64,000 nucleotides of DNA from Streptomyces sp. LHD-70 (GTDB lineage: Bacteria > Actinomycetota > Actinomycetes > Streptomycetales > Streptomycetaceae): contig NZ_JAVIFW010000012.1 in NCBI RefSeq assembly GCF_031157275.1, positions 62,001-126,000 on the forward strand, in the 5' to 3' direction. This document shows positions 1 to 64,000 of the stretch, in pieces; positions within the stretch are counted from its first letter, which is position 1, and each line of letters begins with the position of its first letter. The notes under the pieces were generated by a model. It was not told the DNA's origin. It saw nothing but the letters and a program-made list of their open reading frames with translations, and searched no databases. The position numbers and the translations under genes are program-made.

Positions 1-859
1 GGAGCAGTTGGCCCGTCGGCGGGACGCGCTCGTGCCCGCCGTGCTCCTCGCGCACGCCACCGGCCGGCACCGGCACGCCTGGCGGCTCTGCCAAGGGCTG
101 TGGAGCTTCTACCTGCGGACGGCGAGCCACACGGAGTGGATCGACTCGCACCGCGCGGGCCTCGCAGCGGCCCAGTCCTGCCTCGACGATCCGCTCGCCG
201 TCGCACGGATGCACTTCCAGCTCGGCTTCGCCCACCTGGACCGCTGGAGCCTCGACGAGGACGACCCGCGCCTGGCCCGCGAGCAGTTGGAGGCGGGCCT
301 GCGTCTGGTGCGTACCGGAGAGCGGGGGGAAGGGTGGCGGCGCACCGAGTCCAGCCTGCTCGAAGCCCTGGGGCTGCTCGCCCTGAAGCTGAAGCACGGC
401 ACGCGGGCCCTCGACTGCCTCACCCGGGCCAAGGATGCCCTCGACGGCATCGTCCACCCGCGCGGCCACGCCCTGCTCACCTTCCACGCGGCTCGCGCGT
501 ACTCGGCCCTGAACCGGCACAACGACGCCGAGCGGCAATTCGCCCTCGCGCGCGAGGAGTTCGAGCTGCTCCCGACCGGCCCCGACCACTTCAACATCGC
601 CAAGACCTGGTGGCGTCAGGCCGAGGACCGCCTGGCCTGCGGGCAGCCGGAGTCCGCACTGCGCTGCCTGAACGAGGCCGACGCGGGCACGGCCGGTGCG
701 ACGTATCAGCGAGCGGTGGTCCTGCTGCTGCGCGGCGACGTCCACCAGGAACTCGGCGACCGCGACGCGGCGGAGGCGGACTGGGCGCACGCCCGGGACG
801 TGTTCGCGGAACTCGGCAGCCCCCGGGCGGAGGAGGCACAGGAGCGCCTCGACGGCTGA
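1..859 (+). CDS. C-terminal part of a TPR-containing (probably regulatory) protein, 5' truncated by window edge
   Basis: The frame is already open at base 2 and ends at TGA 857-859, giving about 285 visible residues. The visible part is alpha-helical and Ala/Leu/Glu rich, with repeated helix pairs such as ALGLLALKLKHGTRALDCL and the FHAARAYSALNRHNDAERQ segment, which look like tetratricopeptide repeats. No ATPase or DNA-binding motif is seen. In Streptomyces this kind of tail commonly closes AfsR/SARP- or LuxR-type large regulators, so the missing N-terminus probably carries the NTPase and HTH parts. That identification is inference. An internal TTG or a later ATG could start a shorter protein, but there is no good ribosome site. 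It is convergent with the next gene. Confidence 0.6.
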   Translation, partial: EQLARRRDALVPAVLLAHATGRHRHAWRLCQGLWSFYLRTASHTEWIDSHRAGLAAAQSCLDDPLAVARMHFQLGFAHLDRWSLDEDDPRLAREQLEAGLRLVRTGERGEGWRRTESSLLEALGLLALKLKHGTRALDCLTRAKDALDGIVHPRGHALLTFHAARAYSALNRHNDAERQFALAREEFELLPTGPDHFNIAKTWWRQAEDRLACGQPESALRCLNEADAGTAGATYQRAVVLLLRGDVHQELGDRDAAEADWAHARDVFAELGSPRAEEAQERLDG

Positions 860-864
860 GGTCG

Positions 865-904
865 CGGGGTGTCGGGGTGCCGGGGTGCCGGGGTGTCGGG
901 GTGT
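865..904. repeat. 8-bp tandem repeat CGGGGTGY x5
   Basis: Five copies of CGGGGTGY begin 6 bp after the TGA of the TPR protein and fill most of the 75-bp gap to the convergent gene ending at 935. I see no clear hairpin terminator here. Confidence 0.85.
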
Positions 905-934
905 CGGGGGAGCCAGGCGGGAGTCATGCAGGAG

Positions 935-2656
<1,722 letters not shown>

Positions 2657-2772
2657 TGCATGACTCCTCGTGGTCCACGTCCTCCTGGGCTGCGGTCACC
2701 CTAACGGCCGCTCACCGCACCCCGACCACCACCCGCATTTCGATCGATCTGCGGGTGGTGACGAGACCCCGT

Positions 2773-2808
2773 CTGACCGATCGGTTAGATTGCTGTCCAG
2801 TCGGTCAG
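2773..2808. promoter_or_regulatory. Putative TetR operator upstream of the FAD hydroxylase
   Basis: CTGACCGATCGGTTAG (2773-2788) is a near-perfect 16-bp palindrome with an ACCGATCGGT core. A further half-site TCGGTCAG lies at 2801-2808, an exact inverted copy of CTGACCGA at 2773-2780. It is 22-57 bp upstream of the start codon at 2830. The TetR gene just downstream of the hydroxylase (convergent) is the natural candidate ligand. That assignment is inference. Confidence 0.65.
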
Positions 2809-2829
2809 CCCTGCTGTGGAGGTACTGCG

Positions 2830-4080
2830 ATGACCCAGGAACGTACGACGTGCTGCATCGTGGGCGGCGGACCCGCGGGCATGATGCTCGGGCTGCTGCT
2901 CGCCCGCGCCGGAGTGCGGGTCACCGTCCTGGAGAAGCACCGGGACTTCCTGCGCGACTTCCGCGGCGACACCGTCCACCCCTCGACGCTCCGCCTGCTC
3001 GACGAACTCGGCCTCGGCGCCCGCTTCGAGAAGCTGCCCGCGCGCCGCCTGGACGAGATGCGGATCCGGATCGGCGCCACCACCGTGACCATGGCGGACT
3101 TCGGGCGCATGCCCGGCCGGATACGGCACAAGTACATCGCGATGGTCCCGCAGTGGGACTTCCTCAACCTGCTCGCCGAAGCCGCCGCCGACGAGCCCAC
3201 GTTCACCCTGCGCCGCAGCACCGCCGTCACGGGCCTGCTCACCGACTCCGCGGGCCGCGTCACGGGCGTACGCAGCACCGATGCTCAGGGCGCCCCGGGC
3301 GAACTCTCGGCCGACCTCGTCGTCGCCTGCGACGGGCGCGGCTCCGTCGCCGCCGCGGCGGCAGGACTGCGGCAGCGGAACTTCCCCGTGCCCATGGACG
3401 TCTGGCAGATCCGCGTGCCCGCCCCCGGCCCGGACGCCGCGCACAGTGGGCGGGTCTTCGGGCACTTCGGCTCCGGACAGGTCGCCGTCACCATGGACCG
3501 CGGCGACTACTACCAGACCTCCTACCTCATCGAGAAGGGCACCGACGCCGCCCACCGCCGCCACGACATACGCGAACTGCGCGACCGGCTGGCCCAACTC
3601 TTCGGCTGGGGGCCGGAGTCGACCGACGCCATCCGCTCCTGGGACGACGTGAAGATGCTCGACGTGACGATGGGGCGGCTGCCCCGCTGGTACACCGACG
3701 GGCTGCTCTGCATCGGCGACGCCGCGCACACCATGTCCCCGGTCGGCGGCGTCGGCGTCAACCTCGCCGTGCAGGACGCCGTGGCCGCCGCCCGCATCAT
3801 CGCCGGTCCGCTGCGCCGCGGCCGGGTCACCGAGGCCGAGCTCGCGCGGGTGCAGAAGCGGCGCGAACTGCCCATGGCCGTCACGCAGAAGTCGCAGCTC
3901 GCCGAGCACGACATGCTGATCGGCCCCGCCCTCGACGGCACCCTCGACCACCGTCCGCTCCCCCTGCCGCTGCGCGCCCTGCGTCGCTCCCGGCTCCTCC
4001 AGGGAGTGGCCGCGTACGTGGGTGGCATGGGCGTACGACCGGAACACGCACCGGAGTTCGCCCGCAGAACGGTGTCCTGA
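2830..4080 (+). CDS. FAD-dependent aromatic hydroxylase-type monooxygenase
   Basis: This 416-residue protein starts at ATG 2830 behind GGAGG; an in-frame upstream start (2755) has no ribosome site and would cross the operator. It shows the PHBH-fold motifs in order: the dinucleotide motif IVGGGPAGMMLGLLLARAG (residues ~9-27), a DG motif (VVACDGRGSV, ~166), and the second FAD motif GDAAHTMSPVGGVGVNLAVQ (~296-315). Family members hydroxylate aromatic or polyketide-like compounds with NAD(P)H and O2. The substrate is not readable. A TetR gene lies immediately 3' in convergent orientation and a TetR-like dyad precedes the gene, so it is probably induced by a small ligand. Confidence 0.85.
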   Translation: MTQERTTCCIVGGGPAGMMLGLLLARAGVRVTVLEKHRDFLRDFRGDTVHPSTLRLLDELGLGARFEKLPARRLDEMRIRIGATTVTMADFGRMPGRIRHKYIAMVPQWDFLNLLAEAAADEPTFTLRRSTAVTGLLTDSAGRVTGVRSTDAQGAPGELSADLVVACDGRGSVAAAAAGLRQRNFPVPMDVWQIRVPAPGPDAAHSGRVFGHFGSGQVAVTMDRGDYYQTSYLIEKGTDAAHRRHDIRELRDRLAQLFGWGPESTDAIRSWDDVKMLDVTMGRLPRWYTDGLLCIGDAAHTMSPVGGVGVNLAVQDAVAAARIIAGPLRRGRVTEAELARVQKRRELPMAVTQKSQLAEHDMLIGPALDGTLDHRPLPLPLRALRRSRLLQGVAAYVGGMGVRPEHAPEFARRTVS

Positions 4081-4121
4081 GCAGGCGTCAGGCTCAGGTG
4101 GGACGCGTCAGGCGCAACGCG

Positions 4122-4742
4122 TCACGCGTCGATCGCCCGCAGCGTGAACTCGACCAGCTCATCGGCCGCCGCGTCCAGGTCGAGATCCGGGTCCGAGAGC
4201 CAGGCCGCGACCACCCCGTCGATCGCGCCGCCCACCGCCAGGGCGACCACGCGCGGCGCGAACTCCCGGCACACACCGGCCTGTTGGCCCGCGACGAGCA
4301 GCTCCACGAGCCCGTCGAGCCGACCGGTGGCCGCGTGCCCGCCCGGTGTCTTCAGGCGGGTGCCGCCCGCGTCGTCGAGGAGGGTCTCGGTGATCACGCG
4401 GACATGGCTCCGGTGGGCCTGCTGATAGCCGACCATCGCGCGCACGTACGCGACGATCGCCGCCCGCGGATCCGGCGCGGCGGCCACCCGCTCCCGCACA
4501 TGGGCCGCGAACCGGCTCACGACATGCTCGAACGCTGCCCGCGTCAGCTTGTCCTTCGAGCCGAAGTGGTACAGCACCGCGGCCTTCGACAGGCCCGCGC
4601 GCTCGGCGATGGCGGAGAGCGAGGCCGCCGGGTAGCCGCGGCTCGCGATCAGCTCGATCGTGCACGCCACGAGCTGCTCGCGGCGGGCCCGCTCGGTGAA
4701 GGTCGGCTCCCCAGCGGATCCGGGGCTCCGGCGCGGGCTCAT
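4122..4742 (-). CDS. TetR/AcrR-family transcriptional regulator
   Basis: The protein has 206 residues. The N-terminal HTH is clear: LVACTIELIASRGYPAASLS followed by AIAERAGLSKAAVLYHFGSK (residues ~24-63), the TetR recognition-helix region ending in the typical YHFGSKD. The rest is the variable helical ligand domain. It most likely represses the convergent FAD hydroxylase through the dyad at 2773-2808 (inference). The 3' end sits among three TGACGCG repeats, one of which contains the stop codon. Confidence 0.9.
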   Translation of the reverse strand: MSPRRSPGSAGEPTFTERARREQLVACTIELIASRGYPAASLSAIAERAGLSKAAVLYHFGSKDKLTRAAFEHVVSRFAAHVRERVAAAPDPRAAIVAYVRAMVGYQQAHRSHVRVITETLLDDAGGTRLKTPGGHAATGRLDGLVELLVAGQQAGVCREFAPRVVALAVGGAIDGVVAAWLSDPDLDLDAAADELVEFTLRAIDA

Positions 4743-4850
4743 CGTGGGTCATCTCCCCTGCGTACGGGCGGTTCCTGGCCGGGCACCCGAGCGACACCCC
4801 CGGGGCGCCGCGACCGGGACCGACCGTACACCGGGACCTCCGCGGAGGCC

Positions 4851-5765
4851 TCAGGCGGAGGCCACGCCCAGCTGCCGCTCGGCGGCGTCCAGGGTCTGCT
4901 CCAGGAGCACCGCGATCGTCATCGGGCCGACGCCGCCCGGCACCGGCGTGATCAGGCTCGCCCGCTCGGCCGCCGCGGCGAACTCGACGTCGCCGACGTT
5001 GCCCTCGTTGTACCCGGCGTCGATGACCACGGCGCCCGGCTTGATGTCCGCGCCGCGGATGAACTCCGGCCGCCCGACCGCCGCGACGAGGATGTCCGCC
5101 TCCCGCACCAGGGACGACAGCTCCCGGGTGCGCGAGTGGCAGTACGTGACCGTCGCGTCCCGCGCGAGCAGCATCATGCCGACCGGCTTGCCGAGGATCG
5201 CGCTGCGCCCGACGACCACGGCGCGCTTGCCGGTCGGGTCGACGTCGTACGCGTCGAGGAGGCGCATGATGCCGCCCGGCGTGCAGGACGCGAAGCCGGG
5301 CAGCGCGAAGCCCATCGCCGCGAACGACCGCATCGTCACGCCGTCGACGTCCTTCTCCGGCGCGATCGCCTCGAACGCGGCCCGCTCGTCGATGTGCTCG
5401 CCGCACGGGTGCTGGAGCAGGATGCCGTGCACCTCCGGGTCGGCGGACAGTTCGGTGAGCTTCGCGACCAGCTCCTCGGTGGTCGTCCCGGCGGGCAGCG
5501 GCACGTGCAGGGAGCGGATCCCGGCCTTCTCGCAGCGGTTCCGCTTCATCCGTACGTACGTCACCGACGCCGGGTCCTCGCCGACGAGCACGGTCGCCAG
5601 ACAGGGGGTGGCGCCGGTGCGCTCGGTCAGGGCGGCGGCGCGGGCGGCGGTGCGCTCCACGATGCGGCGGGCGACGGCGCTGCCGTCCATGAGCTTCGCG
5701 GTCTCGGCGGTCGTGGTCTCGGCGGTCGCGGGCTGCGGCTGGGTCTTCGTGGGCTGTGCGGCCAT
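4851..5765 (-). CDS. folD: FolD-type methylenetetrahydrofolate dehydrogenase / cyclohydrolase
   Basis: This 304-residue protein interconverts 5,10-methylene-, 5,10-methenyl- and 10-formyl-THF with NADP+ in the cytosol. ATG 5765 was chosen because GGGAG lies upstream and it gives an ordinary N-terminus; the frame stays open to 5831. The catalytic YVRMK motif (Y-x3-K), the EKDVDGVT segment, the dinucleotide-binding VVGRSAILGKPVGMML and the signature PVPGGVGPMTIAVLL are all present. One oddity is that the usual QLPLPxHI loop reads QHPCGEHI here. This looks like a second actinobacterial FolD variant rather than the canonical housekeeping form. It is followed by tetR on the same strand after 108 bp. 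Confidence 0.9.
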   Translation of the reverse strand: MAAQPTKTQPQPATAETTTAETAKLMDGSAVARRIVERTAARAAALTERTGATPCLATVLVGEDPASVTYVRMKRNRCEKAGIRSLHVPLPAGTTTEELVAKLTELSADPEVHGILLQHPCGEHIDERAAFEAIAPEKDVDGVTMRSFAAMGFALPGFASCTPGGIMRLLDAYDVDPTGKRAVVVGRSAILGKPVGMMLLARDATVTYCHSRTRELSSLVREADILVAAVGRPEFIRGADIKPGAVVIDAGYNEGNVGDVEFAAAAERASLITPVPGGVGPMTIAVLLEQTLDAAERQLGVASA

Positions 5766-5823
5766 GGGGTGCTCCCGGGCGTCGTCGGCATCAACTGCGG
5801 ATCTCGCCCAGGCGCGCGGCAGC

Positions 5824-5850
5824 GTACGCACCCCTCGCGGGGCCGTACGG
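5824..5850 (-). promoter_or_regulatory. Hairpin in the region upstream of folD
   Basis: CGTACG...CGTACG outer arms enclose CCCC-TCGC-GGGG, giving a stable stem about 60 bp upstream of the folD start. It could be a 5'-leader structure or the terminator of something upstream. No known riboswitch consensus is recognised. Confidence 0.35.
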
Positions 5851-5962
5851 CGACGGAGACCGTCGGGCCGCTCCCCGGTGGTACTCCACCTCAGCGCCAG
5901 TCACGGCCCGCACCCAGGGTAGAGGAGGGCGCGCCGGGGCCTTCCGCCCGGCCCCCGGCTCG

Positions 5963-5998
5963 GGTCCCTCAGGTCCCTCAGGTCCCTCGGGTCCCTCA
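5963..5998. repeat. 9-bp tandem repeat (GGTCCCTCA x4) containing the thioesterase stop codon
   Basis: Four copies of GGTCCCTCR lie here. On the minus strand the unit reads TGAGGGACC, and the gene's TGA (5996-5998) is part of the first unit. Because the unit is nine bases, further TGA codons recur in frame. Confidence 0.9.
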
Positions 5999-6418
5999 GA
6001 GGCCGAACAGCTCCGGCCGCTTCGCGAGCGTACGGAAGTGGTCCTGCGGCTGAGCCACCAGCCTGCGGGCCTTCAGGTCCATCAGGCCGCCCACTCCGGA
6101 GAGCTCCGCCGACACCGTGCCGTCGGCCTTGCGGATGGTCTGCGTGATCCGGAACGACTTGCCCTCGCCCCACTGGAACGCGCAGCTCACCGTGACGTCG
6201 TCCCCGGCGTGCAGCTCGCGCAGATACCGGATCGTGGTCTCCAGGACGACCGGGCCGACGCCCTGGCCCACCAGATCGTTCTGCCCGATCCCGGCGGCCT
6301 GGAGCAGCGACCAGCGGGCGTGCTCGGCGTACTGCAGATACACGGCCTGGTTGAGGTGTCCCTGGACGTCCGTCTCGTAGCCACGGACGGTCACAGGTAC
6401 GGAGAACGCTTCGGTCAC
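5996..6418 (-). CDS. Hot-dog fold acyl-CoA thioesterase (4HBT family)
   Basis: A 140-residue protein whose N-terminal VRGYETDVQGHLNQAVYLQY matches the 4-hydroxybenzoyl-CoA thioesterase pattern: the conserved Asp (D17) followed by G-H-x-N and the hot-dog helix. The length is typical. It should hydrolyse an acyl-CoA or acyl-ACP thioester in the cytosol; the acyl chain is unknown. It lies between folD and the acyltransferase, all on the minus strand with separate gaps, so co-transcription is possible but not shown. The stop codon lies in a 9-bp repeat. Confidence 0.85.
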   Translation of the reverse strand: MTEAFSVPVTVRGYETDVQGHLNQAVYLQYAEHARWSLLQAAGIGQNDLVGQGVGPVVLETTIRYLRELHAGDDVTVSCAFQWGEGKSFRITQTIRKADGTVSAELSGVGGLMDLKARRLVAQPQDHFRTLAKRPELFGL

Positions 6419-6473
6419 GGTCTTTCCTTCGCTCGACGCCGGTGCGCGTCACCGAGGGGGCGGCGCGCGGCCA

Positions 6474-7589
6474 TCATGCCCAACGGCACTGACAGGGACG
6501 GCATTCGGGTCCGCGGCGGGCGCACGGAACAGCCACGGCACCCGCGGCTCCACCACCGGCCGGAACACCCGGCGCACCGGCGCAGAGCAGAGCAGCGCGA
6601 TCCCGCCCACCGCCAGCGCTGTCACGGCGAGTGCACCGGGCGGGGGTGTGCAGCCACGGCCTGTCGTACCAGTCCCAGAAGTGGGCGGCCTTGATCAGGA
6701 AACCGTGCAGCAGGTAGCCGTACAGCGTGCCCGTGCCGAGCGCCGTGATCCACAGTCGGCGGCCCGGCACCCAGGCCAGGAAGCAGGCGGTGAGCAGCAG
6801 CGCGAGCGCGAACAGCGCCGGTGTCGCCACGAGCCCCGCCCACGCGGGCACGCCGCGCCCGGTGACGTCCCCGCGGTGGTACAGCCAGCCGGCGTCGAAC
6901 CACGGAGCCACCGCGTACGGCGCGACCAGGGCGCCCGCGAGGACCGGGAGCGCCGCGATCCGCACCCGGCGGCGGCGCAGCCACGTGAAGTGCTCCGGTC
7001 TCAGCATCAGTCCGGCCACGAAGCACGGCAGGAACCCGAGCACCCGCTGCAGCGCCAGGTCCCCGCCGAGCGCGGGCGAGGCGGAGGCCAGCGCGGCCAC
7101 GGCGAGCGAGACGGCCACCGGCCACCGGATCAGCAGCCACAGCGGTGTGGTCAGCCGCCAGATGAACAGGGCGAGCAGGAACCACATCACGTACCACGGA
7201 TCGAGCAGGCTGATCGGATAGCCGGGATCGTCCTCCGCCCAGCGGTAGAACAGCGTGTACGCGACCTCGAAGACGACGTACGGCACGGCCACGCTCGCGA
7301 TCAGCCGCCGCACCCGGCCGGGCCCGAGGTCGAAACTCCGGGAGAAATAGCCGGAGATGAGGGCGAAGGCCGGCATGTGGAAGGCGTACACGAGGAGATA
7401 CAGCGCGGTGGCGGCGCGGCTGCCGTACGTGAGCGGCTCCCAGGCGTGACCGCAGGCCACCAGGACGATGGTGAGGTACTTGGCGTTGTCGAAGTACGGG
7501 TCGCGGTACGAATCGCGGTTCGGCTCGCGGTGCGAATCGCGGTTCGGCTCGCGGTTCGGCTTGCTGTCCCGCTCGTTTGGTCGCTGCAT
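6474..7589 (-). CDS. Acyltransferase-3 family membrane protein, probably frameshifted near its 3' end
   Basis: ATG 7589 follows GAGGGGGG. The read frame gives 371 residues. The N-terminus holds a charged repeat (NREPNRDSHREPNRDSYRDP), then an acyltransferase-3 core: YLTIVLVACGHAWEPLTYG, FHMPAFALISGYFSR (catalytic-region His/Phe signature) and about nine further membrane helices. After WYDRPWLHTP (about 6645) the sequence becomes Arg/Cys/Gly rich and unlike the family. Reading one base over restores a last membrane helix and a tail containing VFRPVVEPRVPWLFRA up to a TGA at 6449. A one-base insertion in the C5 run at 6642-6646 explains this. The family transfers acyl groups to extracellular sugars or glycans. 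Confidence 0.75.
   Translation of the reverse strand: MQRPNERDSKPNREPNRDSHREPNRDSYRDPYFDNAKYLTIVLVACGHAWEPLTYGSRAATALYLLVYAFHMPAFALISGYFSRSFDLGPGRVRRLIASVAVPYVVFEVAYTLFYRWAEDDPGYPISLLDPWYVMWFLLALFIWRLTTPLWLLIRWPVAVSLAVAALASASPALGGDLALQRVLGFLPCFVAGLMLRPEHFTWLRRRRVRIAALPVLAGALVAPYAVAPWFDAGWLYHRGDVTGRGVPAWAGLVATPALFALALLLTACFLAWVPGRRLWITALGTGTLYGYLLHGFLIKAAHFWDWYDRPWLHTPARCTRRDSAGGGRDRAALLCAGAPGVPAGGGAAGAVAVPCARRGPECRPCQCRWA
7494..7561. repeat. 9-10 bp degenerate repeats encoding the acyltransferase N-terminal NRDS/REP repeat
   Basis: Alternating TCGCGGTTCGGC- and TCGCGGTNCGAA-type units encode the repeating Arg-Glu-Pro-Asn-Arg-Asp-Ser tract at the N-terminus of the acyltransferase. Confidence 0.7.
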
Positions 7590-7681
7590 CTGCCCCCCTC
7601 GTCGTGCGCGCTGCCTCCTCGGTTGCCCAGGAGGCCGGTGGTCATGTGTGCGCTTCGCGCCGCCACGCAGCGGTGTGCGGT

Positions 7682-8365
7682 TCAGACGCGGCGCGGTGAG
7701 GCGAGCAGCAGTCGGCCCCCGCCCCGCTCGCCGTGCTCGCTCACCTGCCAGCCCGCGCGCTCCAACGCGCCCGCGCACACGGTGAGTTCGGCCCGTACGT
7801 CCTCCGGCCCCACGGCGGGGGCCCCGGTCCGGCCGGGTATCACCCGCACCGCGACTGCCTCGGGCTGGTCCGTCGCCGTGACGCGATAGCCGGGCGTCGC
7901 GGTCGCCCCCGCGCCGGACGCCGGGGTTCCGCCCGCCGCCTCCAGGGCCAGCGCGGCGGCCTGCACGAGGTGGCCGCGTTCCCAGGCGCAGGGGCGGTCC
8001 AGGGCGCCGTCGGCGTTCGTCATCCGGCGCAGCTCCACGAGACCTTGCCAGGCACTGTGCACCTCGCGGAGCCGTGCGGGCCCCGCCACCGGCGCGTCCG
8101 GCTCGGCCCCGGTGCGGGCGGCGAACACCGCGCCCCTGGTGTCGGTGACCGGCGCCGCCGCGGGTGGGGCGGCGCTCGACAGCTCGGCCCGCGCCCGGTG
8201 TCCGGCGGGGGTGAGGAAGTGCGCCCGCGGCGGCCGGGCGTGCCGGAACGCCAGGCCCAGTCGGACCAGGCCCGCCAACTGCGCCTCGGAGCCGGTGATC
8301 CGGCCCGTCACATCGTCCGCACCGGCCACGATCCGCCGCTGGCCCGCGGTCAGCCGTCCCGTCAT
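7682..8365 (-). CDS. Conserved hypothetical actinobacterial protein
   Basis: ATG 8365 was chosen over in-frame starts up to 8425 because GGAAGGGG precedes it; this gives 227 residues. The N-terminal third (MTGRLTAGQRRIVAGADDV; VRLGLAFRHARPPRAHFLTP) could be a winged-helix-like segment ending in a typical wing 'AHFLTPAGHRARAE'. The C-terminus ends in a beta-rich segment (AGWQVSEHGERGGGRLLL). No catalytic motif or signal peptide is visible. It lies 92 bp upstream of the acyltransferase and may share its transcript. Function is not recognised. Confidence 0.7.
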   Translation of the reverse strand: MTGRLTAGQRRIVAGADDVTGRITGSEAQLAGLVRLGLAFRHARPPRAHFLTPAGHRARAELSSAAPPAAAPVTDTRGAVFAARTGAEPDAPVAGPARLREVHSAWQGLVELRRMTNADGALDRPCAWERGHLVQAAALALEAAGGTPASGAGATATPGYRVTATDQPEAVAVRVIPGRTGAPAVGPEDVRAELTVCAGALERAGWQVSEHGERGGGRLLLASPRRV

Positions 8366-8505
8366 CGGCCCACCCCTTCCACACCGTCTCCCCGTGCACT
8401 CCATGGTGCCCCGGACCACTGACAACGGCCTTCCGGGAAAGCGGCTAACTTACGGGGACCGCCGGTGGATCATGAACCGGCGTCTCCGAATCCGAGAGGC
8501 CCCCC

Positions 8506-9087
8506 ATGTCCACGCCTCCGCCCCAGGGCGGCTACCCCAACCCGTACGGCCACCAGGGCCCGCAGCAGCAGTACGGGTACCCGCAGCAGGGCCAACCCCC
8601 GTACGGCCAACCCCCGTACGGCCAGCCCCCGTACGGCGGTCAACCCCCGTACGGCCAACCGCCTTACGGGCAGCAGCCCCCGCAACAGCCCTACCAGGGC
8701 CAGCCGCAACCGCAGCCGCCAAGGCGAGGCGGCGGGCTCAACCAGAAGGTCGTCAAGGTCGTCTCCGTCGTCATCGCGGTGATCGTCGTCGGCATCTGGA
8801 AGTTCGCCACGAACGGCGACACCGTCGAGGACGCCAAGGACACGGCGAAGAACGACACTTCGGCCACCGGCGCCGACGTCGGCGAGTGCGTGCAGCGGCT
8901 CGGCACGGACGCGGAGCCCGACATCCGCGTCGTCGACTGCTCCGACGCGAAGGCCCAGTACAAGGTCGCCGAAGAGGGCTTCACGGCGGGCAGCCTCACC
9001 TGCAAGGCGGGCCAGTCCAAGTTCACCATCGAGTACACGCGCGGCCGTTCCGACGTCGCGCTCTGCCTGACGCCGCTCGACAAGTAG
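8506..9087 (+). CDS. Pro/Gln-rich single-pass membrane protein, LppU/SCO3897-like
   Basis: This 193-residue protein has three parts. Residues 1-75 are a PPYGQ/PQQG repeat tail, then a single transmembrane helix ([17 protein letters not shown], ~83-99) and a ~95-residue extracytoplasmic domain with four cysteines (GECVQRL, VVDCSD, LTCKAG, ALCLTP). The four Cys could form two disulfides. This layout matches the LppU/SCO3897-type proteins I recall from Streptomyces; their role is not established. It is divergent from the hypothetical gene ending its leader at 8365. The last 12 bp including TAG are duplicated after the stop. Confidence 0.75.
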
Positions 9088-9101
9088 GACTCGACAAGTA
9101 G
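9076..9101. repeat. Direct repeat of CTCGACAAGTAG spanning the stop codon
   Basis: CTCGACAAGTAG occurs at 9076-9087 (its TAG is the gene stop) and again at 9090-9101, two bases apart. Confidence 0.9.
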
Positions 9102-9119
9102 AAGACGCGCTCGGGAGCG

Positions 9120-10340
9120 TCAGCGCAGCCGTCCGCCGCCGAACGCCCCCGAGCCGTCCGCCCGTTGCCACCACTCCTCCAGGGCCCGCTGGTCGAGGGC
9201 CAGCCAGTCCGGCGTACGGGCCACGAGCGCGTCGCCCAGGCGGCGGCCCAGGTCGACCAGGGTCCGGCCGGTGGGCGTGCGCTCGTCGTCGTACGCGTCG
9301 AGCGCCGTGCCCAGGTCATCAGTCCCCGTGAGGGCGCGCTCCAGTGCCGAGGCGTCCTGCAGCGCCTTGACCGCGCCCGCGCCGGTGTGCGGCCTGGCCA
9401 CGGTCGCCGCGTCGCCGAGCAGCAGCAGCGGTCCCGAGGTGTAGCGCGGCGCGGTGAAGTCGTACAGCGTCTGCACCGCGAGCTCCTCGCGCGCGGTGGC
9501 CTTCAGGAGCGTGGCCCAGTACGGCGGCAGCAGCGCGTCGGCGAAGCGGGCGAGGCGCTCGCGCTGCGCGTCGTCGAGGGTGTCGTCGTGCGCGTCCGGG
9601 GCGCCCGGCGTGCGGGCCAGACCGGTCGAAGGGGCCGTGTAGAGCACCCAGTTGACGCGGTGGCCCGGCGGGTCGGCCGGGCCCGTCGGGATGCGGTAGA
9701 CGATCAGATGGCCGCCGGGGAAGACCACATACGCGCACGCGTCGGCCGGCCAGCGCTCCGGATCCGGCAGCCGCTCCACCGGGAAGGCGCCGCGCCAGGC
9801 CGGATAGCCCGCGAACCGCGGCTCCACCTGCGCGAACGCCGCGGCCCGCACCACCGAGCGGTGCCCGTCCGCGCCCACGACCAGGTCGTACTCCTCCGCG
9901 CCCGCCGCGGTATGCACCGCTGCGCGGCGGCCGTCGCGGGTCACCTTCGTCACCGGCGTACCGGAGCGGATCTCCGTCCCGGCGGGCATCCGGCCCCGCA
10001 ACTCGTGCCAGAGAGAACCCCAGTTGTACGTACGGAAGGGGAAGACCGTCCCTGCGATCCGGCGGCCGAGCGGGTCCGGGCAGGCCGCGTCCCGCACATA
10101 CCAGTGCCGGTGGTTCAGCTGCACCCACGGCATCGCGGCGTCCAGGTAGCCCGCCGCCTCCAGCTCCGCGTACCGCGCGTCGTGCACGGCGATGCCCATG
10201 CCGCGCTCGCCCAGCCGGCCCGGCGCGCGTTCGTAGAGCGTGACCGTGTCCGCGCCCCCGCGCCGGGCCGCGAGCGCCGCCGCGCACCCCGCGATGCTGC
10301 CGCCGACGACGGCGACCCCGCGCTCCCGCTGCTTGTCCAT
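9120..10340 (-). CDS. FAD-dependent monooxygenase (PHBH-like)
   Basis: This 406-residue flavoprotein has the N-terminal FAD motif VAVVGGSIAGCAAALAARR (residues ~9-27), a central DLVVGADGHRSVVR motif (~150-164) and the C-terminal GDAATVARPHTGAGAVKALQ motif (~300-319). The family uses NAD(P)H and O2 to hydroxylate or epoxidise small organic molecules. It stands alone between two genes on different transcription units, convergent with the LppU-like gene, so the substrate cannot be inferred. The start ATG 10340 is the first plausible one. Confidence 0.8.
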   Translation of the reverse strand: MDKQRERGVAVVGGSIAGCAAALAARRGGADTVTLYERAPGRLGERGMGIAVHDARYAELEAAGYLDAAMPWVQLNHRHWYVRDAACPDPLGRRIAGTVFPFRTYNWGSLWHELRGRMPAGTEIRSGTPVTKVTRDGRRAAVHTAAGAEEYDLVVGADGHRSVVRAAAFAQVEPRFAGYPAWRGAFPVERLPDPERWPADACAYVVFPGGHLIVYRIPTGPADPPGHRVNWVLYTAPSTGLARTPGAPDAHDDTLDDAQRERLARFADALLPPYWATLLKATAREELAVQTLYDFTAPRYTSGPLLLLGDAATVARPHTGAGAVKALQDASALERALTGTDDLGTALDAYDDERTPTGRTLVDLGRRLGDALVARTPDWLALDQRALEEWWQRADGSGAFGGGRLR

Positions 10341-10457
10341 CCCGTACCGCCTTCCCCGTAGTAGATCGAGCAGTCCATCAACGGCCGTGCGGGGAGGGCA
10401 AGTTGGCGCGTCGGCCGATTGGCCGAAGCTTTTCGGCAGCGGGGCCCGGACACGGGT

Positions 10458-10497
10458 GTGCCCCCGCGGGCGCCGCTGGGGCGCGCCACGGGGGCAC
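10458..10497. terminator. Hairpin terminator downstream of aceB
   Basis: GTGCCCCCG at 10458-10466 pairs perfectly with CGGGGGCAC at 10489-10497, and the loop itself contains a GGCGC/GCGCC stem. It lies about 20 bp beyond the aceB stop codon on the minus strand. Confidence 0.6.
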
Positions 10498-10515
10498 GGT
10501 GAGGCGCGGTCGGAC

Positions 10516-12138
10516 TCAGCCGGCCAGCTGCTCGTACGCGGGCAGCGTCAGGAAGTCCGCGTAGTCGGCGTCGAGCGACACCGTCAGGAGCAGGTCGTGC
10601 GCCTGCTGCCAGTTGCCGGCCTGGAAGGCCTCGTCGCCGATCTCCTCGCGGATCTTGGCGAGTTCCTCGGCGGCGACCTTGCGGGTCAGCTCGGCGGTGG
10701 CGGTCTCACCGTTCTCGAAGACGACACCGGCGTTGATCCACTGCCAGATCTGCGAGCGGGAGATCTCGGCGGTGGCCGCGTCCTCCATCAGGTTGAAGAT
10801 CGCGACGGCGCCGAGGCCGCGCAGCCAGGCCTCGATGTAGCGGGTGCCGACCTGGACGGCGTTGCGCAGGCCGTCGTAGGTGGGCTTGGCGTCGAGCGAG
10901 TCGATCGCGATGAGGTCGGCCGCCTTGACGTCGACGTCCTCGCGCAGCCGGTCCTTCTGGTTCGGCTTGTCGCCGAGCACCGCGTCGAAGGAGGCCATGG
11001 CGATCGGCACCAGGTCGGGGTGGGCGACCCAGGAGCCGTCGAAGCCGTCGCCGGCCTCGCGGTCCTTGTCGTTCTTGACCTTCTCGAACGCGACCTTGTT
11101 GACCTCGGCGTCCCGGCGCGACGGGATGAACGCCGCCATGCCGCCGATCGCGTGCGCACCGCGCTTGTGGCAGGTGCGCACGAGCAGCTCGGTGTAGGCG
11201 CGCATGAACGGGGCGGTCATCGTCACCGCGTTGCGGTCCGGCAGGACGAACTTGGCGCCGCCGTCACGGAAGTTCTTGACGATGGAGAAGAGGTAGTCCC
11301 AGCGCCCGGCGTTGAGACCGCTCGCGTGGTCGCGCAGCTCGTAGAGGATCTCCTCCATCTCGTACGCGGCCGTGATCGTCTCGATCAGGACGGTGGCGCG
11401 GACGGTGCCCTGCGGGATGCCGACGTAGTCCTGGGCGAAGACGAAGATGTCGTTCCAGAGGCGGGCCTCCAGGTGCGACTCGGTCTTCGGCAGGTAGAAG
11501 TACGGGCCCTTGCCGAGCTCGATGAGGCGCTTGGCGTTGTGGAAGAAGTACAGGCCGAAGTCGACCAGCGCACCCGGGACGGCGCGGCCGTCGAACTTCA
11601 GGTGCCGCTCCTCCAGGTGCCAGCCGCGCGGGCGCATCACGACGGTGGCCAGCTCGTCGGTGTCCTTGAGGGCGTACGACTTGCCGGACTTCGGGTCGGT
11701 GAAGTCGATGTTCCGGGCGTAGGCGTCCTTCAGGTTGACCTGGCCGAGGACCACGTTCTCCCAGGTGGGGGCCGAGGCGTCCTCGAAGTCGGCGAGCCAG
11801 ACCTTGGCGCCCGAGTTGAGGGCGTTGATGGTCATCTTGCGGTCGGTGGGACCGGTGATCTCCACGCGGCGGTCGTTCAGGGCCGCGGGCGCGGGGGCCA
11901 CGCGCCAGGAGTCGTCCTCACGGATCCGAGCGGTCTCCGGGAGGAAGTCGAGCGTTGAAGTGCGGGCGATCTCGGCGCGGCGCTCGGCGCGGCGGGCGAG
12001 GAGCTCGTCACGCCGGGGCGTGAACAGCCGGTGCAGCTCCGCCACGAAGGCGAGGGCGGCGTCGGTGAGGACCTCTTCCTGCCGAGGCAGGGGCTCGGCG
12101 TCGACGATGGCCAGCGGGGACGGCGCTGGTGCGGACAT
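10516..12138 (-). CDS. aceB: Malate synthase A
   Basis: This 540-residue protein condenses glyoxylate with acetyl-CoA to malate in the cytosol. Length and motifs are those of the A form: [18 protein letters not shown] (~104-121), [20 protein letters not shown] (~230-250) and [14 protein letters not shown] (~338-351), close to the family signature. GGAAG precedes ATG 12138. Its promoter region carries an IclR-type dyad also found upstream of allantoinase, so it probably processes glyoxylate released by purine/allantoin breakdown rather than, or besides, that from the glyoxylate shunt. It is a single-gene unit with a terminator after it. No isocitrate lyase is present in the window. Confidence 0.97.
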
Positions 12139-12218
12139 GAGCTGTCACTTCCTTCAGCGGGATGAACGGGTGCGGCCCGAAGGCCTCGGAGCCGCTGCGA
12201 CACCGGAAGACGGGTGGC

Positions 12219-12239
12219 CAGAACACGGCACTGAGTGCC
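12219..12239. promoter_or_regulatory. Dyad CGGCACTGAGTGCCG upstream of aceB (copy 1)
   Basis: The 21-mer CAGAACACGGCACTGAGTGCC contains a perfect 7+1+7 palindrome (12225-12239 plus the next base). A 19/21 identical copy lies at 12358-12378. A regulator site is likely; the protein is unknown. Confidence 0.5.
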
Positions 12240-12304
12240 GCGAAGGGGCATAACCGGCTTCTAGGCCGCCGGAGCGCGGGGCGCTTCTGACCAGTGGATA
12301 GTAG

Positions 12305-12337
12305 TTTCCTCATAGTGGAAGTTCAAGGTGTGTTGAT
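12305..12337. promoter_or_regulatory. Putative IclR (AllR-like) operator upstream of aceB
   Basis: TTTCC-TCATAGT-GGAAG (12305-12321) is a dyad with near-perfect 5-bp arms. It is followed by TTCAAGGTGTGTTGAT (12322-12337), a weaker TTCAA/TTGA pair. The same two elements occur between the IclR gene and allantoinase. It lies about 170-200 bp upstream of the aceB start. Confidence 0.6.
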
Positions 12338-12357
12338 GTCGAGATTCTCCGAGTCGA

Positions 12358-12378
12358 CAGAACATGGCTCTGAGTGCC
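12358..12378. promoter_or_regulatory. Dyad ATGGCTCTGAGTGCCAT upstream of aceB (copy 2)
   Basis: Second copy of the CAGAACAYGGCWCTGAGTGCC element, 139 bp from copy 1. The two copies bracket the putative IclR site in the aceB upstream region. The 372-bp gap 12139-12510 otherwise shows only GC-rich repeats near 12450-12510. Confidence 0.5.
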
Positions 12379-12510
12379 ATTCCGATCACTCCATGTTCAC
12401 TGCCCGGGAATGCGGTCGGTTCACACCGCGGGGCCCATTGCCGGGGCCACCGCCCCCGCTCACGGCCCGCGTCACCGCCCGCGCCCACTGCACCGGGTCA
12501 CCGCCCGCGC

Positions 12511-13128
12511 TCACTTCAACCGCACCAGATCCGCCTCCGTGTCGATGTCGTACGCCTCGGCCACGTCCCCGCACTCGACGCGCGTGATCTCCGCCTCGTG
12601 CTCCCGCAGATAGGCGCGCGCCCCGCGGTCCCCGGTCGCCGCCGCCGCGATCCCCGCCCAGCGCTCGGCCCCGAACAGCACGGGATGCCCGCGCCTGCCG
12701 TCGTACGCGGCACACACCAGGCTCGACGGGGACGCGCAGGCCGCCACCACTCGGCGTACGGCCTCCGCGCCGATGCCCGGCTGGTCGACGAGCGAGACGA
12801 GCGCCGCCTGCGCCGCCCCCGCCGAGAGCGAGGCGAGCCCGGCCCGCAGCGACGAGCCCATGCCCTGCTCCCACTCCGGGTTCTCGACCAGGACGCAGCC
12901 GTCGAGCGCGGCCTCCTCCCGTACGCGATCGGCCGCCGCCCCGATGACCACGTGCACGTCGGCGCAGCCGCCCGTACGCAACACCCGCACCGCGTGCTCC
13001 ACCAGGGGGCGGCCCCGGTACGGCAGCAGCGCCTTCGGCCGGCCGCCGAGCCGGCGCCCGCCGCCCGCGGCGAGCAGCAGCCCCGCGATGCGCGGTGCCT
13101 TTACCGCAGCCGGCTCGCTTTCCCTCAT
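12511..13128 (-). CDS. MobA/MocA-like nucleotidyltransferase
   Basis: This 205-residue protein has the NTP-transferase signature at its N-terminus (GLLLAAGGGRRLGGRPKALL, residues ~16-35), followed by a Mg-binding LVDQPG motif (~109-114) and GHPVLFG (~146-152), all typical of molybdopterin cytidylyl/guanylyltransferase-like enzymes. Such proteins mature the molybdenum cofactor of xanthine dehydrogenase-type enzymes, which would fit the neighbouring purine/allantoin genes. That link is inference, since no XDH gene is present here. The start ATG 13128 follows a weak AGG-containing leader. Confidence 0.85.
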   Translation of the reverse strand: MRESEPAAVKAPRIAGLLLAAGGGRRLGGRPKALLPYRGRPLVEHAVRVLRTGGCADVHVVIGAAADRVREEAALDGCVLVENPEWEQGMGSSLRAGLASLSAGAAQAALVSLVDQPGIGAEAVRRVVAACASPSSLVCAAYDGRRGHPVLFGAERWAGIAAAATGDRGARAYLREHEAEITRVECGDVAEAYDIDTEADLVRLK

Positions 13129-13522
13129 GGCTCAGCCTCCGCGATTCGGCCAACTCCGTCGTGCCGGTCCGGCCCGTCGAGCCGCGACCCGCTTATACCG
13201 CCAGCCTACGAACGCCTTCGCTGTCGCGCGGAACGGAACGGAACACTTCGCTCAGTCCCGGACACGGGGCGAGGTGGTCGAATTCAGTCACGGGAGTGGC
13301 GAGCGCGCCGCCGCGTGGCGTTTACTGACCCGCGTCCCCGGCGACCGACCATCGCAGGCAGGCCCCGTCTTGAAGGCAGGGGCCAGGGGGACCGGAGGCG
13401 CGGGGGAACCGCGGTGGGCGTGGCGGAACCGCCAGATCCACCTGAGGCATCAGATCCACCTGAAGCATCAGATCCACCTGACACGAGAACGGGCGCACGA
13501 CCGAGTGCGAGGGGGATGAGCT
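13129..13522. other. 394-bp intergenic region
   Basis: This is a divergent promoter region between the nucleotidyltransferase and the DUF5955-type gene. It contains a somewhat AT-richer stretch (about 13200-13270) and an 18-bp tandem repeat near its right end. No gene is supported. Confidence 0.6.
13433..13481. repeat. 18-bp tandem repeat CAGATCCACCTGARGCAT (2.7 copies)
   Basis: Two full units (13433-13450, 13451-13468) and 13 bases of a third lie about 40 bp before the start of the small DUF5955-type gene. They are not part of a supported gene. Confidence 0.9.
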
Positions 13523-13846
13523 GTGTTGCGAAGCGTGCGACAGAGACGACCGGTGGTGGGCGGTGACATGGATCCGAAGGTGGAGCGACTGCGCTCCGCC
13601 GTGTCCCGGCTGCGCCGCGAACTGGCCGCGTACCCGGCCGAGTTCCCGGACCGCGGCATCGCCGAGGACGAACTGGCCGCGCTCGCCGCGATGGCCGCGC
13701 ACGGCGCCCCCGAGGTGCCGCGGCTGCGCCGCTCGCTGCTCCTGATCGCGGGCTCCGTCGGCTCGGTGAGCGCCCTGACCGGCGCGCTCACCGACGTACG
13801 GGAAGCGGTGGACGTCTTCGGGGGACCGGGCCCCGCCTCGGCGTGA
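13523..13846 (+). CDS. Small conserved protein, DUF5955-like
   Basis: This 107-residue protein starts at GTG 13523 behind GAGGGGG; ATG 13568 is an alternative giving 92 residues. A charged helix (VERLRSAVSRLRRELAAYPA) is followed by FPDRGIAEDELAALAAMAA and a hydrophobic glycine/serine-containing C-terminal helix (LLLIAGSVGSVSALTGAL). It matches the small Streptomyces family I recall as DUF5955. Function is unknown; the last helix could be membrane-peripheral. It is convergent with the MocR gene, with a 7-bp repeat between the stop codons. Confidence 0.7.
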   Translation: MLRSVRQRRPVVGGDMDPKVERLRSAVSRLRRELAAYPAEFPDRGIAEDELAALAAMAAHGAPEVPRLRRSLLLIAGSVGSVSALTGALTDVREAVDVFGGPGPASA

Positions 13847-13849
13847 AGC

Positions 13850-13870
13850 GGGTGGCGGGTGGCGGGTGGC
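13850..13870. repeat. 7-bp repeat GGGTGGC x3 between convergent stop codons
   Basis: Three GGGTGGC units lie in the 27 bp separating the TGA of the DUF5955-like gene from the stop of the MocR gene. Confidence 0.8.
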
Positions 13871-13873
13871 GGG

Positions 13874-15340
13874 TCAGGCCACCCAGTGGCGGCGCCTGCT
13901 CTCACCGTCGGCCGTCGGCAGTCCTGCCGCCAGCGCCCTGGCCAGTCGGCTCACCGCCTCCACGCAGAGCTCGGCGGGCAGCGCGTAGGGGATGCGCAGG
14001 CGGTGCTCGTGCGTGCCCGGATCGGCGCCGAAGCGCGAGCCGCCCTCCACGCGTACGCCGTGGTCGAGTGCCGCCGTCGCCAGGGCCGAGGAGATCGGCG
14101 CGCCCAGATCCACCCACAGGCAGAGCCCGCCGGGCGGCAACTGCCAGCGCCACTGGGGGAGTTGCTCGGCGAGCGCGGCCGCGAGCGCCGACCGCTGGGA
14201 GCGAAGCAGCGGCAGCCGCTCCTTGAGCACCGCGTCCGTACGCTCGATCAGCTCGGTCGCGAGGAGCTGGTCGAGGACGGAACTCGCGATGTCCGTCGGC
14301 ACGCGGTGGGTGGCCAGCTCGGTGATCATCTGCGTGCTCGCCCGCACCCAGCCGATCCGCAGTCCGCCCCAGTGCGTCTTGCTCAACGAGCCGACGGTGA
14401 CGAGCTGTTCGCCCACACCGTGCCCGGCGAGCGAGGCGAACGGCGCGGGCGGCGGGACGTCGAGCGCGATGTCCGTGAGGGTCTCGTCGATGAGCAGCCA
14501 GGTGCCGGTGCGGCGCGCCGTGTCGAGAATCCGCTGGCGCTGCCCCACGGGCATCAGGCGGCCCGTCGGATTGTGGAAGTCCGGTACGAGATAGGCGAGT
14601 CGGGGCGCCGCCTGCCGCAGCGTCGACTCCGCCACCTCGGCGTCCCAGCCATCGTCCGTCACCGGCACGGGGATCGCCCGCAGCCCGCCCCTGCGGACCG
14701 CGTCGAGGACGTTCGCGTAGCTGGGGTTCTCCACCAGGACCCGGTCGCCGGGCCGGGCCAGGAGCGACAGGGTGAGCGACACCGCCTGCTGGGCGCCGGA
14801 GGTGATCAGGATCTGCTCGGGCAGCGTGGGCAGTCCGCGGCGCGTGAACCGCTCCGCCACCGCCGCCCTCAACTCCGGTAGCCCGTAAGGGTGGTAGCCC
14901 GCCGTCGCCGCGTGCCGGGCCATCGAACCCGTCACCGCGGCGAGCGCCTCGGCGAGCGCGCCCTGCGGTGCGTACGGGGCGGCCATGGCCAGATCGATGA
15001 CGTCGTCCGTCTCCGCGTACGCGACGTTGCTGGGCCGCCGGCCCTCGGGCAGGGCGGTCCAGGTGCCCGAGCCGCGCCTGCTGTGCGCGAAGCCGTCCGA
15101 GCGCAGCAGGTCGTACGCCGCCGTGACCGTGGCCCGGCTGATACCGAGGGCCGTCGCGAGCTCGCGCTCGGCGGGCAGCCGGGTGCGCAGGGCGATCCGG
15201 CCGTCGAGCAGCAGGGTGCGGACGCCCTGCGCCAGGGCGCGGTAGCCGGGCCGCTCGCCCGCGGTCGCGGTGAGGAGCCCCGCGAGCCGACGGCTGCCGA
15301 GGGTGCTGTCCACGGAACGGACCACCTGCATCTTCGCCAT
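13874..15340 (-). CDS. MocR-type GntR/aminotransferase transcriptional regulator
   Basis: This 488-residue fusion has an N-terminal GntR winged helix (ALAQGVRTLLLDGRIALRTR ... RLPAERELATALGISRATVT, residues ~35-75) and a full-length class-I aminotransferase-like domain (~110-480). The PLP lysine is visible in VGSLSKTHWGGLRIGW (~316-331). MocR proteins use PLP or an aldimine as effector and are usually autoregulated and divergent from a target. Here the divergent partner is a universal-stress-type gene, and a perfect 8-bp-arm dyad lies between them. YczR/PdxR-type members are the likely subgroup, but the effector is not readable. Confidence 0.9.
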   Translation of the reverse strand: MAKMQVVRSVDSTLGSRRLAGLLTATAGERPGYRALAQGVRTLLLDGRIALRTRLPAERELATALGISRATVTAAYDLLRSDGFAHSRRGSGTWTALPEGRRPSNVAYAETDDVIDLAMAAPYAPQGALAEALAAVTGSMARHAATAGYHPYGLPELRAAVAERFTRRGLPTLPEQILITSGAQQAVSLTLSLLARPGDRVLVENPSYANVLDAVRRGGLRAIPVPVTDDGWDAEVAESTLRQAAPRLAYLVPDFHNPTGRLMPVGQRQRILDTARRTGTWLLIDETLTDIALDVPPPAPFASLAGHGVGEQLVTVGSLSKTHWGGLRIGWVRASTQMITELATHRVPTDIASSVLDQLLATELIERTDAVLKERLPLLRSQRSALAAALAEQLPQWRWQLPPGGLCLWVDLGAPISSALATAALDHGVRVEGGSRFGADPGTHEHRLRIPYALPAELCVEAVSRLARALAAGLPTADGESRRRHWVA

Positions 15341-15353
15341 GCCAACTCCTCGT

Positions 15354-15379
15354 GATTGGCCCTACTGGGCGGGCCAATC
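15354..15379. promoter_or_regulatory. Putative MocR operator
   Basis: GATTGGCC (15354-15361) and GGCCAATC (15372-15379) form a perfect inverted repeat with a 10-bp spacer, 14 bp upstream of the MocR start. ATTGG-type half-sites are known for several MocR regulators. Confidence 0.7.
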
Positions 15380-15457
15380 ACTCTACAGACTGGGCGCAGT
15401 GGTCGGCCCCCGCGAGGGAAGTGGCCTGGATCGGACTGGCTGTGGGAGGAGGCGGCG

Positions 15458-16072
15458 ATGGTGCGGGAGAGCACGGTGGAGTACGTCGGTGAGGTGGCCG
15501 CGGGAGGTGATCCCGGACGGGTTGTCGTCGGCGTGAGCGGCTCCCTCGCGAGCCTGGCCGCCCTGCGCGCGGGCGCCGCCGAGGCCCGCCGCTCCGGCCG
15601 CACCCTGGTCGCCGTGCACGCCTGGGAGCCGCCCGAGGGCGAGGGCCTGTACCTGCGCCACCCGGACCGGGTCTGGGCCGCCCTGTGGAAGACCCAGGCC
15701 AGGATCTGCCTCGACCGCGCCTTCGACGAGGCGTTCGGCGGCGACCCGCAGGGCGTCACGGTGCGCCGTCTCGTCGTACGCGACCGGCCGGGCCCGGCGC
15801 TGTGCAAGGTCGCCCACCGGGAGTCCGACGTGCTGCTGCTCGGCACCCGCCCGTCCCGCCGTACGGGCGCTCCGCGCGGCCGCGGCGGGAAGGTCGCCCG
15901 GCACGTCCGCCGGCGCGCGGCCTGCACCTGGCGCCTGGTGCCGGGCCCGGCCCGCCCGAGGGGGGTGCGGCGCGCGCTGCGCGGTCTGCGCGCGGACGAC
16001 TTCCGTACGGCGCCCGCGCCGACTGCCGGGCGGGGTACGGGAGTTGGCGGGGACCGGTTCAGCGGCGGATGA
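15458..16072 (+). CDS. Universal stress protein (UspA-like)
   Basis: The start ATG 15458 is chosen for its GGGAGGAG leader; the frame extends upstream through the MocR operator without a better site. The 204-residue product has the UspA-type N-terminal strand (RVVVGVSGSLASLAALRAG), a middle VAVHAWEPPEGEG segment and VAHRESDVLLLGTR. The family's C-terminal ATP motif G-x2-G-x9-G is degenerate (GTRPSRRTGAPRGRGGKVAR), so nucleotide binding is uncertain. Divergent from the MocR gene and probably under its control. The 3' end overlaps the convergent response-regulator gene by 14 bp. Confidence 0.75.
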   Translation: MVRESTVEYVGEVAAGGDPGRVVVGVSGSLASLAALRAGAAEARRSGRTLVAVHAWEPPEGEGLYLRHPDRVWAALWKTQARICLDRAFDEAFGGDPQGVTVRRLVVRDRPGPALCKVAHRESDVLLLGTRPSRRTGAPRGRGGKVARHVRRRAACTWRLVPGPARPRGVRRALRGLRADDFRTAPAPTAGRGTGVGGDRFSGG

Positions 16073-16694
16073 GGCCGAGCCCGGTCGCCGTCGCCACCGC
16101 CGCGGTGCGGGAGTCGACGTCGAGCTTCGCGTAGATGCGCGCCAGGTGGGACTTGACCGTGCCTTCGGTGAGGTGCAGCCGGCCGCCGATCGCCTGGTTG
16201 GACAGGCCCTCGGCCACAAGGGACAGGACTTCGGTCTCGCGCCGGGTCAGCGTGGTGGCGGGGGTGCGGAGCCGGTGCATCAGACGGTCGGCGACGGCCG
16301 GGGCGAGCGTCGTCCGCCCGGTGGCGGCCGTGCGGACGGCCGCCGCGAGGTCCTCGGGCGGGGCGTCCTTGAGGAGGTAGCCGGTGGCGCCGGCCTCGAT
16401 CGCGGGCAGGGTGTCCGCGTCGGAGTCGTACGTGGTGACGATCAGGACGCGGGGCGCGCCGGGCCGCTCGGTGATCCGGGCGGTGGCCTCGGCCCCGCCC
16501 ATGCCGCGGCCGAACTGCAGGTCCATCAGGACGACGTCGATGTCCCCCAGGGCGGCACGCGTGACCGCCTCCTCGGCGGTGGCGGCCTCGGCGACCACGG
16601 TGAGGCCGGGCTCCGTCTCCAGAACGGCCCGGAGCCCGGCCCGCACCACCGGGTGGTCGTCGGCGAGCAGCAGGCGGATGGGGCTCTCGGTCAT
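16059..16694 (-). CDS. NarL/LuxR-family response regulator
   Basis: This 211-residue protein has a receiver domain with acidic pair ADD (residues 11-13), phospho-acceptor Asp in DVVLMDLQFGRGMGGAEA (~54-71) and the conserved Lys in GYLLKDAPPEDL (~105). The C-terminal LuxR HTH is TLTRRETEVLSLVAEGLSNQ...GTVKSHLARIYAKL. The start overlaps the kinase stop by 4 bp (ATGA), so the two are translationally coupled. By position it probably controls the divergent ABC exporter starting at 18156. Confidence 0.93.
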   Translation of the reverse strand: MTESPIRLLLADDHPVVRAGLRAVLETEPGLTVVAEAATAEEAVTRAALGDIDVVLMDLQFGRGMGGAEATARITERPGAPRVLIVTTYDSDADTLPAIEAGATGYLLKDAPPEDLAAAVRTAATGRTTLAPAVADRLMHRLRTPATTLTRRETEVLSLVAEGLSNQAIGGRLHLTEGTVKSHLARIYAKLDVDSRTAAVATATGLGLIRR

Positions 16695-17983
16695 CGGTCG
16701 GCCTCGGGTTCGCTGTCGGCGCGGGGGGCTGTGTGGGGTTCTGTACGGGAGTCTGTACGGAGGTCTGTACGGGGGTCCGTACTCGATTCCGTACCGGGTT
16801 CCAGGGGAAGCTCGGCGGTCAGGGAAGTGCCCCGGCCGGGGGCCGAGTCGAGGGTGAAGGTGCCGCCGAGGGCGTGCATCCGGGCGCGCATCGCGGCCAG
16901 CCCGAAGCCGCCGCTCTCCGGGTCTGGGGCGGGCAGCCGGTCCGGGGCGAATCCGGCGCCGTCGTCGACGACGCTGAGGGCGACGCGGCCACGGTGATGA
17001 CACAAGGTGACATCAGCGGTTTCGGCACCGGCGTGCTGGACCGTATTGGCAAGGGCGGACTGGGCGATGCGGAGCAGCGCCACCTCGTGCGCGATCGGCA
17101 GCGGCACCGGCTCGCCGTCGAGACGGAAACGCGCGGTCAGCCGGTGCCGGGCGGACGTGGTGGCGCAGAGCCGCTCCAGGGCGCCGGCCAGCGTGGTGCC
17201 CTCCAGGGCGGGCGGGGTGAGCGCCGCGACGAAGCGGCGGGCCTCGGCCAGGTTGTCGACGGCGGCCTGCCGCGCCTGGTCCACATGGCGGGCGGCGTTG
17301 CCCGGCGCTTCCGGCAGGGCCCGCTCGGCGGCGCGCAGCAGCAGCTGAATGCTGGTCAGTCCCTGGGCGAGGGTGTCGTGGATCTCCCGGGCCAGGCGTT
17401 CACGCTCCGCCAGGACGCCCGCGGTGTGCTGGGCGGCGGCCAGGTCGGCACGGGTGGCGGTGAGCTCCTCGATCAGCTTCCGGCGCTCCTCGCTCTCCCG
17501 GTACAGGGCCTGGTACCCCCACACCACGGCGACGGCCACCGCCGCTCCCAGGGCCGGGCCGATCGCCATGGGCGCGCTGAACGAGCCCTGGTGGGCGGCG
17601 AACGCGGCGATCGCCGCCACCGCCGTCGCGAGCACCGCGAGCAGCCCGGCACGGCGGGGCAGCAGGTGGAGTTGGAGGAAGTACAGCGGGAACGCCACCC
17701 ACACCCCGTCGGCCGACAGGGCGAGCAGGGCCAGCCAGCAGGCGCCCACACCGACCAGCCACCACGCGGCGGCCGACCGGGACCGCCGTATCCGAGGCAG
17801 CAGCGGGCCCGCCGCGTACACCAGGGCGCACACCACGGTCACGGTGATGACCGCCCCCGCGTGCGGCCGGCCGTCGGCCACCGCGCGGACGGCGGTCAGG
17901 GCGAGCAGGCCGACGATCAGCAGGTGCAGGCACCAGGCCAGGATCCGGGTGGTCGGGGTCAGGGACAGGGCGGTGGCGTTCAC
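16691..17983 (-). CDS. Sensor histidine kinase (HisKA_3 type)
   Basis: This 430-residue protein starts at GTG 17983 with only a weak ribosome site. The N-terminal part has five or six membrane helices (residues ~12-160), then a short coiled coil (ESEERRKLIEELTATRADL), the phospho-acceptor LAREIHDTLAQGLTSIQLLL (~195-215) and an HATPase domain with DDGAGF and GFGLAAMRARM. No large extracellular sensor domain exists, so it is an intramembrane-sensing type. After the catalytic domain there is a ~35-residue Thr/Asp/Arg/Glu-rich tail made of short repeats. It forms a two-component pair with the following regulator. Confidence 0.92.
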   Translation of the reverse strand: MNATALSLTPTTRILAWCLHLLIVGLLALTAVRAVADGRPHAGAVITVTVVCALVYAAGPLLPRIRRSRSAAAWWLVGVGACWLALLALSADGVWVAFPLYFLQLHLLPRRAGLLAVLATAVAAIAAFAAHQGSFSAPMAIGPALGAAVAVAVVWGYQALYRESEERRKLIEELTATRADLAAAQHTAGVLAERERLAREIHDTLAQGLTSIQLLLRAAERALPEAPGNAARHVDQARQAAVDNLAEARRFVAALTPPALEGTTLAGALERLCATTSARHRLTARFRLDGEPVPLPIAHEVALLRIAQSALANTVQHAGAETADVTLCHHRGRVALSVVDDGAGFAPDRLPAPDPESGGFGLAAMRARMHALGGTFTLDSAPGRGTSLTAELPLEPGTESSTDPRTDLRTDSRTEPHTAPRADSEPEADR

Positions 17984-18155
17984 AGTCGTTCCAGCCTAAG
18001 GAGCCGGACCCGAAGCGGCCTCCATCGAAAGTTACAACTCGCCTCCCGCCCTTCGATCCCCGAGCTCCCGTCCTGCGCCAGATGCCCGAGCAGGGGGTCG
18101 ACGGCGACGGTGGAGTCGCTTTCGAAATCCACCACGTGAAGGAGTAGGCCGAGCC

Positions 18156-19241
18156 GTGTTCGTCGCCTGGAGAGACCTGAAGTTCGCCAAGGGGCGCTTC
18201 GCCCTGATGGGAACCGTCATCGTGCTGATCACCCTGCTTGTCGGCCTGCTGTCCGGGCTGACCGCCGGCCTGGGGCAGCAGAACATCTCCGCCGTCACCG
18301 GCCTGCCCGCCGACAAGATCGCTTTCAACGCCCCCGGCCGCGGACAGGACCTGTCGTACGCCAACTCCACCGTCACGGACGAGCAGTGGCGTCAGTGGGC
18401 GCGGACGCCCGGAGTCACCTCCGCCGAACCGCTGGGCATCACCACGACCAAGGCCACGGCCGGCGACCGGAGCACCGGCGTCTCCGCGTTCGGCGTGCGG
18501 CCCGGCTCCTCTCTGGCCCCCGAGAGCGGCAGGATCGACGACACCTCCGCTGTGCTGTCCACCACGGCGGCCGACGACCTCGGCCTGCGGCCCGGGGACA
18601 CCCTCACGCTCGCCGGGCAGCAGCTGACCGTGGCCGCCGTACGGGGAGACGCCTCCTTCAGCCACACGCCCGTCGTCTGGACCAGCCTGACGACCTGGCG
18701 GAAGGCCGCACCGCCCACCACGGCCGACGGCCCGGCCGCCACCGTGATCGCCCTGAACGCCGACTCGGGCGCCGACCTCGGCGCCGCGGACCGGGCAGCG
18801 GGCACCGAGACCGTCTCCAAGCAGGACTCCCTGTCCGCGATCGGCTCGTACACCTCCGAGAACGGTTCGCTGCAGTTGATGCGCGGCTTCCTTTTCGCCA
18901 TCTCGGCCCTGGTCATCGGTGCGTTCTTCACCGTCTGGACGATCCAGCGCAGCGCGGACGTCGCCGTCCTCAAGGCGCTCGGCGCTTCCACGGCCAACCT
19001 GCTGAAGGACGCCCTCGGCCAGGCCCTCGTCCTGCTCACCGGCGGCACGCTGCTCGGCACCGCGGTCGCCGCCGGGCTCGGCGCCCTCCTCGCCGGTGGC
19101 GCGGTGCCGTTCCTCCTCACGCCCGCCACCGTCCTCGTACCCGCCGCGGTGATGATCCTGCTCGGCGCGCTCGGGGCCGCCCTGTCCATCCGCCGCATCA
19201 CGTCCGTCGACCCGCTGACCGCTCTGGGGAGCGCCCGATGA
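18156..19241 (+). CDS. ABC exporter permease, FtsX/MacB-like
   Basis: This 361-residue permease has one N-terminal membrane helix (MGTVIVLITLLVGLLSGLTA, ~18-37), a large extracytoplasmic domain (~40-235) and three C-terminal helices, the FtsX arrangement. GTG 18156 lies behind AAGGAG. The ATPase gene overlaps its stop by 4 bp, and together they form a two-gene exporter of the DevC/MacB kind. The transported substrate is unknown; antibiotics or cell-envelope lipids are usual for such systems next to two-component genes. It is divergent from the kinase (173 bp gap), suggesting stress-induced expression. Confidence 0.88.
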   Translation: MFVAWRDLKFAKGRFALMGTVIVLITLLVGLLSGLTAGLGQQNISAVTGLPADKIAFNAPGRGQDLSYANSTVTDEQWRQWARTPGVTSAEPLGITTTKATAGDRSTGVSAFGVRPGSSLAPESGRIDDTSAVLSTTAADDLGLRPGDTLTLAGQQLTVAAVRGDASFSHTPVVWTSLTTWRKAAPPTTADGPAATVIALNADSGADLGAADRAAGTETVSKQDSLSAIGSYTSENGSLQLMRGFLFAISALVIGAFFTVWTIQRSADVAVLKALGASTANLLKDALGQALVLLTGGTLLGTAVAAGLGALLAGGAVPFLLTPATVLVPAAVMILLGALGAALSIRRITSVDPLTALGSAR

Positions 19242-19921
19242 GCCTCAACCTGACCGACATCACCCTGACCTACCCCGATGGCGACAGCCGTCTGACCGCC
19301 CTGGACCGGGTCGGCCTCGACGTGCCGAAGGGCAGCCTGACCGCCGTGGTGGGGCCGTCGGGCTCCGGGAAATCCAGCCTCCTCGCCGTGGCCGCCACCC
19401 TCATCACGCCCGACGACGGCACCGTGACCGTCGACGGCACCACCACCACCGGAATGAGCCGCGCGGAGCTGACCGAGCTGCGCCGGCACAAGATCGGGAT
19501 CGTCTTCCAGCAGCCCAACCTGGTGCCGTCGCTCACCGCGGTCGAGCAACTCCAGGTCATGGCGCAGATCGACGGCCGCCGACCGGCCGGGGCCCGCACC
19601 CGCGCACTCGAACTCCTCGACGCGGTCGGCCTGGTGGACCAGGCCCGGCGGCGGCCCCACCAGCTCTCGGGCGGCCAGCGTCAGCGGGTCAACATCGCCC
19701 GCGCCCTGATGAACGACCCCACCGTGCTCCTGGTCGACGAGCCCACCAGCGCCCTCGACCACGAACGCGGCGCCGCCGTCATCGAGTTGATCACCCGGCT
19801 CACCCATCAGCGGGCGACCGCCACGGTCCTGGTCACCCACGACCGCACCCACCTGACCGCCGTCGACCAGACGGCGGAGGTCCACGACGGCCGCCTCCGC
19901 CTGCCCACCGCGGCACGCTGA
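19238..19921 (+). CDS. ABC exporter ATP-binding protein
   Basis: This 227-residue ATPase shows Walker A GPSGSGKSS (~40-48), Q-loop FQQPNLV, signature LSGGQRQRVNIARAL (~140-154) and Walker B VLLVDEPTSALD followed by VLVTHD. It is the LolD/MacB-like type that powers FtsX-fold permeases. ATG 19238 overlaps the permease stop (ATGA). It probably forms a homodimer on two copies of the permease. Confidence 0.93.
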   Translation: MSLNLTDITLTYPDGDSRLTALDRVGLDVPKGSLTAVVGPSGSGKSSLLAVAATLITPDDGTVTVDGTTTTGMSRAELTELRRHKIGIVFQQPNLVPSLTAVEQLQVMAQIDGRRPAGARTRALELLDAVGLVDQARRRPHQLSGGQRQRVNIARALMNDPTVLLVDEPTSALDHERGAAVIELITRLTHQRATATVLVTHDRTHLTAVDQTAEVHDGRLRLPTAAR

Positions 19922-19968
19922 CGCGCCGGTCCGGCCGCACGCATGGGCCCGGGGGCCCGCCGTACGTA

Positions 19969-20090
19969 ACGGACGGGTCCGGGTCGGCCGCACGCCCGCA
20001 CGCCCGCACGCCCGCACGGACGGGTCCGGGTCGGCCGCACGCCCGCACGCCCGCACGCCCGCACGGACGGGGTCCGGGGTCGGTCAGACG
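19969..20090. repeat. 47-bp tandem repeat with internal CGCACGCC units
   Basis: Units begin at 19969, 20016 and 20063 (each ACGGACGGG...). Within each, the octamer CGCACGCC recurs three times. The third copy diverges after 20085. It occupies most of the gap after the exporter genes. Confidence 0.9.
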
Positions 20091-20121
20091 CACGGATGGG
20101 CCAGGAGCCCGCCGGACCTAC

Positions 20122-20168
20122 GGACGGGCCCGAAGCCGCCGGTCACTCCGGCGGCCTCGGGCCCGTCC
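20122..20168. terminator. Strong bidirectional hairpin terminator
   Basis: A 21-nt arm (20122-20142) pairs with 20148-20168 with a single mismatch and a 5-nt loop (TCACT). It lies between the convergent exporter and IclR genes and has no T-tract, as is common in Streptomyces. Confidence 0.85.
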
Positions 20169-20185
20169 GCTTGCGTCAGTCGACG

Positions 20186-20260
20186 TCCGTATCCCCGGAC
20201 TCCGTATCCCCGGACTCCGTATCCCCGGACTCCGTACCCCCGGACTCCGTACCCCCGAAC
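20186..20260. repeat. 15-bp tandem repeat TCCGTAYCCCCGGAC x5
   Basis: Five contiguous 15-bp units: three TCCGTATCCCCGGAC, then two TCCGTACCCCCGRAC. They end 10 bp before the IclR stop codon. With the 47-bp repeat they make the 349-bp gap 19922-20270 almost wholly repetitive. Confidence 0.92.
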
Positions 20261-20270
20261 TCCCGGCCCC

Positions 20271-21077
20271 TCAGGACCCGTTCGTGTTCGCCAGGGCCAC
20301 CGACAGCTCCGCCGCGACCTGCTGGAGGATCGGGACGATCTTCTCCGTGGCGGCCTCGGTGACGCGGCCGGCCGGGCCGGAGATCGAGATGGCCGCCGCC
20401 GTGGGGGAGTCGGGGACCGGGACCGCGAGGCAGCGGACGCCGATCTCCTGCTCGTTGTCGTCCACCGCGTACCCCGCCTGGCGGACCTCGGTGAGCGCGT
20501 CGAGGAACCCCTCCGGCGTGGTGATGGTCTTCTCCGTCGCGGCGGGCATGCCGGTACGCGCGAGCAGGGCGCGGACCTCGTCGGCGGGCGTGCCGGAGAG
20601 GAGGGCCTTGCCCACGCCGGTGGAGTGCGGCAGGACGCGGCGGCCGACCTCCGTGAACATCCGCATGGAGTGCTTGGACGGCACCTGCGCCACGTACACG
20701 ATCTCGTCGCCGTCGAGCAGCGCCATGTTCGCCGTCTCGCCGGTCTCCTCGACCAGGCGGGCGAGGTAGGGCCGCGCCCAGGTGCCGAGGAGGCGGGAGG
20801 CGGATTCGCCGAGGCGGATCAGGCGGGGGCCCAGGCTGTAGCGGCGGTTGGGCTGCTGGCGGACGTACCCGGTGGCGACCAGGGTGCGCATCAGGCGGTG
20901 GATGGTCGGCAGCGGCAGACCGCTGCTCGCGGAGAGTTCGCTCAGGCCGACCTCGCCCCCCGCGTCCGCCATGCGCTCGAGCAGGTCGAAGGCGCGCTCA
21001 AGTGACTGGACTCCCCCGCTGGCGGCGGGCTTGGAGGCGCTTTCGGTGGAGGCGTCGCTGGCGTTGGACGTCGGCAC
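20271..21077 (-). CDS. allR: IclR-family regulator, AllR-like
   Basis: This 268-residue protein has an N-terminal winged helix (GVQSLERAFDLLERMADAG ... LSELSASSGLPLPTIHRLMR, residues ~22-65) and an IclR effector domain (~85-262) with GVGKALLSG, DDNEQEIGVRCLAVPV and AISISGPAGRVT. In enterobacteria and S. coelicolor, AllR-type IclR repressors sense glyoxylate/allantoin and control allantoin genes. Here the gene is divergent from allantoinase with two dyads between them, one of which recurs upstream of malate synthase. The regulator name is inference from this context. Confidence 0.8.
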   Translation of the reverse strand: MPTSNASDASTESASKPAASGGVQSLERAFDLLERMADAGGEVGLSELSASSGLPLPTIHRLMRTLVATGYVRQQPNRRYSLGPRLIRLGESASRLLGTWARPYLARLVEETGETANMALLDGDEIVYVAQVPSKHSMRMFTEVGRRVLPHSTGVGKALLSGTPADEVRALLARTGMPAATEKTITTPEGFLDALTEVRQAGYAVDDNEQEIGVRCLAVPVPDSPTAAAISISGPAGRVTEAATEKIVPILQQVAAELSVALANTNGS

Positions 21078-21195
21078 GGCGCGGTCCTTTCGGTGCTCAG
21101 GAGCAGGCGGAGGTGCAGCCTACCCGTCGGTTCCTCGCGTGCGGGTGCCCGGTGGCCCGGTCTTGTACGTAAGTATATTCTGCGTAGCGAAATCT

Positions 21196-21217
21196 AGCTT
21201 TCACTTCATGGAAAGCT
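21196..21217. promoter_or_regulatory. Putative AllR operator 1 between allR and allB
   Basis: AGCTTTC-N8-GAAAGCT is a perfect 7-bp-arm dyad. On the minus strand it reads TTTCC-ATGAAGT-GAAAG and lines up with TTTCC-TCATAGT-GGAAG upstream of aceB (shared TTTCC-N4-AGTGRAAG). Confidence 0.65.
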
Positions 21218-21301
21218 CTAGTCTGGGTAGAGAACCGGAACGAAGCCCTCCGGGTGTACCCAGGGGGTCTTGACTGGGCCAGACGGCCCGGTGAAGATTC
21301 G

Positions 21302-21318
21302 TTCAACAGATTGTTGAA
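21302..21318. promoter_or_regulatory. Putative operator 2 upstream of allantoinase
   Basis: TTCAACA-GAT-TGTTGAA is a perfect 17-bp palindrome about 60 bp upstream of the allB start, in an unusually AT-rich stretch, so it probably overlaps the promoter. Confidence 0.65.
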
Positions 21319-21376
21319 TACCAATACCCCCTTCCGTGCTCTTCAGAGCCGCGGAAGAGGAAGAGAGGGGAAACGG

Positions 21377-22714
21377 GTGTCCGACGTGGAACTGGTCCTT
21401 CGCTCGACGCGAGTCGTCACCCCCGAGGGCACGCGCGCCGCCTCCGTCGCCGTGGCCGACGGGAAGATCGCAGCCGTCCTTCCGTACGAGACCGAGGTCC
21501 CCGAAGGTGCCCGGCTCGAGGACTTCGGGGACGACGCGCTGCTCCCCGGCATCGTCGACACCCACGTCCACGTGAACGACCCCGGCCGCACCGAGTGGGA
21601 GGGCTTCTGGACCGCCACCCGCGCCGCGGCCGCCGGTGGCATCACCACCCTCGTGGACATGCCGCTCAACTCCCTGCCGCCCACCACCACCGTCGACAAC
21701 CTGCGCACCAAGCAGGAAGTGGCCCGCGCCAAGGCGCACATCGACATCGGTTTCTGGGGCGGCGCGCTCCCGGACAACGTCGCGGACCTCAAGCCCCTGC
21801 ACGACGCGGGCGTCTACGGCTTCAAGTGCTTCCTGTCGCCCTCCGGCGTCGACGAGTTCCCGCACCTCGACCGCGAGCAGCTCGCCGCGTCCATGGGCGA
21901 GATCGCGGGCTTCGGCGGCCTCCTCATCGTGCACGCCGAGGACCCGCACGAGCTGGACTCCGCCCCGCACCTGAGCGGCCCGAAGTACGGCGACTACCTG
22001 CAGACCCGGCCGCGTATCTCCGAGGACGCGGCGATCAAGGGCCTCATCGAGACCGCCAAGCGCCTCGACGCGCGCGTGCACGTCCTGCACCTGTCGTCCT
22101 CCGACGCGCTGCCGCTGATCGCCGCCGCCAAGGCCGAGGGCGTCAAGCTCACCGTCGAGACCTGCCCGCACTACCTCACCCTGACCGCCGAGGAAGTCCC
22201 GGACGGCGCCAGCGAGTTCAAGTGCTGCCCGCCCATCCGCGAGGGCGCCAACCAGGACCTCCTGTGGCAGGCGCTCGCCGACGGCACCGTCGACTGCATC
22301 GTCACCGACCACTCGCCGTCCACCGCCGACCTGAAGACCGACGACTTCGCCACCGCCTGGGGCGGCATCTCCGGCCTCCAGCTCAGCCTCCCGGCCATCT
22401 GGACCGCCGCCCGCGAGCGCGGTCACAGTCTCGACGACGTGGTGCGCTGGATGTCGGCGCGTACGTCGGAGCTGGTCGGCCTGGACCAGAAGGGCGCCAT
22501 CGAGGCCGGCCGCGACGCCGACTTCGCGGTCCTCGCGCCCGACGAGACCTTCACCGTCGACCCCGCCGGACTCCAGCACCGCAACAAGGTCACCGCCTAC
22601 GCGGGCAAGACCCTGCACGGCGTCGTGAAGTCCACCTGGCTGCGCGGCCAGCGCATCCACGCGGGCGGCGAATTCACCGTGCCCTCCGGCCGACTCCTCG
22701 AAAGGAAGAACTGA
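21377..22714 (+). CDS. allB: Allantoinase
   Basis: This 445-residue cyclic amidohydrolase opens the hydantoin ring of allantoin to allantoate in the cytosol. GTG 21377 follows GAGAGGGG and gives the usual N-terminus; the frame is open further upstream across the operators. Metal-site motifs are present: [10 protein letters not shown] (~58-67, first His pair), FKCFLSPSG with the lysine that is carboxylated in the family (~150), LIVHAED (~185), HVLHLSS (~240) and IVTDHSPST (~312). It is followed after 5 bp by allantoicase and divergent from the IclR regulator, making a compact allantoin operon. Confidence 0.97.
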
Positions 22715-22719
22715 TCCCC

Positions 22720-23847
22720 GTGGCGCAGAACAATTCCGGTTTGGCCTCCTTCACCGGCGACGCGAGCCCCTACGGCGGCGGCGAGCCGTACGCCGACTAC
22801 CGCAGCGCCGAATTCCCCTTCACCCAGTACGCCAACCTGGCCGACCGCCAGCTCGGCGCGGGTGTCATCGCCGCCAACGACGAGTTCTTCGCCGAGCGGG
22901 AGAACCTGCTCAAGCCCGAGGCCGCCGAGTTCGACCCCGAGCACTTCGGCCACAAGGGCAAGATCATGGACGGCTGGGAGACCCGCCGTCGCCGCGGTGT
23001 CTCGGCCGAGGTCCCGCACCCCACCGACGAGGACCACGACTGGGCGCTCGTCCGCCTCGGCGCCCCCGGCGTCATCCGCGGCATCGTCGTCGACACCGCC
23101 CACTTCCGCGGCAACTACCCGCAGGCCGTGTCCATCGAGGGCGCCAACGTCGAGGGCTCGCCCACGCCCGACGAGCTGCTCTCCGGCGACGTGAAGTGGA
23201 CGACGCTCGTCCCGCGCACCGCCGTCGGCGGCCACGCGGCCAACGGCTTCGAGGTCACCGCCGAGCAGCGCTTCACGCACCTGCGGGTCAACCAGCACCC
23301 TGACGGCGGCATCGCCCGCCTGCGGGTCTACGGCGAGGTCGTGCCCGACCCGAAGTGGCTCAAGGCGCTCGGCACCTTCGACGTGGTCGCCCTGGAGAAC
23401 GGCGGCCAGGTCGAGGACGCCTCCGACCGCTTCTACTCCCCGGCCACCAACACCATCCAGCCGGGCCGCTCCCGCAAGATGGACGACGGCTGGGAGACCC
23501 GCCGCCGCCGCGACAAGGGCAACGACTGGATCCGCTACCAGCTGGTGCAGCAGTCCGAGATCCGCGCCGTCGAGATCGACACCGCGTACCTCAAGGGCAA
23601 CTCGGCGGGCTGGGCCGCGCTGTCCGTCAAGGACGGTGAGGACGGCGAGTGGACCGAGGTGCTTCCCCGCACCCGCCTGCAGCCCGACACCAACCACCGG
23701 TTCGTGCTCGACACGGCGGCCAAGGGCACGCACGTCCGCATCGACATCTACCCCGACGGCGGCATCTCCCGCCTCCGTCTCTTCGGTTCCCTGACCGAGG
23801 ACGGCGCGGCCGGCCTGGCCGCCCGTCACCAGGAGCTGGGCGGCTGA
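22720..23847 (+). CDS. alc: Allantoicase
   Basis: This 375-residue protein consists of two homologous jelly-roll halves. MDGWETRRRRG appears near residue 87 and again as MDDGWETRRRRDKGN near 255, and YPDGGISRLRLFG echoes HPDGGIARLRVYG, the internal repeat typical of allantoicase. It hydrolyses allantoate to ureidoglycolate and urea. GTG 22720 follows AAAGGAAG at a longish spacing, so coupling to the allB stop 5 bp upstream probably helps initiation. The product would feed ureidoglycolate to glyoxylate, then malate synthase. Confidence 0.96.
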   Translation: MAQNNSGLASFTGDASPYGGGEPYADYRSAEFPFTQYANLADRQLGAGVIAANDEFFAERENLLKPEAAEFDPEHFGHKGKIMDGWETRRRRGVSAEVPHPTDEDHDWALVRLGAPGVIRGIVVDTAHFRGNYPQAVSIEGANVEGSPTPDELLSGDVKWTTLVPRTAVGGHAANGFEVTAEQRFTHLRVNQHPDGGIARLRVYGEVVPDPKWLKALGTFDVVALENGGQVEDASDRFYSPATNTIQPGRSRKMDDGWETRRRRDKGNDWIRYQLVQQSEIRAVEIDTAYLKGNSAGWAALSVKDGEDGEWTEVLPRTRLQPDTNHRFVLDTAAKGTHVRIDIYPDGGISRLRLFGSLTEDGAAGLAARHQELGG

Positions 23848-23882
23848 CGACACCCGCCCACGGGGCGTGCGTACCGCCCTCA

Positions 23883-23923
23883 GGGGCGCGCCGGGAGGAC
23901 AGCCCCGGCGCGCCCCTCTTTCT
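23883..23923 (+). terminator. Rho-independent-like terminator of the allantoin operon
   Basis: The 13-bp arm GGGGCGCGCCGGG (23883-23895) pairs perfectly with 23904-23916 and is followed by TCTTTCT, a real T-rich tail. Confidence 0.9.
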
Positions 23924-23932
23924 CGTACGAGC

Positions 23933-23998
23933 TCACGCCGCTCGCCCGCCGTCGACGGAGAACTCGGCGCCGGTGACGTACGCGGGGTTCCCGGGGTG
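23933..23998 (-). pseudogene. Remnant: C-terminal tip of a short-chain dehydrogenase
   Basis: On the minus strand the bases encode NPAYVTGAEFSVDGGRAA followed by TGA. This is the hallmark end of classical SDR oxidoreductases (YVTG...xVDGG). Upstream of it the frame dissolves into a G-rich stretch and then the DHFR-like gene on the other strand, so only the last ~20 codons of a lost gene remain. Confidence 0.75.
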
Positions 23999-24077
23999 CG
24001 GGGGTGAGCGATGAGTTTCCGAGGGGCGGGCGGTCATTCCTGGTGACAGCGGCGCTCACGAGACAACGGGACCGGTC

Positions 24078-24677
24078 ATGAAGCTCACACTCACCCAGAT
24101 GGTCACCCTCGACGGCGTGATGCAGGGCCCCGGCGGGCCGGACGAGGACACCGGCGGCGGCTTCACCCAGGGCGGCTGGGTCTGGTCGTACTTCGACGAG
24201 GACTTCAGCGGGTTCGTCGACGAGAACTTCCGGCGCGCGGACGCCTTCCTCCTCGGCCGTCGCACGTACGAGATCTTCGCCGCGTACTGGCCGAAGCAGA
24301 GCGGCGACCCCGTCTCCGACGCCCTCAACTCCCTGCCGAAATACGTCGCGAGCACCACCCTGACCAGCGCCGACTGGGAGGGCTCTCAGGTCATCGGCGG
24401 CGATCTCGCCGCAGCGGTCACCGCGCTGAAGGAGCAGCCGGGCCGCGAGCTGCAGATGCACGGCAGCGCCGGTCTCGCCCGGTCACTGTTCGGGCACGGG
24501 CTGATCGACACCGTGCACCTCATCACGGTGCCGGTCGTGCTCGGCGCCGGAGAGCGCCTCTTCGCGGAGGGCACCCTGCCCACGGCCTTCCACAACGCCG
24601 ACACCCGCGTCACCCGCACGGGAGTCGTCATCGGCACGTACGAGCGCGAGGGCACCCCGGAGTACGCCTCGATCTGA
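24078..24677 (+). CDS. Dihydrofolate reductase-family protein (RibD C-terminal type)
   Basis: This 199-residue protein has the YyaP/RibD-C reductase features: MKLTLTQMVTLDGVMQGPGG at the start, ADAFLLGRRTYEIFAAYWP (~55-73), LPKYVAST, ELQMHGSAGLARSLF (~125-139) and VVLGAGERLF (~157-166). These correspond to the NADPH site of the fold. The family reduces pteridine/pyrimidine-like or unidentified substrates, and no pathway partner is adjacent. It is probably a single-gene unit that replaced an SDR gene whose tail survives just upstream. Confidence 0.85.
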   Translation: MKLTLTQMVTLDGVMQGPGGPDEDTGGGFTQGGWVWSYFDEDFSGFVDENFRRADAFLLGRRTYEIFAAYWPKQSGDPVSDALNSLPKYVASTTLTSADWEGSQVIGGDLAAAVTALKEQPGRELQMHGSAGLARSLFGHGLIDTVHLITVPVVLGAGERLFAEGTLPTAFHNADTRVTRTGVVIGTYEREGTPEYASI

Positions 24678-24742
24678 CCGCCCACCGTCCGGCGCGGCTC
24701 GCGGCGGCCCGCACGGGTGAACTCCCTGAAAATTTCCGGTAC

Positions 24743-24785
24743 TTGACGTTGACACGGCAGGCTCTACGCGCGTCATGCTAGGGGC
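24743..24785 (+). promoter_or_regulatory. Putative promoter of the RNase Sa gene
   Basis: Two -35-like hexamers TTGACG (24743-24748) and TTGACA (24749-24754) lie upstream of CATGCT (24774-24779) at 19-25 bp spacing. The predicted RNA start is at or just before ATG 24786, so the mRNA may be leaderless. Confidence 0.4.
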
Positions 24786-25199
24786 ATGCGAATCCCCCCA
24801 CGCATCGCCACAGGCATCGCTCTGGCCGCCGCGCTCCTCGCCGGCGGACCCGTGGCCGCGAACGCGGCCCCCGCTCCCGTGACCCCCCACTCCGCGACCG
24901 CGACCGTCGCCGCCGTCGGCGACATCTGCTACTCCGCGCTGCCGCCCGAGGCCCACGACACCCTCGACCTGATCGAGGCGGGCGGCCCCTACCCGTACCC
25001 GCAGGACGGCACCGTCTTCCAGAACCGTGAGGGGCTGCTGCCCCCGCAGGACTCCGGCTACTACCACGAGTTCACCGTCGAGACCCCCGGCTCCGACGAC
25101 CGCGGCGCCCGACGCATCGTCACGGGCGAGGCGACCGAGGAGGACTACTACACCGCCGACCACTACGAGTCCTTCGACCTGGTCGACCACGGCTGCTGA
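24786..25199 (+). CDS. Secreted guanyl-specific ribonuclease, RNase Sa family
   Basis: This 137-residue precursor has an Ala/Leu signal peptide ending near PVAANAAPAP. The mature domain follows RNase Sa closely: ICYSALPPEAHDTLDLIEAG, YPQDGTVFQNREGLLP and the catalytic Glu in YYHEFTVETPG, followed by the Arg of RRIVTGEATEEDYYTADHY. Two cysteines (ICYSA and the terminal GC) would make the single RNase Sa disulfide. It cleaves RNA 3' of guanosine outside the cell. No barstar-like inhibitor gene is adjacent. Confidence 0.95.
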   Translation: MRIPPRIATGIALAAALLAGGPVAANAAPAPVTPHSATATVAAVGDICYSALPPEAHDTLDLIEAGGPYPYPQDGTVFQNREGLLPPQDSGYYHEFTVETPGSDDRGARRIVTGEATEEDYYTADHYESFDLVDHGC

Positions 25200-25270
25200 C
25201 CCGATCCCGGCCCGTCGGCTCCGGTTGCCTCGCAACGTACGCGGCGACCGGAGCCGCATCGGCCCACGCG

Positions 25271-25480
25271 TCAGCCCCCCTTGCCGCTGCTCTCCGCCGC
25301 CGCGAACACGGCCACCGAGAGCACCACGAGCGCGATGCCCGCGTACAGCTCGTACCCCCGCAGGAAGTCCAGGTGCTGGATGACGCCCCAGGCGAGGGGC
25401 CAGTCGGTCAGTTCGCGCACGATCGCGAAGGCGCCCTGGAGCAGCAGGAGCAGACCGAGGAACTCAAGACCTTTCTTCAT
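25271..25480 (-). CDS. Small two-helix membrane protein
   Basis: ATG 25480 gives 69 residues. LGLLLLLQGAFAIVRELTDW (~6-25) and YAGIALVVLSVAVFAAAE (~45-62) are probable membrane helices. No family is recognised. It is convergent with the RNase Sa gene and divergent from the kinase. The weak coding context makes this a moderate call. Confidence 0.6.
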   Translation of the reverse strand: MKKGLEFLGLLLLLQGAFAIVRELTDWPLAWGVIQHLDFLRGYELYAGIALVVLSVAVFAAAESSGKGG

Positions 25481-25657
25481 GCGCCGATCCTCGTCCGCCG
25501 CCGGCCCCCGCACATCGGCCGCACGGCGAACCCCGGCGGGCGGCGGAGGGCCGAAGGTCGATGCCCGGCAGACTTTCGGCTACGGCCCAGGAGCTTTCGG
25601 CTACCGTCCCCGCGCGCGCCGCCCGCACAGCTGCGCGGGTGCATAGATTTGTCGACC

Positions 25658-26926
25658 ATGAGAGGTATGGAGCAGCAGCCGCCCCCGGCCGACCCCACGC
25701 CGGGCCCCGAGTACCGGTGGCCCAGTCTGCTGCCCGCCGCCGTCGCCGCCGAACTCGACCCCGACCGGATCAGGAACGGCCGGGCCCGGCGCACCGTGCG
25801 CGACTGGATCGTCGACTTCGCCTGTTTCCTCACCGCCGTGCTCGTCGGCCTGGTCGGCGCCGAGGCGGTCGGCAGCAACCCGAACGTGCCCCCGGGCCTC
25901 GTCCGGGTCGACCACGCCGTCGGCGCCCTGGCCTGCGCCGCGGTCTGGCTGCGCCGCCGCTGGCCGGTCGGCCTGGCCATCGCGATGGTGCCGGTCAGCC
26001 TGGTCTCCGACACCGCGGGCGGCGCGGCCGTCGTGTCGATCTTCACCCTCGCCGTGCACCGGCCGTTCCGGTACGTCGCCTGGATCGGCGGCATCTCCGT
26101 GGCCGTCGTGCCGCTCTACTACTGGCTGCGGCCCGAGCCGGACCTGCCGTACGTGATCACGGTCGCCTTCGCCGTGCTGATGTCCGTCACCGTCATCGGC
26201 TGGGGCATGTTCGTACGCTCCCGGCGCCAGCTCCTGCTCAGCTTGCGCGAGCGCGCCGAACGCGCCGAGTCCGAGGCGGCGCTGCGCGCCAAGGAGGCCC
26301 AACGGCTCGCCCGCGAGGCCATCGCCCGCGAGATGCACGACGTACTGGCCCACCGGCTGACCCTGCTCAGCGTGCACGCGGGCGCCCTGGAGTTCCGGCC
26401 CGACGCCCCCGAGAAGGAGATCGCCCGCGCCGCCGGGGTGATCCGGGACAGCGCCCACGAGGCCCTTCAGGACCTGCGCGAGATCATCGGCGTCCTGCGC
26501 ACCGATGCCTCCGGTGACGAGGGCGGCCGACCCCAGCCCACCCTCGCCGCACTCGACGCCCTGGTCGCCGAGTCCCGCGCCGCCGGCATGAAGGTCGCCC
26601 TCGACAACCGCGTCGCCGACCCCGAGGCCGTCCCAGCCGGCGCCGGGCGCAACGCGTACCGCATCGCCCAGGAGGGGCTGACCAACGCCCGCAAACACGC
26701 GCCCGGCGCCGAGGTCACCGTCCGGGTGGCGGGCGCTCCCGGCGAGGGTCTGACCGTCGAGGTGCGCAACCCGGCCCCGCCCGGCGACGTGCCCGAGGTG
26801 CCCGGTTCGGGGCAGGGGCTGATCGGCCTCACCGAGCGCGCGACCCTCGCCGGGGGCCGCCTCACGCACGGCGCCGAGGGCGACGGCGGGTTCCGGATCG
26901 CCGCCTGGCTACCGTGGGCGCCATGA
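25658..26926 (+). CDS. Sensor histidine kinase (HisKA_3 type)
   Basis: This 422-residue kinase begins at ATG 25658. TAGATT at 25644-25649 lies 8 bp before the ATG, so the transcript may be leaderless; ATG 25667 is an alternative. Four or five membrane helices (~50-190) precede a coiled coil, the phospho-acceptor IAREMHDVLAHRLTLLSVHA (~220-240) and an HATPase domain (NAYRIAQEGLTNARKHAPG; GQGLIGLTERATLAGG). It is coupled to the response regulator by a 4-bp ATGA overlap. The signal sensed is unknown. Confidence 0.92.
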   Translation: MRGMEQQPPPADPTPGPEYRWPSLLPAAVAAELDPDRIRNGRARRTVRDWIVDFACFLTAVLVGLVGAEAVGSNPNVPPGLVRVDHAVGALACAAVWLRRRWPVGLAIAMVPVSLVSDTAGGAAVVSIFTLAVHRPFRYVAWIGGISVAVVPLYYWLRPEPDLPYVITVAFAVLMSVTVIGWGMFVRSRRQLLLSLRERAERAESEAALRAKEAQRLAREAIAREMHDVLAHRLTLLSVHAGALEFRPDAPEKEIARAAGVIRDSAHEALQDLREIIGVLRTDASGDEGGRPQPTLAALDALVAESRAAGMKVALDNRVADPEAVPAGAGRNAYRIAQEGLTNARKHAPGAEVTVRVAGAPGEGLTVEVRNPAPPGDVPEVPGSGQGLIGLTERATLAGGRLTHGAEGDGGFRIAAWLPWAP

Positions 26927-27609
26927 CCTCGAACCCGATCCGGCTGCTGCTCGTCGACGACGACCCTCTCGTACGCGCGGGCCTGTCCCTGATGTTCGGC
27001 GGCGCCGACGGCATCGAGATCGTCGGGGAGGCCGCCGACGGGGCCGAAGTCCCCGAGCGGGTCGCCGAGTTGAAGCCCGACGTCGTCCTGATGGACCTGC
27101 GCATGCCGAAGGTCGACGGCCTCACCGCCACCGAGCGGCTGCGGGTCCGTGAGGACGCTCCGCAGGTCGTCGTCCTCACCACCTTCCACGCCGACGAACA
27201 GGTCCTGCGCGCCCTGCGCGCGGGCGCCGCGGGCTTTGTCCTCAAGGACACCCCGCCCGCCGAGATCGTCACGGCGGTACGCCGCGTCGCCGCGGGCGAC
27301 CCGGTCCTCTCCCCGACTGTGACCCGCCAGCTGATCACGCGCGCGGCGGGCCCGGACACGTACACCGACCGCAGAAGCCGCGCCGAGGCCCGCCTCGCGG
27401 CCCTCGCGGACCGGGAGCGCGAGGTCGCCGTCGCGGTCGGCCGGGGCCACTCCAACGCGGAGATCGCGACCCGCCTCTACATGAGCGTCGCCACGGTCAA
27501 GGCCCACGTGAGCCGCATCCTGACGAAACTGGACCTCAACAACCGTGTGCAGATCGCGCTGTTGGCGCATGACGCGGGGTTGCTGGAGCCGACGGAGGAC
27601 GAGGGCTAG
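26923..27609 (+). CDS. NarL/LuxR-family response regulator
   Basis: This 228-residue protein has receiver motifs VDDDPLVRAG, DVVLMDLRMPKVDG (phospho-acceptor Asp) and GFVLKDTPPAEI (Lys). Its C-terminal HTH is LADREREVAVAVGRGHSNAE...ATVKAHVSRILTKL. ATG 26923 overlaps the kinase stop. No obvious target is adjacent. Confidence 0.93.
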   Translation: MTSNPIRLLLVDDDPLVRAGLSLMFGGADGIEIVGEAADGAEVPERVAELKPDVVLMDLRMPKVDGLTATERLRVREDAPQVVVLTTFHADEQVLRALRAGAAGFVLKDTPPAEIVTAVRRVAAGDPVLSPTVTRQLITRAAGPDTYTDRRSRAEARLAALADREREVAVAVGRGHSNAEIATRLYMSVATVKAHVSRILTKLDLNNRVQIALLAHDAGLLEPTEDEG

Positions 27610-27617
27610 GTATCCGT

Positions 27618-27631
27618 GCCCCGAAAGGGGC
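27618..27631 (+). terminator. Hairpin GCCCC-GAAA-GGGGC after the response regulator
   Basis: A compact tetraloop stem 8 bp after the TAG, followed by GCGGGGC. The CCCCGAAAGGGGCGCGGG string is a common 3'-end motif in Streptomyces. Confidence 0.6.
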
Positions 27632-27737
27632 GCGGGGCCTGAACGCGTCTGCCGGGACCCTCAGTTGCGGGTGGACGGATTCCAGCGGAAAAGGTTCCAG
27701 TCAGCTCGCAACGGCTCGATAAAGCACGAGGTCATTG

Positions 27738-27755
27738 GTCCCTTCAAGCAGGGAC
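27738..27755. promoter_or_regulatory. Inverted repeat upstream of the secreted glycine-rich protein
   Basis: GTCCCT-TCAAGC-AGGGAC is a perfect 6-bp-arm dyad about 100 bp before the GTG at 27853, in a markedly AT-richer stretch (27700-27850). Confidence 0.4.
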
Positions 27756-27852
27756 TTTGGTCCTGTGGCTTTTACGTCCCGAAATGATGGACTGTCACGG
27801 TCCGTTTGACCGACGGGCTTTGTTTTTCATCAACATGGGGAGAGTTGTGTCT

Positions 27853-28365
27853 GTGACCAAGTCCCGTCTTTTCCAGACGACTTGTGCCGCTGTGCTCGCG
27901 GGGGCTGTTCTGCTGGGGACCGCTCCGGCGGCATCGGCCCATTCGGGGGAAGCGGAACCGGTGAAGGTGGCCGCCGCCGGTGACGGAGGCGCGTATGTGG
28001 ACCTCGCCGCCCAGGGCTACACGTACGAGGAGGCGGTCGAGGCGTTCAAGGACTCCGACGTCGTCGAGGTGGTGCGGGGCGATCTGCCCGGTGACGAGGA
28101 GAGTCCGGTGCTGCGTGGGGTCAGCTTCGGCTGGTACGTCTACGTGAAGCTGAGCAAGTCCCAGGCCAAGGCCATCAACGCGGGTTCCGCGGCCACGGCG
28201 GCCGGCATCATCGGGGTCATCACCGGGGGGATCGGCGCCGCTGTCGCCGCGGGTGTCTACTCTTACATGGTCTCGCTCGGCAACGAGGGGATCGACAAAT
28301 GCAAGAAGGGTGTTGAGATGAAGTTCTCCTACACCGGCAGGCCCAAGGGCGTGAAGTGCTACTGA
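27853..28365 (+). CDS. Secreted protein with glycine-rich hydrophobic C-terminal helix (bacteriocin-like architecture)
   Basis: GTG 27853 has GGGGAGAG 8 bp upstream; earlier in-frame starts lack spacing. The 170-residue product begins VTKSRLFQTTCAAVLAGAVL with a signal peptide ending near AASAHS. A Glu/Asp/Ala-rich middle (~35-90) follows, then GWYVYVKLSKSQAKAIN, a long Gly/Ala/Ile segment (TAAGIIGVITGGIGAAVAAG, ~118-137) and a Lys-rich tail with two cysteines (IDKCKKG, GVKCY). An acidic pro-like region plus a cationic, glycine-zipper hydrophobic end is what some secreted pore-forming peptides look like. No family is recognised, so function is only a hypothesis. A small membrane protein follows 38 bp later. 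Confidence 0.65.
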   Translation: MTKSRLFQTTCAAVLAGAVLLGTAPAASAHSGEAEPVKVAAAGDGGAYVDLAAQGYTYEEAVEAFKDSDVVEVVRGDLPGDEESPVLRGVSFGWYVYVKLSKSQAKAINAGSAATAAGIIGVITGGIGAAVAAGVYSYMVSLGNEGIDKCKKGVEMKFSYTGRPKGVKCY

Positions 28366-28403
28366 GTGCTTGAGGGCGCCAGGTGAGAGAGGAGAAGAGG
28401 GAT

Positions 28404-28592
28404 ATGAAAGGCCGGACCTCGACAACCGTCGGTTTCCTCGTCGCGATCTTCGTGTTCTTTCTGGGGCTGCTCATCAGCGGTGAGCTGAATTCGAGCGACG
28501 GAAGCCTCATGGAATCGGTCCCCCTGTACTTGGCCATCGCCGTTCCAGGTGGGCTGTTGACCGCCTGGATCGCGTCCAGAGGGCGACGCTGA
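28404..28592 (+). CDS. Small two-helix membrane protein, possible partner/immunity protein
   Basis: ATG 28404 behind GGAGAAGAGG gives 62 residues; GTG 28383 would add seven. Two hydrophobic helices (TVGFLVAIFVFFLGLLISG, ~7-25; LYLAIAVPGGLLTAWIAS, ~40-57) flank a short polar loop. It sits directly downstream of the secreted glycine-rich protein and ahead of a terminator, so the two probably form a bicistronic unit. Confidence 0.6.
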   Translation: MKGRTSTTVGFLVAIFVFFLGLLISGELNSSDGSLMESVPLYLAIAVPGGLLTAWIASRGRR

Positions 28593-28606
28593 ACCACTGC
28601 CCTGCC

Positions 28607-28638
28607 GGGCCGCCCCCGCCGGAAGGCGAGGGCGGCCC
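28607..28638. terminator. Bidirectional terminator
   Basis: GGGCCGCCC (28607-28615) pairs with 28630-28638, extended inward by CGCC-GGAA-GGCG. It lies between convergent genes. Confidence 0.8.
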
Positions 28639-28645
28639 CGGGGCG

Positions 28646-29152
28646 TCAGTCCCGCAGTCGGAACGCCAGTTCCGTCTCCCACTTGTTCAAGTCCGGCTCC
28701 ACCCGCGGATCCGTCTTGTAGCTCTCCAGGCGGCAGGCCCACACCTCGCCCGCCTCCGTGCGCTCCACGTCCCAGGCGAGCCCCTTCGCCGTGCCCCACT
28801 TCAGGACTGTCGCCGTCACCGCGAACAGCTCGTCGGGGTGGCCGATATGACGTACCGTCACATACCGCCCGGCCGGCAGCGTACCCACGAACAGCTCGCC
28901 GTCCGGGACCCGGACCCGCTCGCCGACCGGCACCCCGGCCACCACCTCGAACTCCCGCGTACGGTCCTCCGGATCGAGCACCTCGTACTTGAAGAACGGG
29001 CCGTCGGCGATGGGGATGCCGCGTTCGCCGAGCCAGCCCACGATCTCCGGCAGCCGGTCCGCGAGCTGGCCGAACGTGTCCCAGCTGACCCGTCCCCTGA
29101 CCCCGACGAAGTGCTGTGCGGGGCGTTCTTCGATCCTCGGTTGGTTCGCCAT
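28646..29152 (-). CDS. GyrI-like / effector-binding domain protein
   Basis: This 168-residue protein consists of one GyrI-like (SOUL/Bacterial effector-binding) domain: EERPAQHFVGVRGRVSWDTF at the start, GPFFKYEVLD, FEVVAGVPVGERVRV and ELFVGTLPAGRYVTVRHIGH. There is no HTH, so it is a stand-alone ligand-binding domain. Such proteins bind or hydrolyse small aromatic/cationic compounds, or modulate topoisomerase; which applies is not readable. Confidence 0.8.
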   Translation of the reverse strand: MANQPRIEERPAQHFVGVRGRVSWDTFGQLADRLPEIVGWLGERGIPIADGPFFKYEVLDPEDRTREFEVVAGVPVGERVRVPDGELFVGTLPAGRYVTVRHIGHPDELFAVTATVLKWGTAKGLAWDVERTEAGEVWACRLESYKTDPRVEPDLNKWETELAFRLRD

Positions 29153-29213
29153 GCGCCGATCCTGCCGGGACGCGGCGCGGGGCGCACCCCGGCCGCGCGG
29201 ATCGGCCCGGCGA

Positions 29214-30532
29214 TCAGTCCGTCGGAGCCCCCGGCCAGGTGAAGGTCGCGACGGCCCCGGCGGGCAGCTCGTACGCCAGGGAGCGACCGGACTCCGTGAC
29301 GGAGAACGTCCGGGGCGCGTCGGCCGCGTTCACGACGACGGAGAACGTCCGGGGCGCGTCGGCCGCGTTCACGACGACGGAGAACGTCCGGGGCGCGTCG
29401 GCCGCGTTCACGACGACGGAGACCCGCTCGCCGTCCGGGTTCTCGAACGTGACGTTCTGCAGTCCGCCAGGGCCCTGGCTCGTCGAGGCGATGCGGTGGG
29501 CGCCCCGGTCCATGAACTTCGAGACGTGCCCGAGCACGTAGAACTCCGCGTTCTTCTCGGCCTTGCCGCCCGCGACCTGCACGACCCCGTTGCAGCGCTC
29601 GCCGCACAGGCCGAAGTGCGGGCCGCCCTTGTCGTCCAGGGCCATGTTCCACAGCACGACGGTCTCCGCGCCGGAGCGCAGGCTGCGTACGACCAGGTTC
29701 TCCGTCTGCCACTTGAGGGTGTCCGCGAACGTACGCGACGGGTCCTCGCTGTCGGTGCCCGAGCACTCCGTGAAGAACACCCCCTCACCCGCGCCCCGCA
29801 CCTGCTGCTACGCCTCGGGCCGCCCGCCGTAGCAGTGGAACGCGGCGCCCTGCACGCGCGCGATGTCCTTGGTCCTGTTGAGGACGTCGAGCGGGTAGTC
29901 GGGCCGGTCCCAGTTGTGGTCGTACGCGAAGAGCTGCGTGTCCAGGCCCGCCGCGGTCAGCCTAGCCTCCAACACCCGGAAAAAATCGGCCTGTTGGGCG
30001 GGCGACATGCCCATCGAGGGGTACGAGGTCTCGAAGAGCGGCTCGTTCTGCACGGTCAGGTCGTCCACGGGGACGCCGGCCTTCGCGTACGCCTGGAGCG
30101 TCTTCACCAGGTAGTCGGCGTACGCCTCGTACATCTCCGGCTTGAGCCCGCCGCCCTCCAGCTTGCCGCTGTCCTTCATCCAGGCGGGCGCCGACCACGG
30201 GCTGCCCATGACCCGCACCTGGGGGTTGAGCTGCTTCGCGGTGCGGACGAGCGGCAGGATCTCCTGCTCATCGCGGCCGATGGAGAAGGAGCCCTGGGTG
30301 TCCTCGTACGAGTAGTACGTGTGCCGAGGGTGCGCATCAGCGTGATGTCGTCCCGCCACCGGTGGTAGTGGTCGCAGGTCGCGTCGCCGTGGTCGCCGCC
30401 GTCGATGGTGCCGGGGGTGTGCGCGAAGGTGTCCCAGACGAAGTCGGCGGGGAGTTGGTGCGGGGGCTGGTGCAGGAGCTGGTGCTGGGGCTTGTGCTGG
30501 GGGGCCACGAATTCCCTTTCCTCAATGGTCAC
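29214..30532 (-). pseudogene. Broken glycoside hydrolase: GH1 N-terminal piece joined to a GH30 glucosylceramidase-like body with an amber codon
   Basis: From GTG 30532 (overlapping the permease-remnant stop) the frame encodes a Gln/Pro/His-rich lead, then [20 protein letters not shown] and [18 protein letters not shown], the start of a GH1 beta-glucosidase. At about 30325-30335 homology switches, in another frame, to GH30: [60 protein letters not shown] (acid/base Glu) and FHCYGGRPEA. There the frame meets TAG (29808-29810) and continues in frame as QQVRGAGEGVFFTECSG, with the nucleophile Glu. The C-terminal beta domain contains a 13-residue motif repeated three times. A deletion fusing two neighbouring hydrolase genes, followed by a nonsense mutation, is the simplest reading. 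Confidence 0.85.
29301..29417. repeat. Perfect 39-bp triplication in the GH30 remnant
   Basis: Three identical 39-bp units at 29301-29339, 29340-29378 and 29379-29417 encode VVVNAADAPRTFS three times in frame. Confidence 0.97.
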
Positions 30533-30706
30533 TTGACGGCCCCGGCGGTGAGACCGGCGACCAGATGGCGCTGGAGCAGCAGGAACCCGGCGACCACCGG
30601 AACGCTCACCACGAGCGAGGCGGCCATGACCTGGTTCCAGTACACGTCGATCTGGGTGGCGTAACCCTGCAGACCGACGGCGAGCGTGCGCGTCGTGTCG
30701 TTGGCC
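30529..30706 (-). pseudogene. Remnant: C-terminal end of a sugar ABC permease (MalG type)
   Basis: On the minus strand the sequence encodes [20 protein letters not shown], then [20 protein letters not shown] and [13 protein letters not shown] with TGA at 30529-30531. This is the conserved last ~55 residues of carbohydrate permeases. Further upstream the frame runs into the ROK promoter region, so the rest of the gene is gone. The following hydrolase GTG overlaps this stop, which shows they were one operon. Confidence 0.85.
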
Positions 30707-30744
30707 GCTCTCCGGGGGTGGCTCCGTTCGACTCGTGAACAGAC

Positions 30745-30769
30745 CTCACGGCTAAATTCAAGTCGTGAG
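30745..30769. promoter_or_regulatory. Putative ROK operator
   Basis: CTCACG (30745-30750) and CGTGAG (30764-30769) are inverted around an AT-rich centre (TAAATTC). The site lies between the lost sugar operon and the ROK regulator, about 80 bp from the ROK start. Confidence 0.5.
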
Positions 30770-30849
30770 TTAAGTAGTGAGGGAACGGTCCGTCAATACT
30801 TCGCGCACACGTTCCCGCCCGGGTAGGTTCACTCAGGGAAGGGGAGGCG

Positions 30850-32229
30850 ATGGTGGAAACGAACCGGCGTACGGTGCGCGACCTGCGGCGCACCAACCGC
30901 GCGGCGGTCCTGCACAAGCTGTACTTCGAAGGCCCGCTCAGCAGACAGGAGTTGGGCCCGCTCACCGGACTCAGCTCGGGCTCCGTCAGCAACGTGGCCG
31001 GCGAGCTGATCGCGGACGGCCTGGTCGAGGAGGCCGGCACCGTCGACTCGGACGGCGGCCGCCCGCGCACGCTCCTGCGCGTCGCCCCCGACAGCGGCCG
31101 CCTGGTCGGCGTGGACGTCGGCGAGACCCGCGTACGCGTCGAGCTGTTCGACCTGGCCCTGACCGAACTGGCCCGCGCCGAACTGCCGTTGCCGGAGCCG
31201 GGCGAGGGGCACGACGTGGAACGCGTGGTGCGGGCCGTGGTGGAAGGTTTGCGCGAAGTCACGCGCGGGGAGACCCGGCGGATCGTCGGCGTCGGCGTCG
31301 GCGTCCCCGGCATCGTCGACGCGGCGGGACCTGACGGCGCGGTGGTCCACGGGCAGACGGTGGGGTGGAACGCGGTGCCCCTGGAACGGCTGCTGCGGGC
31401 GGAGCTCGGGGTGCCCGATGACGTGATCGACGAGGACACCCTCCCCATCGACGACACCCTCCCCGTCGACGACACCCTCCTCGACGACGACACCCTCCTC
31501 GTCATCGACAACGGCGCCAAGACCCTCGGCCGGGCCGAGATGTGGTTCGGGGCCGGTCGCGGCGCGCGCAACGCCGTCATCACGCTCATCGGCTCCGGCG
31601 TCGGCGCCTGCGTGATCGCCGACGGCGTCCCCTACCAGGGCTCCGCCAGCAGCGCGGGCGAATGGGGGCACACCGTCCTGCGGGTCGGCGGCCGCCGCTG
31701 CCGGTGCGGGGCGCGCGGCTGCCTGGAGGCGTACGTCGGCGCGGAGGCCGTACTCGAACGGTGGCGCGAGGCGGGCGGGCGGCAGCGCTCACCGGACGAG
31801 GAGGACGGCCTCGCCCAGCTCCTCACCGAGGCCGCCGGGGTGACGGGCCCGGACTCGGCGGCCTCGGCGATCCTCGACGAGACCGCCGAGTACCTCGGCG
31901 CGGGCATCGCCGACCTCGTCAACCTCTTCAACCCGGAGCGCATCGTCGTCGCGGGCTGGGCCGGACTGCTGCTCGGCCCCCGCCTGCTGCCCGACGTACG
32001 GAAGGCGGCCGCCGCGTACGCGCTGCGCCACCCGTACGCGCAGACCACCATCGAACTGGGCAGGCTCGGCCCCGATGCGGTGACCGTCGGCGCCGCGACG
32101 CTTCCGCTGGCCCGGTTCCTGGACACCGGCGGCGCGGGTAGATTCACGCCCCGCCGCGACGAGCCCCGGGGCCCGCTGCCCCGGACCGGCCGCCGCACCA
32201 CCACCGAGCAGAGGAGATCCGCACGATGA
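30850..32229 (+). CDS. ROK-family transcriptional regulator
   Basis: This 459-residue protein has an N-terminal winged helix (NRAAVLHKLYFEGPLSRQEL ... GLSSGSVSNVAGELI, residues ~15-55). A ROK sugar-kinase-like domain follows with VGVDVGETRVRVELFD, the zinc-site segment GEWGHTVLRVGGRRCRCGARG (CxCGxxGC) and GVGACVIADGVPYQG. It would have repressed the adjacent, now decayed, sugar/glucoside operon. A 23-residue Asp/Thr/Leu repeat (DDTLPIDDTLPVDDTLL) is inserted just before the VIDNGAKTLG segment, inside the kinase-like core. The stop overlaps the following thioesterase start (ATGA). Confidence 0.88.
   Translation: MVETNRRTVRDLRRTNRAAVLHKLYFEGPLSRQELGPLTGLSSGSVSNVAGELIADGLVEEAGTVDSDGGRPRTLLRVAPDSGRLVGVDVGETRVRVELFDLALTELARAELPLPEPGEGHDVERVVRAVVEGLREVTRGETRRIVGVGVGVPGIVDAAGPDGAVVHGQTVGWNAVPLERLLRAELGVPDDVIDEDTLPIDDTLPVDDTLLDDDTLLVIDNGAKTLGRAEMWFGAGRGARNAVITLIGSGVGACVIADGVPYQGSASSAGEWGHTVLRVGGRRCRCGARGCLEAYVGAEAVLERWREAGGRQRSPDEEDGLAQLLTEAAGVTGPDSAASAILDETAEYLGAGIADLVNLFNPERIVVAGWAGLLLGPRLLPDVRKAAAAYALRHPYAQTTIELGRLGPDAVTVGAATLPLARFLDTGGAGRFTPRRDEPRGPLPRTGRRTTTEQRRSAR
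31435..31503. repeat. In-frame 15-18 bp repeats in the ROK regulator
   Basis: GACGACACCCTCC-type units recur four times (DEDTLPI, DDTLPV, DDTLLD, DDTLLV), enlarging a loop of the kinase-like domain. Confidence 0.85.
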
Positions 32230-32651
32230 CGCAGCCGCCCGCCCTCGACCTGGCCGCGGCCGAACAGGCCCTGGACTCGCAGCCGTTCAGCCGCCTCCTC
32301 CAGGCCAGGATCACCGCCTTCGGCGACGGCAGCGCCACCCTGGAGGTCGACGTCCGCGAGGAGCTGCGGCAGCAGAACGGACATCTGCACGGCGGCGTCG
32401 TCGCGTACGCGGCGGACAACGCCCTCACCTTCGCCGCGGGCACCACACTCGGCCCGGCCGTCCTGACCGGCGGCTTCTCCATCCAGTACGTACGGCCCGC
32501 ACGCGGGCGCATCCTCGTCGCACGCGCCGAGGTCGTACACAGCGGCCGCCGCCAGGCCGTGGTCCGCTGCGACCTGGTCACTGTCGACGACGCGGGCGAG
32601 GAGAAGCTGTGCGCCGTCGCCCAGGGCACCGTCCTGGCGGCGGGAGGCTGA
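32226..32651 (+). CDS. PaaI-type hot-dog thioesterase
   Basis: This 141-residue protein has the PaaI/YigI signature LRQQNGHLHGGVVAYAADNA (residues ~48-67), with the catalytic region HGG and Asp, then GGFSIQYVRPARG and VVRCDLVTVDDAGEE. It hydrolyses acyl- or aryl-acyl-CoA, frequently phenylacetyl-type. Its ATG overlaps the ROK stop, suggesting translation coupling even though the functional relation is unclear. Confidence 0.88.
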   Translation: MTQPPALDLAAAEQALDSQPFSRLLQARITAFGDGSATLEVDVREELRQQNGHLHGGVVAYAADNALTFAAGTTLGPAVLTGGFSIQYVRPARGRILVARAEVVHSGRRQAVVRCDLVTVDDAGEEKLCAVAQGTVLAAGG

Positions 32652-32656
32652 GGGCC

Positions 32657-33163
32657 GTGCAGCGCAGCATCGAGATCTGCACCGACGTCACCGGCCGTAC
32701 GGGCGGTGGCGAGGGTTTCCACTACCTCCGCTGGGGGTCCAAGATTGAGCTGTCCCTCGACTGCTTCGTCTGCGAACGGACCGCCCGCACCACGGTGTTG
32801 GAGGTCGGCGCCGAGCGCGCGGTGTGCAGCGGCAGCCGTGGCGGCCCCGTCGGCCACTACACCGCCGCCCGCATTGCCGCCTTCGACGTCACCTCGGGCG
32901 CCGACCAGCTGGCGCTCAGGGCCGTGGTCAGCTTCTGGTGGGCCCCGTTCACGGACTCCGCCTCCGGCCACCGCGCGGCCGCCCCGACCCTGCACCCCTG
33001 GGTCCGCCTGCACCTCGGCTACGACTGCCCGCAGGAGGGGGGCGCCTCGGGCTCGTTCGGCATCCAGACGAACATGGAACGCCCGGTCAGCGAGCCCTGC
33101 GCGCACTGCACCCGCCCGGTCGCGACGAGCACCCGCACGCCTACAATCCGGCTCCTGGACTGA
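32657..33163 (+). CDS. Conserved hypothetical protein with CxxC motifs
   Basis: GTG 32657, 6 bp after the thioesterase stop, gives 168 residues. Two CxxC pairs (LDCFVCERT ~40; EPCAHCTRP ~152) and two single Cys (AVCSGS, YDCPQEG) suggest a small zinc-binding fold. HPWVRLHLGYDC and SFGIQTNMERPV are probable core strands. No family is recognised beyond recurrent occurrence in Streptomyces. It probably shares the ROK-thioesterase transcript. Confidence 0.65.
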   Translation: MQRSIEICTDVTGRTGGGEGFHYLRWGSKIELSLDCFVCERTARTTVLEVGAERAVCSGSRGGPVGHYTAARIAAFDVTSGADQLALRAVVSFWWAPFTDSASGHRAAAPTLHPWVRLHLGYDCPQEGGASGSFGIQTNMERPVSEPCAHCTRPVATSTRTPTIRLLD

Positions 33164-33372
33164 GCGGCTCGAAAAAACTAGCCCCTCCGGCGTTTGAGGA
33201 GGGGGGTCCGGGGGCGGAGCCCCCGCAGCCGACGGCGGTCTTTCGGGAAGGGGCGGGGAGGGGAGAGAATCAGCCCGTCCGGCGCTTGAGGACGAGCCCG
33301 CAGGGCGATCGACGGCGCCCGAGCCGACGGCGCCCGAGCCGGCGGCACCCGAGCCGACGGGGCGCGGGACGA
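33164..33372. repeat. Intergenic Streptomyces-type repeats
   Basis: Two degenerate copies of the CCSTCCGGCGYTTGAGGA element (33181-33200 and 33274-33293) are followed by CGACGGCGCCCGAGC-type units (33306-33360) up to the convergent dehydrogenase stop. The first copy is adjacent to a GGGGTCCGGGGGCGGAGCCCCCG hairpin, a likely terminator. Confidence 0.65.
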
Positions 33373-34365
33373 CTACCCCGCAAGACTCACCACCCGCCCC
33401 TCCCGCCGAGACACCTCACAACCCTCCGCAATCCGCAAAGCGGCCAACGCCTCACGCCCGTCGCAGGGATTCTCGCGCCCGCCCCGCGCCACCTCCACGA
33501 ACGCGGAAATCTCCGCCTCGTACGCCGGAGCGAACCGCTCCAGGAACCCCGGCCACGGCTTCTCGGGCGCCGCGGGCCCCGTCGGCTCGGCGGACGTCAG
33601 CGGCGTGCGCTCGTCCCAGCCGACCGCCAACTGGTCCCGCTCACCGGCGAGTTCCATGCGTACGTCGTACCCCGCGCCGTTGCACCGCGTCGCCGTAGCC
33701 GTGGCGAGCGTGCCGTCGTCCAGGGTGAGGACCGCCGCGGCAGTGTCGATGTCGTCGGCCTCGCGGAACATCGCCGGACCCGCGTCCGAGCCGACCGCGT
33801 ACACCTCGCGCACCTCGCGCCCCGTCACCCAGCGCAGCGCGTCGAAGTCGTGGACCAGGCAGTCCCGGTAGAGCCCGCCGGACAGCGGCAGATACGCGGC
33901 GGGCGGCGGCGCCGGGTCGGACGTGATCGCCCGCACCGTGTGCAGCCGGCCGAGCCGCCCCTCCCGTACCGCCTCCCGCGCCGCCGCGTACCCCGCGTCG
34001 AAGCGCCGCTGGAAGCCGAGCTGGAGCACCGAGCCCGCCCGCTCGACCTCTTCCAGCGCGGCCAGGGTGCCCGGCAGGTCGAGGGCGATCGGCTTCTCGC
34101 AGAACGTGGGGAGCCCGGCGCGTGCCGCCCGGCCGATCAGGGCGGCGTGCGCCGCGGTCGCCGCGGTGATCACGACCGCGTCCACCCCGGCCGCGAACAC
34201 CGCGTCCACGTCCGCCGCGGCGTCCGCGCCCGTGCGGCCCGCCAGCTCCGCCGCCCGTGCGGGGTCCGCGTCGGCGACGAGGAGAGCGTCCACCGCGGGG
34301 TGCCGGGCGAGCGTCGCCGCGTGGAACGAACCGATACGACCTGTTCCGATGAGTCCGATGCGCAT
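33373..34365 (-). CDS. Gfo/Idh/MocA-family oxidoreductase (inositol/sugar dehydrogenase-like)
   Basis: ATG 34365 gives 330 residues; the open frame upstream crosses the operator and a gene remnant. The N-terminal NAD(P) motif is MRIGLIGTGRIGSFHAATLA. EKPIALD (~94-100) carries the conserved catalytic Lys, and GGLYRDCLVHDFDALRWVTG (~163-182) carries the Asp/His pair. These are the features of inositol 2-dehydrogenase and related sugar dehydrogenases. A TTTGTCAGGACAT dyad upstream matches sites before the GntR gene and the sugar ABC operon 2-3 kb away, so it is probably part of the same sugar/polyol pathway. Confidence 0.87.
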   Translation of the reverse strand: MRIGLIGTGRIGSFHAATLARHPAVDALLVADADPARAAELAGRTGADAAADVDAVFAAGVDAVVITAATAAHAALIGRAARAGLPTFCEKPIALDLPGTLAALEEVERAGSVLQLGFQRRFDAGYAAAREAVREGRLGRLHTVRAITSDPAPPPAAYLPLSGGLYRDCLVHDFDALRWVTGREVREVYAVGSDAGPAMFREADDIDTAAAVLTLDDGTLATATATRCNGAGYDVRMELAGERDQLAVGWDERTPLTSAEPTGPAAPEKPWPGFLERFAPAYEAEISAFVEVARGGRENPCDGREALAALRIAEGCEVSRREGRVVSLAG

Positions 34366-34404
34366 GACCCCAACCTGGCACCGCTGCCCGTACCGCGTCC
34401 AGCA

Positions 34405-34417
34405 TTTGTCAGGACAT
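34405..34417. promoter_or_regulatory. Putative GntR (HutC) operator upstream of the dehydrogenase
   Basis: TTTGTCAGGACAT with TGTC-AG-GACA inverted arms, 40-52 bp upstream of ATG 34365. It differs at one base from the site upstream of the sugar-binding protein operon. Confidence 0.7.
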
Positions 34418-34485
34418 TCCAACTCCCGGCGGTGTGGCACCTCCATCCGCACACTCGAATTCCCCGCGCAGCCAACGGAGTTGAC

Positions 34486-34670
34486 GTAGAGGCGGGCGGT
34501 GTGACCCTGGTGCCCCGCTCCCGCGAGGAGTTCACGAGCCACTTCGACGGCCTCGACCGGTCGACCCGGGCGTCGTCCGGGTCCCGGACTGGCGCCCCGA
34601 ACTCGCCGATGACGAGGTCAGGGACGGCTCGCCCGTGCCGGTGTACGCGGGGGTCGCGCGCAAGGCGTGA
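34486..34670 (+). pseudogene. Remnant: C-terminal end of a SAM-dependent methyltransferase (DUF574/PF04672-like), with frameshift
   Basis: The plus strand encodes VTLVPRSREEFTSHFDGLD, then, after a one-base shift at about 34553-34560 (a missing G in CTCGA-CCGGTCGAC), DPGVVRVPDWRPELADDEV and VPVYAGVARKA with TGA at 34668-34670. This matches the typical end of the SAM-dependent methyltransferases abundant in Streptomyces. The N-terminal part is absent; to its left lies the promoter region of the dehydrogenase. Confidence 0.75.
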
Positions 34671-34684
34671 GCCCCGGCCCCACC

Positions 34685-34758
34685 GGCTCACAACGCCTCG
34701 GCTCACGACTGCTCGGTCGGCTCACAACGGCTCGGCTCACGACTGCTCGGTCGGCTCA
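34685..34758. repeat. 34-bp tandem repeat overlapping the protease stop codon
   Basis: Two 34-bp units beginning GGCTCACAAC lie at 34685-34718 and 34719-34752. A third partial unit contains the protease stop (34756-34758). On the minus strand each unit starts with the same TGAGCC. Confidence 0.9.
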
Positions 34759-35679
34759 CAACTGTTCGGCCCGCGCGTGCACATGACCCGCGAGTGGGCC
34801 GAGCACCTCGCCCTCGATCACCGAACCGCCCTCCGCCTCGTCCCCGAAGCTGTTCACCGACACCAGCGTGCCCCGCCCCGACTTCGCGTCGAACCCCGCC
34901 AGCCAAGGCCCTCCGCTCGACCCGCCCTCCATCGGACAGGGCACGCTCTGCTTGCCGTCCGGTGTCGCGGACGTGGTGCCCGAGCAGTACATGAGGCGCT
35001 CGCCGCGCTCCTCCCGACTGTCCGGGTAGCCGAAAACAGTCACCTTTCCGCCCGGCTTGCGGCCGACGGCGAGCCGCTGCCCGCCGACCGTGTCCGCCAG
35101 CGCCTTGCCCGAGCGGTGATCCACGACCACGGCGGCCACATCGGTCGTGGCGTCCTGCTCCCAGCTGCGCGGCATCACCACCGCCCGAATCACGAACACC
35201 CCGTAGGGGAGACGGTTTTCGCCGCTCTTCTCGCCGCTCGTTTCGCCGCTCTTCGCGCCGTAGCCGGGCACGAACACCATATTGGTGTGGTGGTTTCCGG
35301 GGGACGCGGGCAACTGCACACAGTGCCCGGCCGTCATCACCGTGGACCGGTTGCTGCCGCGCACCGCGGTGGCCGTGCAGTACGAGTCCTCCCCCTTCTC
35401 GTCGGTGAAGAACAGCCGCCCCACCGTCCTCATCTCCGGCCCGCCCCACGGCCGTACGACAGCGGAGTCCTGCCCGAGCGGTGCGTTCGCGCCGACCTCG
35501 CGCATCCGGCCGGGCGTCCAGTACGCGAGGGTGCCGCGTCGCTCGGCCGCGGTGAACGTCACTTCGGTGAGCGCCGCCTCACGGGCCGCCTCACGGCTCG
35601 ACGGGCCGGCAAGCGCGCCCGCGGCCACCACCGCCGCCACGGAGGCGACGGCCAACGCGGACGGGACGATGCGATGCAT
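34756..35679 (-). CDS. Secreted trypsin-like serine protease
   Basis: ATG 35679 behind GAGGAGG gives 307 residues with an N-terminal signal peptide (ALAVASVAAVVAAGALAGPS). The chymotrypsin-fold triad is visible: His in VMTAGHC (~118), Asp in TTDVAAVVVD (~180) and Ser in MEGGSSGGPWLAG (~252). Two Cys pairs (YCTAT...GHC; MYCSG...VPCPM) fit disulfides. A short SGETSGEKSGEN repeat occurs in a surface loop (~147). It would act outside the cell on proteins; the specificity is unclear. Confidence 0.92.
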   Translation of the reverse strand: MHRIVPSALAVASVAAVVAAGALAGPSSREAAREAALTEVTFTAAERRGTLAYWTPGRMREVGANAPLGQDSAVVRPWGGPEMRTVGRLFFTDEKGEDSYCTATAVRGSNRSTVMTAGHCVQLPASPGNHHTNMVFVPGYGAKSGETSGEKSGENRLPYGVFVIRAVVMPRSWEQDATTDVAAVVVDHRSGKALADTVGGQRLAVGRKPGGKVTVFGYPDSREERGERLMYCSGTTSATPDGKQSVPCPMEGGSSGGPWLAGFDAKSGRGTLVSVNSFGDEAEGGSVIEGEVLGPLAGHVHARAEQL

Positions 35680-35863
35680 GAACGGGCACCTCCTCTGCCC
35701 CCGGTACGACGCTAGGTCCCACCTCGGCATCCGGCACGGCGGACCGCTTCTCCGGTGAATCGGCCCGCCCGAACGGACGAGCCTCACGGCAAGGCCCCCC
35801 TCACACGCCCCCGGCTGAAGGTAAGCACCCTTCCAACTGAAGTCTCCACGAAAGGAACAGGCC

Positions 35864-36406
35864 GTGAGCGAGGACCTGCTGCGCCGCAAATTCGAGCACC
35901 GATTCAACATGCTCGACACCGACAACGACGGATACATCACCGAGGCCGATCTCACCGCACTCGGCGACCGGCTGATCGCACACCTGCAAGAGCCGCCGAC
36001 CTCACCCAAGAGCCGCTCCGTGGCCGACTCCAAAGCCCACTACTGGCGCTGCCTCTCCCAGCTCGCGGCACCCGACGCCGACGGCCGCGTCTCCAAGGAC
36101 GCCTTCGTCGTCGGCCTGGCCGCCTCAGCCGACAGCCGGCGGGTACGCGAGATGGTCCACCCGTCCATCAAGGCCGATCTCGCACTCGCCGACCGCGACG
36201 ACGACGGCGTGGTCGACATCGACGAGTTCACCACCCTCTACACCGCCATCGGCGTTCCCGCCGGCCAGGCGCGGGACATCTTCCGCGTACTGGACCGCAA
36301 CGGCGACGGCAACCTCGACCTCGACGAGTGGCTCGAAGCAGCCGACGAGTTCTTCACCGCCACCGATTCCACCGCCCCCGGCAACCACATCCTCGGCCGC
36401 GTCTGA
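35864..36406 (+). CDS. EF-hand calcium-binding protein
   Basis: GTG 35864 behind AAAGGAA gives 180 residues. Three canonical EF-hand loops are visible: DTDNDGYITEAD (~18-29), DRDDDGVVDIDE (~108-119) and DRNGDGNLDLDE (~142-153). A second, degenerate loop (APDADGRVSKDA, ~70) lacks a full set of ligands. This is the calerythrin/CabB-like arrangement of cytosolic calcium buffers in Streptomyces. A small conserved gene follows on the same strand 50 bp downstream, possibly co-transcribed. Confidence 0.93.
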   Translation: MSEDLLRRKFEHRFNMLDTDNDGYITEADLTALGDRLIAHLQEPPTSPKSRSVADSKAHYWRCLSQLAAPDADGRVSKDAFVVGLAASADSRRVREMVHPSIKADLALADRDDDGVVDIDEFTTLYTAIGVPAGQARDIFRVLDRNGDGNLDLDEWLEAADEFFTATDSTAPGNHILGRV

Positions 36407-36456
36407 ACGCCTCGACCACCACACCCCACACGTACGACCCAAGGAGCTGCACCCAC

Positions 36457-36690
36457 ATGGCAGGATTTCTCGACCGGGCGAAGGAGCAGGCGCAAGGCGC
36501 CCTCCAGGCCGGCAAGCAGAAGGCGGACGAGGTCCAGCAACAGCGCGCCGGGAACGATCTGCTGAAGAAGCTCGGCACCGCCTACTACGCAGAGCGGAGC
36601 GGCAACGGCAGCCCGGAAGCCACTCAGGCCGCGCTGAGCGCCCTTGAAGCCCACATCGCCACCCACGGGGACGGCTTCCTGCGCGGATGA
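36457..36690 (+). CDS. Small helical hypothetical protein
   Basis: ATG 36457 behind AAGGAG gives 77 residues: an amphipathic N-terminus (MAGFLDRAKEQAQGALQAGK), a Gln/Lys-rich coiled-coil segment (ADEVQQQRAGNDLLKKLGTA) and a compact C-terminus ending HGDGFLRG. No domain is recognised. Similar short proteins are common in Streptomyces. The AKEQAQG...KQKADEV pattern resembles LEA/YtxH-like stress proteins, which is only suggestive. Confidence 0.7.
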   Translation: MAGFLDRAKEQAQGALQAGKQKADEVQQQRAGNDLLKKLGTAYYAERSGNGSPEATQAALSALEAHIATHGDGFLRG

Positions 36691-36801
36691 GGCGGCGACC
36701 CGGTGCGCCACGTCAGGGTGGTCACCGGGTCCGCTTCTGGTCGTACAGCAGGATGCGCAGGTCACCGTCCGGATCGCCGCCGACGGGGCGGAAGGCCTGC
36801 G

Positions 36802-36815
36802 TTTGTCCGGACAAT
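36802..36815. promoter_or_regulatory. Putative autoregulatory GntR operator
   Basis: TTTGTCCGGACAAT contains a perfect 12-bp palindrome TTGTCCGGACAA, 25 bp upstream of the GntR start. It is related to the dyads at 34405 and 37659. Confidence 0.7.
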
Positions 36816-36839
36816 CGAACCTCAGGACTTCCCGTCAAC

Positions 36840-37628
36840 ATGAGCCACGGCTACGCTCGCCCCGTGCCCAAGCCCGTAGCCGATCAGGCCGAGTCGCTTC
36901 AGCTCAGCGTGGACCGCAGTAGTCCCGTCCCGCTGTACTTCCAGCTGGCGCAGCAGCTCGAGGCGGCCATCGAGCAGGGCCGGCTCGCCCCGGGCAGCCT
37001 CCTCGGCAATGAGATCGACCTCGCCAGGGGCCTCGGCCTGTCCCGGCCCACCGTCCGGCAGGCCATCCAGTCCCTGGTCGACAAGGGCCTGCTCGTACGC
37101 CGCAGGGGCGTCGGGACGCAGGTCGTGCACAGCCAGGTCAAGCGCCCGCTGGAGCTGAGCAGCCTCTACGACGACCTCGAAGCGGCCGGTCAGCGCCCCG
37201 CCACCCGCGTCGTACGCAACGCGGTCGAGCCCGCTTCCGCCGAGGTCGCCGCCGCCCTCGGCCTCGCGGAAGGCGCCGAGGTGCACCGCGTCGAACGGCT
37301 CCGGCTCGCCCACGACGAGCCCATGGCGTACCTGACGAACCACCTGCCCGTCGGCCTGTTCCAGCCGGAGTCCGCGCGGCTCGAAGGCACCGGGCTCTAC
37401 CGCCTCATGCGCGCCGCCGGCATCACCCTGCACAGCGCCCGCCAGACCGTCGGCGCCCGCGCGGCCACGGAGGCGGAGGGGCAGCTGCTCGCCGAACCGG
37501 CGGGGGCGCCGCTGCTCACCATGGCCCGTACGACCTTCGACGACACGGGCCGCGCGGTCGAGTTCGGCTCGCACATCTACCGCGCCTCGCGCTACTCCTT
37601 CGAGTTCCAGCTGCTCGTACGGGCCTGA
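36840..37628 (+). CDS. GntR/HutC-family transcriptional regulator
   Basis: This 262-residue protein has an N-terminal winged helix (PLYFQLAQQLEAAIEQGRLA ... EIDLARGLGLSRPTVRQAIQ, ~30-80) and a C-terminal UTRA ligand domain (~115-258; VHRVERLRLAHDEPMAYLTN; FGSHIYRASRYSFEFQLLV). HutC members bind a pathway metabolite such as a phosphorylated sugar. ATG 36840 has a weak ribosome site; GTG 36864 is an alternative. The gene directly precedes the sugar ABC operon, and shared dyads suggest it represses itself, that operon and the Gfo/Idh/MocA dehydrogenase. Confidence 0.9.
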   Translation: MSHGYARPVPKPVADQAESLQLSVDRSSPVPLYFQLAQQLEAAIEQGRLAPGSLLGNEIDLARGLGLSRPTVRQAIQSLVDKGLLVRRRGVGTQVVHSQVKRPLELSSLYDDLEAAGQRPATRVVRNAVEPASAEVAAALGLAEGAEVHRVERLRLAHDEPMAYLTNHLPVGLFQPESARLEGTGLYRLMRAAGITLHSARQTVGARAATEAEGQLLAEPAGAPLLTMARTTFDDTGRAVEFGSHIYRASRYSFEFQLLVRA

Positions 37629-37658
37629 GCGTGCCGTCGTCCTCAAGGACCGGTCCGT

Positions 37659-37704
37659 ATGTTCTGACAAAGTCATTGACGGCCCCGCGCGCCCCCGCTA
37701 GAAC
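37659..37704 (+). promoter_or_regulatory. Promoter and GntR operator of the sugar ABC operon
   Basis: ATGTTCTGACAAA (37659-37671) is the reverse complement of TTTGTCAGAACAT, matching the dehydrogenase site at 12 of 13 bases. It directly precedes a canonical promoter TTGACG (37676-37681)-N17-TAGAAC (37699-37704), 46 bp before the first gene. Binding here would hinder RNA polymerase. Confidence 0.8.
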
Positions 37705-37750
37705 ACCTCCAGCCGCACCCGGGCGGCCCGGAGAAGGGGTGGGTCCACCA

Positions 37751-38755
37751 ATGCGCAGAGCCCGAACAGCCCGCACAGCGACCGGAGTTGCCGCCCTCGT
37801 GGGTGCGCTCGCCCTCGTCGCCGGGTGCAGCGGATCCGGCGGCAAGGGCGCCGAGGACCGCGGCGACGAGGAGTCCGGCGGCAAGGCGTCCGGGCCGCGC
37901 CTGAAGATCGGGATGGTGACGCACTCCGGCGAGGGCGACACGTTCTGGGACATCGTCCAGAAGGGGGCGAAGCGGGCGGCGGCCAAGGACAACGTCGAGT
38001 TCCTGTACGCCAACAACAAGGAGGCGAAGGAGCAGGCCGAACTCGTCCAGTCGTACATCGACAAGAAGGTCGACGGCCTGATCGTCACGCTCGCCAAGCC
38101 CGAGGCGATGAAGTCCGTGCTCGCCAAGGCCGCGAAGGCCGGCATCCCGGTGATCACCATCAACTCCGGGGGCCAGTTCTCGCAGGAGTTCGGAGCGCTC
38201 ACGCATATCGGGCAGGACGAGGCCGTCGCGGGCGAGGCGGTCGGCGACGAGCTGAACGCGCGCGGCCGGAAGAAGGCGCTGTGCGTCATCCACGAGCAGG
38301 GCAACGTCTCCCTGGAGGAGCGCTGCGCGGGCGTCGGGAAGACCTTCGACGGCTCGGTGGAGAACCTCAACGTCAACGGCACCAACATGCCCGAGTCGCA
38401 GTCCACCATCCAGGCCAAGCTGGACTCGGGCGCCGACTTCGACGTCGTCGTCACGCTCGGAGCCCCCTTCGCCGAGGCCGCCGTACAGGCCAAGGAGGAC
38501 TCGGGCAGCACGGCGGAGATCGACACGTTCGACCTCAACGCCGAGGTCGTCAAGCAGCTCAAGGCGAAGGAGATCGGCTTCGCCGTCGACCAGCAGCCGT
38601 ACCTCCAGGGCTATCTCGCCGTCGACGGTCTCTGGCTGCACCGCGTCAACGGCAACGTCACCGGCGGCGGCAAGCCCGTCCTCACCGGCCCCGCGATCGT
38701 CACCGAGAAGGACGTGCCGAAGCTGGAGAAGCTCACCGCAAAGGGCACCCGGTGA
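37751..38755 (+). CDS. Sugar ABC transporter substrate-binding lipoprotein (copy 1)
   Basis: ATG 37751 gives 334 residues with a lipobox ALVAGCSG (Cys ~26) and a periplasmic-binding-protein-1/RbsB-type fold: IGMVTHSGEGDTFWDIVQKG, SYIDKKVDGLIVTLAKPEAM, AGIPVITINSGG and AVDQQPYLQGYLAVDGL. It would capture a sugar or polyol at the membrane. A paralogue of nearly identical design follows, so two binding proteins may share one permease. A 15-bp stretch including the stop codon is repeated downstream. Confidence 0.93.
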   Translation: MRRARTARTATGVAALVGALALVAGCSGSGGKGAEDRGDEESGGKASGPRLKIGMVTHSGEGDTFWDIVQKGAKRAAAKDNVEFLYANNKEAKEQAELVQSYIDKKVDGLIVTLAKPEAMKSVLAKAAKAGIPVITINSGGQFSQEFGALTHIGQDEAVAGEAVGDELNARGRKKALCVIHEQGNVSLEERCAGVGKTFDGSVENLNVNGTNMPESQSTIQAKLDSGADFDVVVTLGAPFAEAAVQAKEDSGSTAEIDTFDLNAEVVKQLKAKEIGFAVDQQPYLQGYLAVDGLWLHRVNGNVTGGGKPVLTGPAIVTEKDVPKLEKLTAKGTR

Positions 38756-38778
38756 CTCCGGCGAAGGGAACCCGGTGA
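38741..38778. repeat. Repeated 3' end of the first binding-protein gene
   Basis: AAGGGCACCCGGTGA (38741-38755, ending at the stop codon) recurs as AAGGGAACCCGGTGA (38764-38778). A third, shorter copy CAGCCGGTGA follows near 38792. Confidence 0.85.
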
Positions 38779-38912
38779 CCGGGGACGAACGGCAGCCGGT
38801 GACCCCGCTGCCCGCACCCGTGATCGCCGTGACCGATACTGGGGCGTTCGGGGCGGGCCGGCGGCCCGCCCCACGGCACCACCCGGCAGTACAGCGAGAA
38901 GGGCACGACTTC

Positions 38913-39914
38913 GTGGCAAGAGTTCGGACCTGGGCAGGCATCGCGCTCGCGGCGGTGCTCGGCATCGCGCTCACCGGGTGCAGCAGCACCGGCGGCAAGC
39001 GCGCCGAGGACGCCCGCAAGGCCCAGGCGCAGGGCAGGGCCGCGGTCGACACCCCGCGCTGGACCATCGGCATGGTCACCCACTCGGGCGACGGCGACAC
39101 CTTCTGGGACATCGTCCGCAAGGGCGCCGAGCAGGCCGCCGTCAAGGACAACATCAACTTCCTGTACGCCAACCACGACGAGGGCAAGGAGCAGGCCCAG
39201 CTGGTCGACTCCTACATCGACAAGAAGGTCGACGGCCTGATCGTCACGCTCGCCAAGCCCGACGCGATGAAGGCGGCGCTGGCCCGTGCCCGCAAGGCCG
39301 GCATCCCGGTGATCACCGTCAACTCCGGTTCCGCCGAGTCCAAGGAGTTCGGCGCCCTCGCCCACATCGGCCAGGACGAGGAGATCGCCGGTGAGGCGGT
39401 CGGCGAGGAGCTCAACAAGCGCGGGAAGAAGAAGGCCCTGTGCGTCCTGCACGAGCAGGGCAACGTCGGCCACGAGCAGCGCTGCGCGGGCGCGAAGAAG
39501 ACCTTCGACGGCACGATGCAGAACCTGTACGTCGACGGCACCAACATGCCCGACGTCCAGTCCGGCATCAGCGCCAAGCTGCAGTCCGACTCCGCCATCG
39601 ACACGGTGGTCACGCTCGGCGCGCCCTTCGCCGACACCGCCGTGAAGGCCAAGGAGGACGCCGGCAGCAAGGCGGAGATCGACACGTTCGACCTGAACGC
39701 CAAGGTCGCCGCGGGCCTCAAGTCCCGCGCCCTCGGCTTCGCCGTCGACCAGCAGCCGTACCTCCAGGGGTACGAGGCGGTCGACCTGCTGTGGCTGTAC
39801 AAGTACAACGCCGACGTCCTGGGCGGCGGCCGGCCCGTGCTGACCGGCCCGGAGATCGTCACCGAGAAGGACGCCGTAAAGCTCGAGGAGTTCGCGAAGC
39901 GGGGGACCCGATGA
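38913..39914 (+). CDS. Sugar ABC transporter substrate-binding lipoprotein (copy 2)
   Basis: GTG 38913 gives 333 residues with lipobox ALTGCSST. It is colinear with copy 1 through the whole length (IGMVTHSGDGDTFWDIVRKG; DSYIDKKVDGLIVTLAKPDA; AVDQQPYLQGYEAVDLLWLY; ends FAKRGTR against LTAKGTR), so it is a tandem duplication. The lid and hinge segments are conserved. Differences cluster in the N-terminal linker and at QFSQEFGALTH versus AESKEFGALAH, so ligand preference may differ slightly. Confidence 0.93.
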   Translation: MARVRTWAGIALAAVLGIALTGCSSTGGKRAEDARKAQAQGRAAVDTPRWTIGMVTHSGDGDTFWDIVRKGAEQAAVKDNINFLYANHDEGKEQAQLVDSYIDKKVDGLIVTLAKPDAMKAALARARKAGIPVITVNSGSAESKEFGALAHIGQDEEIAGEAVGEELNKRGKKKALCVLHEQGNVGHEQRCAGAKKTFDGTMQNLYVDGTNMPDVQSGISAKLQSDSAIDTVVTLGAPFADTAVKAKEDAGSKAEIDTFDLNAKVAAGLKSRALGFAVDQQPYLQGYEAVDLLWLYKYNADVLGGGRPVLTGPEIVTEKDAVKLEEFAKRGTR

Positions 39915-39964
39915 GTGATCCGACGCAAGCGGCCGTGACGGCAGTCGGGCAGGTGGCCCGATGA
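39911..39964 (+). CDS. 17-codon micro-ORF bridging the binding protein and permease genes
   Basis: ATG 39911 overlaps the TGA of the second binding protein (ATGA), and its own TGA at 39962-39964 overlaps the permease ATG 39961, again ATGA. The 17 residues ([17 protein letters not shown]) resemble nothing known. It may relay ribosomes from one gene to the next, or be the displaced former N-terminus of the permease. Confidence 0.45.
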
Positions 39965-41019
39965 CCGCCACGGCCCCGGCGAAGAAGGCGCCGGACAAGC
40001 CGGTCGACGAACGGCTCCTGAAGACCTCGCTACCGCGCAAGCTACTCGGCCGGCCCGAGCTGGGCGCGGTCGTCGGCGCCATCGCCGTCCTCGTCTTCTT
40101 CTCGTTCGCCGCGGACAGCTTCCTGCAGGCGTCCAGCCTGTCGACGGTTCTGTACGCCTCGTCGACGATCGGGATCATGGCGGTGCCGGTGGCGCTGCTG
40201 ATGATCGGCGGCGAGTTCGACCTGTCCGCGGGCGTCCTGGTGACCAGCTCCGCGCTGATCTCGTCGATGTTCAGCTACCAGATGACGGCGAACGTCTGGG
40301 TGGGCGTGGGCGTCTCGCTCCTCACCACGCTCGCCATCGGCGTCTTCAACGGCTTCATGCTGACCCGTACGAAACTGCCGAGCTTCATCATCACGCTGGG
40401 CACGTTCCTGATGCTCACCGGGCTGAACCTGGGCTTCACCAAGCTGATCAGCGGCACCGTCTCCACCAAGACGATCGCCGACATGGAGGGCTTCGAGTCC
40501 GCGAAGGTGCTCTTCGCCTCCCAGATCACCCTCGGCGGCGTCGCCTTCAAGGTGACCATCCTGTGGTGGATCGCCCTGGTCGCCGTCGCCACCTGGATCC
40601 TGCTCCGCACCCGCGCGGGCAACTGGATCTTCGCGGTCGGCGGCAACATGGACGCCGCACGCGCGGTGGGTGTCCCGGTCATCAAGACCAAAATCGGGCT
40701 CTATATGGGTGTCGCTTTTGCCGCCTGGGTGTCAGGACAGCACCTGCTTTTCTCCTTCGACGCGGTGCAGTCCGGCGAGGGCGTCGGCAACGAGCTGATC
40801 TACATCGTCGCGGCCGTCATCGGCGGCTCCCTGATCACCGGCGGCTACGGCTCCGCGATCGGCTCCGCCTTCGGCGCGTTCATCTTCGGCATGACCGGCA
40901 AGGGCATCGTGTACGCGGAGTGGAACGCCGACTGGTACAAGTTCTTCCTCGGAGCGATGCTCCTCCTGGCGACCCTCCTGAACCACTGGGTCCGCAAGCG
41001 CGCGGAGGCCACGAAATGA
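39961..41019 (+). CDS. Sugar ABC transporter permease (RbsC type)
   Basis: This 352-residue protein has about ten membrane helices, with [20 protein letters not shown] first. The conserved permease loop is in [20 protein letters not shown] and the ATPase-contact segment in [20 protein letters not shown] (EAA-like). It belongs to the branched-chain/ribose permease family and would form a homodimer with the following ATPase. The ATPase start overlaps its stop (ATGA). Confidence 0.95.
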
Positions 41020-41834
41020 CGACGTCGGACACCTCTGCACCGCTTGTCGGGCCCGCACCCCTGGTCGAGCTGGACTCGGTCAGCAAGTACTACGGCAACA
41101 TCCGCGCCCTCGAAGGCGTCTCCCTGCAGGTGCACGCGGGGGAGGTGTCCTGCGTCCTGGGCGACAACGGCGCCGGCAAGTCGACCCTCATCAAGATCAT
41201 CGCGGGCCTGCACCGGCACGACGCGGGCACGTTCCGCATCGAGGGCGAGGAGGCCCGGCTCAGCAACCCGCGCGACGCCCTGGACCGCGGCATCGCCACC
41301 GTCTACCAGGACCTCGCCGTCGTCCCGCTGATGCCGGTCTGGCGCAACTTCTTCCTCGGCTCCGAGCCGACGAAGGGCGCGGGCCCCTTCAAGCGCCTGG
41401 ACGTCGACCGGATGCGCCGCACCACGCGCGAGGAACTCCTCCGCATGGGCATCGACCTGCGCGACGTCGACCAGCCCATCGGCACCCTCTCCGGCGGCGA
41501 GCGCCAGTGCGTGGCCATCGCGCGTGCGGTGTATTTCGGCGCGAAGGTCCTCGTCCTGGACGAGCCGACGGCGGCGCTCGGCGTGAAGCAGTCCGGCGTG
41601 GTCCTCAAGTATGTGGCGGCCGCACGTGACGCAGGCCTCGGCGTGGTGCTCATCACCCACAACCCGCACCACGCCTACCTGGTCGGCGACCGTTTCGTCC
41701 TCCTCAAGCGCGGCACGATGGCCGGCAGCCACCTCCGCGAGGAGATCGAACTGGACGAGCTGACGCGCCAGATGGCGGGCGGCTCGGAACTGGAAGAGCT
41801 CAGTCATGAACTGGAGCGGGCTCAGCGGAAGTGA
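41016..41834 (+). CDS. Sugar ABC transporter ATP-binding protein (single-domain)
   Basis: This 272-residue ATPase has Walker [10 protein letters not shown] (~48-56), Q-loop VYQDLAVVP, signature [16 protein letters not shown] and Walker [12 protein letters not shown], then LITHN. Unlike RbsA it has only one nucleotide-binding domain, as usual for actinobacterial sugar importers of this type, so it must dimerise. Confidence 0.95.
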
Positions 41835-41916
41835 TCCGTCCTGATCCGAAGGAGACGGCCTGGGCCCGGTCCCACCTCACCGGGCCTTGACACACGGCCC
41901 CCGTAGAATCGCCCCG

Positions 41917-43074
41917 ATGAGCACCTACCGCGACTTCGCCCACCGCGGCTCCGCGCGCGCCACCGTCCTGCGGACCGTCGGCACCCGCGAGCGCCGCTCC
42001 CACCTCTCCGCTCCGCGCGTGCCGACCGTCGGCATCGACATCGGCGGTACGAAGGTGATGGCGGGCGTGGTCGACGCGGACGGCAAGATCCTGGAGAAGG
42101 TCCGCACCGAGACCCCGGACAAGTCCAAGAGCCCCAAGGTCGTCGAGGACACCATCTGCGAGCTGGTGCTCGACCTCTCCGACCGGCACGACGTCCACGC
42201 GGTCGGCATCGGCGCGGCCGGCTGGGTCGACGCGGACCGCAACCGCGTCCTGTTCGCCCCGCACCTGTCCTGGCGCAACGAACCCCTGCGCGACTCCCTG
42301 CAGTCCCGCCTCGCCGTCCCGGTGATGGTCGACAACGACGCCAACACCGCGGCCTGGGCGGAGTGGCGCTTCGGCGCGGGAGCCGGCGAGGACCACCTCG
42401 TCATGATCACGCTCGGCACCGGCATCGGCGGCGCCATCCTGGAGGACGGCCAGGTCAAGCGCGGCAAGTTCGGCGTCGCGGGCGAGTTCGGCCATATGCA
42501 GGTCGTGCCCGGCGGCCACCGCTGCCCGTGCGGCAACCGCGGCTGCTGGGAGCAGTACAGCTCCGGCAACGCCCTGGTCCGCGAGGCCCGCGAGCTCGCC
42601 GCCGCCGACTCCCCGGTCGCGTACAACATCATCGACCGGGTCAAGGGCCAGATCCCCGACATCAGCGGCCCGCTCATCACCGAGCTGGCGCGCGAGGGCG
42701 ACGCGATGTGCGTCGAACTGCTCCAGGACATCGGGCAGTGGCTCGGCGTCGGCATCGCCAACCTCGCCGCCGCCCTGGACCCGTCCTGCTTTGTCATCGG
42801 CGGCGGCGTCAGTGCCGCCGACGACCTCCTGATCGGCCCCGCCCGCGACGCCTTCCGCCGCCACCTCACCGGCCGCGGCTACCGCCCGGAGGCCCGTATC
42901 GCCAAGGCTGAGCTGGGCCCCGAGGCCGGCATGGTGGGCGCCGCCGACCTGGCGCGCCTCGTCGCCCGCCGCTTCCGCCGCGCCAACCGCCGCAGGCTCG
43001 AACGCTACGAGCGGTACGAGCGGTACGCGCAGGCGATCCGCACCACCACTCGCCACACCCAGGGAAACAAGTAG
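41917..43074 (+). CDS. ROK-family sugar kinase (glucokinase-like)
   Basis: ATG 41917 gives 385 residues; GTG or ATG further upstream lacks support. TAGAAT ends 7 bp before the ATG, so a leaderless mRNA is possible. The ATP motif VGIDIGGTKVMAGVVDADG follows a ~45-residue N-terminal extension. The catalytic Asp lies in VDNDANTAAW, and the ROK zinc site is GGHRCPCGNRGCWEQYSSGN. It would phosphorylate the sugar brought in by the adjacent importer. The C-terminus carries an ERYERYERYAQ repeat. A membrane protein starts immediately after its stop. Confidence 0.92.
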   Translation: MSTYRDFAHRGSARATVLRTVGTRERRSHLSAPRVPTVGIDIGGTKVMAGVVDADGKILEKVRTETPDKSKSPKVVEDTICELVLDLSDRHDVHAVGIGAAGWVDADRNRVLFAPHLSWRNEPLRDSLQSRLAVPVMVDNDANTAAWAEWRFGAGAGEDHLVMITLGTGIGGAILEDGQVKRGKFGVAGEFGHMQVVPGGHRCPCGNRGCWEQYSSGNALVREARELAAADSPVAYNIIDRVKGQIPDISGPLITELAREGDAMCVELLQDIGQWLGVGIANLAAALDPSCFVIGGGVSAADDLLIGPARDAFRRHLTGRGYRPEARIAKAELGPEAGMVGAADLARLVARRFRRANRRRLERYERYERYAQAIRTTTRHTQGNK

Positions 43075-43653
43075 ATGAACCCGTCCGTGCCCGGCCAGTC
43101 CACCTCGCCGGAGGGTTCGAAGCCGCCCGAGGACCGCAAGCACATGATCCGCCGCCGCTGGCTCACGGCGATCATCATCGTGCTCCTGATCGGCATCCCC
43201 GCCGGCTACCTGGCAATCTCCGCAGGCCAGAGCCGGGACAGCGGCCGCGACAAGGAGGAGAAGTACGCCGCCACCGGCCTCACCTCGGAGTGGCCCTCGC
43301 GGGTGCAGCGCCGTATCTACGAGGTGCCGATCCCGCCGTACTCCCGCCGCGTCGCCTACTACGAGACCAACAACTGGCGCACCAGCAGGCTCTACGTCCA
43401 GTTCCTCACCAGCAACAAGGGCCTCGACAAGTTCCTCAAGAGCATGGACAAGGACGTCGCCGACCTGAACAAGGGCGACATGACGCTCAGCAAGCGCGAC
43501 CGGCAGATCGTCGGCTGGACGTTCACGAACTCCGGCCCGTTCTACGGCCTGAAGCACAAGCAGCCGGACCCGCGCCCCAGCCACGACGTCTACGTGGACC
43601 GCAGCAACCCGCACCACCCGATGGTCTACGTCGTCGCGACGGCCAACCCCTGA
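43075..43653 (+). CDS. Single-pass membrane protein of unknown function
   Basis: ATG 43075 directly follows the kinase TAG. The 192-residue protein has a cytoplasmic N-terminus rich in Pro/Ser, one membrane helix (LTAIIIVLLIGIPAGYLAIS, ~30-49) and a basic extracytoplasmic domain (VPIPPYSRRVAYYETNNWRT; HHPMVYVVATANP). No family is recognised. Its position at the end of the sugar operon may be only translational coupling. Confidence 0.8.
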   Translation: MNPSVPGQSTSPEGSKPPEDRKHMIRRRWLTAIIIVLLIGIPAGYLAISAGQSRDSGRDKEEKYAATGLTSEWPSRVQRRIYEVPIPPYSRRVAYYETNNWRTSRLYVQFLTSNKGLDKFLKSMDKDVADLNKGDMTLSKRDRQIVGWTFTNSGPFYGLKHKQPDPRPSHDVYVDRSNPHHPMVYVVATANP

Positions 43654-43765
43654 CGCTCCGCGCCCGGGCCGCCCGTGACGGCGTGCGCGGTCGATTGTCA
43701 GTGCCCCTCCGTAGAGTCGTAGACGTCCGATCGACGACCGATATCCGGAGGGGGTGAGCCGCGCC

Positions 43766-46645
43766 ATGACCGAAGTGCTCGACCGACGTCAGGCGGGGAC
43801 GGACCCGCAGGCTGCGGGGGCGGATCCGCGCCTGCGCCTCGCCGCCGTCTTCCTGCCCGCCGCCCTGCCGCGCGAGGGCCGCATCGCGCTGTGGAACCCC
43901 GCCGGCGGACCGCTCCCCGACGCCCCCGGCACACCCACGGAACTCACGGTCGTACGCGCAAGCGGCGCCGTCGTCCGCAGGGCCGCCGCACCCGCCCTGA
44001 CGCTGCCGGTCGACGCGTCGCTGCCGCTGCTCCTCGCCGCCCACCCGTCGGCGCGCCCGCACCCGTCCGCCCACCCCGCCGCGGCCTGCTGGGGCGCCGC
44101 CGCCCGCCTCGCCCTGCGCCTCGTGGCCCGCGGCCGGCTTCTCCCCGGCCTCACCGCGGACGACCAGGACGCCTGGCGCGCGGGCCCGCTGGAGGGCGGC
44201 GACGTCGAGCAGTTGCGGGCGATCGCCGCCGCGCTGCCGTACGAAGGCCATGCCGTCCCCCTCAAGGACGCCGTTCCGCTGCAACTGCCGCAGCCCGAGG
44301 CCCTGATGCGCGCCTTCCTCGACGCGGTCGCGGACTCCCTGCCGCGCACCCCGGCCGCGCCGCACTCCGTGGGCGCGGCGTTCGCCGCGCGCGCCCCGCA
44401 GCGCCTGCCGCAGGCCCGCGAGTGGGCCGCCGAGGCCGCGGCGGGCATGGACGCGGGCGTGCGGATCTCCCTCCGCCTCGACCTGTCGGGCCGTGACCTG
44501 TTCGACCGCAGCGACGAGGACCGGACGGCGGGCGCGGCCGTGGTCCAGGTGCACAGCCTCGCCGACCCCACGCTCGTCATCGACGCGGTCGCCCTGTGGG
44601 AGGGCGAGGGCGAGGAGACCTTCGGGCCCCGCGCGCGTGTGGACGCCGCCCTCGCCCTGCGCCGCGCCGCCCGCGTCTGGCCACCCCTGGAGCGCCTCGG
44701 CGAACAGTCCTCCCCGGACGTACTCCCGCTCTCCGAGACGGAGTTGTACGACCTGCTCGGCAGCGCCGCCGCCCGCCTCGGCGCCGCCGGGGTCGCCGTG
44801 CACTGGCCGCGCGATCTCGCCCAGGACCTGTCGGCCGCCGCCGTGGTGCGCTCCGCGCCCGGCTCCGCGACGGACGGCACGGGCTTCTTCGAGGCCGAGC
44901 AACTCCTGGAGTTCCGCTGGCAGTTGGCGCTCGGTGGCGAGCCGCTCACCGAGGCCGAGATGGACCAGCTCGCCGAGTCGCACCGCCCCGTCGTGCGCCT
45001 GCGCGACCAGTGGGTGCTCGTCGACCCGGCGCTCGTCCGCAAGGCCCGCAAGCGCGAACTGGGCCTGCTCGACCCGGTCGACGCCCTGTCGGCCGCCCTC
45101 ACCGGCACGGCCGAGGTCGACGGCGAGGAGGTCGAGGCCGTCCCGGTCGGCGCCCTCGCCGAGCTGCGGGACCGCCTCACCACAGGCCTCGCCCCGGCAC
45201 AGCCGCCACCCGGCCTGGACGCCGAGCTGCGGGACTACCAACTGCGCGGCCTGGCCTGGCTGGACCTCATGACCTCGCTCGGCCTCGGCGGCTGCCTCGC
45301 GGACGACATGGGCCTCGGCAAGACCGTCACGCTCATCGCCCTGCACCTGCGCCGGTCCCGCCGCGAACCCACCCTGGTCGTCTGCCCCGCCTCCCTCCTC
45401 GGCAACTGGCAGCGGGAGATCGCCCGCTTCGCGCCCGGCGTCCCGGTCCGGCGGTACCACGGCGCGAGCCGCTCCCTTGACGACCTGGACGGCGGCTTCG
45501 TCCTCACCACGTACGCCACGATGCGCACCGCCGCCGCGCGCCTTTCCGAGCAGACCTGGGGCATGGTCGTCGCCGACGAGGCGCAGCACGTCAAGAACCC
45601 GCACTCCGCGACGGCCAAGGCGCTGCGCACGATTCCGGCCCCGGCCCGCATCGCCCTCACCGGCACCCCGGTCGAGAACAACCTCTCCGAGCTGTGGGCC
45701 CTCCTGGACTGGACGACGCCCGGGCTGCTCGGCCCCCTCAAGGCGTTCCGGTCCCGGCACGCGCGCGCGGTGGAGGGGGGTGAGCAGGACGACGCCGTGG
45801 AGCGCCTCGCCCGCCTGATCCGCCCGTTCCTGCTGCGCCGCAAGAAGTCCGACCCGGGCATCGTCCCCGAACTCCCGCCGAAGACGGAGACCGACCACCC
45901 GGTGCCGCTCTCCCGCGAACAGGCCTCGCTGTACGAAGCGGTGGTCCGCGAGTCGATGGCGGCGATCGAGGCGGCCCAGGGCATCGCGCGGCGCGGCCTC
46001 GTCCTGAAGCTCCTCGGCGCGCTCAAGCAGATCTGCAACCACCCGGCGCAGTACCTGAAGGAGTCCACCGACGCGTCGGGAGCCGTCGGCCGCGCGGGAG
46101 CGGTCCGCCTGGACGGCCGCTCCGGCAAACTCGACCTGCTCGACGAGCTGTTGGACACGATCCTCGCGGAGGACGGCTCGACGCTGATCTTCACGCAGTA
46201 CGTCGGGATGGCCAAGCTGATCGCCGGGCACCTGGAGGGCCGCGCGGTCCCGGCCGAGCTGCTGCACGGCGGCACGCCGGTGGCCGAGCGCGAGCGCATG
46301 GTCGACCGCTTCCAGTCCGGTGAGACGCCGGTCCTCGTCCTCTCCCTCAAGGCGGCGGGCACGGGCCTCAACCTGACCCGCGCGGGTCACGTGGTGCACT
46401 TTGACCGCTGGTGGAACCCGGCGGTGGAGGAACAGGCCACGGACCGGGCGTACCGCATCGGGCAGACCCAGCCGGTGCAGGTCCACCGGCTGATCACCGA
46501 AGGCACGGTGGAGGACCGCATCGCCGAGATGCTCGCCTCCAAGCGCGCCCTCGCGGACGCGGTGCTCGGCTCGGGGGAGTCGGCCCTGACGGAACTGACG
46601 GATCGCGAACTGGCGGACCTGATCTCCCTGCGGAGGCCCGCATGA
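43766..46645 (+). CDS. SNF2-family DEAD/DEAH helicase (SWI/SNF ATPase)
   Basis: ATG 43766 gives 959 residues; GTG 43754, closer to the GGAGG box, is an alternative start. The first ~480 residues are an actinobacterial SNF2-associated domain. Then come motif I DDMGLGKTVTLIALHLRRSR (~512), motif II VVADEAQHVKNPHS (~605), motif III TGTPVENNLSELWALLDW (~636) and motifs V-VI LKAAGTGLNLTRAGHVVHFD with QATDRAYRIGQTQPVQVHRL (~895). It translocates on dsDNA, probably in repair or chromosome maintenance. Its stop overlaps the start of a SWIM zinc-finger gene; the pair is a conserved cassette. Confidence 0.95.
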   Translation: MTEVLDRRQAGTDPQAAGADPRLRLAAVFLPAALPREGRIALWNPAGGPLPDAPGTPTELTVVRASGAVVRRAAAPALTLPVDASLPLLLAAHPSARPHPSAHPAAACWGAAARLALRLVARGRLLPGLTADDQDAWRAGPLEGGDVEQLRAIAAALPYEGHAVPLKDAVPLQLPQPEALMRAFLDAVADSLPRTPAAPHSVGAAFAARAPQRLPQAREWAAEAAAGMDAGVRISLRLDLSGRDLFDRSDEDRTAGAAVVQVHSLADPTLVIDAVALWEGEGEETFGPRARVDAALALRRAARVWPPLERLGEQSSPDVLPLSETELYDLLGSAAARLGAAGVAVHWPRDLAQDLSAAAVVRSAPGSATDGTGFFEAEQLLEFRWQLALGGEPLTEAEMDQLAESHRPVVRLRDQWVLVDPALVRKARKRELGLLDPVDALSAALTGTAEVDGEEVEAVPVGALAELRDRLTTGLAPAQPPPGLDAELRDYQLRGLAWLDLMTSLGLGGCLADDMGLGKTVTLIALHLRRSRREPTLVVCPASLLGNWQREIARFAPGVPVRRYHGASRSLDDLDGGFVLTTYATMRTAAARLSEQTWGMVVADEAQHVKNPHSATAKALRTIPAPARIALTGTPVENNLSELWALLDWTTPGLLGPLKAFRSRHARAVEGGEQDDAVERLARLIRPFLLRRKKSDPGIVPELPPKTETDHPVPLSREQASLYEAVVRESMAAIEAAQGIARRGLVLKLLGALKQICNHPAQYLKESTDASGAVGRAGAVRLDGRSGKLDLLDELLDTILAEDGSTLIFTQYVGMAKLIAGHLEGRAVPAELLHGGTPVAERERMVDRFQSGETPVLVLSLKAAGTGLNLTRAGHVVHFDRWWNPAVEEQATDRAYRIGQTQPVQVHRLITEGTVEDRIAEMLASKRALADAVLGSGESALTELTDRELADLISLRRPA

Positions 46646-48702
46646 GTACGTCGCCGAGGGGCGACCGCACCCCCGAGACTCCGGCCCAGGCGGCCCGCCG
46701 TGCGCTGCGCGAGGCGCGTGAGGCTAGCGAGGCCCGCGAGGCTAGCGCGGTGGTGGAGGCGGCGGAAGGGGCGTACGAGGAAGGCGCTGAGGCCACCGCC
46801 TCCGCAACCCCCTCCGGCACCGCACCCGCCCCCGTTCCGGACGCCGACCCCGTATCCGCCCGGCCTGCCGAACCCTCCGCTCCCCGCCCCGGTGACGTGG
46901 CCAGGGAGGCGCTGCGTGCGGCTCGTACTCCGTCCGTCACCGAAGCTGGAACAGCAGCCGAAGCGGCGACCGAGACGGCAACCGAGACGGCAACCGCTGC
47001 GGCGACTGAAGCGGCGACCGAGACGGCAGCCGAAACAGCAGCCGAAGCGGCGAACGAAACAGCAACGGAAACCGAAGCAGCAACCGCCGCGTCCGCCGCC
47101 CCCACCGCGCCCGCCGAGGCCCAATCGGCGGAAACCGTCGCTGAGTTGAAGCGGATGGCGCGCATCGGCCGCCGCTCGATGCGGCCGTCCAGCGGGGTGG
47201 GCGAGGTGGGCGAAGTCGGCGAGGCGGGCGTAGTCGGCCAGGGCGAGCCCGTGGCCGCCGGGGCACCGGACGAGCCCGGCCCGGAGTCCCCGAGTGCCGC
47301 CGCGCGGTCCGCCCTGGCGCGGGCCGGTGCCGAGCGCCGGCGGGCGGCTCGGGACGGGGCGCAGCCCGTACGCACCGGAAGGCGGGCGCGCCGCAGGCGG
47401 CTGAGCGAGGACACCCCGGCAACCCCGGCCGTACGCGACACGGGAACCCGCGCGTCCCACCCCGAGCCCACGGAAGAGCTCCGGCGCACGTTCAGGGCGG
47501 AAGGCCCCGATGCCTCGGCGGGGGAGGGGAGTTGGTGGGGCTCGGCCTGGATCGAGGCCCTGGAGGAGTCCGCGCTCGACCCGGCACGCCTCGCCCGCGG
47601 GCGGGACTACGCGGGGCACGGCCGCGTGGACGCCGTGACGGTCACCCCCGGCCTGCTCCTCGCGTACGTGCACGGCAGCCGCCCCCGCCCGTACCGCGCG
47701 AAGATCACCCTGCCGACGTTCACCGACGAGGAGTGGGACCGCTTCCTGGACGCGGCCGCGGCGCAGCCCGGGCACATCGCGGCGCTGCTCGACCGGGAGA
47801 TGCCGCGCTCCCTGGCCGACAGCGGCGTGCCGCTGCTGCCCGCGCCGGGCGAGCTGCACCCCGAGTGCTCGTGCCCGGACTCCGGCCACCCGTGCAAGCA
47901 CGCGGCGGCGCTCTGCTACCGGACGGCGCGGCTGCTCGACGAGGACCCGTTCGTGCTGCTCCTGCTGCGCGGCCGAGGTGAGCGCGGACTGCTCGCGGAG
48001 CTGTCCCGCCGCAACGCGACGCTGGCCGCCCGCTCCGGTGCGCCCTCAACGGCCGTACGCATCCCGGGAGTTCGCGCCCGAGACATCCTCGCGCCCCGCA
48101 CTCTGCCCCCGTTGCCGCGTCCGCAGCCCCCGCTCCCGCACCCCGAGCAGCCGTCCGCGTACCCGGCGGCGCCCGGCGGGCCCGACCCGTTCGCCCTGGA
48201 CCAGCTGGCCACGGACGCGGCCGCCCGCGCGTATGCCCTGCTCGCCACCGGCCGGGACCCGGTCGCCGAACTGACGCTGTGGCAGGACGCGGTCAGAATC
48301 GCCGCCGCCCGCCCGGGTTCGGGCCTGACGGGGGCGAGCCGCGCGCAGTACGAGTCGCTGGCGGCGGCAGCCGGACGTACGGCCACGGACCTGGCACGCG
48401 CTGTCGCGGCCTGGCGCCAGGGCGGCCGCGAGGGCCTCGCCGTCCTCGAAGAGCCCTGGGACCCGCCCGCGGGCCGCTTCGACCAGGCGAGACCCGCCCT
48501 GCGCGCCGCCGAGTTCCCCCTGTTCACCCCTCGCCGCAACCACCTCACCCACCCGGAGGGCACCCTCCAACTCCGCCTGGGCCGCGACGGATTGTGGTAC
48601 GCGTACGAAAGCGAACCGGGCCACGACGACTGGTGGCCCAGAGGCACCCCGGACCACGACCCGGTGGGCGCGCTGACGGCGCTGGCCGGGGGCGGGGTGT
48701 GA
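46642..48702 (+). CDS. SWIM zinc-finger protein, partner of the SNF2 helicase
   Basis: ATG 46642 overlaps the helicase stop (ATGA). The 686-residue product starts with a ~230-residue low-complexity part including a long Ala/Thr/Glu tract (TATETATAAATEAATETAAE at ~115). The core then contains the SWIM finger: CSCPDSGHPCKHAAALCY (~412-429), the CxCx(n)CxH pattern. SWIM domains bind DNA or proteins, and here the protein probably guides the helicase. The Ala/Thr/Glu tract varies easily by repeat slippage. Confidence 0.93.
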   Translation: MSTSPRGDRTPETPAQAARRALREAREASEAREASAVVEAAEGAYEEGAEATASATPSGTAPAPVPDADPVSARPAEPSAPRPGDVAREALRAARTPSVTEAGTAAEAATETATETATAAATEAATETAAETAAEAANETATETEAATAASAAPTAPAEAQSAETVAELKRMARIGRRSMRPSSGVGEVGEVGEAGVVGQGEPVAAGAPDEPGPESPSAAARSALARAGAERRRAARDGAQPVRTGRRARRRRLSEDTPATPAVRDTGTRASHPEPTEELRRTFRAEGPDASAGEGSWWGSAWIEALEESALDPARLARGRDYAGHGRVDAVTVTPGLLLAYVHGSRPRPYRAKITLPTFTDEEWDRFLDAAAAQPGHIAALLDREMPRSLADSGVPLLPAPGELHPECSCPDSGHPCKHAAALCYRTARLLDEDPFVLLLLRGRGERGLLAELSRRNATLAARSGAPSTAVRIPGVRARDILAPRTLPPLPRPQPPLPHPEQPSAYPAAPGGPDPFALDQLATDAAARAYALLATGRDPVAELTLWQDAVRIAAARPGSGLTGASRAQYESLAAAAGRTATDLARAVAAWRQGGREGLAVLEEPWDPPAGRFDQARPALRAAEFPLFTPRRNHLTHPEGTLQLRLGRDGLWYAYESEPGHDDWWPRGTPDHDPVGALTALAGGGV
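46958..47090. repeat. Coding microsatellite (GAAGCGGCGACCGAGACGGCA-like) in the SWIM gene
   Basis: GCAACCGAGACGGCAACC-type hexamer-based units encode an Ala-Thr-Glu tract of about 45 residues. Confidence 0.8.
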
Positions 48703-48734
48703 GGTCCTGACACTCGGACCGACCGCCCAAGGAT

Positions 48735-48810
48735 GAGCAGGGCCCGACGCCACGGCCTTGAGCAGGGCCCAGCACCACCGCCTTGAGCAGGGCCCGAACG
48801 CCACGCCCTT
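48735..48810. repeat. 25-bp tandem repeat between the SWIM and FG-GAP genes
   Basis: GAGCAGGGCCCGACGCCACGGCCTT-type units start at 48735, 48760 and 48785, the third being 26 bp. They fill much of the 202-bp gap. Confidence 0.9.
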
Positions 48811-48904
48811 TTCGCTGGTGAACCAGTGCGTTCGTACAACCTCACCGGGGTCTCGGGGGTCTCCTGTGTACCTCCCGTTTCTTCTGCCTCACGGAAAGGG
48901 CGTC

Positions 48905-50356
48905 ATGTCCCGCCACAAACGCTCCCGTCGTCTTGCCGTCCTCGGTGCCGCGGTCGTCGCCGCAGCTCTGGGCGGTGGCCTGTTCGTCGCTCTGCCCGGA
49001 GATGCGAGCGCCGCACCCTCCGGTCTCGCCGACGACTTCAACGGCGACGGCTACCGCGATCTGGCGACCGGTGCCACGGGTGCCGTCGCGAACAGCAAGG
49101 CCAAGGCGGGTGCCGTGGTCGTCAACTACGGCTCGTCGAGCGGGATCAGCGCCTCACGGAAGAAGATCACGTCGCAGAGTTCCTCCGGTGTGCCGGGGGC
49201 ATCGGAGACCGAGGACCGGTTCGGCACCGAGCTGGCGCACGGCGACCTCAACAACGACGGCTACGGCGACCTGGTCGTGGGCACGCCGCTGGAGGACGTG
49301 CCGGGCGATGTCGATCGCGGCGCGGTCACGATCCTGTGGGGCGGCTCGTCCGGCCTGTCCGGTGGCACGACCCTCAGCGACCCGAACGGTTCGGGCCACG
49401 ACCGGTTCGGCCAGTCCCTCGCGGTCGGCGACTTCACCGGCGACGGGCGGACAGACCTGGCGGTCGGCTCCACCGGCAAGGACATCTGGATCTTCAAGGG
49501 CGGCTTCACCAAGTCGGGCGGCGCGGCCGGGAAGCTGCGCTTCGACGCCCGGATCGAGCCCGGGGCGTACCCGGACGGCGCCGTCGAGTTGGCCGAGGGC
49601 GACTTCGACGACGACGGTACGGACGACGTGGTGGTGGGCTCTTACACGGGCAACTTCGTCTATCGGGGCACCTCGACCGGGCCCACGTTCCAGACCGAGG
49701 TCGGCGAGGGGTCCGCGAGCGCGCTGACCACGGCCGACTTCGACCTTGACGGCCACGACGACCTGGCCGTCGGCACCGACTCTCCCGCGGTCCTGGACTC
49801 GACGGCCGACGGCGGGTACGTCACCGTGTTCCACGGTGGCGCGGCGGGTGTCGACACCTCCCGCAGCAAGGTCTTCAGCCAGGCCACGGAGGGCGTGCCG
49901 GGGGCGGACGAGTCCGACGACCTCTTCGGCTCCGCGCTCGCCGCGGGCGACGTCAACGGTGACGACTACCCGGACCTCGCGGTCAGCGCCGTCTTCGAGA
50001 CCATCGGCTCCGCCTCGCACGCCGGCAACGTCTGGGTGCTGCGCGGCAGTTCCTCCGGCCTGACGGCGACCGGCGCCCAGTCCTTGCATCAGGGCACCTC
50101 GGGTGTGCCGGGCGCCAACGAGTCGTCCGACCTGTTCGGCGGGGCCGTCCAGCTCGCCGACCACAACAAGGACGGCCGCGTGGACCTGGCCGTCGGCGCT
50201 GGCGGTGAGAACAGCGACGACGGCGCGGTGTGGTTCCTGCGCGGCTCCTCCTCCGGCGCCACCACGTCCGGCGCGACGAGCTTCACCGGCCCGACCGTGG
50301 GGATCACCCGCTCCGGTGACGACCCCATGTTCGGCCGCCCGATGTCGGGCTCCTGA
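48905..50356 (+). CDS. Secreted FG-GAP (integrin-alpha-like) repeat protein
   Basis: ATG 48905 gives 483 residues with a twin-Arg-like basic start (SRHKRSRRLAVLGAAVVAAA) and a signal peptide ending near DASAAPSG. The mature protein is a beta-propeller made of about seven FG-GAP repeats, each with a DxNxDGYxDL calcium loop (DDFNGDGYRDLATGATG, DLNNDGYGDLVVGTPLE, DFTGDGRTDLAVGS, DHNKDGRVDLAVGAGG). Function is unknown; such proteins bind other proteins or polysaccharides outside the cell. The gene ends in a 9-bp repeat that starts at its TGA. Confidence 0.93.
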   Translation: MSRHKRSRRLAVLGAAVVAAALGGGLFVALPGDASAAPSGLADDFNGDGYRDLATGATGAVANSKAKAGAVVVNYGSSSGISASRKKITSQSSSGVPGASETEDRFGTELAHGDLNNDGYGDLVVGTPLEDVPGDVDRGAVTILWGGSSGLSGGTTLSDPNGSGHDRFGQSLAVGDFTGDGRTDLAVGSTGKDIWIFKGGFTKSGGAAGKLRFDARIEPGAYPDGAVELAEGDFDDDGTDDVVVGSYTGNFVYRGTSTGPTFQTEVGEGSASALTTADFDLDGHDDLAVGTDSPAVLDSTADGGYVTVFHGGAAGVDTSRSKVFSQATEGVPGADESDDLFGSALAAGDVNGDDYPDLAVSAVFETIGSASHAGNVWVLRGSSSGLTATGAQSLHQGTSGVPGANESSDLFGGAVQLADHNKDGRVDLAVGAGGENSDDGAVWFLRGSSSGATTSGATSFTGPTVGITRSGDDPMFGRPMSGS

Positions 50357-50389
50357 CCGGCGTGACCGGCGTGACCGGCGTGACCGGAC
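50354..50389. repeat. 9-bp tandem repeat TGACCGGCG x4 starting at the FG-GAP stop codon
   Basis: Units 50354-50362 (its TGA is the stop), 50363-50371, 50372-50380 and a slightly changed fourth. Every unit repeats an in-frame TGA. Confidence 0.95.
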
Positions 50390-50438
50390 GGGGGCCGGTC
50401 GTGGTGGCGTACGTACGGAAGGGCGTGGTGCGAGGCGC

Positions 50439-51616
50439 TCAACAGCCCACGTCCGTACGAGAGTCGGCTCGGGTGTGGGCTGTGTCGCTCCGGGGTGCGA
50501 GAGCCGAGGTGTTGAGGGTGTTGAGGGTGGTGTTGCCGGTGAAGGCGAGGGCGGTTGCCGCCTCGTCGCGCAGGATGTCGAGCACGGCGGCGACACCGGC
50601 CTGGCCGGAGTGGACCAGGCCGTAGACGGCCGGCCTGCCGATCAGTCCGGCGGTCGCGCCGAGCGCCCGCATCTTGACGAGGTCGCTGCCGCGCCGGATG
50701 CCGCTGTCTACCAGTACTTCGGCCTGGCCGTCGACGGCCTGTGCTATCTCGGCGAGTGCGCTGACCGTCGAGGGCTGCGCGTCGAACTGCCGACCGCCGT
50801 GGTTGGAGACGAAGATCGCGTCCGCGCCCGCATCGACTGCCCGCAGTGCGTCCTGGGCGTTCATCACCCCCTTGACGGCGAGTTTTCCGTGCCAGCGCTT
50901 GCGGATCCGTGCAACGTCGTCCCAGCTCACCGCGGCATTGTCGTCGTGCAGGAACTCGCCCATCTCGCGTAGGTTCATCGCCCGGCCCTCAATGGTCTGA
51001 TCGCCGAACGTGATCCTGGGTCCGAAGAGGAAGTTGGCGACCCACCTCGGCTTCCGCGCGGCGTTCAGCACGCTCCGCGGCGAGGGGCGCGCCGCCATGG
51101 TGAAGCCGTTGCGGAGGTCGCGTTCTCGCTTGCTGGACACGGAGACGTCGCCGGCGAGGACGAGCACCGGGACGTCGGCCGCCTCGGCGCGGTCGAGGTG
51201 TTGGTCGACCAGCCGCTGGTCCGGCCAGATCGCGGCCTGGCACCAGACCGCGCCGGGAGCCGCGGCCGCCACCTTCTTTAGCGGCAGGCCGGACCAAGCG
51301 CTGTGCACGAAGACTGTTCCCGCGTCACGGGCCGCCCGAGCGAGGGCGATGTCCGCGTCGCGGTGGAACAGCGACAGCAGGCCCATGGGTGAGATCAGTG
51401 CCGGCGTCCTCAGGGTCTGCCCCAGGACGGTCGTACTGAGGTCGATGTCGGAGACGTCGTTCATGATCGACTGGCGCAGGTGGAGCGCGGCGAGGTCGGT
51501 GATGTTGCTCCGCAGCGTGATCTCGTCGAGCGCGCCGCCTTCGAGGTAGTCGTAGACGATCCGAGGCAGGCGGCGCCGGGCGACGCAGCGGAAGTCGTTG
51601 ATGCTGACGGGCGCGC

Positions 51617-51620
<4 letters not shown>
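50439..51620 (-). CDS. FMN-dependent alpha-hydroxy-acid oxidase/dehydrogenase (lactate/glycolate type)
   Basis: This 393-residue protein matches the glycolate oxidase/L-lactate dehydrogenase family: RIVYDYLEGGALDEITLRSN (~20-39), PALISPMGLLSLFHRDADIA (~73-92), KGVMNAQDALRAVDAGADAI (~255-274), VSNHGGRQFDAQPSTV (~275-290, containing the catalytic His and Arg) and VDSGIRRGSDLVKMRALGA (~310). It oxidises a 2-hydroxy acid to the 2-oxo acid. Its ATG overlaps the ATPase stop, so it is the last gene of a binding protein-permease-ATPase-oxidase operon. Confidence 0.92.
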
Positions 51621-52479
<859 letters not shown>

Positions 52480-52483
<4 letters not shown>

Positions 52484-53427
52484 GACTTCCCGTCCGAGGT
52501 GAGAGTGGCGGAGGACCGCAGGGAGGCGAGGCGGTGCGCGGCGCGTGCGGTCCAGGGCTGCTGCCGGACGCGGAGCACGACTTGCAGCCGGCGTTCCAGG
52601 AGGCTCTGTGCCAGCGAGGCCACGGTCGACAGGGCCAGGTACCAGATACTGGCGACGATCAGCAGCTCGATGACGAGGTAGTTGACCCCGTAGATCTGCT
52701 GAGTCGCGGTCAGTAGTTCGCGGGCGGCGATGACACTGACGAGCGAGGTGTTCTTGAGCATGTTGATCAGCTCGTTGCCGGTCGGCGGAACGATCGTGCG
52801 CAGCGCCTGCGGGAGGATCACGTGCCGCATCGCCTGGCCGCGGGTCATGCCGAGGGTGGCCGCCGCCTCGCTCTGCCCCTGCTCGACGGAGATGAGGCCG
52901 CCGCGCACGATCTCCGCCATGTACGCGGCCTCGTTGAGGCCGAGCGCGATGACGGCCGCGGCGACCGGCGTGATGAGGGAGTTGGTGGCGACGCTGAAGC
53001 CGATCGAGGTGAACGGGATGTGCAGCGCGACGGCCGGAAAGATCAGGGCGAGGTTGTACCAGAAGATGATCTGGATGAGCACCGGTGTACCGCGGAAGAT
53101 CCACAGGTAGAGCCCGCTGATGGCCTTGAGTACCGGGTTGCTCGAGCGGCGCATGACGGCGAGGACAATGCCGCCGACGATGCCGACGCCCTGGGCCACC
53201 ACGGTGAGCAGGACGGTGAGGCCTATGCCGTCGATGACGGAACCGGCTGTCAGACAGGAACCGACCTCGCCCCACTGGAGGTTGGGGGATCCGGCGAAGG
53301 ACCACACGACCGCGGTTCCGACCGCCAGGGCGAGGAGTGCCGAGACCCAGCGCCAGGGATGACGGCGTGCGACGGTGCGCAACTCGTCCGGGTGGGTGTG
53401 CGGTTCCGTGAGGGTGGAGTTGATCAC
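52480..53427 (-). CDS. Polar amino-acid ABC transporter permease (HisM/GlnP type)
   Basis: This 315-residue protein has a cytoplasmic N-terminus and about five membrane helices. The family-typical WIFRGTPVLIQIIFWYNLAL (~114) and the EAA loop AAATLGMTRGQAMRHVILPQ (~210) are clear. ATG 53427 overlaps the binding-protein stop. The single permease gene suggests a homodimer. Confidence 0.95.
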
Positions 53428-54311
53428 TGCTTGCCTCCGTTGATGGTGGCTCTGGTGACCAGGGCGCTGCCGGTGATCCCGTACTTCGCGCAGATCCGGG
53501 CGTAAGTGCCGTCGGCGATGAGGGAGTCGAGTGCCTCGGCGATCGCCTGAGCCAGTGCCGGGTTGTTCCTGTCGACCGCGAATCCGTAGAGGAAGTCCGG
53601 CGCGACGTCGTCGAAGACTTCGGCGTAGTGCCGGGGTTGGCTGCCCGCCAGGTGCTGGGCCACCACGCTGTCGACCAGGGCCACGTCCACGCGTCCGCTG
53701 CGGATCGCCACGGTGGCTTCGCGGTCAGTGGGGAAGATCTGCGTGGAGACTGCCTGGCCGCCGTCCTTCACGCAGCGCTTCGAGACGGTCTTCGCCACGG
53801 CGACGGTCGCCGAGCCGTTCGCGACGCCGACCCTCTTGCCGCACAGCGCGGAGGGTTTCGGAAAGTGGGCCTTGTCCGCGGCCCGCACGATGCCTGCGAT
53901 GCCGCCCTTGAGCATGTCGACGAAGATGACCTGCTTCCGGCGCTCGGGGAAGTCGCCGAACGACGACGCCAGCATGTCGTGGCGGCCAGCGTTCAGCGCG
54001 GGGATCAGGCCGTCCCAGGAAGAGTTGGAGAAGCTCGCCCTGAGCCCGAGGCGGCGTGCCACCGCCCTGGCCAGGTCGATGTCGATGCCCGAGAGGGTCG
54101 ACCCGTCGGGTGCGTAGAACTCCATCGGCACGAACGGCACGTTGGTACCGACGCGCAGCACTCCGGCCTCCTCGACCAGGCGCGACGCGGCGCCACTCTC
54201 CGGTGTCGGCGGCGTGCCCGCGCCGGCCGGCTGGTAACCGCACGCCGTGAGGACGGTGACTGACGTCGCGACGAGGACGGCGGCGACGTACCGCAAGGAG
54301 ACAGGCGTCAT
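53424..54311 (-). CDS. Polar amino-acid ABC substrate-binding lipoprotein
   Basis: This 295-residue protein has lipobox VLTACGYQ (Cys ~24) and the SBP_bac_3 motifs LRVGTNVPFVPMEFYAPDGS (~53) and GIDIDLARAVARRLGL (~75), then AVGVANG-like KRVGVANGSATVAVAKTV (~159). It binds an amino acid or a related carboxylate. It opens a four-gene operon, all overlapping by 4 bp, and is divergent from a PucR regulator. Confidence 0.93.
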   Translation of the reverse strand: MTPVSLRYVAAVLVATSVTVLTACGYQPAGAGTPPTPESGAASRLVEEAGVLRVGTNVPFVPMEFYAPDGSTLSGIDIDLARAVARRLGLRASFSNSSWDGLIPALNAGRHDMLASSFGDFPERRKQVIFVDMLKGGIAGIVRAADKAHFPKPSALCGKRVGVANGSATVAVAKTVSKRCVKDGGQAVSTQIFPTDREATVAIRSGRVDVALVDSVVAQHLAGSQPRHYAEVFDDVAPDFLYGFAVDRNNPALAQAIAEALDSLIADGTYARICAKYGITGSALVTRATINGGKQ

Positions 54312-54463
54312 CGTGGGCTCCTACGCCAGGGGGGATGGTGGTCGCCAGGCCCCGGTCGACGGGGCGACGGGGCGGCGGTGGGACCAGCGTAGGAGGGCGG
54401 ATCACCCACCGGTACGGAGCGATCTACAAAGGATTCAGCGTTCTGCTGCTAAATTCTCCAAAC

Positions 54464-56116
54464 ATGGCGAGCGGAACCCCGGACCCGACCGCGCGGGCCG
54501 CCGACGGCCCGCAGACATCGACCCTGTCGGACGTGTTGGTGAACGTCGGAGCGGACCTGTGGGTGGTCCACCAGCAGGACGACCCGGTCGTGCAGTCGAT
54601 CGCGCTGCGCGAACCGTCCGACGACGACACGCACATCCCTCGGCGTGCGGTGCTCCTCGCGGTCGGCTTCCCCGCGCAGGGTCCCGCCTTCACCGATCTG
54701 CTGGTCCGGGCGGGCGAGGCCGGAGTCTCGGCGGTGATCGCCAAACCCGCCACGGCCGACCCCGAGTCCCTGCGCGCGCTCGGTGAACTGCACGGCGTCA
54801 ACACGGTGTTGGCCCGCCAGTCCGTGGACTGGCTGCAGCTGGCGGCGCTCCTCAAGGCGAGTGTGTCCGTCTCGGAAGCCGACGCTGTGGCGGGCGCACG
54901 GCTCGGCGACCTGTTCGCCTTCGCCAACGCGGTGGCCACCATGGCGGGCGGCGCCACCAGCATCGTCGACCCCGCGGGCCGGGTGCTCGGCTTCTCCAAC
55001 CTCGCCGACCAGCCCGTCGACGAACACCGCCGCAAGGTCACCCTCCTGATGAGCGAGGTCGACTCACCCGCGACCGACCCCGACTACCGCCTCACCTACG
55101 CCGCCACCGGATGCGTCTTCGTCCCCGGCGACGCGGAGACCTACGGACGGGTCGCCGCCGCCGTCCGCAGCGACGGCGAAGTGCTCGGCACCATCTGGGT
55201 CATCGTGACCGATCCGGATCAACGCCACCACGTCGTACGGGCCTTGGAGGAGCTGCTGGACGCAGCCTCCCTCCACCTGCACCACGCCCGCTCCTACGTC
55301 GACGTCGAACGACGGCGAGAAGCCGACCTCCTGTCCCACCTCCTGCGCGACCCGCAGCAGGCATCCGCGTGCGCGTTCGCGTTGGAGATCGCCGACAAGC
55401 AGTGGTACCGCCTCGCCACCCTCACCTCGACGGACCCGCCCACCCGCACCACCGAAGTGGCCCCGCACCGGCTCGTCCAGCGCGTCTCGACATGGCTGCA
55501 CCTCATCCAGCCGAACGCGATCGTGGCGGAGGTCGACTCTCATCTCGCCATGCTGTTCAGCGGCCAGAACCGTCAGGAGTGGACGAACCTCCAGCACAAC
55601 CTCGACGACTTCCTCCGCCGCGTCGAACCCACCGCACCGTCACTGGCGGTCGTGGTGGGCCGCGAACTCCACGAAGTCCACGAGCTCGGCGACGACTTCA
55701 CGCACCTGCGCACCCTGGTCCGGCTGACCGCGCTCGGACTCGTGAGCCCGCGCCCCGGCGGCGCCGTCGTACTCATGGACGAGCACCTACCGCAGCTCGA
55801 CCTGGCCCTGCTCGCCGACTGGCACCGCTCGACGAACCATCTCCGCCTCCGGGTCCCGACCCTGGAACGGATACGGGAGTACGACCGTGAACGCGGCTCC
55901 GCGTATCTGGAAACCCTCAAGACCTACATCGAGAGCAACAAGAGCATTCCCGCTACGGCAGCCGGCCTCAACGTCCATGTGAACTCGGTCCGTTACCGCA
56001 TCGAAAAGCTGCAGTCGCTCTTCGAACTCGACCTCAACGACATCGATGTGTTCGCCTGGCTGCTCCTGCAGTTCCGCTTCGCGGAGTTCACGACCAGTGT
56101 GGCGCCTCGTGAATGA
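54464..56116 (+). CDS. PucR-family transcriptional activator
   Basis: ATG 54464 gives 550 residues. TAAATT lies about 8 bp before the ATG, so the mRNA may be leaderless. The N-terminal PucR ligand domain (LSDVLVNVGADLWVVHQQDD...), a middle GGDEF-like/GAF-like region and the terminal HTH_30 (YLETLKTYIESNKSIPATAA ... NVHVNSVRYRIEKLQSLFEL) define the PucR/CdaR family, which senses purine breakdown products, glycerate/hydroxy acids and similar ligands. It is divergent from the ABC/FMN-oxidase operon and is the likely activator. Confidence 0.9.
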   Translation: MASGTPDPTARAADGPQTSTLSDVLVNVGADLWVVHQQDDPVVQSIALREPSDDDTHIPRRAVLLAVGFPAQGPAFTDLLVRAGEAGVSAVIAKPATADPESLRALGELHGVNTVLARQSVDWLQLAALLKASVSVSEADAVAGARLGDLFAFANAVATMAGGATSIVDPAGRVLGFSNLADQPVDEHRRKVTLLMSEVDSPATDPDYRLTYAATGCVFVPGDAETYGRVAAAVRSDGEVLGTIWVIVTDPDQRHHVVRALEELLDAASLHLHHARSYVDVERRREADLLSHLLRDPQQASACAFALEIADKQWYRLATLTSTDPPTRTTEVAPHRLVQRVSTWLHLIQPNAIVAEVDSHLAMLFSGQNRQEWTNLQHNLDDFLRRVEPTAPSLAVVVGRELHEVHELGDDFTHLRTLVRLTALGLVSPRPGGAVVLMDEHLPQLDLALLADWHRSTNHLRLRVPTLERIREYDRERGSAYLETLKTYIESNKSIPATAAGLNVHVNSVRYRIEKLQSLFELDLNDIDVFAWLLLQFRFAEFTTSVAPRE

Positions 56117-56185
56117 ACTACGGCATGACGGTTGACCAGTGCGGTGCTCTGTCGCCTGGTGAGGCCCTGGCCCCGGGTCCGGCGG

Positions 56186-57049
56186 CTACGGCTCGTACGG
56201 GTGGAAGCCCCGTCCCGTCTTGCGGCCGAGCAGGCCCGCCTCCGTCATGCGCAGGAGCAGTGGCGGCGGGGCGTACAGCGGCTCCTTGTGCTCCGCGTAG
56301 AGGGACTCGGCGATCGCCGTGACCGTGTCGAGGCCGATCAGGTCCGCGAGGGCGAGCGGTCCGAGCGGGTGGGAACAGCCCTGCACCATGCCGTCGTCGA
56401 TGTCCGCGGCGGACGCGGTGCCGCTCTCCAGCATCCGTACGGCGGCGAGGAGATACGGCACGAGCAGCGCGTTGACCACGAAGCCCGCACGGTCCGCGGC
56501 GAGGACCACGCGCTTGCCGAGGCGGTCCTCGGCGAAGGCGCGGGCGCGTCGCAGGGTGGCCGGGCCGGTCAGGAGCGACGGGACCAGCTCGACCAGCGGG
56601 AGCACCGGGACGGGGTTGAAGAAGTGGATGCCGATGACCCGGTCGGCGCGGGTGGTGGCCGTGCCGAGCCGCATGACGGGGATGGAGGAGGTGTTGGAGG
56701 CGAGCACGGCGTCCTCGCGCTCCACCACCTTGTCGAGCGTCGCGAACACCGAGGTCTTCACGTCCTCCCGCTCGGCCACCGCCTCGATGACCAGGTCGCG
56801 GTCGCCGAAGTCGCCCAGGTCGGTGGTGAGCCGGAGGCGGGAGAGGGCGGCGTCGGCCTCGTCGGCGGTGAGCTTGCCGCGTCCGGCGGCGTGGCGCAGG
56901 GACGTCTCGATGCGGGTGCGGGCGGCGCGGGCCGCGTCCCGGTCGGTCTCCGCGACCAGGAGGTCCAGGCCCGCCCGGGCACACACCTCCGCGATGCCGG
57001 ATCCCATCAGTCCCGCTCCTACGACGCCGACGCGTTCGATGTCCGCCAC
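56186..57049 (-). CDS. 3-hydroxybutyryl-CoA dehydrogenase (3-hydroxyacyl-CoA dehydrogenase family)
   Basis: GTG 57049 behind GAGGAG gives 287 residues. The NAD motif is VGVVGAGLMGSGIAEVCARA, with the catalytic SNTSSIPV and HFFNPVPVLPLVELVPSLLT (His/Glu pair) and a C-terminal LGPLALADLIGLDTVTAIAE. It oxidises (S)-3-hydroxyacyl-CoA to 3-oxoacyl-CoA. It is the last gene of the minus-strand operon that begins at 63963. Confidence 0.94.
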   Translation of the reverse strand: MADIERVGVVGAGLMGSGIAEVCARAGLDLLVAETDRDAARAARTRIETSLRHAAGRGKLTADEADAALSRLRLTTDLGDFGDRDLVIEAVAEREDVKTSVFATLDKVVEREDAVLASNTSSIPVMRLGTATTRADRVIGIHFFNPVPVLPLVELVPSLLTGPATLRRARAFAEDRLGKRVVLAADRAGFVVNALLVPYLLAAVRMLESGTASAADIDDGMVQGCSHPLGPLALADLIGLDTVTAIAESLYAEHKEPLYAPPPLLLRMTEAGLLGRKTGRGFHPYEP

Positions 57050-57059
57050 GGTGCTGCTC

Positions 57060-57140
57060 CTCGGGTGTTCGGGTACGCAGGTTGTTCGGGTACGCAGGGT
57101 TACGGGTACGCAGGGTGTTCGGGTACGCAGGGTTACGGGT
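57060..57140. repeat. 16-17 bp tandem repeats GGGTACGCAGGGTGTTC over the NCS1 stop codon
   Basis: About five GGGTACGCAGG-containing units alternate with TTCGG or TTACGG. The transporter stop TAA (57133-57135 on the minus strand) is inside one unit, and the same TAACCC recurs at 57117-57112. Confidence 0.8.
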
Positions 57141-58608
57141 GCAGGGACGAGTCCAGGTCCGCGTCGGCAGCCTCGACGACCGCGCGTTCGGCGTCGAGAT
57201 CGAGGGAGCGGCACAGGACGAGATACAGGACGGCCGATACGGCGAGGCCGACGAGCATCGTGACGTCCGCGCCGCGTACCCAGTGGGCCAGCGGACCGTG
57301 CAGGTCGCCGATGACGGCGAACGGCAGCATGGCGACGAAGCCGACGCCGTACGCGGTGAGCCCGCGCCAGTTCCAACGGCCGTAAATTCCTTCGGGGTTG
57401 AAGATCTCGCGGATCGAGTAGTGGCCGCGGCGCACCACGTAGAAGTCGATCAGGTTCACCGCGGTCCACGGGGTGAACAGCATGCCGAGCACGATCAGGA
57501 AGTGCCCGAACGTGGTGAGGAAGTCGTCGCTGGAGCTGAACGCCAGGGCGGTGGAGGCCACGCCGAGGACGAGCAGCGTCACGATCCTCGACGTCAGGGT
57601 CAGCGGGATGCGCTTCACCGAGTCGACGGAGGACAGCAGGGTCAGGCTGCCGCCGTAGAAGTTCAGGGTGCCGATGGTGATGAGCGGGGCGACGGACATC
57701 AGGAGCAGCGTTACGCCCAGGCCGGGGAACACGGTGTCACCGGCGTGGATGATCTGCTCCACCAGGCCCAGCTTCGGGAAGAGGCCCGCCGCGACCGCGC
57801 CGACCAGCATCATCCACGTACCGCCGAAGCCCGCGCCGAGATACGTCCACCAGAACGAGGAGCGCACGCCCACGGTCGGCGGGAGGTAGCGGGAGTAGTC
57901 GGAGACGTAGATCGACCAGGACAGCTGGTACACCGCCGCGTGGAACAGCTGGATCAGGAACGGGGCGAGGGAGAAGGCGCCGAGGTCCAACTGGTCGGCG
58001 GAGAACGGCGCCGCGACGAGGACGCCGACGGAGAAGACGATGAGACCCGCCGTCATCAGATAGGTCAGCCAGCGCGAGGCCCGGTGGATGAAGTCGTAGC
58101 CGACGATCGCCAGGACGATGGCGATCGCGGCGTACGCGATGTAGCTGACGCCCACTGGCGTGCCGGCCAGGTGCTCCATGGTGGAGCCGACGAGGACCTG
58201 GTTGAACGCGGTGTAGCCGATGTACGTGACCAGCGCGACGATCCAGACGAGCAGCGCCCCTACGAACCCGAACTGCGGCCGGGACTGCACCATTTGGGGC
58301 AGTCCGAGCTGCGGTCCCTGCGTGGAGTGGAACGCCATGAAGAACGTGCCGAGCGCGTTGCCGAGGACGATGGCGATCGCCGTCCAGATCAGGTTGCCGC
58401 CGAGGGCGACGCCGATCGCGCCGGTGGCGACCGTGGCCAGATGGGCGTCGCCCGCGAACCACACGGGGAAGAGGTGCCAGACCTTCCCATGGCGCTCGGC
58501 GAGCGGCACGTAGTCGATGGACCGGGTCTCCACGACGGGGCGTTTGCCGGTGTGGGCGGGCTCAGGTTGCTGCGGGGACTGCCCCGTGCTCGACGTGGCG
58601 ACTGTCAT
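57133..58608 (-). CDS. NCS1-family nucleobase:cation symporter
   Basis: This 491-residue protein has twelve membrane helices. The N-terminal VETRSIDYVPLAERHGKVWH and VWFAGDAHLATVATGAIGVA are typical of the NCS1 (cytosine/uracil/allantoin/hydantoin) family, as are YLPPTVGVRSSFWWTYLGAG and IDFYVVRRGHYSIREIF near the end. It imports a small cyclic nitrogen compound with H+ or Na+. It sits between the enoyl-CoA hydratase and hydroxyacyl-CoA dehydrogenase genes, so its substrate may be what the operon degrades. Confidence 0.93.
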   Translation of the reverse strand: MTVATSSTGQSPQQPEPAHTGKRPVVETRSIDYVPLAERHGKVWHLFPVWFAGDAHLATVATGAIGVALGGNLIWTAIAIVLGNALGTFFMAFHSTQGPQLGLPQMVQSRPQFGFVGALLVWIVALVTYIGYTAFNQVLVGSTMEHLAGTPVGVSYIAYAAIAIVLAIVGYDFIHRASRWLTYLMTAGLIVFSVGVLVAAPFSADQLDLGAFSLAPFLIQLFHAAVYQLSWSIYVSDYSRYLPPTVGVRSSFWWTYLGAGFGGTWMMLVGAVAAGLFPKLGLVEQIIHAGDTVFPGLGVTLLLMSVAPLITIGTLNFYGGSLTLLSSVDSVKRIPLTLTSRIVTLLVLGVASTALAFSSSDDFLTTFGHFLIVLGMLFTPWTAVNLIDFYVVRRGHYSIREIFNPEGIYGRWNWRGLTAYGVGFVAMLPFAVIGDLHGPLAHWVRGADVTMLVGLAVSAVLYLVLCRSLDLDAERAVVEAADADLDSSLHP

Positions 58609-58714
58609 GGGGTGGACCTCCTGGAGCGGACGGGCGACGGGCGACGGGCGGTGCGGGTGGTCGTGGTCGCGTTCGGTGGTTGGGCTCCCCCTGTCGTGCG
58701 GTGCGGTGCGCGGT

Positions 58715-59470
58715 TCAGCCGGTCCGGTTGAGGGCCGCGTACGCGAGGTGTTCGAGGAGCAGCGCCGTCTCCTTGGGGGCGTCGGCCGCCGCGTCCACGA
58801 CCTGCTTGGCGAGGGCCAGGGTGAGCGGCGCGTGCTCCGTGAGCTCGGCGGCGAGGGCCAGGGCGCGGTCGGTCACGGCCCCGGGGTCTTCGGTGATCTC
58901 CGTCAACAGGCCCCAGGCGTACGCCTCTTGGGCATCGAAGCGGCGGCCGCGCAGCACCAGGTCGCGGGTGCGGGCCGGACCGACCTCGCGCACCAGGCGG
59001 GCGATGCCGCCGGAGCCGGGCAGGATGCCGAGGCCGACCTCGGGCAGCGCGAACACGGCGCCCGGAGCGGCGATACGGAAGTCGGCGGCGAGGGCGAGTT
59101 CCAGGCCGCCACCCATGCAGTAGCCGCTGATCGCGGCGACCGTGGGCTGGGGGAGCGCCGCGAACGCCTCGTACACGGCGCCCGATCCGCGGTAGTACGC
59201 GGCGATCGCCTGCGGGGTCATGTCGCGCAGCTCGCCCGTGTCGGCGCCGGCCGAGAAGGCGCGCTCGGTGCCGGTGACGACGACGGCACGACACTCTGTG
59301 ACATCACTGCTGCGCAGGGCGTCGAGGAGCGTGGCCTCCATGTGGGTGGAGAGGGCGTTGAGTTTGCGCGGGCGGTCGAGGGTGAGCAGCGCGATGTCCT
59401 GCCGCTCGCCGCGGAGTTGGACGGTGACCTCGCCGTCGGTCACGGCAGGTGCGGTGGTGGTGGAAGCCAT
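58715..59470 (-). CDS. Enoyl-CoA hydratase/isomerase
   Basis: This 251-residue crotonase-fold protein has the CoA motif AFSAGADTGELRDM (~68), the first catalytic Glu in YCMGGGLELALAADFRIAAP (~118) and the second in FALPEVGLGILPGSGGIARL (~142-161). Both glutamates of true hydratases are kept. It hydrates 2-enoyl-CoA to 3-hydroxyacyl-CoA, feeding the dehydrogenase two genes downstream. Confidence 0.93.
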   Translation of the reverse strand: MASTTTAPAVTDGEVTVQLRGERQDIALLTLDRPRKLNALSTHMEATLLDALRSSDVTECRAVVVTGTERAFSAGADTGELRDMTPQAIAAYYRGSGAVYEAFAALPQPTVAAISGYCMGGGLELALAADFRIAAPGAVFALPEVGLGILPGSGGIARLVREVGPARTRDLVLRGRRFDAQEAYAWGLLTEITEDPGAVTDRALALAAELTEHAPLTLALAKQVVDAAADAPKETALLLEHLAYAALNRTG

Positions 59471-59549
59471 GGCGGGGCGTCTCCGGTCGTGGGACGGGGA
59501 CCGCCGCCGTACGAGAAGGGCGGCGGCCCCGAGGTCGGACGGGGGCGGG

Positions 59550-60719
59550 TCAGCTGGTCGTGAAGGACAGCAGGTCGTCCAGGCCGCGCTTGGCGGCCTC
59601 GTTCGCGATGACCAGGCGCTGGACCTCGGACGTGCCCTCCCAGATGCGGTCGACGCGCAGCTCGCGCCACAGCCGCTCGACCGCGTTCTCCCGCATGTAG
59701 CCGCGGCCGCCGAAGATCTGCAGGCAGCGGTCCACGATCCGGTTGGACGCCTCGGACGCGGCGAGCTTCGCGGTGGCCGCCTTGGCGTGCAGCGTCTTGC
59801 GGTCGCCGCCCTGGTCGAACTCCCAGGCCACCTGGTGCGTGAAGGCCCGGTTGGTGGCGATCTCGGTGACCGAGTCGGCGATGTACGCCTGGATCATCTG
59901 GCGGTTGATCAGCAGATCGCCGCCCTGCTCGCGCTCCTTGGCCCAGTCGACGGCGAGGCGCAGCGCGCGCTCCGCGGCGCCGATCGTGCGGGCCGCGATC
60001 ATCAGGCGCTCCTCGGTGAACCAGTCGCGCGTCAGGTCGTAGCCCTCGCCGATCCGCCCGAGCACGGCCTCCGGTCCGACGCGGACGTTCTCGAAGAGGA
60101 ACTCCGGGTGCTCGTACACGAAGGTGTGGGTGTAGCGCGGGGTGCGCTTCACGGAGATGCCGGGGGTGTCCTTGTCGACGAGGAACATCGTCGGCTCGTC
60201 GTCCGGCCGCACGTAGGCGAGGACGATCAGGAAGTCCGCGACGTCGCCGACGGTGACGAACCACTTCTCGCCGTTGATGAGGTACCCGTCGCCGTCCCGG
60301 GTGGCGGTCGTGGTGATCCGGGACGGGTCCGATCCCGCGTGCTCCTCGGTGATGGCGACGGCGTCGCGGCGGTTGCCGAGGATGTCCGGGGCCAGGTAGC
60401 GCTCCCGCTGCTCCGGGGTGCAGGCGCGCAGGCAGTTGGCGGGCCGCCAGACCGCGTCCCACAGTGCGTTGGTGAGCTTGCCGAGCTCGTCCTGGACGAC
60501 GACCTGCTCCAGGACGGACAGCCCGGCGCCGCCCCACTCGACGGGCATGTTGACGGCCTGCAGACCGTGCGCGAGTACCTCCTCGCGGATCGCGGCGTGC
60601 GCTTCCGGCGAGAGGCCGTTGTCGTTCTCGCACGCGTCCTCGTACGGCATGATCTTGCCGGTGAGCGAGGCGGCGCGCTCCTTGAGCTCGGCGAGCCGGG
60701 GGGTGAGGGTGAACTCCAC
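59550..60719 (-). CDS. Acyl-CoA dehydrogenase
   Basis: This 389-residue FAD enzyme has the FAD-contact VAITEEHAGSDPSRITTTAT (~118-137) and WFVTVGDVADFL segments. The C-terminal CLQIFGGRGYMRENAVERLW ends with RIWEGTSEVQRLVIANEAAK, whose Glu is the expected catalytic base. It makes the first oxidation of an acyl-CoA, passing electrons to ETF. It lies between the acyl-CoA synthetase and the enoyl-CoA hydratase, matching pathway order. Confidence 0.94.
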   Translation of the reverse strand: MEFTLTPRLAELKERAASLTGKIMPYEDACENDNGLSPEAHAAIREEVLAHGLQAVNMPVEWGGAGLSVLEQVVVQDELGKLTNALWDAVWRPANCLRACTPEQRERYLAPDILGNRRDAVAITEEHAGSDPSRITTTATRDGDGYLINGEKWFVTVGDVADFLIVLAYVRPDDEPTMFLVDKDTPGISVKRTPRYTHTFVYEHPEFLFENVRVGPEAVLGRIGEGYDLTRDWFTEERLMIAARTIGAAERALRLAVDWAKEREQGGDLLINRQMIQAYIADSVTEIATNRAFTHQVAWEFDQGGDRKTLHAKAATAKLAASEASNRIVDRCLQIFGGRGYMRENAVERLWRELRVDRIWEGTSEVQRLVIANEAAKRGLDDLLSFTTS

Positions 60720-60767
60720 GGTGTTTCCTTCTGAGTTGAGGGTTCGGATACGGGTGAGGGGAAGTCG

Positions 60768-62879
60768 TCAGTCGAGGACGATGCGGGCGTCCAGGCCGAG
60801 GCAGCCGTGCGGGGTGGCGAGCAGCGGGTTGACCTCAAGGTCGGCGATCTCCGGGTGCGCCGCGGCGGCCTCGGTGATCGCGGCGACGGTGCGGGAGACC
60901 GCGTCCAGGTCGACCGCGGGCCGGCCGCGTACCCCGTAGAGCAGGGCCTTCGCCTGCAGCTCGTCCAGGAGTCGGCGCGCGGCGGCGGGGCTGAGCGGGG
61001 CGAGGCCGAAGGTGACGTCGCGCAGCACCTCGGTGGTGATGCCGCCCAGGCCGACCATCGCGACGGGTCCGAAGCGCGGGTCCTGCCGTACGCCGACGAT
61101 GAGTTCGACGCCCTCGCTCAGGTCGGCCATCGCCTCGACGCAGTAGCCGGGAGGGTTCAGGCGGTCGGCCATGTCGACGACCGCGGCGCGCACGGCCTCC
61201 GGGGTGCTCAGGCCGAGCGCGACGCCGCCCGCGTCGGACTTGTGCAGCAGCCCGAGCGCCTTGACGACGACGGGGCCGCCGATCGCGCGGGCCGCCTCGA
61301 CCGCCTCGTCCGGGCCGCCGACGAGACGGGCCGCGGGGAACTCGACGCCCGCGGCGCGCATGAGCTGGCGGGCGGTCCAGTAGCCGTCGTCAGTCACCAG
61401 GGCGGCGGGTGCGGGTAGTTCACGGATCGCCGGGGCGACGGGGGCGTGCCCGGCGAGCATCCCGAGGCTGCGCGCGGCCTCCTCCACGGCCCGGAACACC
61501 GGGACGCCGAGCCGCTGCAACTCCTCGGCGGCGGGGCTCTGGTGGTACATCGTGTGCACGGCGACCGGCTTGGCGCGGTGCCGGACAAGGTCGCCCATCT
61601 CGGCCGCGGCCGCGAGTTCGGCGGCGGCCAGCTCGGGACCGTACTCGCCGTACCCGCCGAAGTAGCCGGTGACCAGGACCGATTCGACCTCGGGCGCGTC
61701 CAGGAGTACCCGCAGGGTGCGGGAGAACGAGGTGATGTCCTGCTCGCCCGCGCCCGCGAGGTCGACGGGGTTGCCGACGCCCGCGGACGGGATGAGCTCG
61801 GCGCGCAGGTCCGCCGCGAGTTCGGCGGAGAACTCCGGGACGGTCAGGCCGTGCGCCTCGGCCAGGTCGCTGGCGACGGAGGCGTGGCCGCCGCCGTCGG
61901 CGAGTACGGCGGTGCGGCGGGCCGGGGCGGCGCCGAACAGGTGCAGGGATTCCAGCAGTCCGGCCATCTGGCGCGGGCTGGCCACCCGGTCGATGCCGCC
62001 CGCCCGGCAGGCGGCGTCGATGACGGAGCTGTCACTGGCCAGGGCCCCGGTGTGGGACTGGGCGCCACGCACGGAGGCGGCGCTGGCCCCGATGGTGAGC
62101 AGGACGACGGGTTTGCCGACGGCGTTGGCCTCGGCCGCGGCGGCGACAAAGTCCCGGCCGTCCCCGAAGTCCTCGCTGTAGACGGCGATCAACTCGGTCT
62201 CGGGGTGCACGGTGTAGGCGCGGATCAGGTCGGCGACGGTGAGGTCGGCCTGGTTGCCGAGCGAGGCGAACCGGGAGACGCCGAGGCCGCGTTCGGCGAG
62301 GATCCGGCTGAGTTCGAGGGCCATGTTGCCGCTCTGCGAAATCAGGCCGACCGGCCCGGGCGGCAGCGGATTGGACGACAGATACAGCTCGCTGCTGCTG
62401 TCGAGCACGCCGAGGCAGTTGGGCCCGAGCAGCACGGCCCCGGCGGCGCGGACGCGTTCCGTGAGCCGTGTCTGCACCTCCCGGCCCTCCTGCCCGGTCT
62501 CGGCGAACCCGGCAGTGATCGCCACGATGGCCTTGGCCCCGGCCCCGAGCGCGTCGTCGACGGCGGCCTCGAACCCGGCCGCCGGTACGGCGATCACGGC
62601 GAGGTCCACCTGCTGGGGCAGCGCGGCCATGGACGGGTACACGGGCCGGCCGAGCACGGGCTCACCGCGCCGGTTGACCAGGAACACCGGCCGGTGCTCG
62701 CGCATCCGCAGGGCCTGGACACTGATCCAGTTGCCCCACTTGGACGTGTCGTTGCTGGCCCCGACGACGGCGACGGCGTTGGGCGTGAACAGGGCGCGCA
62801 GATCGCGGGGGGTGCCGGGGCCCCGGTCGGGCTGGTGGTCGGGAAGGGGCGGCGTCGGGTGCGCTGCGTCGACGGTCAT
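60768..62879 (-). CDS. Acyl-CoA synthetase (NDP-forming, ACD family)
   Basis: This 703-residue fusion has an N-terminal CoA-binding domain (ALFTPNAVAVVGASNDTSKW, ~29-48), a succinyl-CoA-ligase-like middle with the phospho-His loop GAQSHTGALASD (~270), and a C-terminal ATP-grasp domain (VVKALGLLHKSDAGGVALGL; VGVRQDPRFGPVAMVGLGGI). It activates a carboxylic acid with CoA using ADP/ATP. It probably supplies the acyl-CoA used by the following three beta-oxidation enzymes. Confidence 0.92.
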   Translation of the reverse strand: MTVDAAHPTPPLPDHQPDRGPGTPRDLRALFTPNAVAVVGASNDTSKWGNWISVQALRMREHRPVFLVNRRGEPVLGRPVYPSMAALPQQVDLAVIAVPAAGFEAAVDDALGAGAKAIVAITAGFAETGQEGREVQTRLTERVRAAGAVLLGPNCLGVLDSSSELYLSSNPLPPGPVGLISQSGNMALELSRILAERGLGVSRFASLGNQADLTVADLIRAYTVHPETELIAVYSEDFGDGRDFVAAAAEANAVGKPVVLLTIGASAASVRGAQSHTGALASDSSVIDAACRAGGIDRVASPRQMAGLLESLHLFGAAPARRTAVLADGGGHASVASDLAEAHGLTVPEFSAELAADLRAELIPSAGVGNPVDLAGAGEQDITSFSRTLRVLLDAPEVESVLVTGYFGGYGEYGPELAAAELAAAAEMGDLVRHRAKPVAVHTMYHQSPAAEELQRLGVPVFRAVEEAARSLGMLAGHAPVAPAIRELPAPAALVTDDGYWTARQLMRAAGVEFPAARLVGGPDEAVEAARAIGGPVVVKALGLLHKSDAGGVALGLSTPEAVRAAVVDMADRLNPPGYCVEAMADLSEGVELIVGVRQDPRFGPVAMVGLGGITTEVLRDVTFGLAPLSPAAARRLLDELQAKALLYGVRGRPAVDLDAVSRTVAAITEAAAAHPEIADLEVNPLLATPHGCLGLDARIVLD

Positions 62880-63099
62880 GAGGGCCTCCGGGGCGGCGGG
62901 TGCGGGTGCGGGCGGGCGGGGCGGGGCAACGGCGGGGCGCTGGGTGCCGGTGGGGTCAAGTGCGAGGGGACACGGTCGAGTTGCCGGGCATGTGACGTAC
63001 GGGCCTCTGGGCCTCTGGGCCTACGGCGTACTGGCGTATTGCGCACGTACGGGCCTACGGGTGGAGCGGCGAGGAAGCGGCCCCCGAGGACCGCGCGCC
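62880..63099. other. 220-bp intergenic region with GGGCCTCTGG/ACGTACGGGCCT repeats
   Basis: The gap between the SDR and the acyl-CoA synthetase gene contains short repeats (62995-63060: ACGTACGGGCCT and GGGCCTCTGG units). I see no gene. The two genes may still be co-transcribed. Confidence 0.6.
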
Positions 63100-63963
63100 T
63101 CACACCGGCGCCGGCTCCTCCGCGAGGTCCGGCGCCGGCTTCTCCGCGAGGTCCGGCACCGGATGGCCCGCGCCCCAGGCGTCCGCGCCGCCGTCCACGA
63201 CGACGGTGGTGCCCGTGACGTACGCCCCGCCGGGCGAGGCGAGGAAGGAGAGGACTCCGGCCACGTCCTCGGGGGTGCCGAGACGGCCGAGCGGAACGGA
63301 CCGGGCCCAGCGGTCGCGGTCCTCGGCGGAGTAGTGGCCGTCGAGCCCGTCGGTGGCGATCGTGCCGGGCGCCACGCACACCGTGCGGATTCCGTACCGG
63401 CTCCACTCCAGGCTCAGGCCCGCCGCCAGGTTCTCCACCGCGGCCCGCGCCGCGGTGGCATGAGCGAAGCCGGGGATGCCGCGCCGGGGAGAGAACGCGA
63501 TGAAGAAGACGGCGCCGCCGCCCTGGGGAATCATCGCGCGCCGGGCCACTTCGCGGGTCACGTTCCAGGTGGCGTCGACGGCGAGACGGTGCACGGCGCG
63601 CCAGCCGTTCGGGGTGATCTCCTCGGCGGGGGCGGAGAATTGGCCGCCCGCGTTGTTGACCAGGACGTCGATCCGGCCGAAGGCGTCGAGCGCGCGGTCG
63701 ACCACGGCGGTGACCTGCTCGGGTTCCCTGATGTCGGCGGACATCGCCAGAGCTGTCCCGCCGAAGGACTCGATCTCCTCGACGACCCGGGCCAGCGGTT
63801 CGGGCCGTCGGCCGCACACCAGGACCCGCGCGCCGGCCGCCGCGAGGGCAAGGGCCGTGGCCCGGCCGATACCGGTTCCTCCGCCGGTCACCAGCGCCGT
63901 ACGGCCGTCGTGGACGTCCGGCCTGAGGACGCCGGAGTACGGCAGGGGGGAGTTGATGCGCAC
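63100..63963 (-). CDS. SDR oxidoreductase, 2,4-dienoyl-CoA reductase-like
   Basis: This 287-residue Rossmann protein has TALVTGGGTGIGRATALALA (TGxxxGIG, ~22-41), DVLVNNAGGQ (NNAG) and PEDVAGVLSFLASPGGAYVT with VVVDGGADAW near the end. The usual YxxxK is absent; the equivalent segment reads GFAHATAARAAVENLA, as in peroxisomal-type 2,4-dienoyl-CoA reductases, which lack the Tyr. That suits a fatty-acid-type pathway. The C-terminus has an extra repeated PDLAEKPAPDLAEEPAP segment. It is the promoter-proximal gene of the operon, and its upstream region runs to the window edge. Confidence 0.88.
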   Translation of the reverse strand: MRINSPLPYSGVLRPDVHDGRTALVTGGGTGIGRATALALAAAGARVLVCGRRPEPLARVVEEIESFGGTALAMSADIREPEQVTAVVDRALDAFGRIDVLVNNAGGQFSAPAEEITPNGWRAVHRLAVDATWNVTREVARRAMIPQGGGAVFFIAFSPRRGIPGFAHATAARAAVENLAAGLSLEWSRYGIRTVCVAPGTIATDGLDGHYSAEDRDRWARSVPLGRLGTPEDVAGVLSFLASPGGAYVTGTTVVVDGGADAWGAGHPVPDLAEKPAPDLAEEPAPV

Positions 63964-64000
63964 AGCGCCTCCTGAGGGTCTGCGGACTACCGCTGTTGTG

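Follow-up and report, generated by a model that had tools for sequence, protein, structure and literature searches.

Two conserved dyads at the allB and aceB promoters of Streptomyces suggest overlapping AllR and HTH_22-associated regulons

The 64,000-nucleotide stretch of Streptomyces sp. LHD-70 analyzed here (the window; G000:C12:62001-126000, where G000 is the window's own 8.5-Mb genome) carries a gene for an IclR-family regulator, allR, divergent from the allantoinase gene allB, with the malate synthase gene aceB about 9 kb off. Two inverted repeats, hereafter E1 and E2, precede both allB and aceB, and a first-pass annotation had read them as a single IclR-type operator system joining allantoin catabolism to malate synthase. 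Do the two dyads serve one regulator or two? Comparison with related genomes suggests two regulons that share allB and aceB, with AllR acting on E1 and a second regulator, for which an HTH_22 protein and its Thiamine_BP-like partner are the best candidate, acting on E2; we consider this reading probable.

Two conserved dyads at allB and aceB

All four strings named by the first-pass annotation are present in the window: AGCTTTC-N8-GAAAGCT at 21196-21217 and TTCAACA-GAT-TGTTGAA at 21302-21318 on the allB side, and TTTCCTCATAGTGGAAG at 12305-12321 and TTCAAGGTGTGTTGAT at 12322-12337 (+ strand, aceB itself being on the - strand) on the aceB side. The span to which it had assigned them, 21196-21318, is right for allB, but the aceB strings fall outside it. 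E1 exists as it was described, but its better form is TTYCRY-N3-RYGRAA, a dyad of 15 bp that is repeated 21 bp away as E1' (Table 1). At aceB, E2 is a 17-bp element in most species (ATCAACAAACCATTGAA), like E2 at allB, and is 1 bp shorter in the window and in locus L009; judged by this comparison the window's aceB copy is degenerate, and its missing base explains why the two E2 strings first noted do not quite align. The string TTCAACANNNTGTTGAA has two perfect matches in the 8.5-Mb genome, one of which is the allB E2.

Table 1. Genes, putative promoters, and dyads at the allR-allB and aceB loci (window coordinates).
Feature	Coordinates	Strand	Details
allR, IclR-family regulator, 268 aa	20271..21077	-	IclR_C 147 bits, HTH_IclR 63.1 bits
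allB, allantoinase	21377..22714	+	TIGR03178 622 bits, cut-off 358
aceB, malate synthase A	10516..12138	-	TIGR01344 845 bits, cut-off 594.5
Putative allB promoter, TTGACT-N17-GAAGAT	21270..21298	+	read from sequence; TTGAC and GAAGA conserved in alignment
Putative aceB promoter, TTGAAC-N17-TACTAT	12298..12326	-	read from sequence; conserved across 62 rows
E1 of allR/allB operator, TTTCACTTCATGGAA	21199..21213		19-mer 21197-21215 scores 19.1, window's second best
E1' at allR/allB, TTCTGCGTAGCGAAA	21178..21192		exactly 21 bp from E1; score 8.1 at -21
E2 at allB, TTCAACAGATTGTTGAA	21302..21318		score 30.1, best E2 in window
E1 at aceB, TTCCACTATGAGGAA (- strand)	12306..12320		score 28.7, best E1 in window
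E1', weak copy at aceB, ATCCACTGGTCAGAA (- strand)	12285..12299		21 bp from E1; conserved columns; score 1.4
Degenerate E2 at aceB, ATCAACACACCTTGAA (- strand)	12322..12337		score 10.4

Both domains of AllR exceed their Pfam cut-offs, which places the protein in the IclR family. Against the NCBIfam models for BhcR, PcaR/PcaU, IclR, KdgR, and AllR, every match falls below the family cut-off; the E. coli AllR equivalog model (NF007548) gives 124 bits against a cut-off of 406, and Streptomyces AllR carries the name of E. coli AllR by role, not as an equivalog. Its closest named relative is AllR of Streptomyces sp. B-S-A12 (98% identical). An allantoicase gene lies 3' of allB in the same direction (TIGR02961, 420 bits, cut-off 278). 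At the putative aceB promoter the spacer is occupied by E1 and the -35 overlaps E2; the E2 of allB is placed directly downstream of the putative -10.

Other features of the window were recorded in passing. An NTP-transferase gene (12511-13128), near the NboR (nicotine blue oxidoreductase) and MocA-like families but under their cut-offs, lies upstream of aceB on the same strand; genome G163 has, by eye, something similar in the interval from allB to aceB. Short tandem repeats just 3' of allR (20000-20100 and 20186-20260) consist, by eye, of cgcacgcc and ccccggactccgtat units, and an ORF at 29214-29801 contains VVNAADAPRTFS in three in-frame copies.

Symmetry alone proves little here, because dyads are no more numerous in the window than in resampled sequence: there are 118 perfect dyads with 7-bp arms against 101-151 in five Markov resamples, and 3 with at least 4 A/T per arm, two of them the present elements, against 0-3 in ten resamples. 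Such counts are what would be expected if the dyads were chance palindromes of a GC-rich genome, but conservation already refutes that explanation. We compared the allR-allB intergenic region in 80 sequences and the aceB upstream region in 62, from the window and the loci of its relatives (of 80 relative loci, the allB alignment holds 79 and the aceB alignment 61, each plus the window; in the rest the gene is missing or not aligned from its start). E1 and E2 are among the most conserved blocks of both alignments. At loose match thresholds, E1 is found in 80/80 allR-allB and 62/62 aceB regions and E2 in 80/80 and 58/62, and TTCAAC-N5-GTTGAA is exact in 65 of the 80 allR-allB regions. The majority forms are TTCCACTTTGTGGAA (E1) and TTCAACAGAACGTTGAA (E2) at allB, and TTCCACCATGAGGAA (E1) and ATCAACAAACCATTGAA (E2) at aceB. 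Scored with matrices trained on these allB and aceB promoters across species, the window's best E1 reaches 28.7 (maximum of 20 resamples, 17.3) and its best E2 30.1 (maximum, 13.1). A chance origin thus has a negligible probability, and E1 and E2 are, on this comparative evidence, real elements, established by conservation and not by symmetry. The claim of two distinct dyads at both promoters is therefore upheld, and extends across Streptomyces; that such an arrangement is unusual is not, since repressor promoters with two dyads are not in themselves unusual.

Different promoter sets for E1 and E2

The distribution of E1, usually a tandem pair of TTYCRY-N3-RYGRAA dyads 21 bp apart, suggests that it behaves as the AllR operator, and so fits the earlier assignment of the first element to an IclR-type protein. 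E1 sites occur at allR/allB, aceB, gcl, and hyi-glxR, and also before allR in other actinobacterial genera. We examined spacings of 15-31 in 29 allR upstream regions, 14 from Streptomyces and 15 from other genera. All 14 Streptomyces loci have a best pair with at most 4 mismatches at a spacing of 21; no other spacing achieves this in more than 4/14, or at most 5 mismatches in more than 11/14 (both maxima at spacing 22). Among the other genera, pairs with at most 5 mismatches occur at spacing 21 in 12/15 loci and at other spacings in at most 3/15. In Streptomyces with both AllR and HTH_22, a matrix derived from allB and aceB finds E1 with its 21-bp partner at hyi in 14/14 and at gcl in 12/13 promoters, and E1 at aceB in 14/14 and at allB in 13/13, the last two being training promoters of the matrix. 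In the gcl exception, G089, gcl is downstream of hyi-glxR. For this promoter comparison, the stretches read did not reach allB of G143, gcl of G182, or the catalase gene of several genomes.

Genome-wide in G000, a relaxed E1 pattern matches 21 places, against 3 for a reversed control. A 15-mer, TTCCGCAGGGCGGAA, or its complement recurs in that genome (contigs C1, C13, C14, and C24) and accounts for several of these places; it has an E1-like shape but is probably a different motif or a repeat, and because of it we judged E1 on promoters and tandem spacing instead. As a separate observation, a further E1-like dyad lies close to or abuts E2 at allB, upstream of allR, in four loci (L278:1189, L280:1194, L283:1277, and L288:1260), an arrangement that resembles the aceB layout and is not seen in the window's strain.

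E2 (TTCAACA-N3-TGTTGAA), to judge by its neighbors, suggests a regulon other than that of E1, comprising uraD-uraH-uricase, catalase, allB, aceB, a cyclophilin-like gene, and, in two genomes, urease. E2 stands without E1 pairs at uraD in all 15 HTH_22-bearing Streptomyces and at catalase in 9/9 cases where that gene is within the stretch, and the matrix scan finds E2 at 0 of 27 gcl or hyi promoters in Streptomyces. A single E1-like site in 3 of the 9 catalase promoters (scores 13.5-16.6) speaks against a clean split. The first-pass annotation had proposed to look for both elements together upstream of gcl, hyi, and uricase: gcl and hyi have the E1 pairs (12/13 and 14/14) but lack E2, and the uraD-uricase operon has E2 (15/15) but lacks E1 pairs. 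A shared IclR operator at allB and aceB is accordingly retained for E1 and abandoned for E2.

The mere presence of E2 in a genome says little, since strict matches are not specific (15/16 genomes of the genus and 24/181 others, against 10/16 and 15/181 for a reversed pattern), and the argument is carried by place. In G000, TCAAC-N5-GTTGA has 10 matches, against 5 for the reversed control. Half of them are at allB, catalase, uraD, ureA (the urease gamma promoter, on C17), and the cyclophilin-like gene (C14); the other five, one of which is inside an ABC-transporter-like ORF, we count against the regulon. Allowing up to two mismatches, E2 is found at 21 places in this genome against 6 for the reversed control: two are perfect, four have one mismatch (catalase, uraD, ureA, and C3:85638), and fifteen have two. 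Nine strict sites traced in other genomes include one at urease (G039) and four at the cyclophilin-like gene (G057, G133, G173, and G143); the remaining four, beside unrelated or no evident genes, likewise count against it. The urease promoters covered are those found through the strict pattern (G000 and G039), and urease fits the regulon because allantoicase releases urea. The cyclophilin-like gene (PF04126) may belong to purine metabolism, since E2 is kept there in the four genomes named. In G000 (L103:1440-1760), its E2 is about 8 bp before the start codon; on the other side is TGTGAACGCGTTCACA, which we take to be like a Rex site, and then a gene resembling cydA.

A candidate E2 regulator beside uricase

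The candidate regulator is a 125-aa protein encoded at G000:C12:45979-46353, outside the window, just upstream of uraD beside the uricase operon. It belongs to the HTH_22 family (PF13309, 70.8 bits, cut-off 29.6); its recognition-helix region, GVSRFTVYNYLN, is near invariant among 74 sequences and its N-terminus is more variable. A PDB sequence search with this protein returned nothing significant.

We surveyed 80 uricase upstream loci in 78 genomes from 16 genera of the family, taken from 134 family genomes found with uricase, at an E2 threshold of 17 fixed after the window scan. HTH_22 adjoins uricase in 72 of the 80 loci, and all 72 have E2. Six of the eight loci without an adjacent HTH_22 gene have no E2 (G204, G219, G300, G314, G223, and G255, the last four without a uraD next to uricase), and in G297 E2 is present with the HTH_22 gene 4 kb off. 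The second uricase copy of G246, which has E2 (score 23.6) without adjacent uraD or HTH_22, speaks against the association. Among 75 uraD-bearing loci, 73 have NTCAACANNNYGTTGAC 15-185 bp upstream of uraD, all with HTH_22; the two without E2, G204 and G219, are also without HTH_22 in the 120 kb seen. At uraD the right arm of E2 doubles as the -35, with a -10-like TTAGCT 17-19 bp on (spacers of 15-19 were allowed; this comparison left out 7 of the 80 loci, namely G300, G314, the second copy of G246, G223, G255, G204, and G219). In genera without HTH_22, E2 is missing from all 16 uricase loci read, which come from 61 uricase genomes of other genera with G048 left out. In G240 (L374:1817), G221 (L383:1625), and G315 (L360, reverse, 1473), the HTH_22 gene is preceded, at a distance of some hundreds of bp, by further E2-like dyads, perhaps reflecting autoregulation of the HTH_22 gene and its partner.

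That partner is a Thiamine_BP-like gene, found just upstream of HTH_22 and on its strand in 73/73 HTH_22 loci (the 72 plus G048). In 54 loci its end runs 1-16 bp past the start of HTH_22; in 14 the two genes are separated by 2-32 bp and in 3 by 86-404 bp, and in 2 they are fused: G048, from another family (190 aa), and G292 (208 aa). The G000 partner is a member of PF01910 by a marginal score (25.9 bits, cut-off 24.9), and the G048 fusion matches both PF01910 (41.2 bits) and PF13309 (65.4 bits). Searched against PDB, the fused protein finds only weak matches, the best being 1lxn (MTH1187) at an insignificant E-value of 0.17. Because the partner accompanies HTH_22 in every locus and is fused to it twice, we propose that the two may form a split regulator, with a Thiamine_BP-like sensing subunit and an HTH_22 DNA-binding subunit. 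In G048, uricase directly follows the fusion gene and has E2 and a tandem E1 pair in its promoter; allB of the same genome is without E2, which speaks against our best explanation.

Natural losses, as read from the genomes, dissociate AllR and E1 from HTH_22 and E2. In G163, a whole-genome search finds no AllR at E<=1e-70, and 68 kb contain none of gcl, hyi, and glxR; E1 is gone (scores of 8.0 at allB and 2.0 at aceB) and E2 is retained at allB (32.4) and uraD (25.3). This genome keeps HTH_22, yet has lost E2 at aceB (2.0), a point against our best explanation. G204 is the converse case: AllR (77%), allB, and aceB are present, with an E1-like pair (3 mismatches) between allR and allB, and within 120 kb there is no HTH_22 gene and no E2 (best score 12.5). 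G219 has none of HTH_22, allB, aceB, an AllR ortholog, or E2 (best 14.6) in 120 kb. G153 keeps AllR (82%), and its E1-like pair has 3 mismatches; its E1 matrix scores are low (5.7 at allB and 8.8 at aceB) and only the looser pair pattern finds E1, a further point against our best explanation. Genome-wide, G153 has no HTH_22 except one match (E 9.5e-4) outside the HTH domain, and no canonical E2, with none at uraD or aceB. At its allB, however, is a symmetric variant, TTCGAC-N5-GTCGAA (score 19.9), without an HTH_22 gene, and this speaks against our best explanation because simple loss does not predict it. The variant, TTCGACGAAACGTCGAA at L265:8560-8576, has both arms changed alike. Loss of E2 at uraD is weak evidence, since the site adjoins the HTH_22 gene and joint loss is not independent; the losses at allB and aceB are the stronger evidence, resting on two genomes.

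These losses bear on the earlier reading, in which AllR alone binds both dyads. Their half-sites are alike (TTCCAC and TTCAAC), they stand together at allB and aceB with AllR encoded beside them, and G153 keeps both AllR and an E2-like variant. Yet G163 retains E2 at allB and uraD without AllR, G204 keeps AllR without E2, gcl and hyi have E1 pairs only while uraD and catalase have E2 without them, and the half-site spacing differs (N3 in E1, N5 in E2). We therefore regard a single regulator as very improbable: both dyads are indeed shared by allB and aceB, as the first-pass annotation had it, but the losses separate E1 and AllR (G163) from E2 and HTH_22 (G204 and G153), against its claim of one operator.

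A different possibility is that some third, unlinked regulator binds E2, and that HTH_22 and its partner merely travel with the uricase operon for another job. A shared pathway alone can link neighbors, binding of E2 by HTH_22 is a prediction, and the symmetric variant of G153 exists without HTH_22. On the other hand, in G204, without HTH_22 in 120 kb, E2 is gone from allB and aceB, which are far from uricase; E2 is again found beside HTH_22 in another family; and the 16 uricase loci of genera lacking HTH_22 are all without E2. On balance a third regulator seems rather unlikely, and HTH_22 with its partner is the candidate that we retain.

A two-regulator model and its relation to known systems

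In the model that we favor, AllR would bind E1 as a tandem pair of 15-bp dyads spaced by 21 bp, or two turns of the helix. From these sites at allR/allB, aceB, gcl, and hyi-glxR it would repress the allantoin-to-glyoxylate genes as long as neither allantoate nor glyoxylate is present; the repression and the effectors are those reported for AllR of S. coelicolor, and the E1 sites come from our comparison. The second regulator would be the HTH_22 protein with the Thiamine_BP-like protein as its sensing subunit. Bound to E2, it would most likely repress the uricase operon, catalase, allB, aceB, and, in some strains, urease, keeping urate oxidation and peroxide removal off; binding by HTH_22, repression, and a purine breakdown product as the signal are all inferred. 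Carrying both E1 and E2, allB and aceB would require both signals.

Repression is suggested by the position of E2, which covers part of the -35 at uraD and aceB and falls in the start region at allB. The E2 protein could instead be an activator, with E2 overlapping the -35 in the manner of a class II activator site, an alternative that concerns only the sign of control and overlaps with our best explanation. E2 at uraD is centered near -40 with TTGAC as its right arm, as such a site might be, but this -35 is already the consensus TTGAC, and E2 downstream of the allB -10 and about 8 bp before the cyclophilin-like start codon occupies blocking rather than recruiting positions; activation is thus unlikely. 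We lean toward the fuller view that a split Thiamine_BP-fold/HTH_22 factor is the purine-catabolism regulator of Streptomycetaceae, acting through E2 and meeting AllR at allB and aceB, where the two would gate purine nitrogen and glyoxylate carbon by two inputs. For the Thiamine_BP-like partner, a ligand derived from purines is no more than a guess.

Purines in soil serve Streptomyces as sources of nitrogen and carbon, and AllR reportedly affects antibiotic production through hyi. A second regulator for the urate-to-allantoin half of the route, with allB and aceB in common with AllR, would account for joint switching of the two halves, together with catalase, which could clear the peroxide from uricase. 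The Thiamine_BP-like/HTH_22 pair and its fusions would also add a type of sensor to the HTH_22 regulators. No account of E2, its regulon, or its regulator was found in the literature searched, whose coverage mostly excludes subscription papers, and novelty is unproven.

The AllR half of the model is already known in outline. AllR of S. coelicolor reportedly represses the allantoin genes and hyi and responds to allantoate and glyoxylate. It too is an IclR-family gene divergent from allB, and the E1 distribution fits these reported targets; what the present analysis contributes is the tandem layout at 21 bp and the E2 regulon. PMC12772271 mentions the S. coelicolor homolog of AllR and lists Navone et al. 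2015 (AEM 81:6649) among its references. Table 1 of PMC8222616 includes a group of A/T-rich dyads among the IclR-family operators. In this table, the GenR operator of C. glutamicum, ATTCC-N7(5)-GGAAT, has the half-site order and N7 gap of E1 (TTCC-N7-GGAA), whereas those of E. coli IclR (TGGAAATNATTTCCA) and AllR (KTTGGAAWAWTWTTCCAAC) have their half-sites in the opposite order. Streptomyces AllR also falls under the cut-offs of both E. coli NCBIfam models.

For the second regulator, two known groups offer partial likenesses. DauR/YheO-type regulators have an N-terminal PAS/YheO sensor domain and share the PF13309 HTH_22 domain with our candidate. Pfam finds no PAS/YheO domain in the G000 HTH_22 protein or the G048 fusion, which sets both apart from that subtype; in place of such a domain there is a separate Thiamine_BP-like gene, or, in G048 and G292, a fusion. 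MTH1187/YkoF-type thiamine-binding proteins are resembled by the PF01910 matches in G000 and G048, but the PF01910 protein described here is encoded beside uricase and is paired with, or fused to, a DNA-binding domain.
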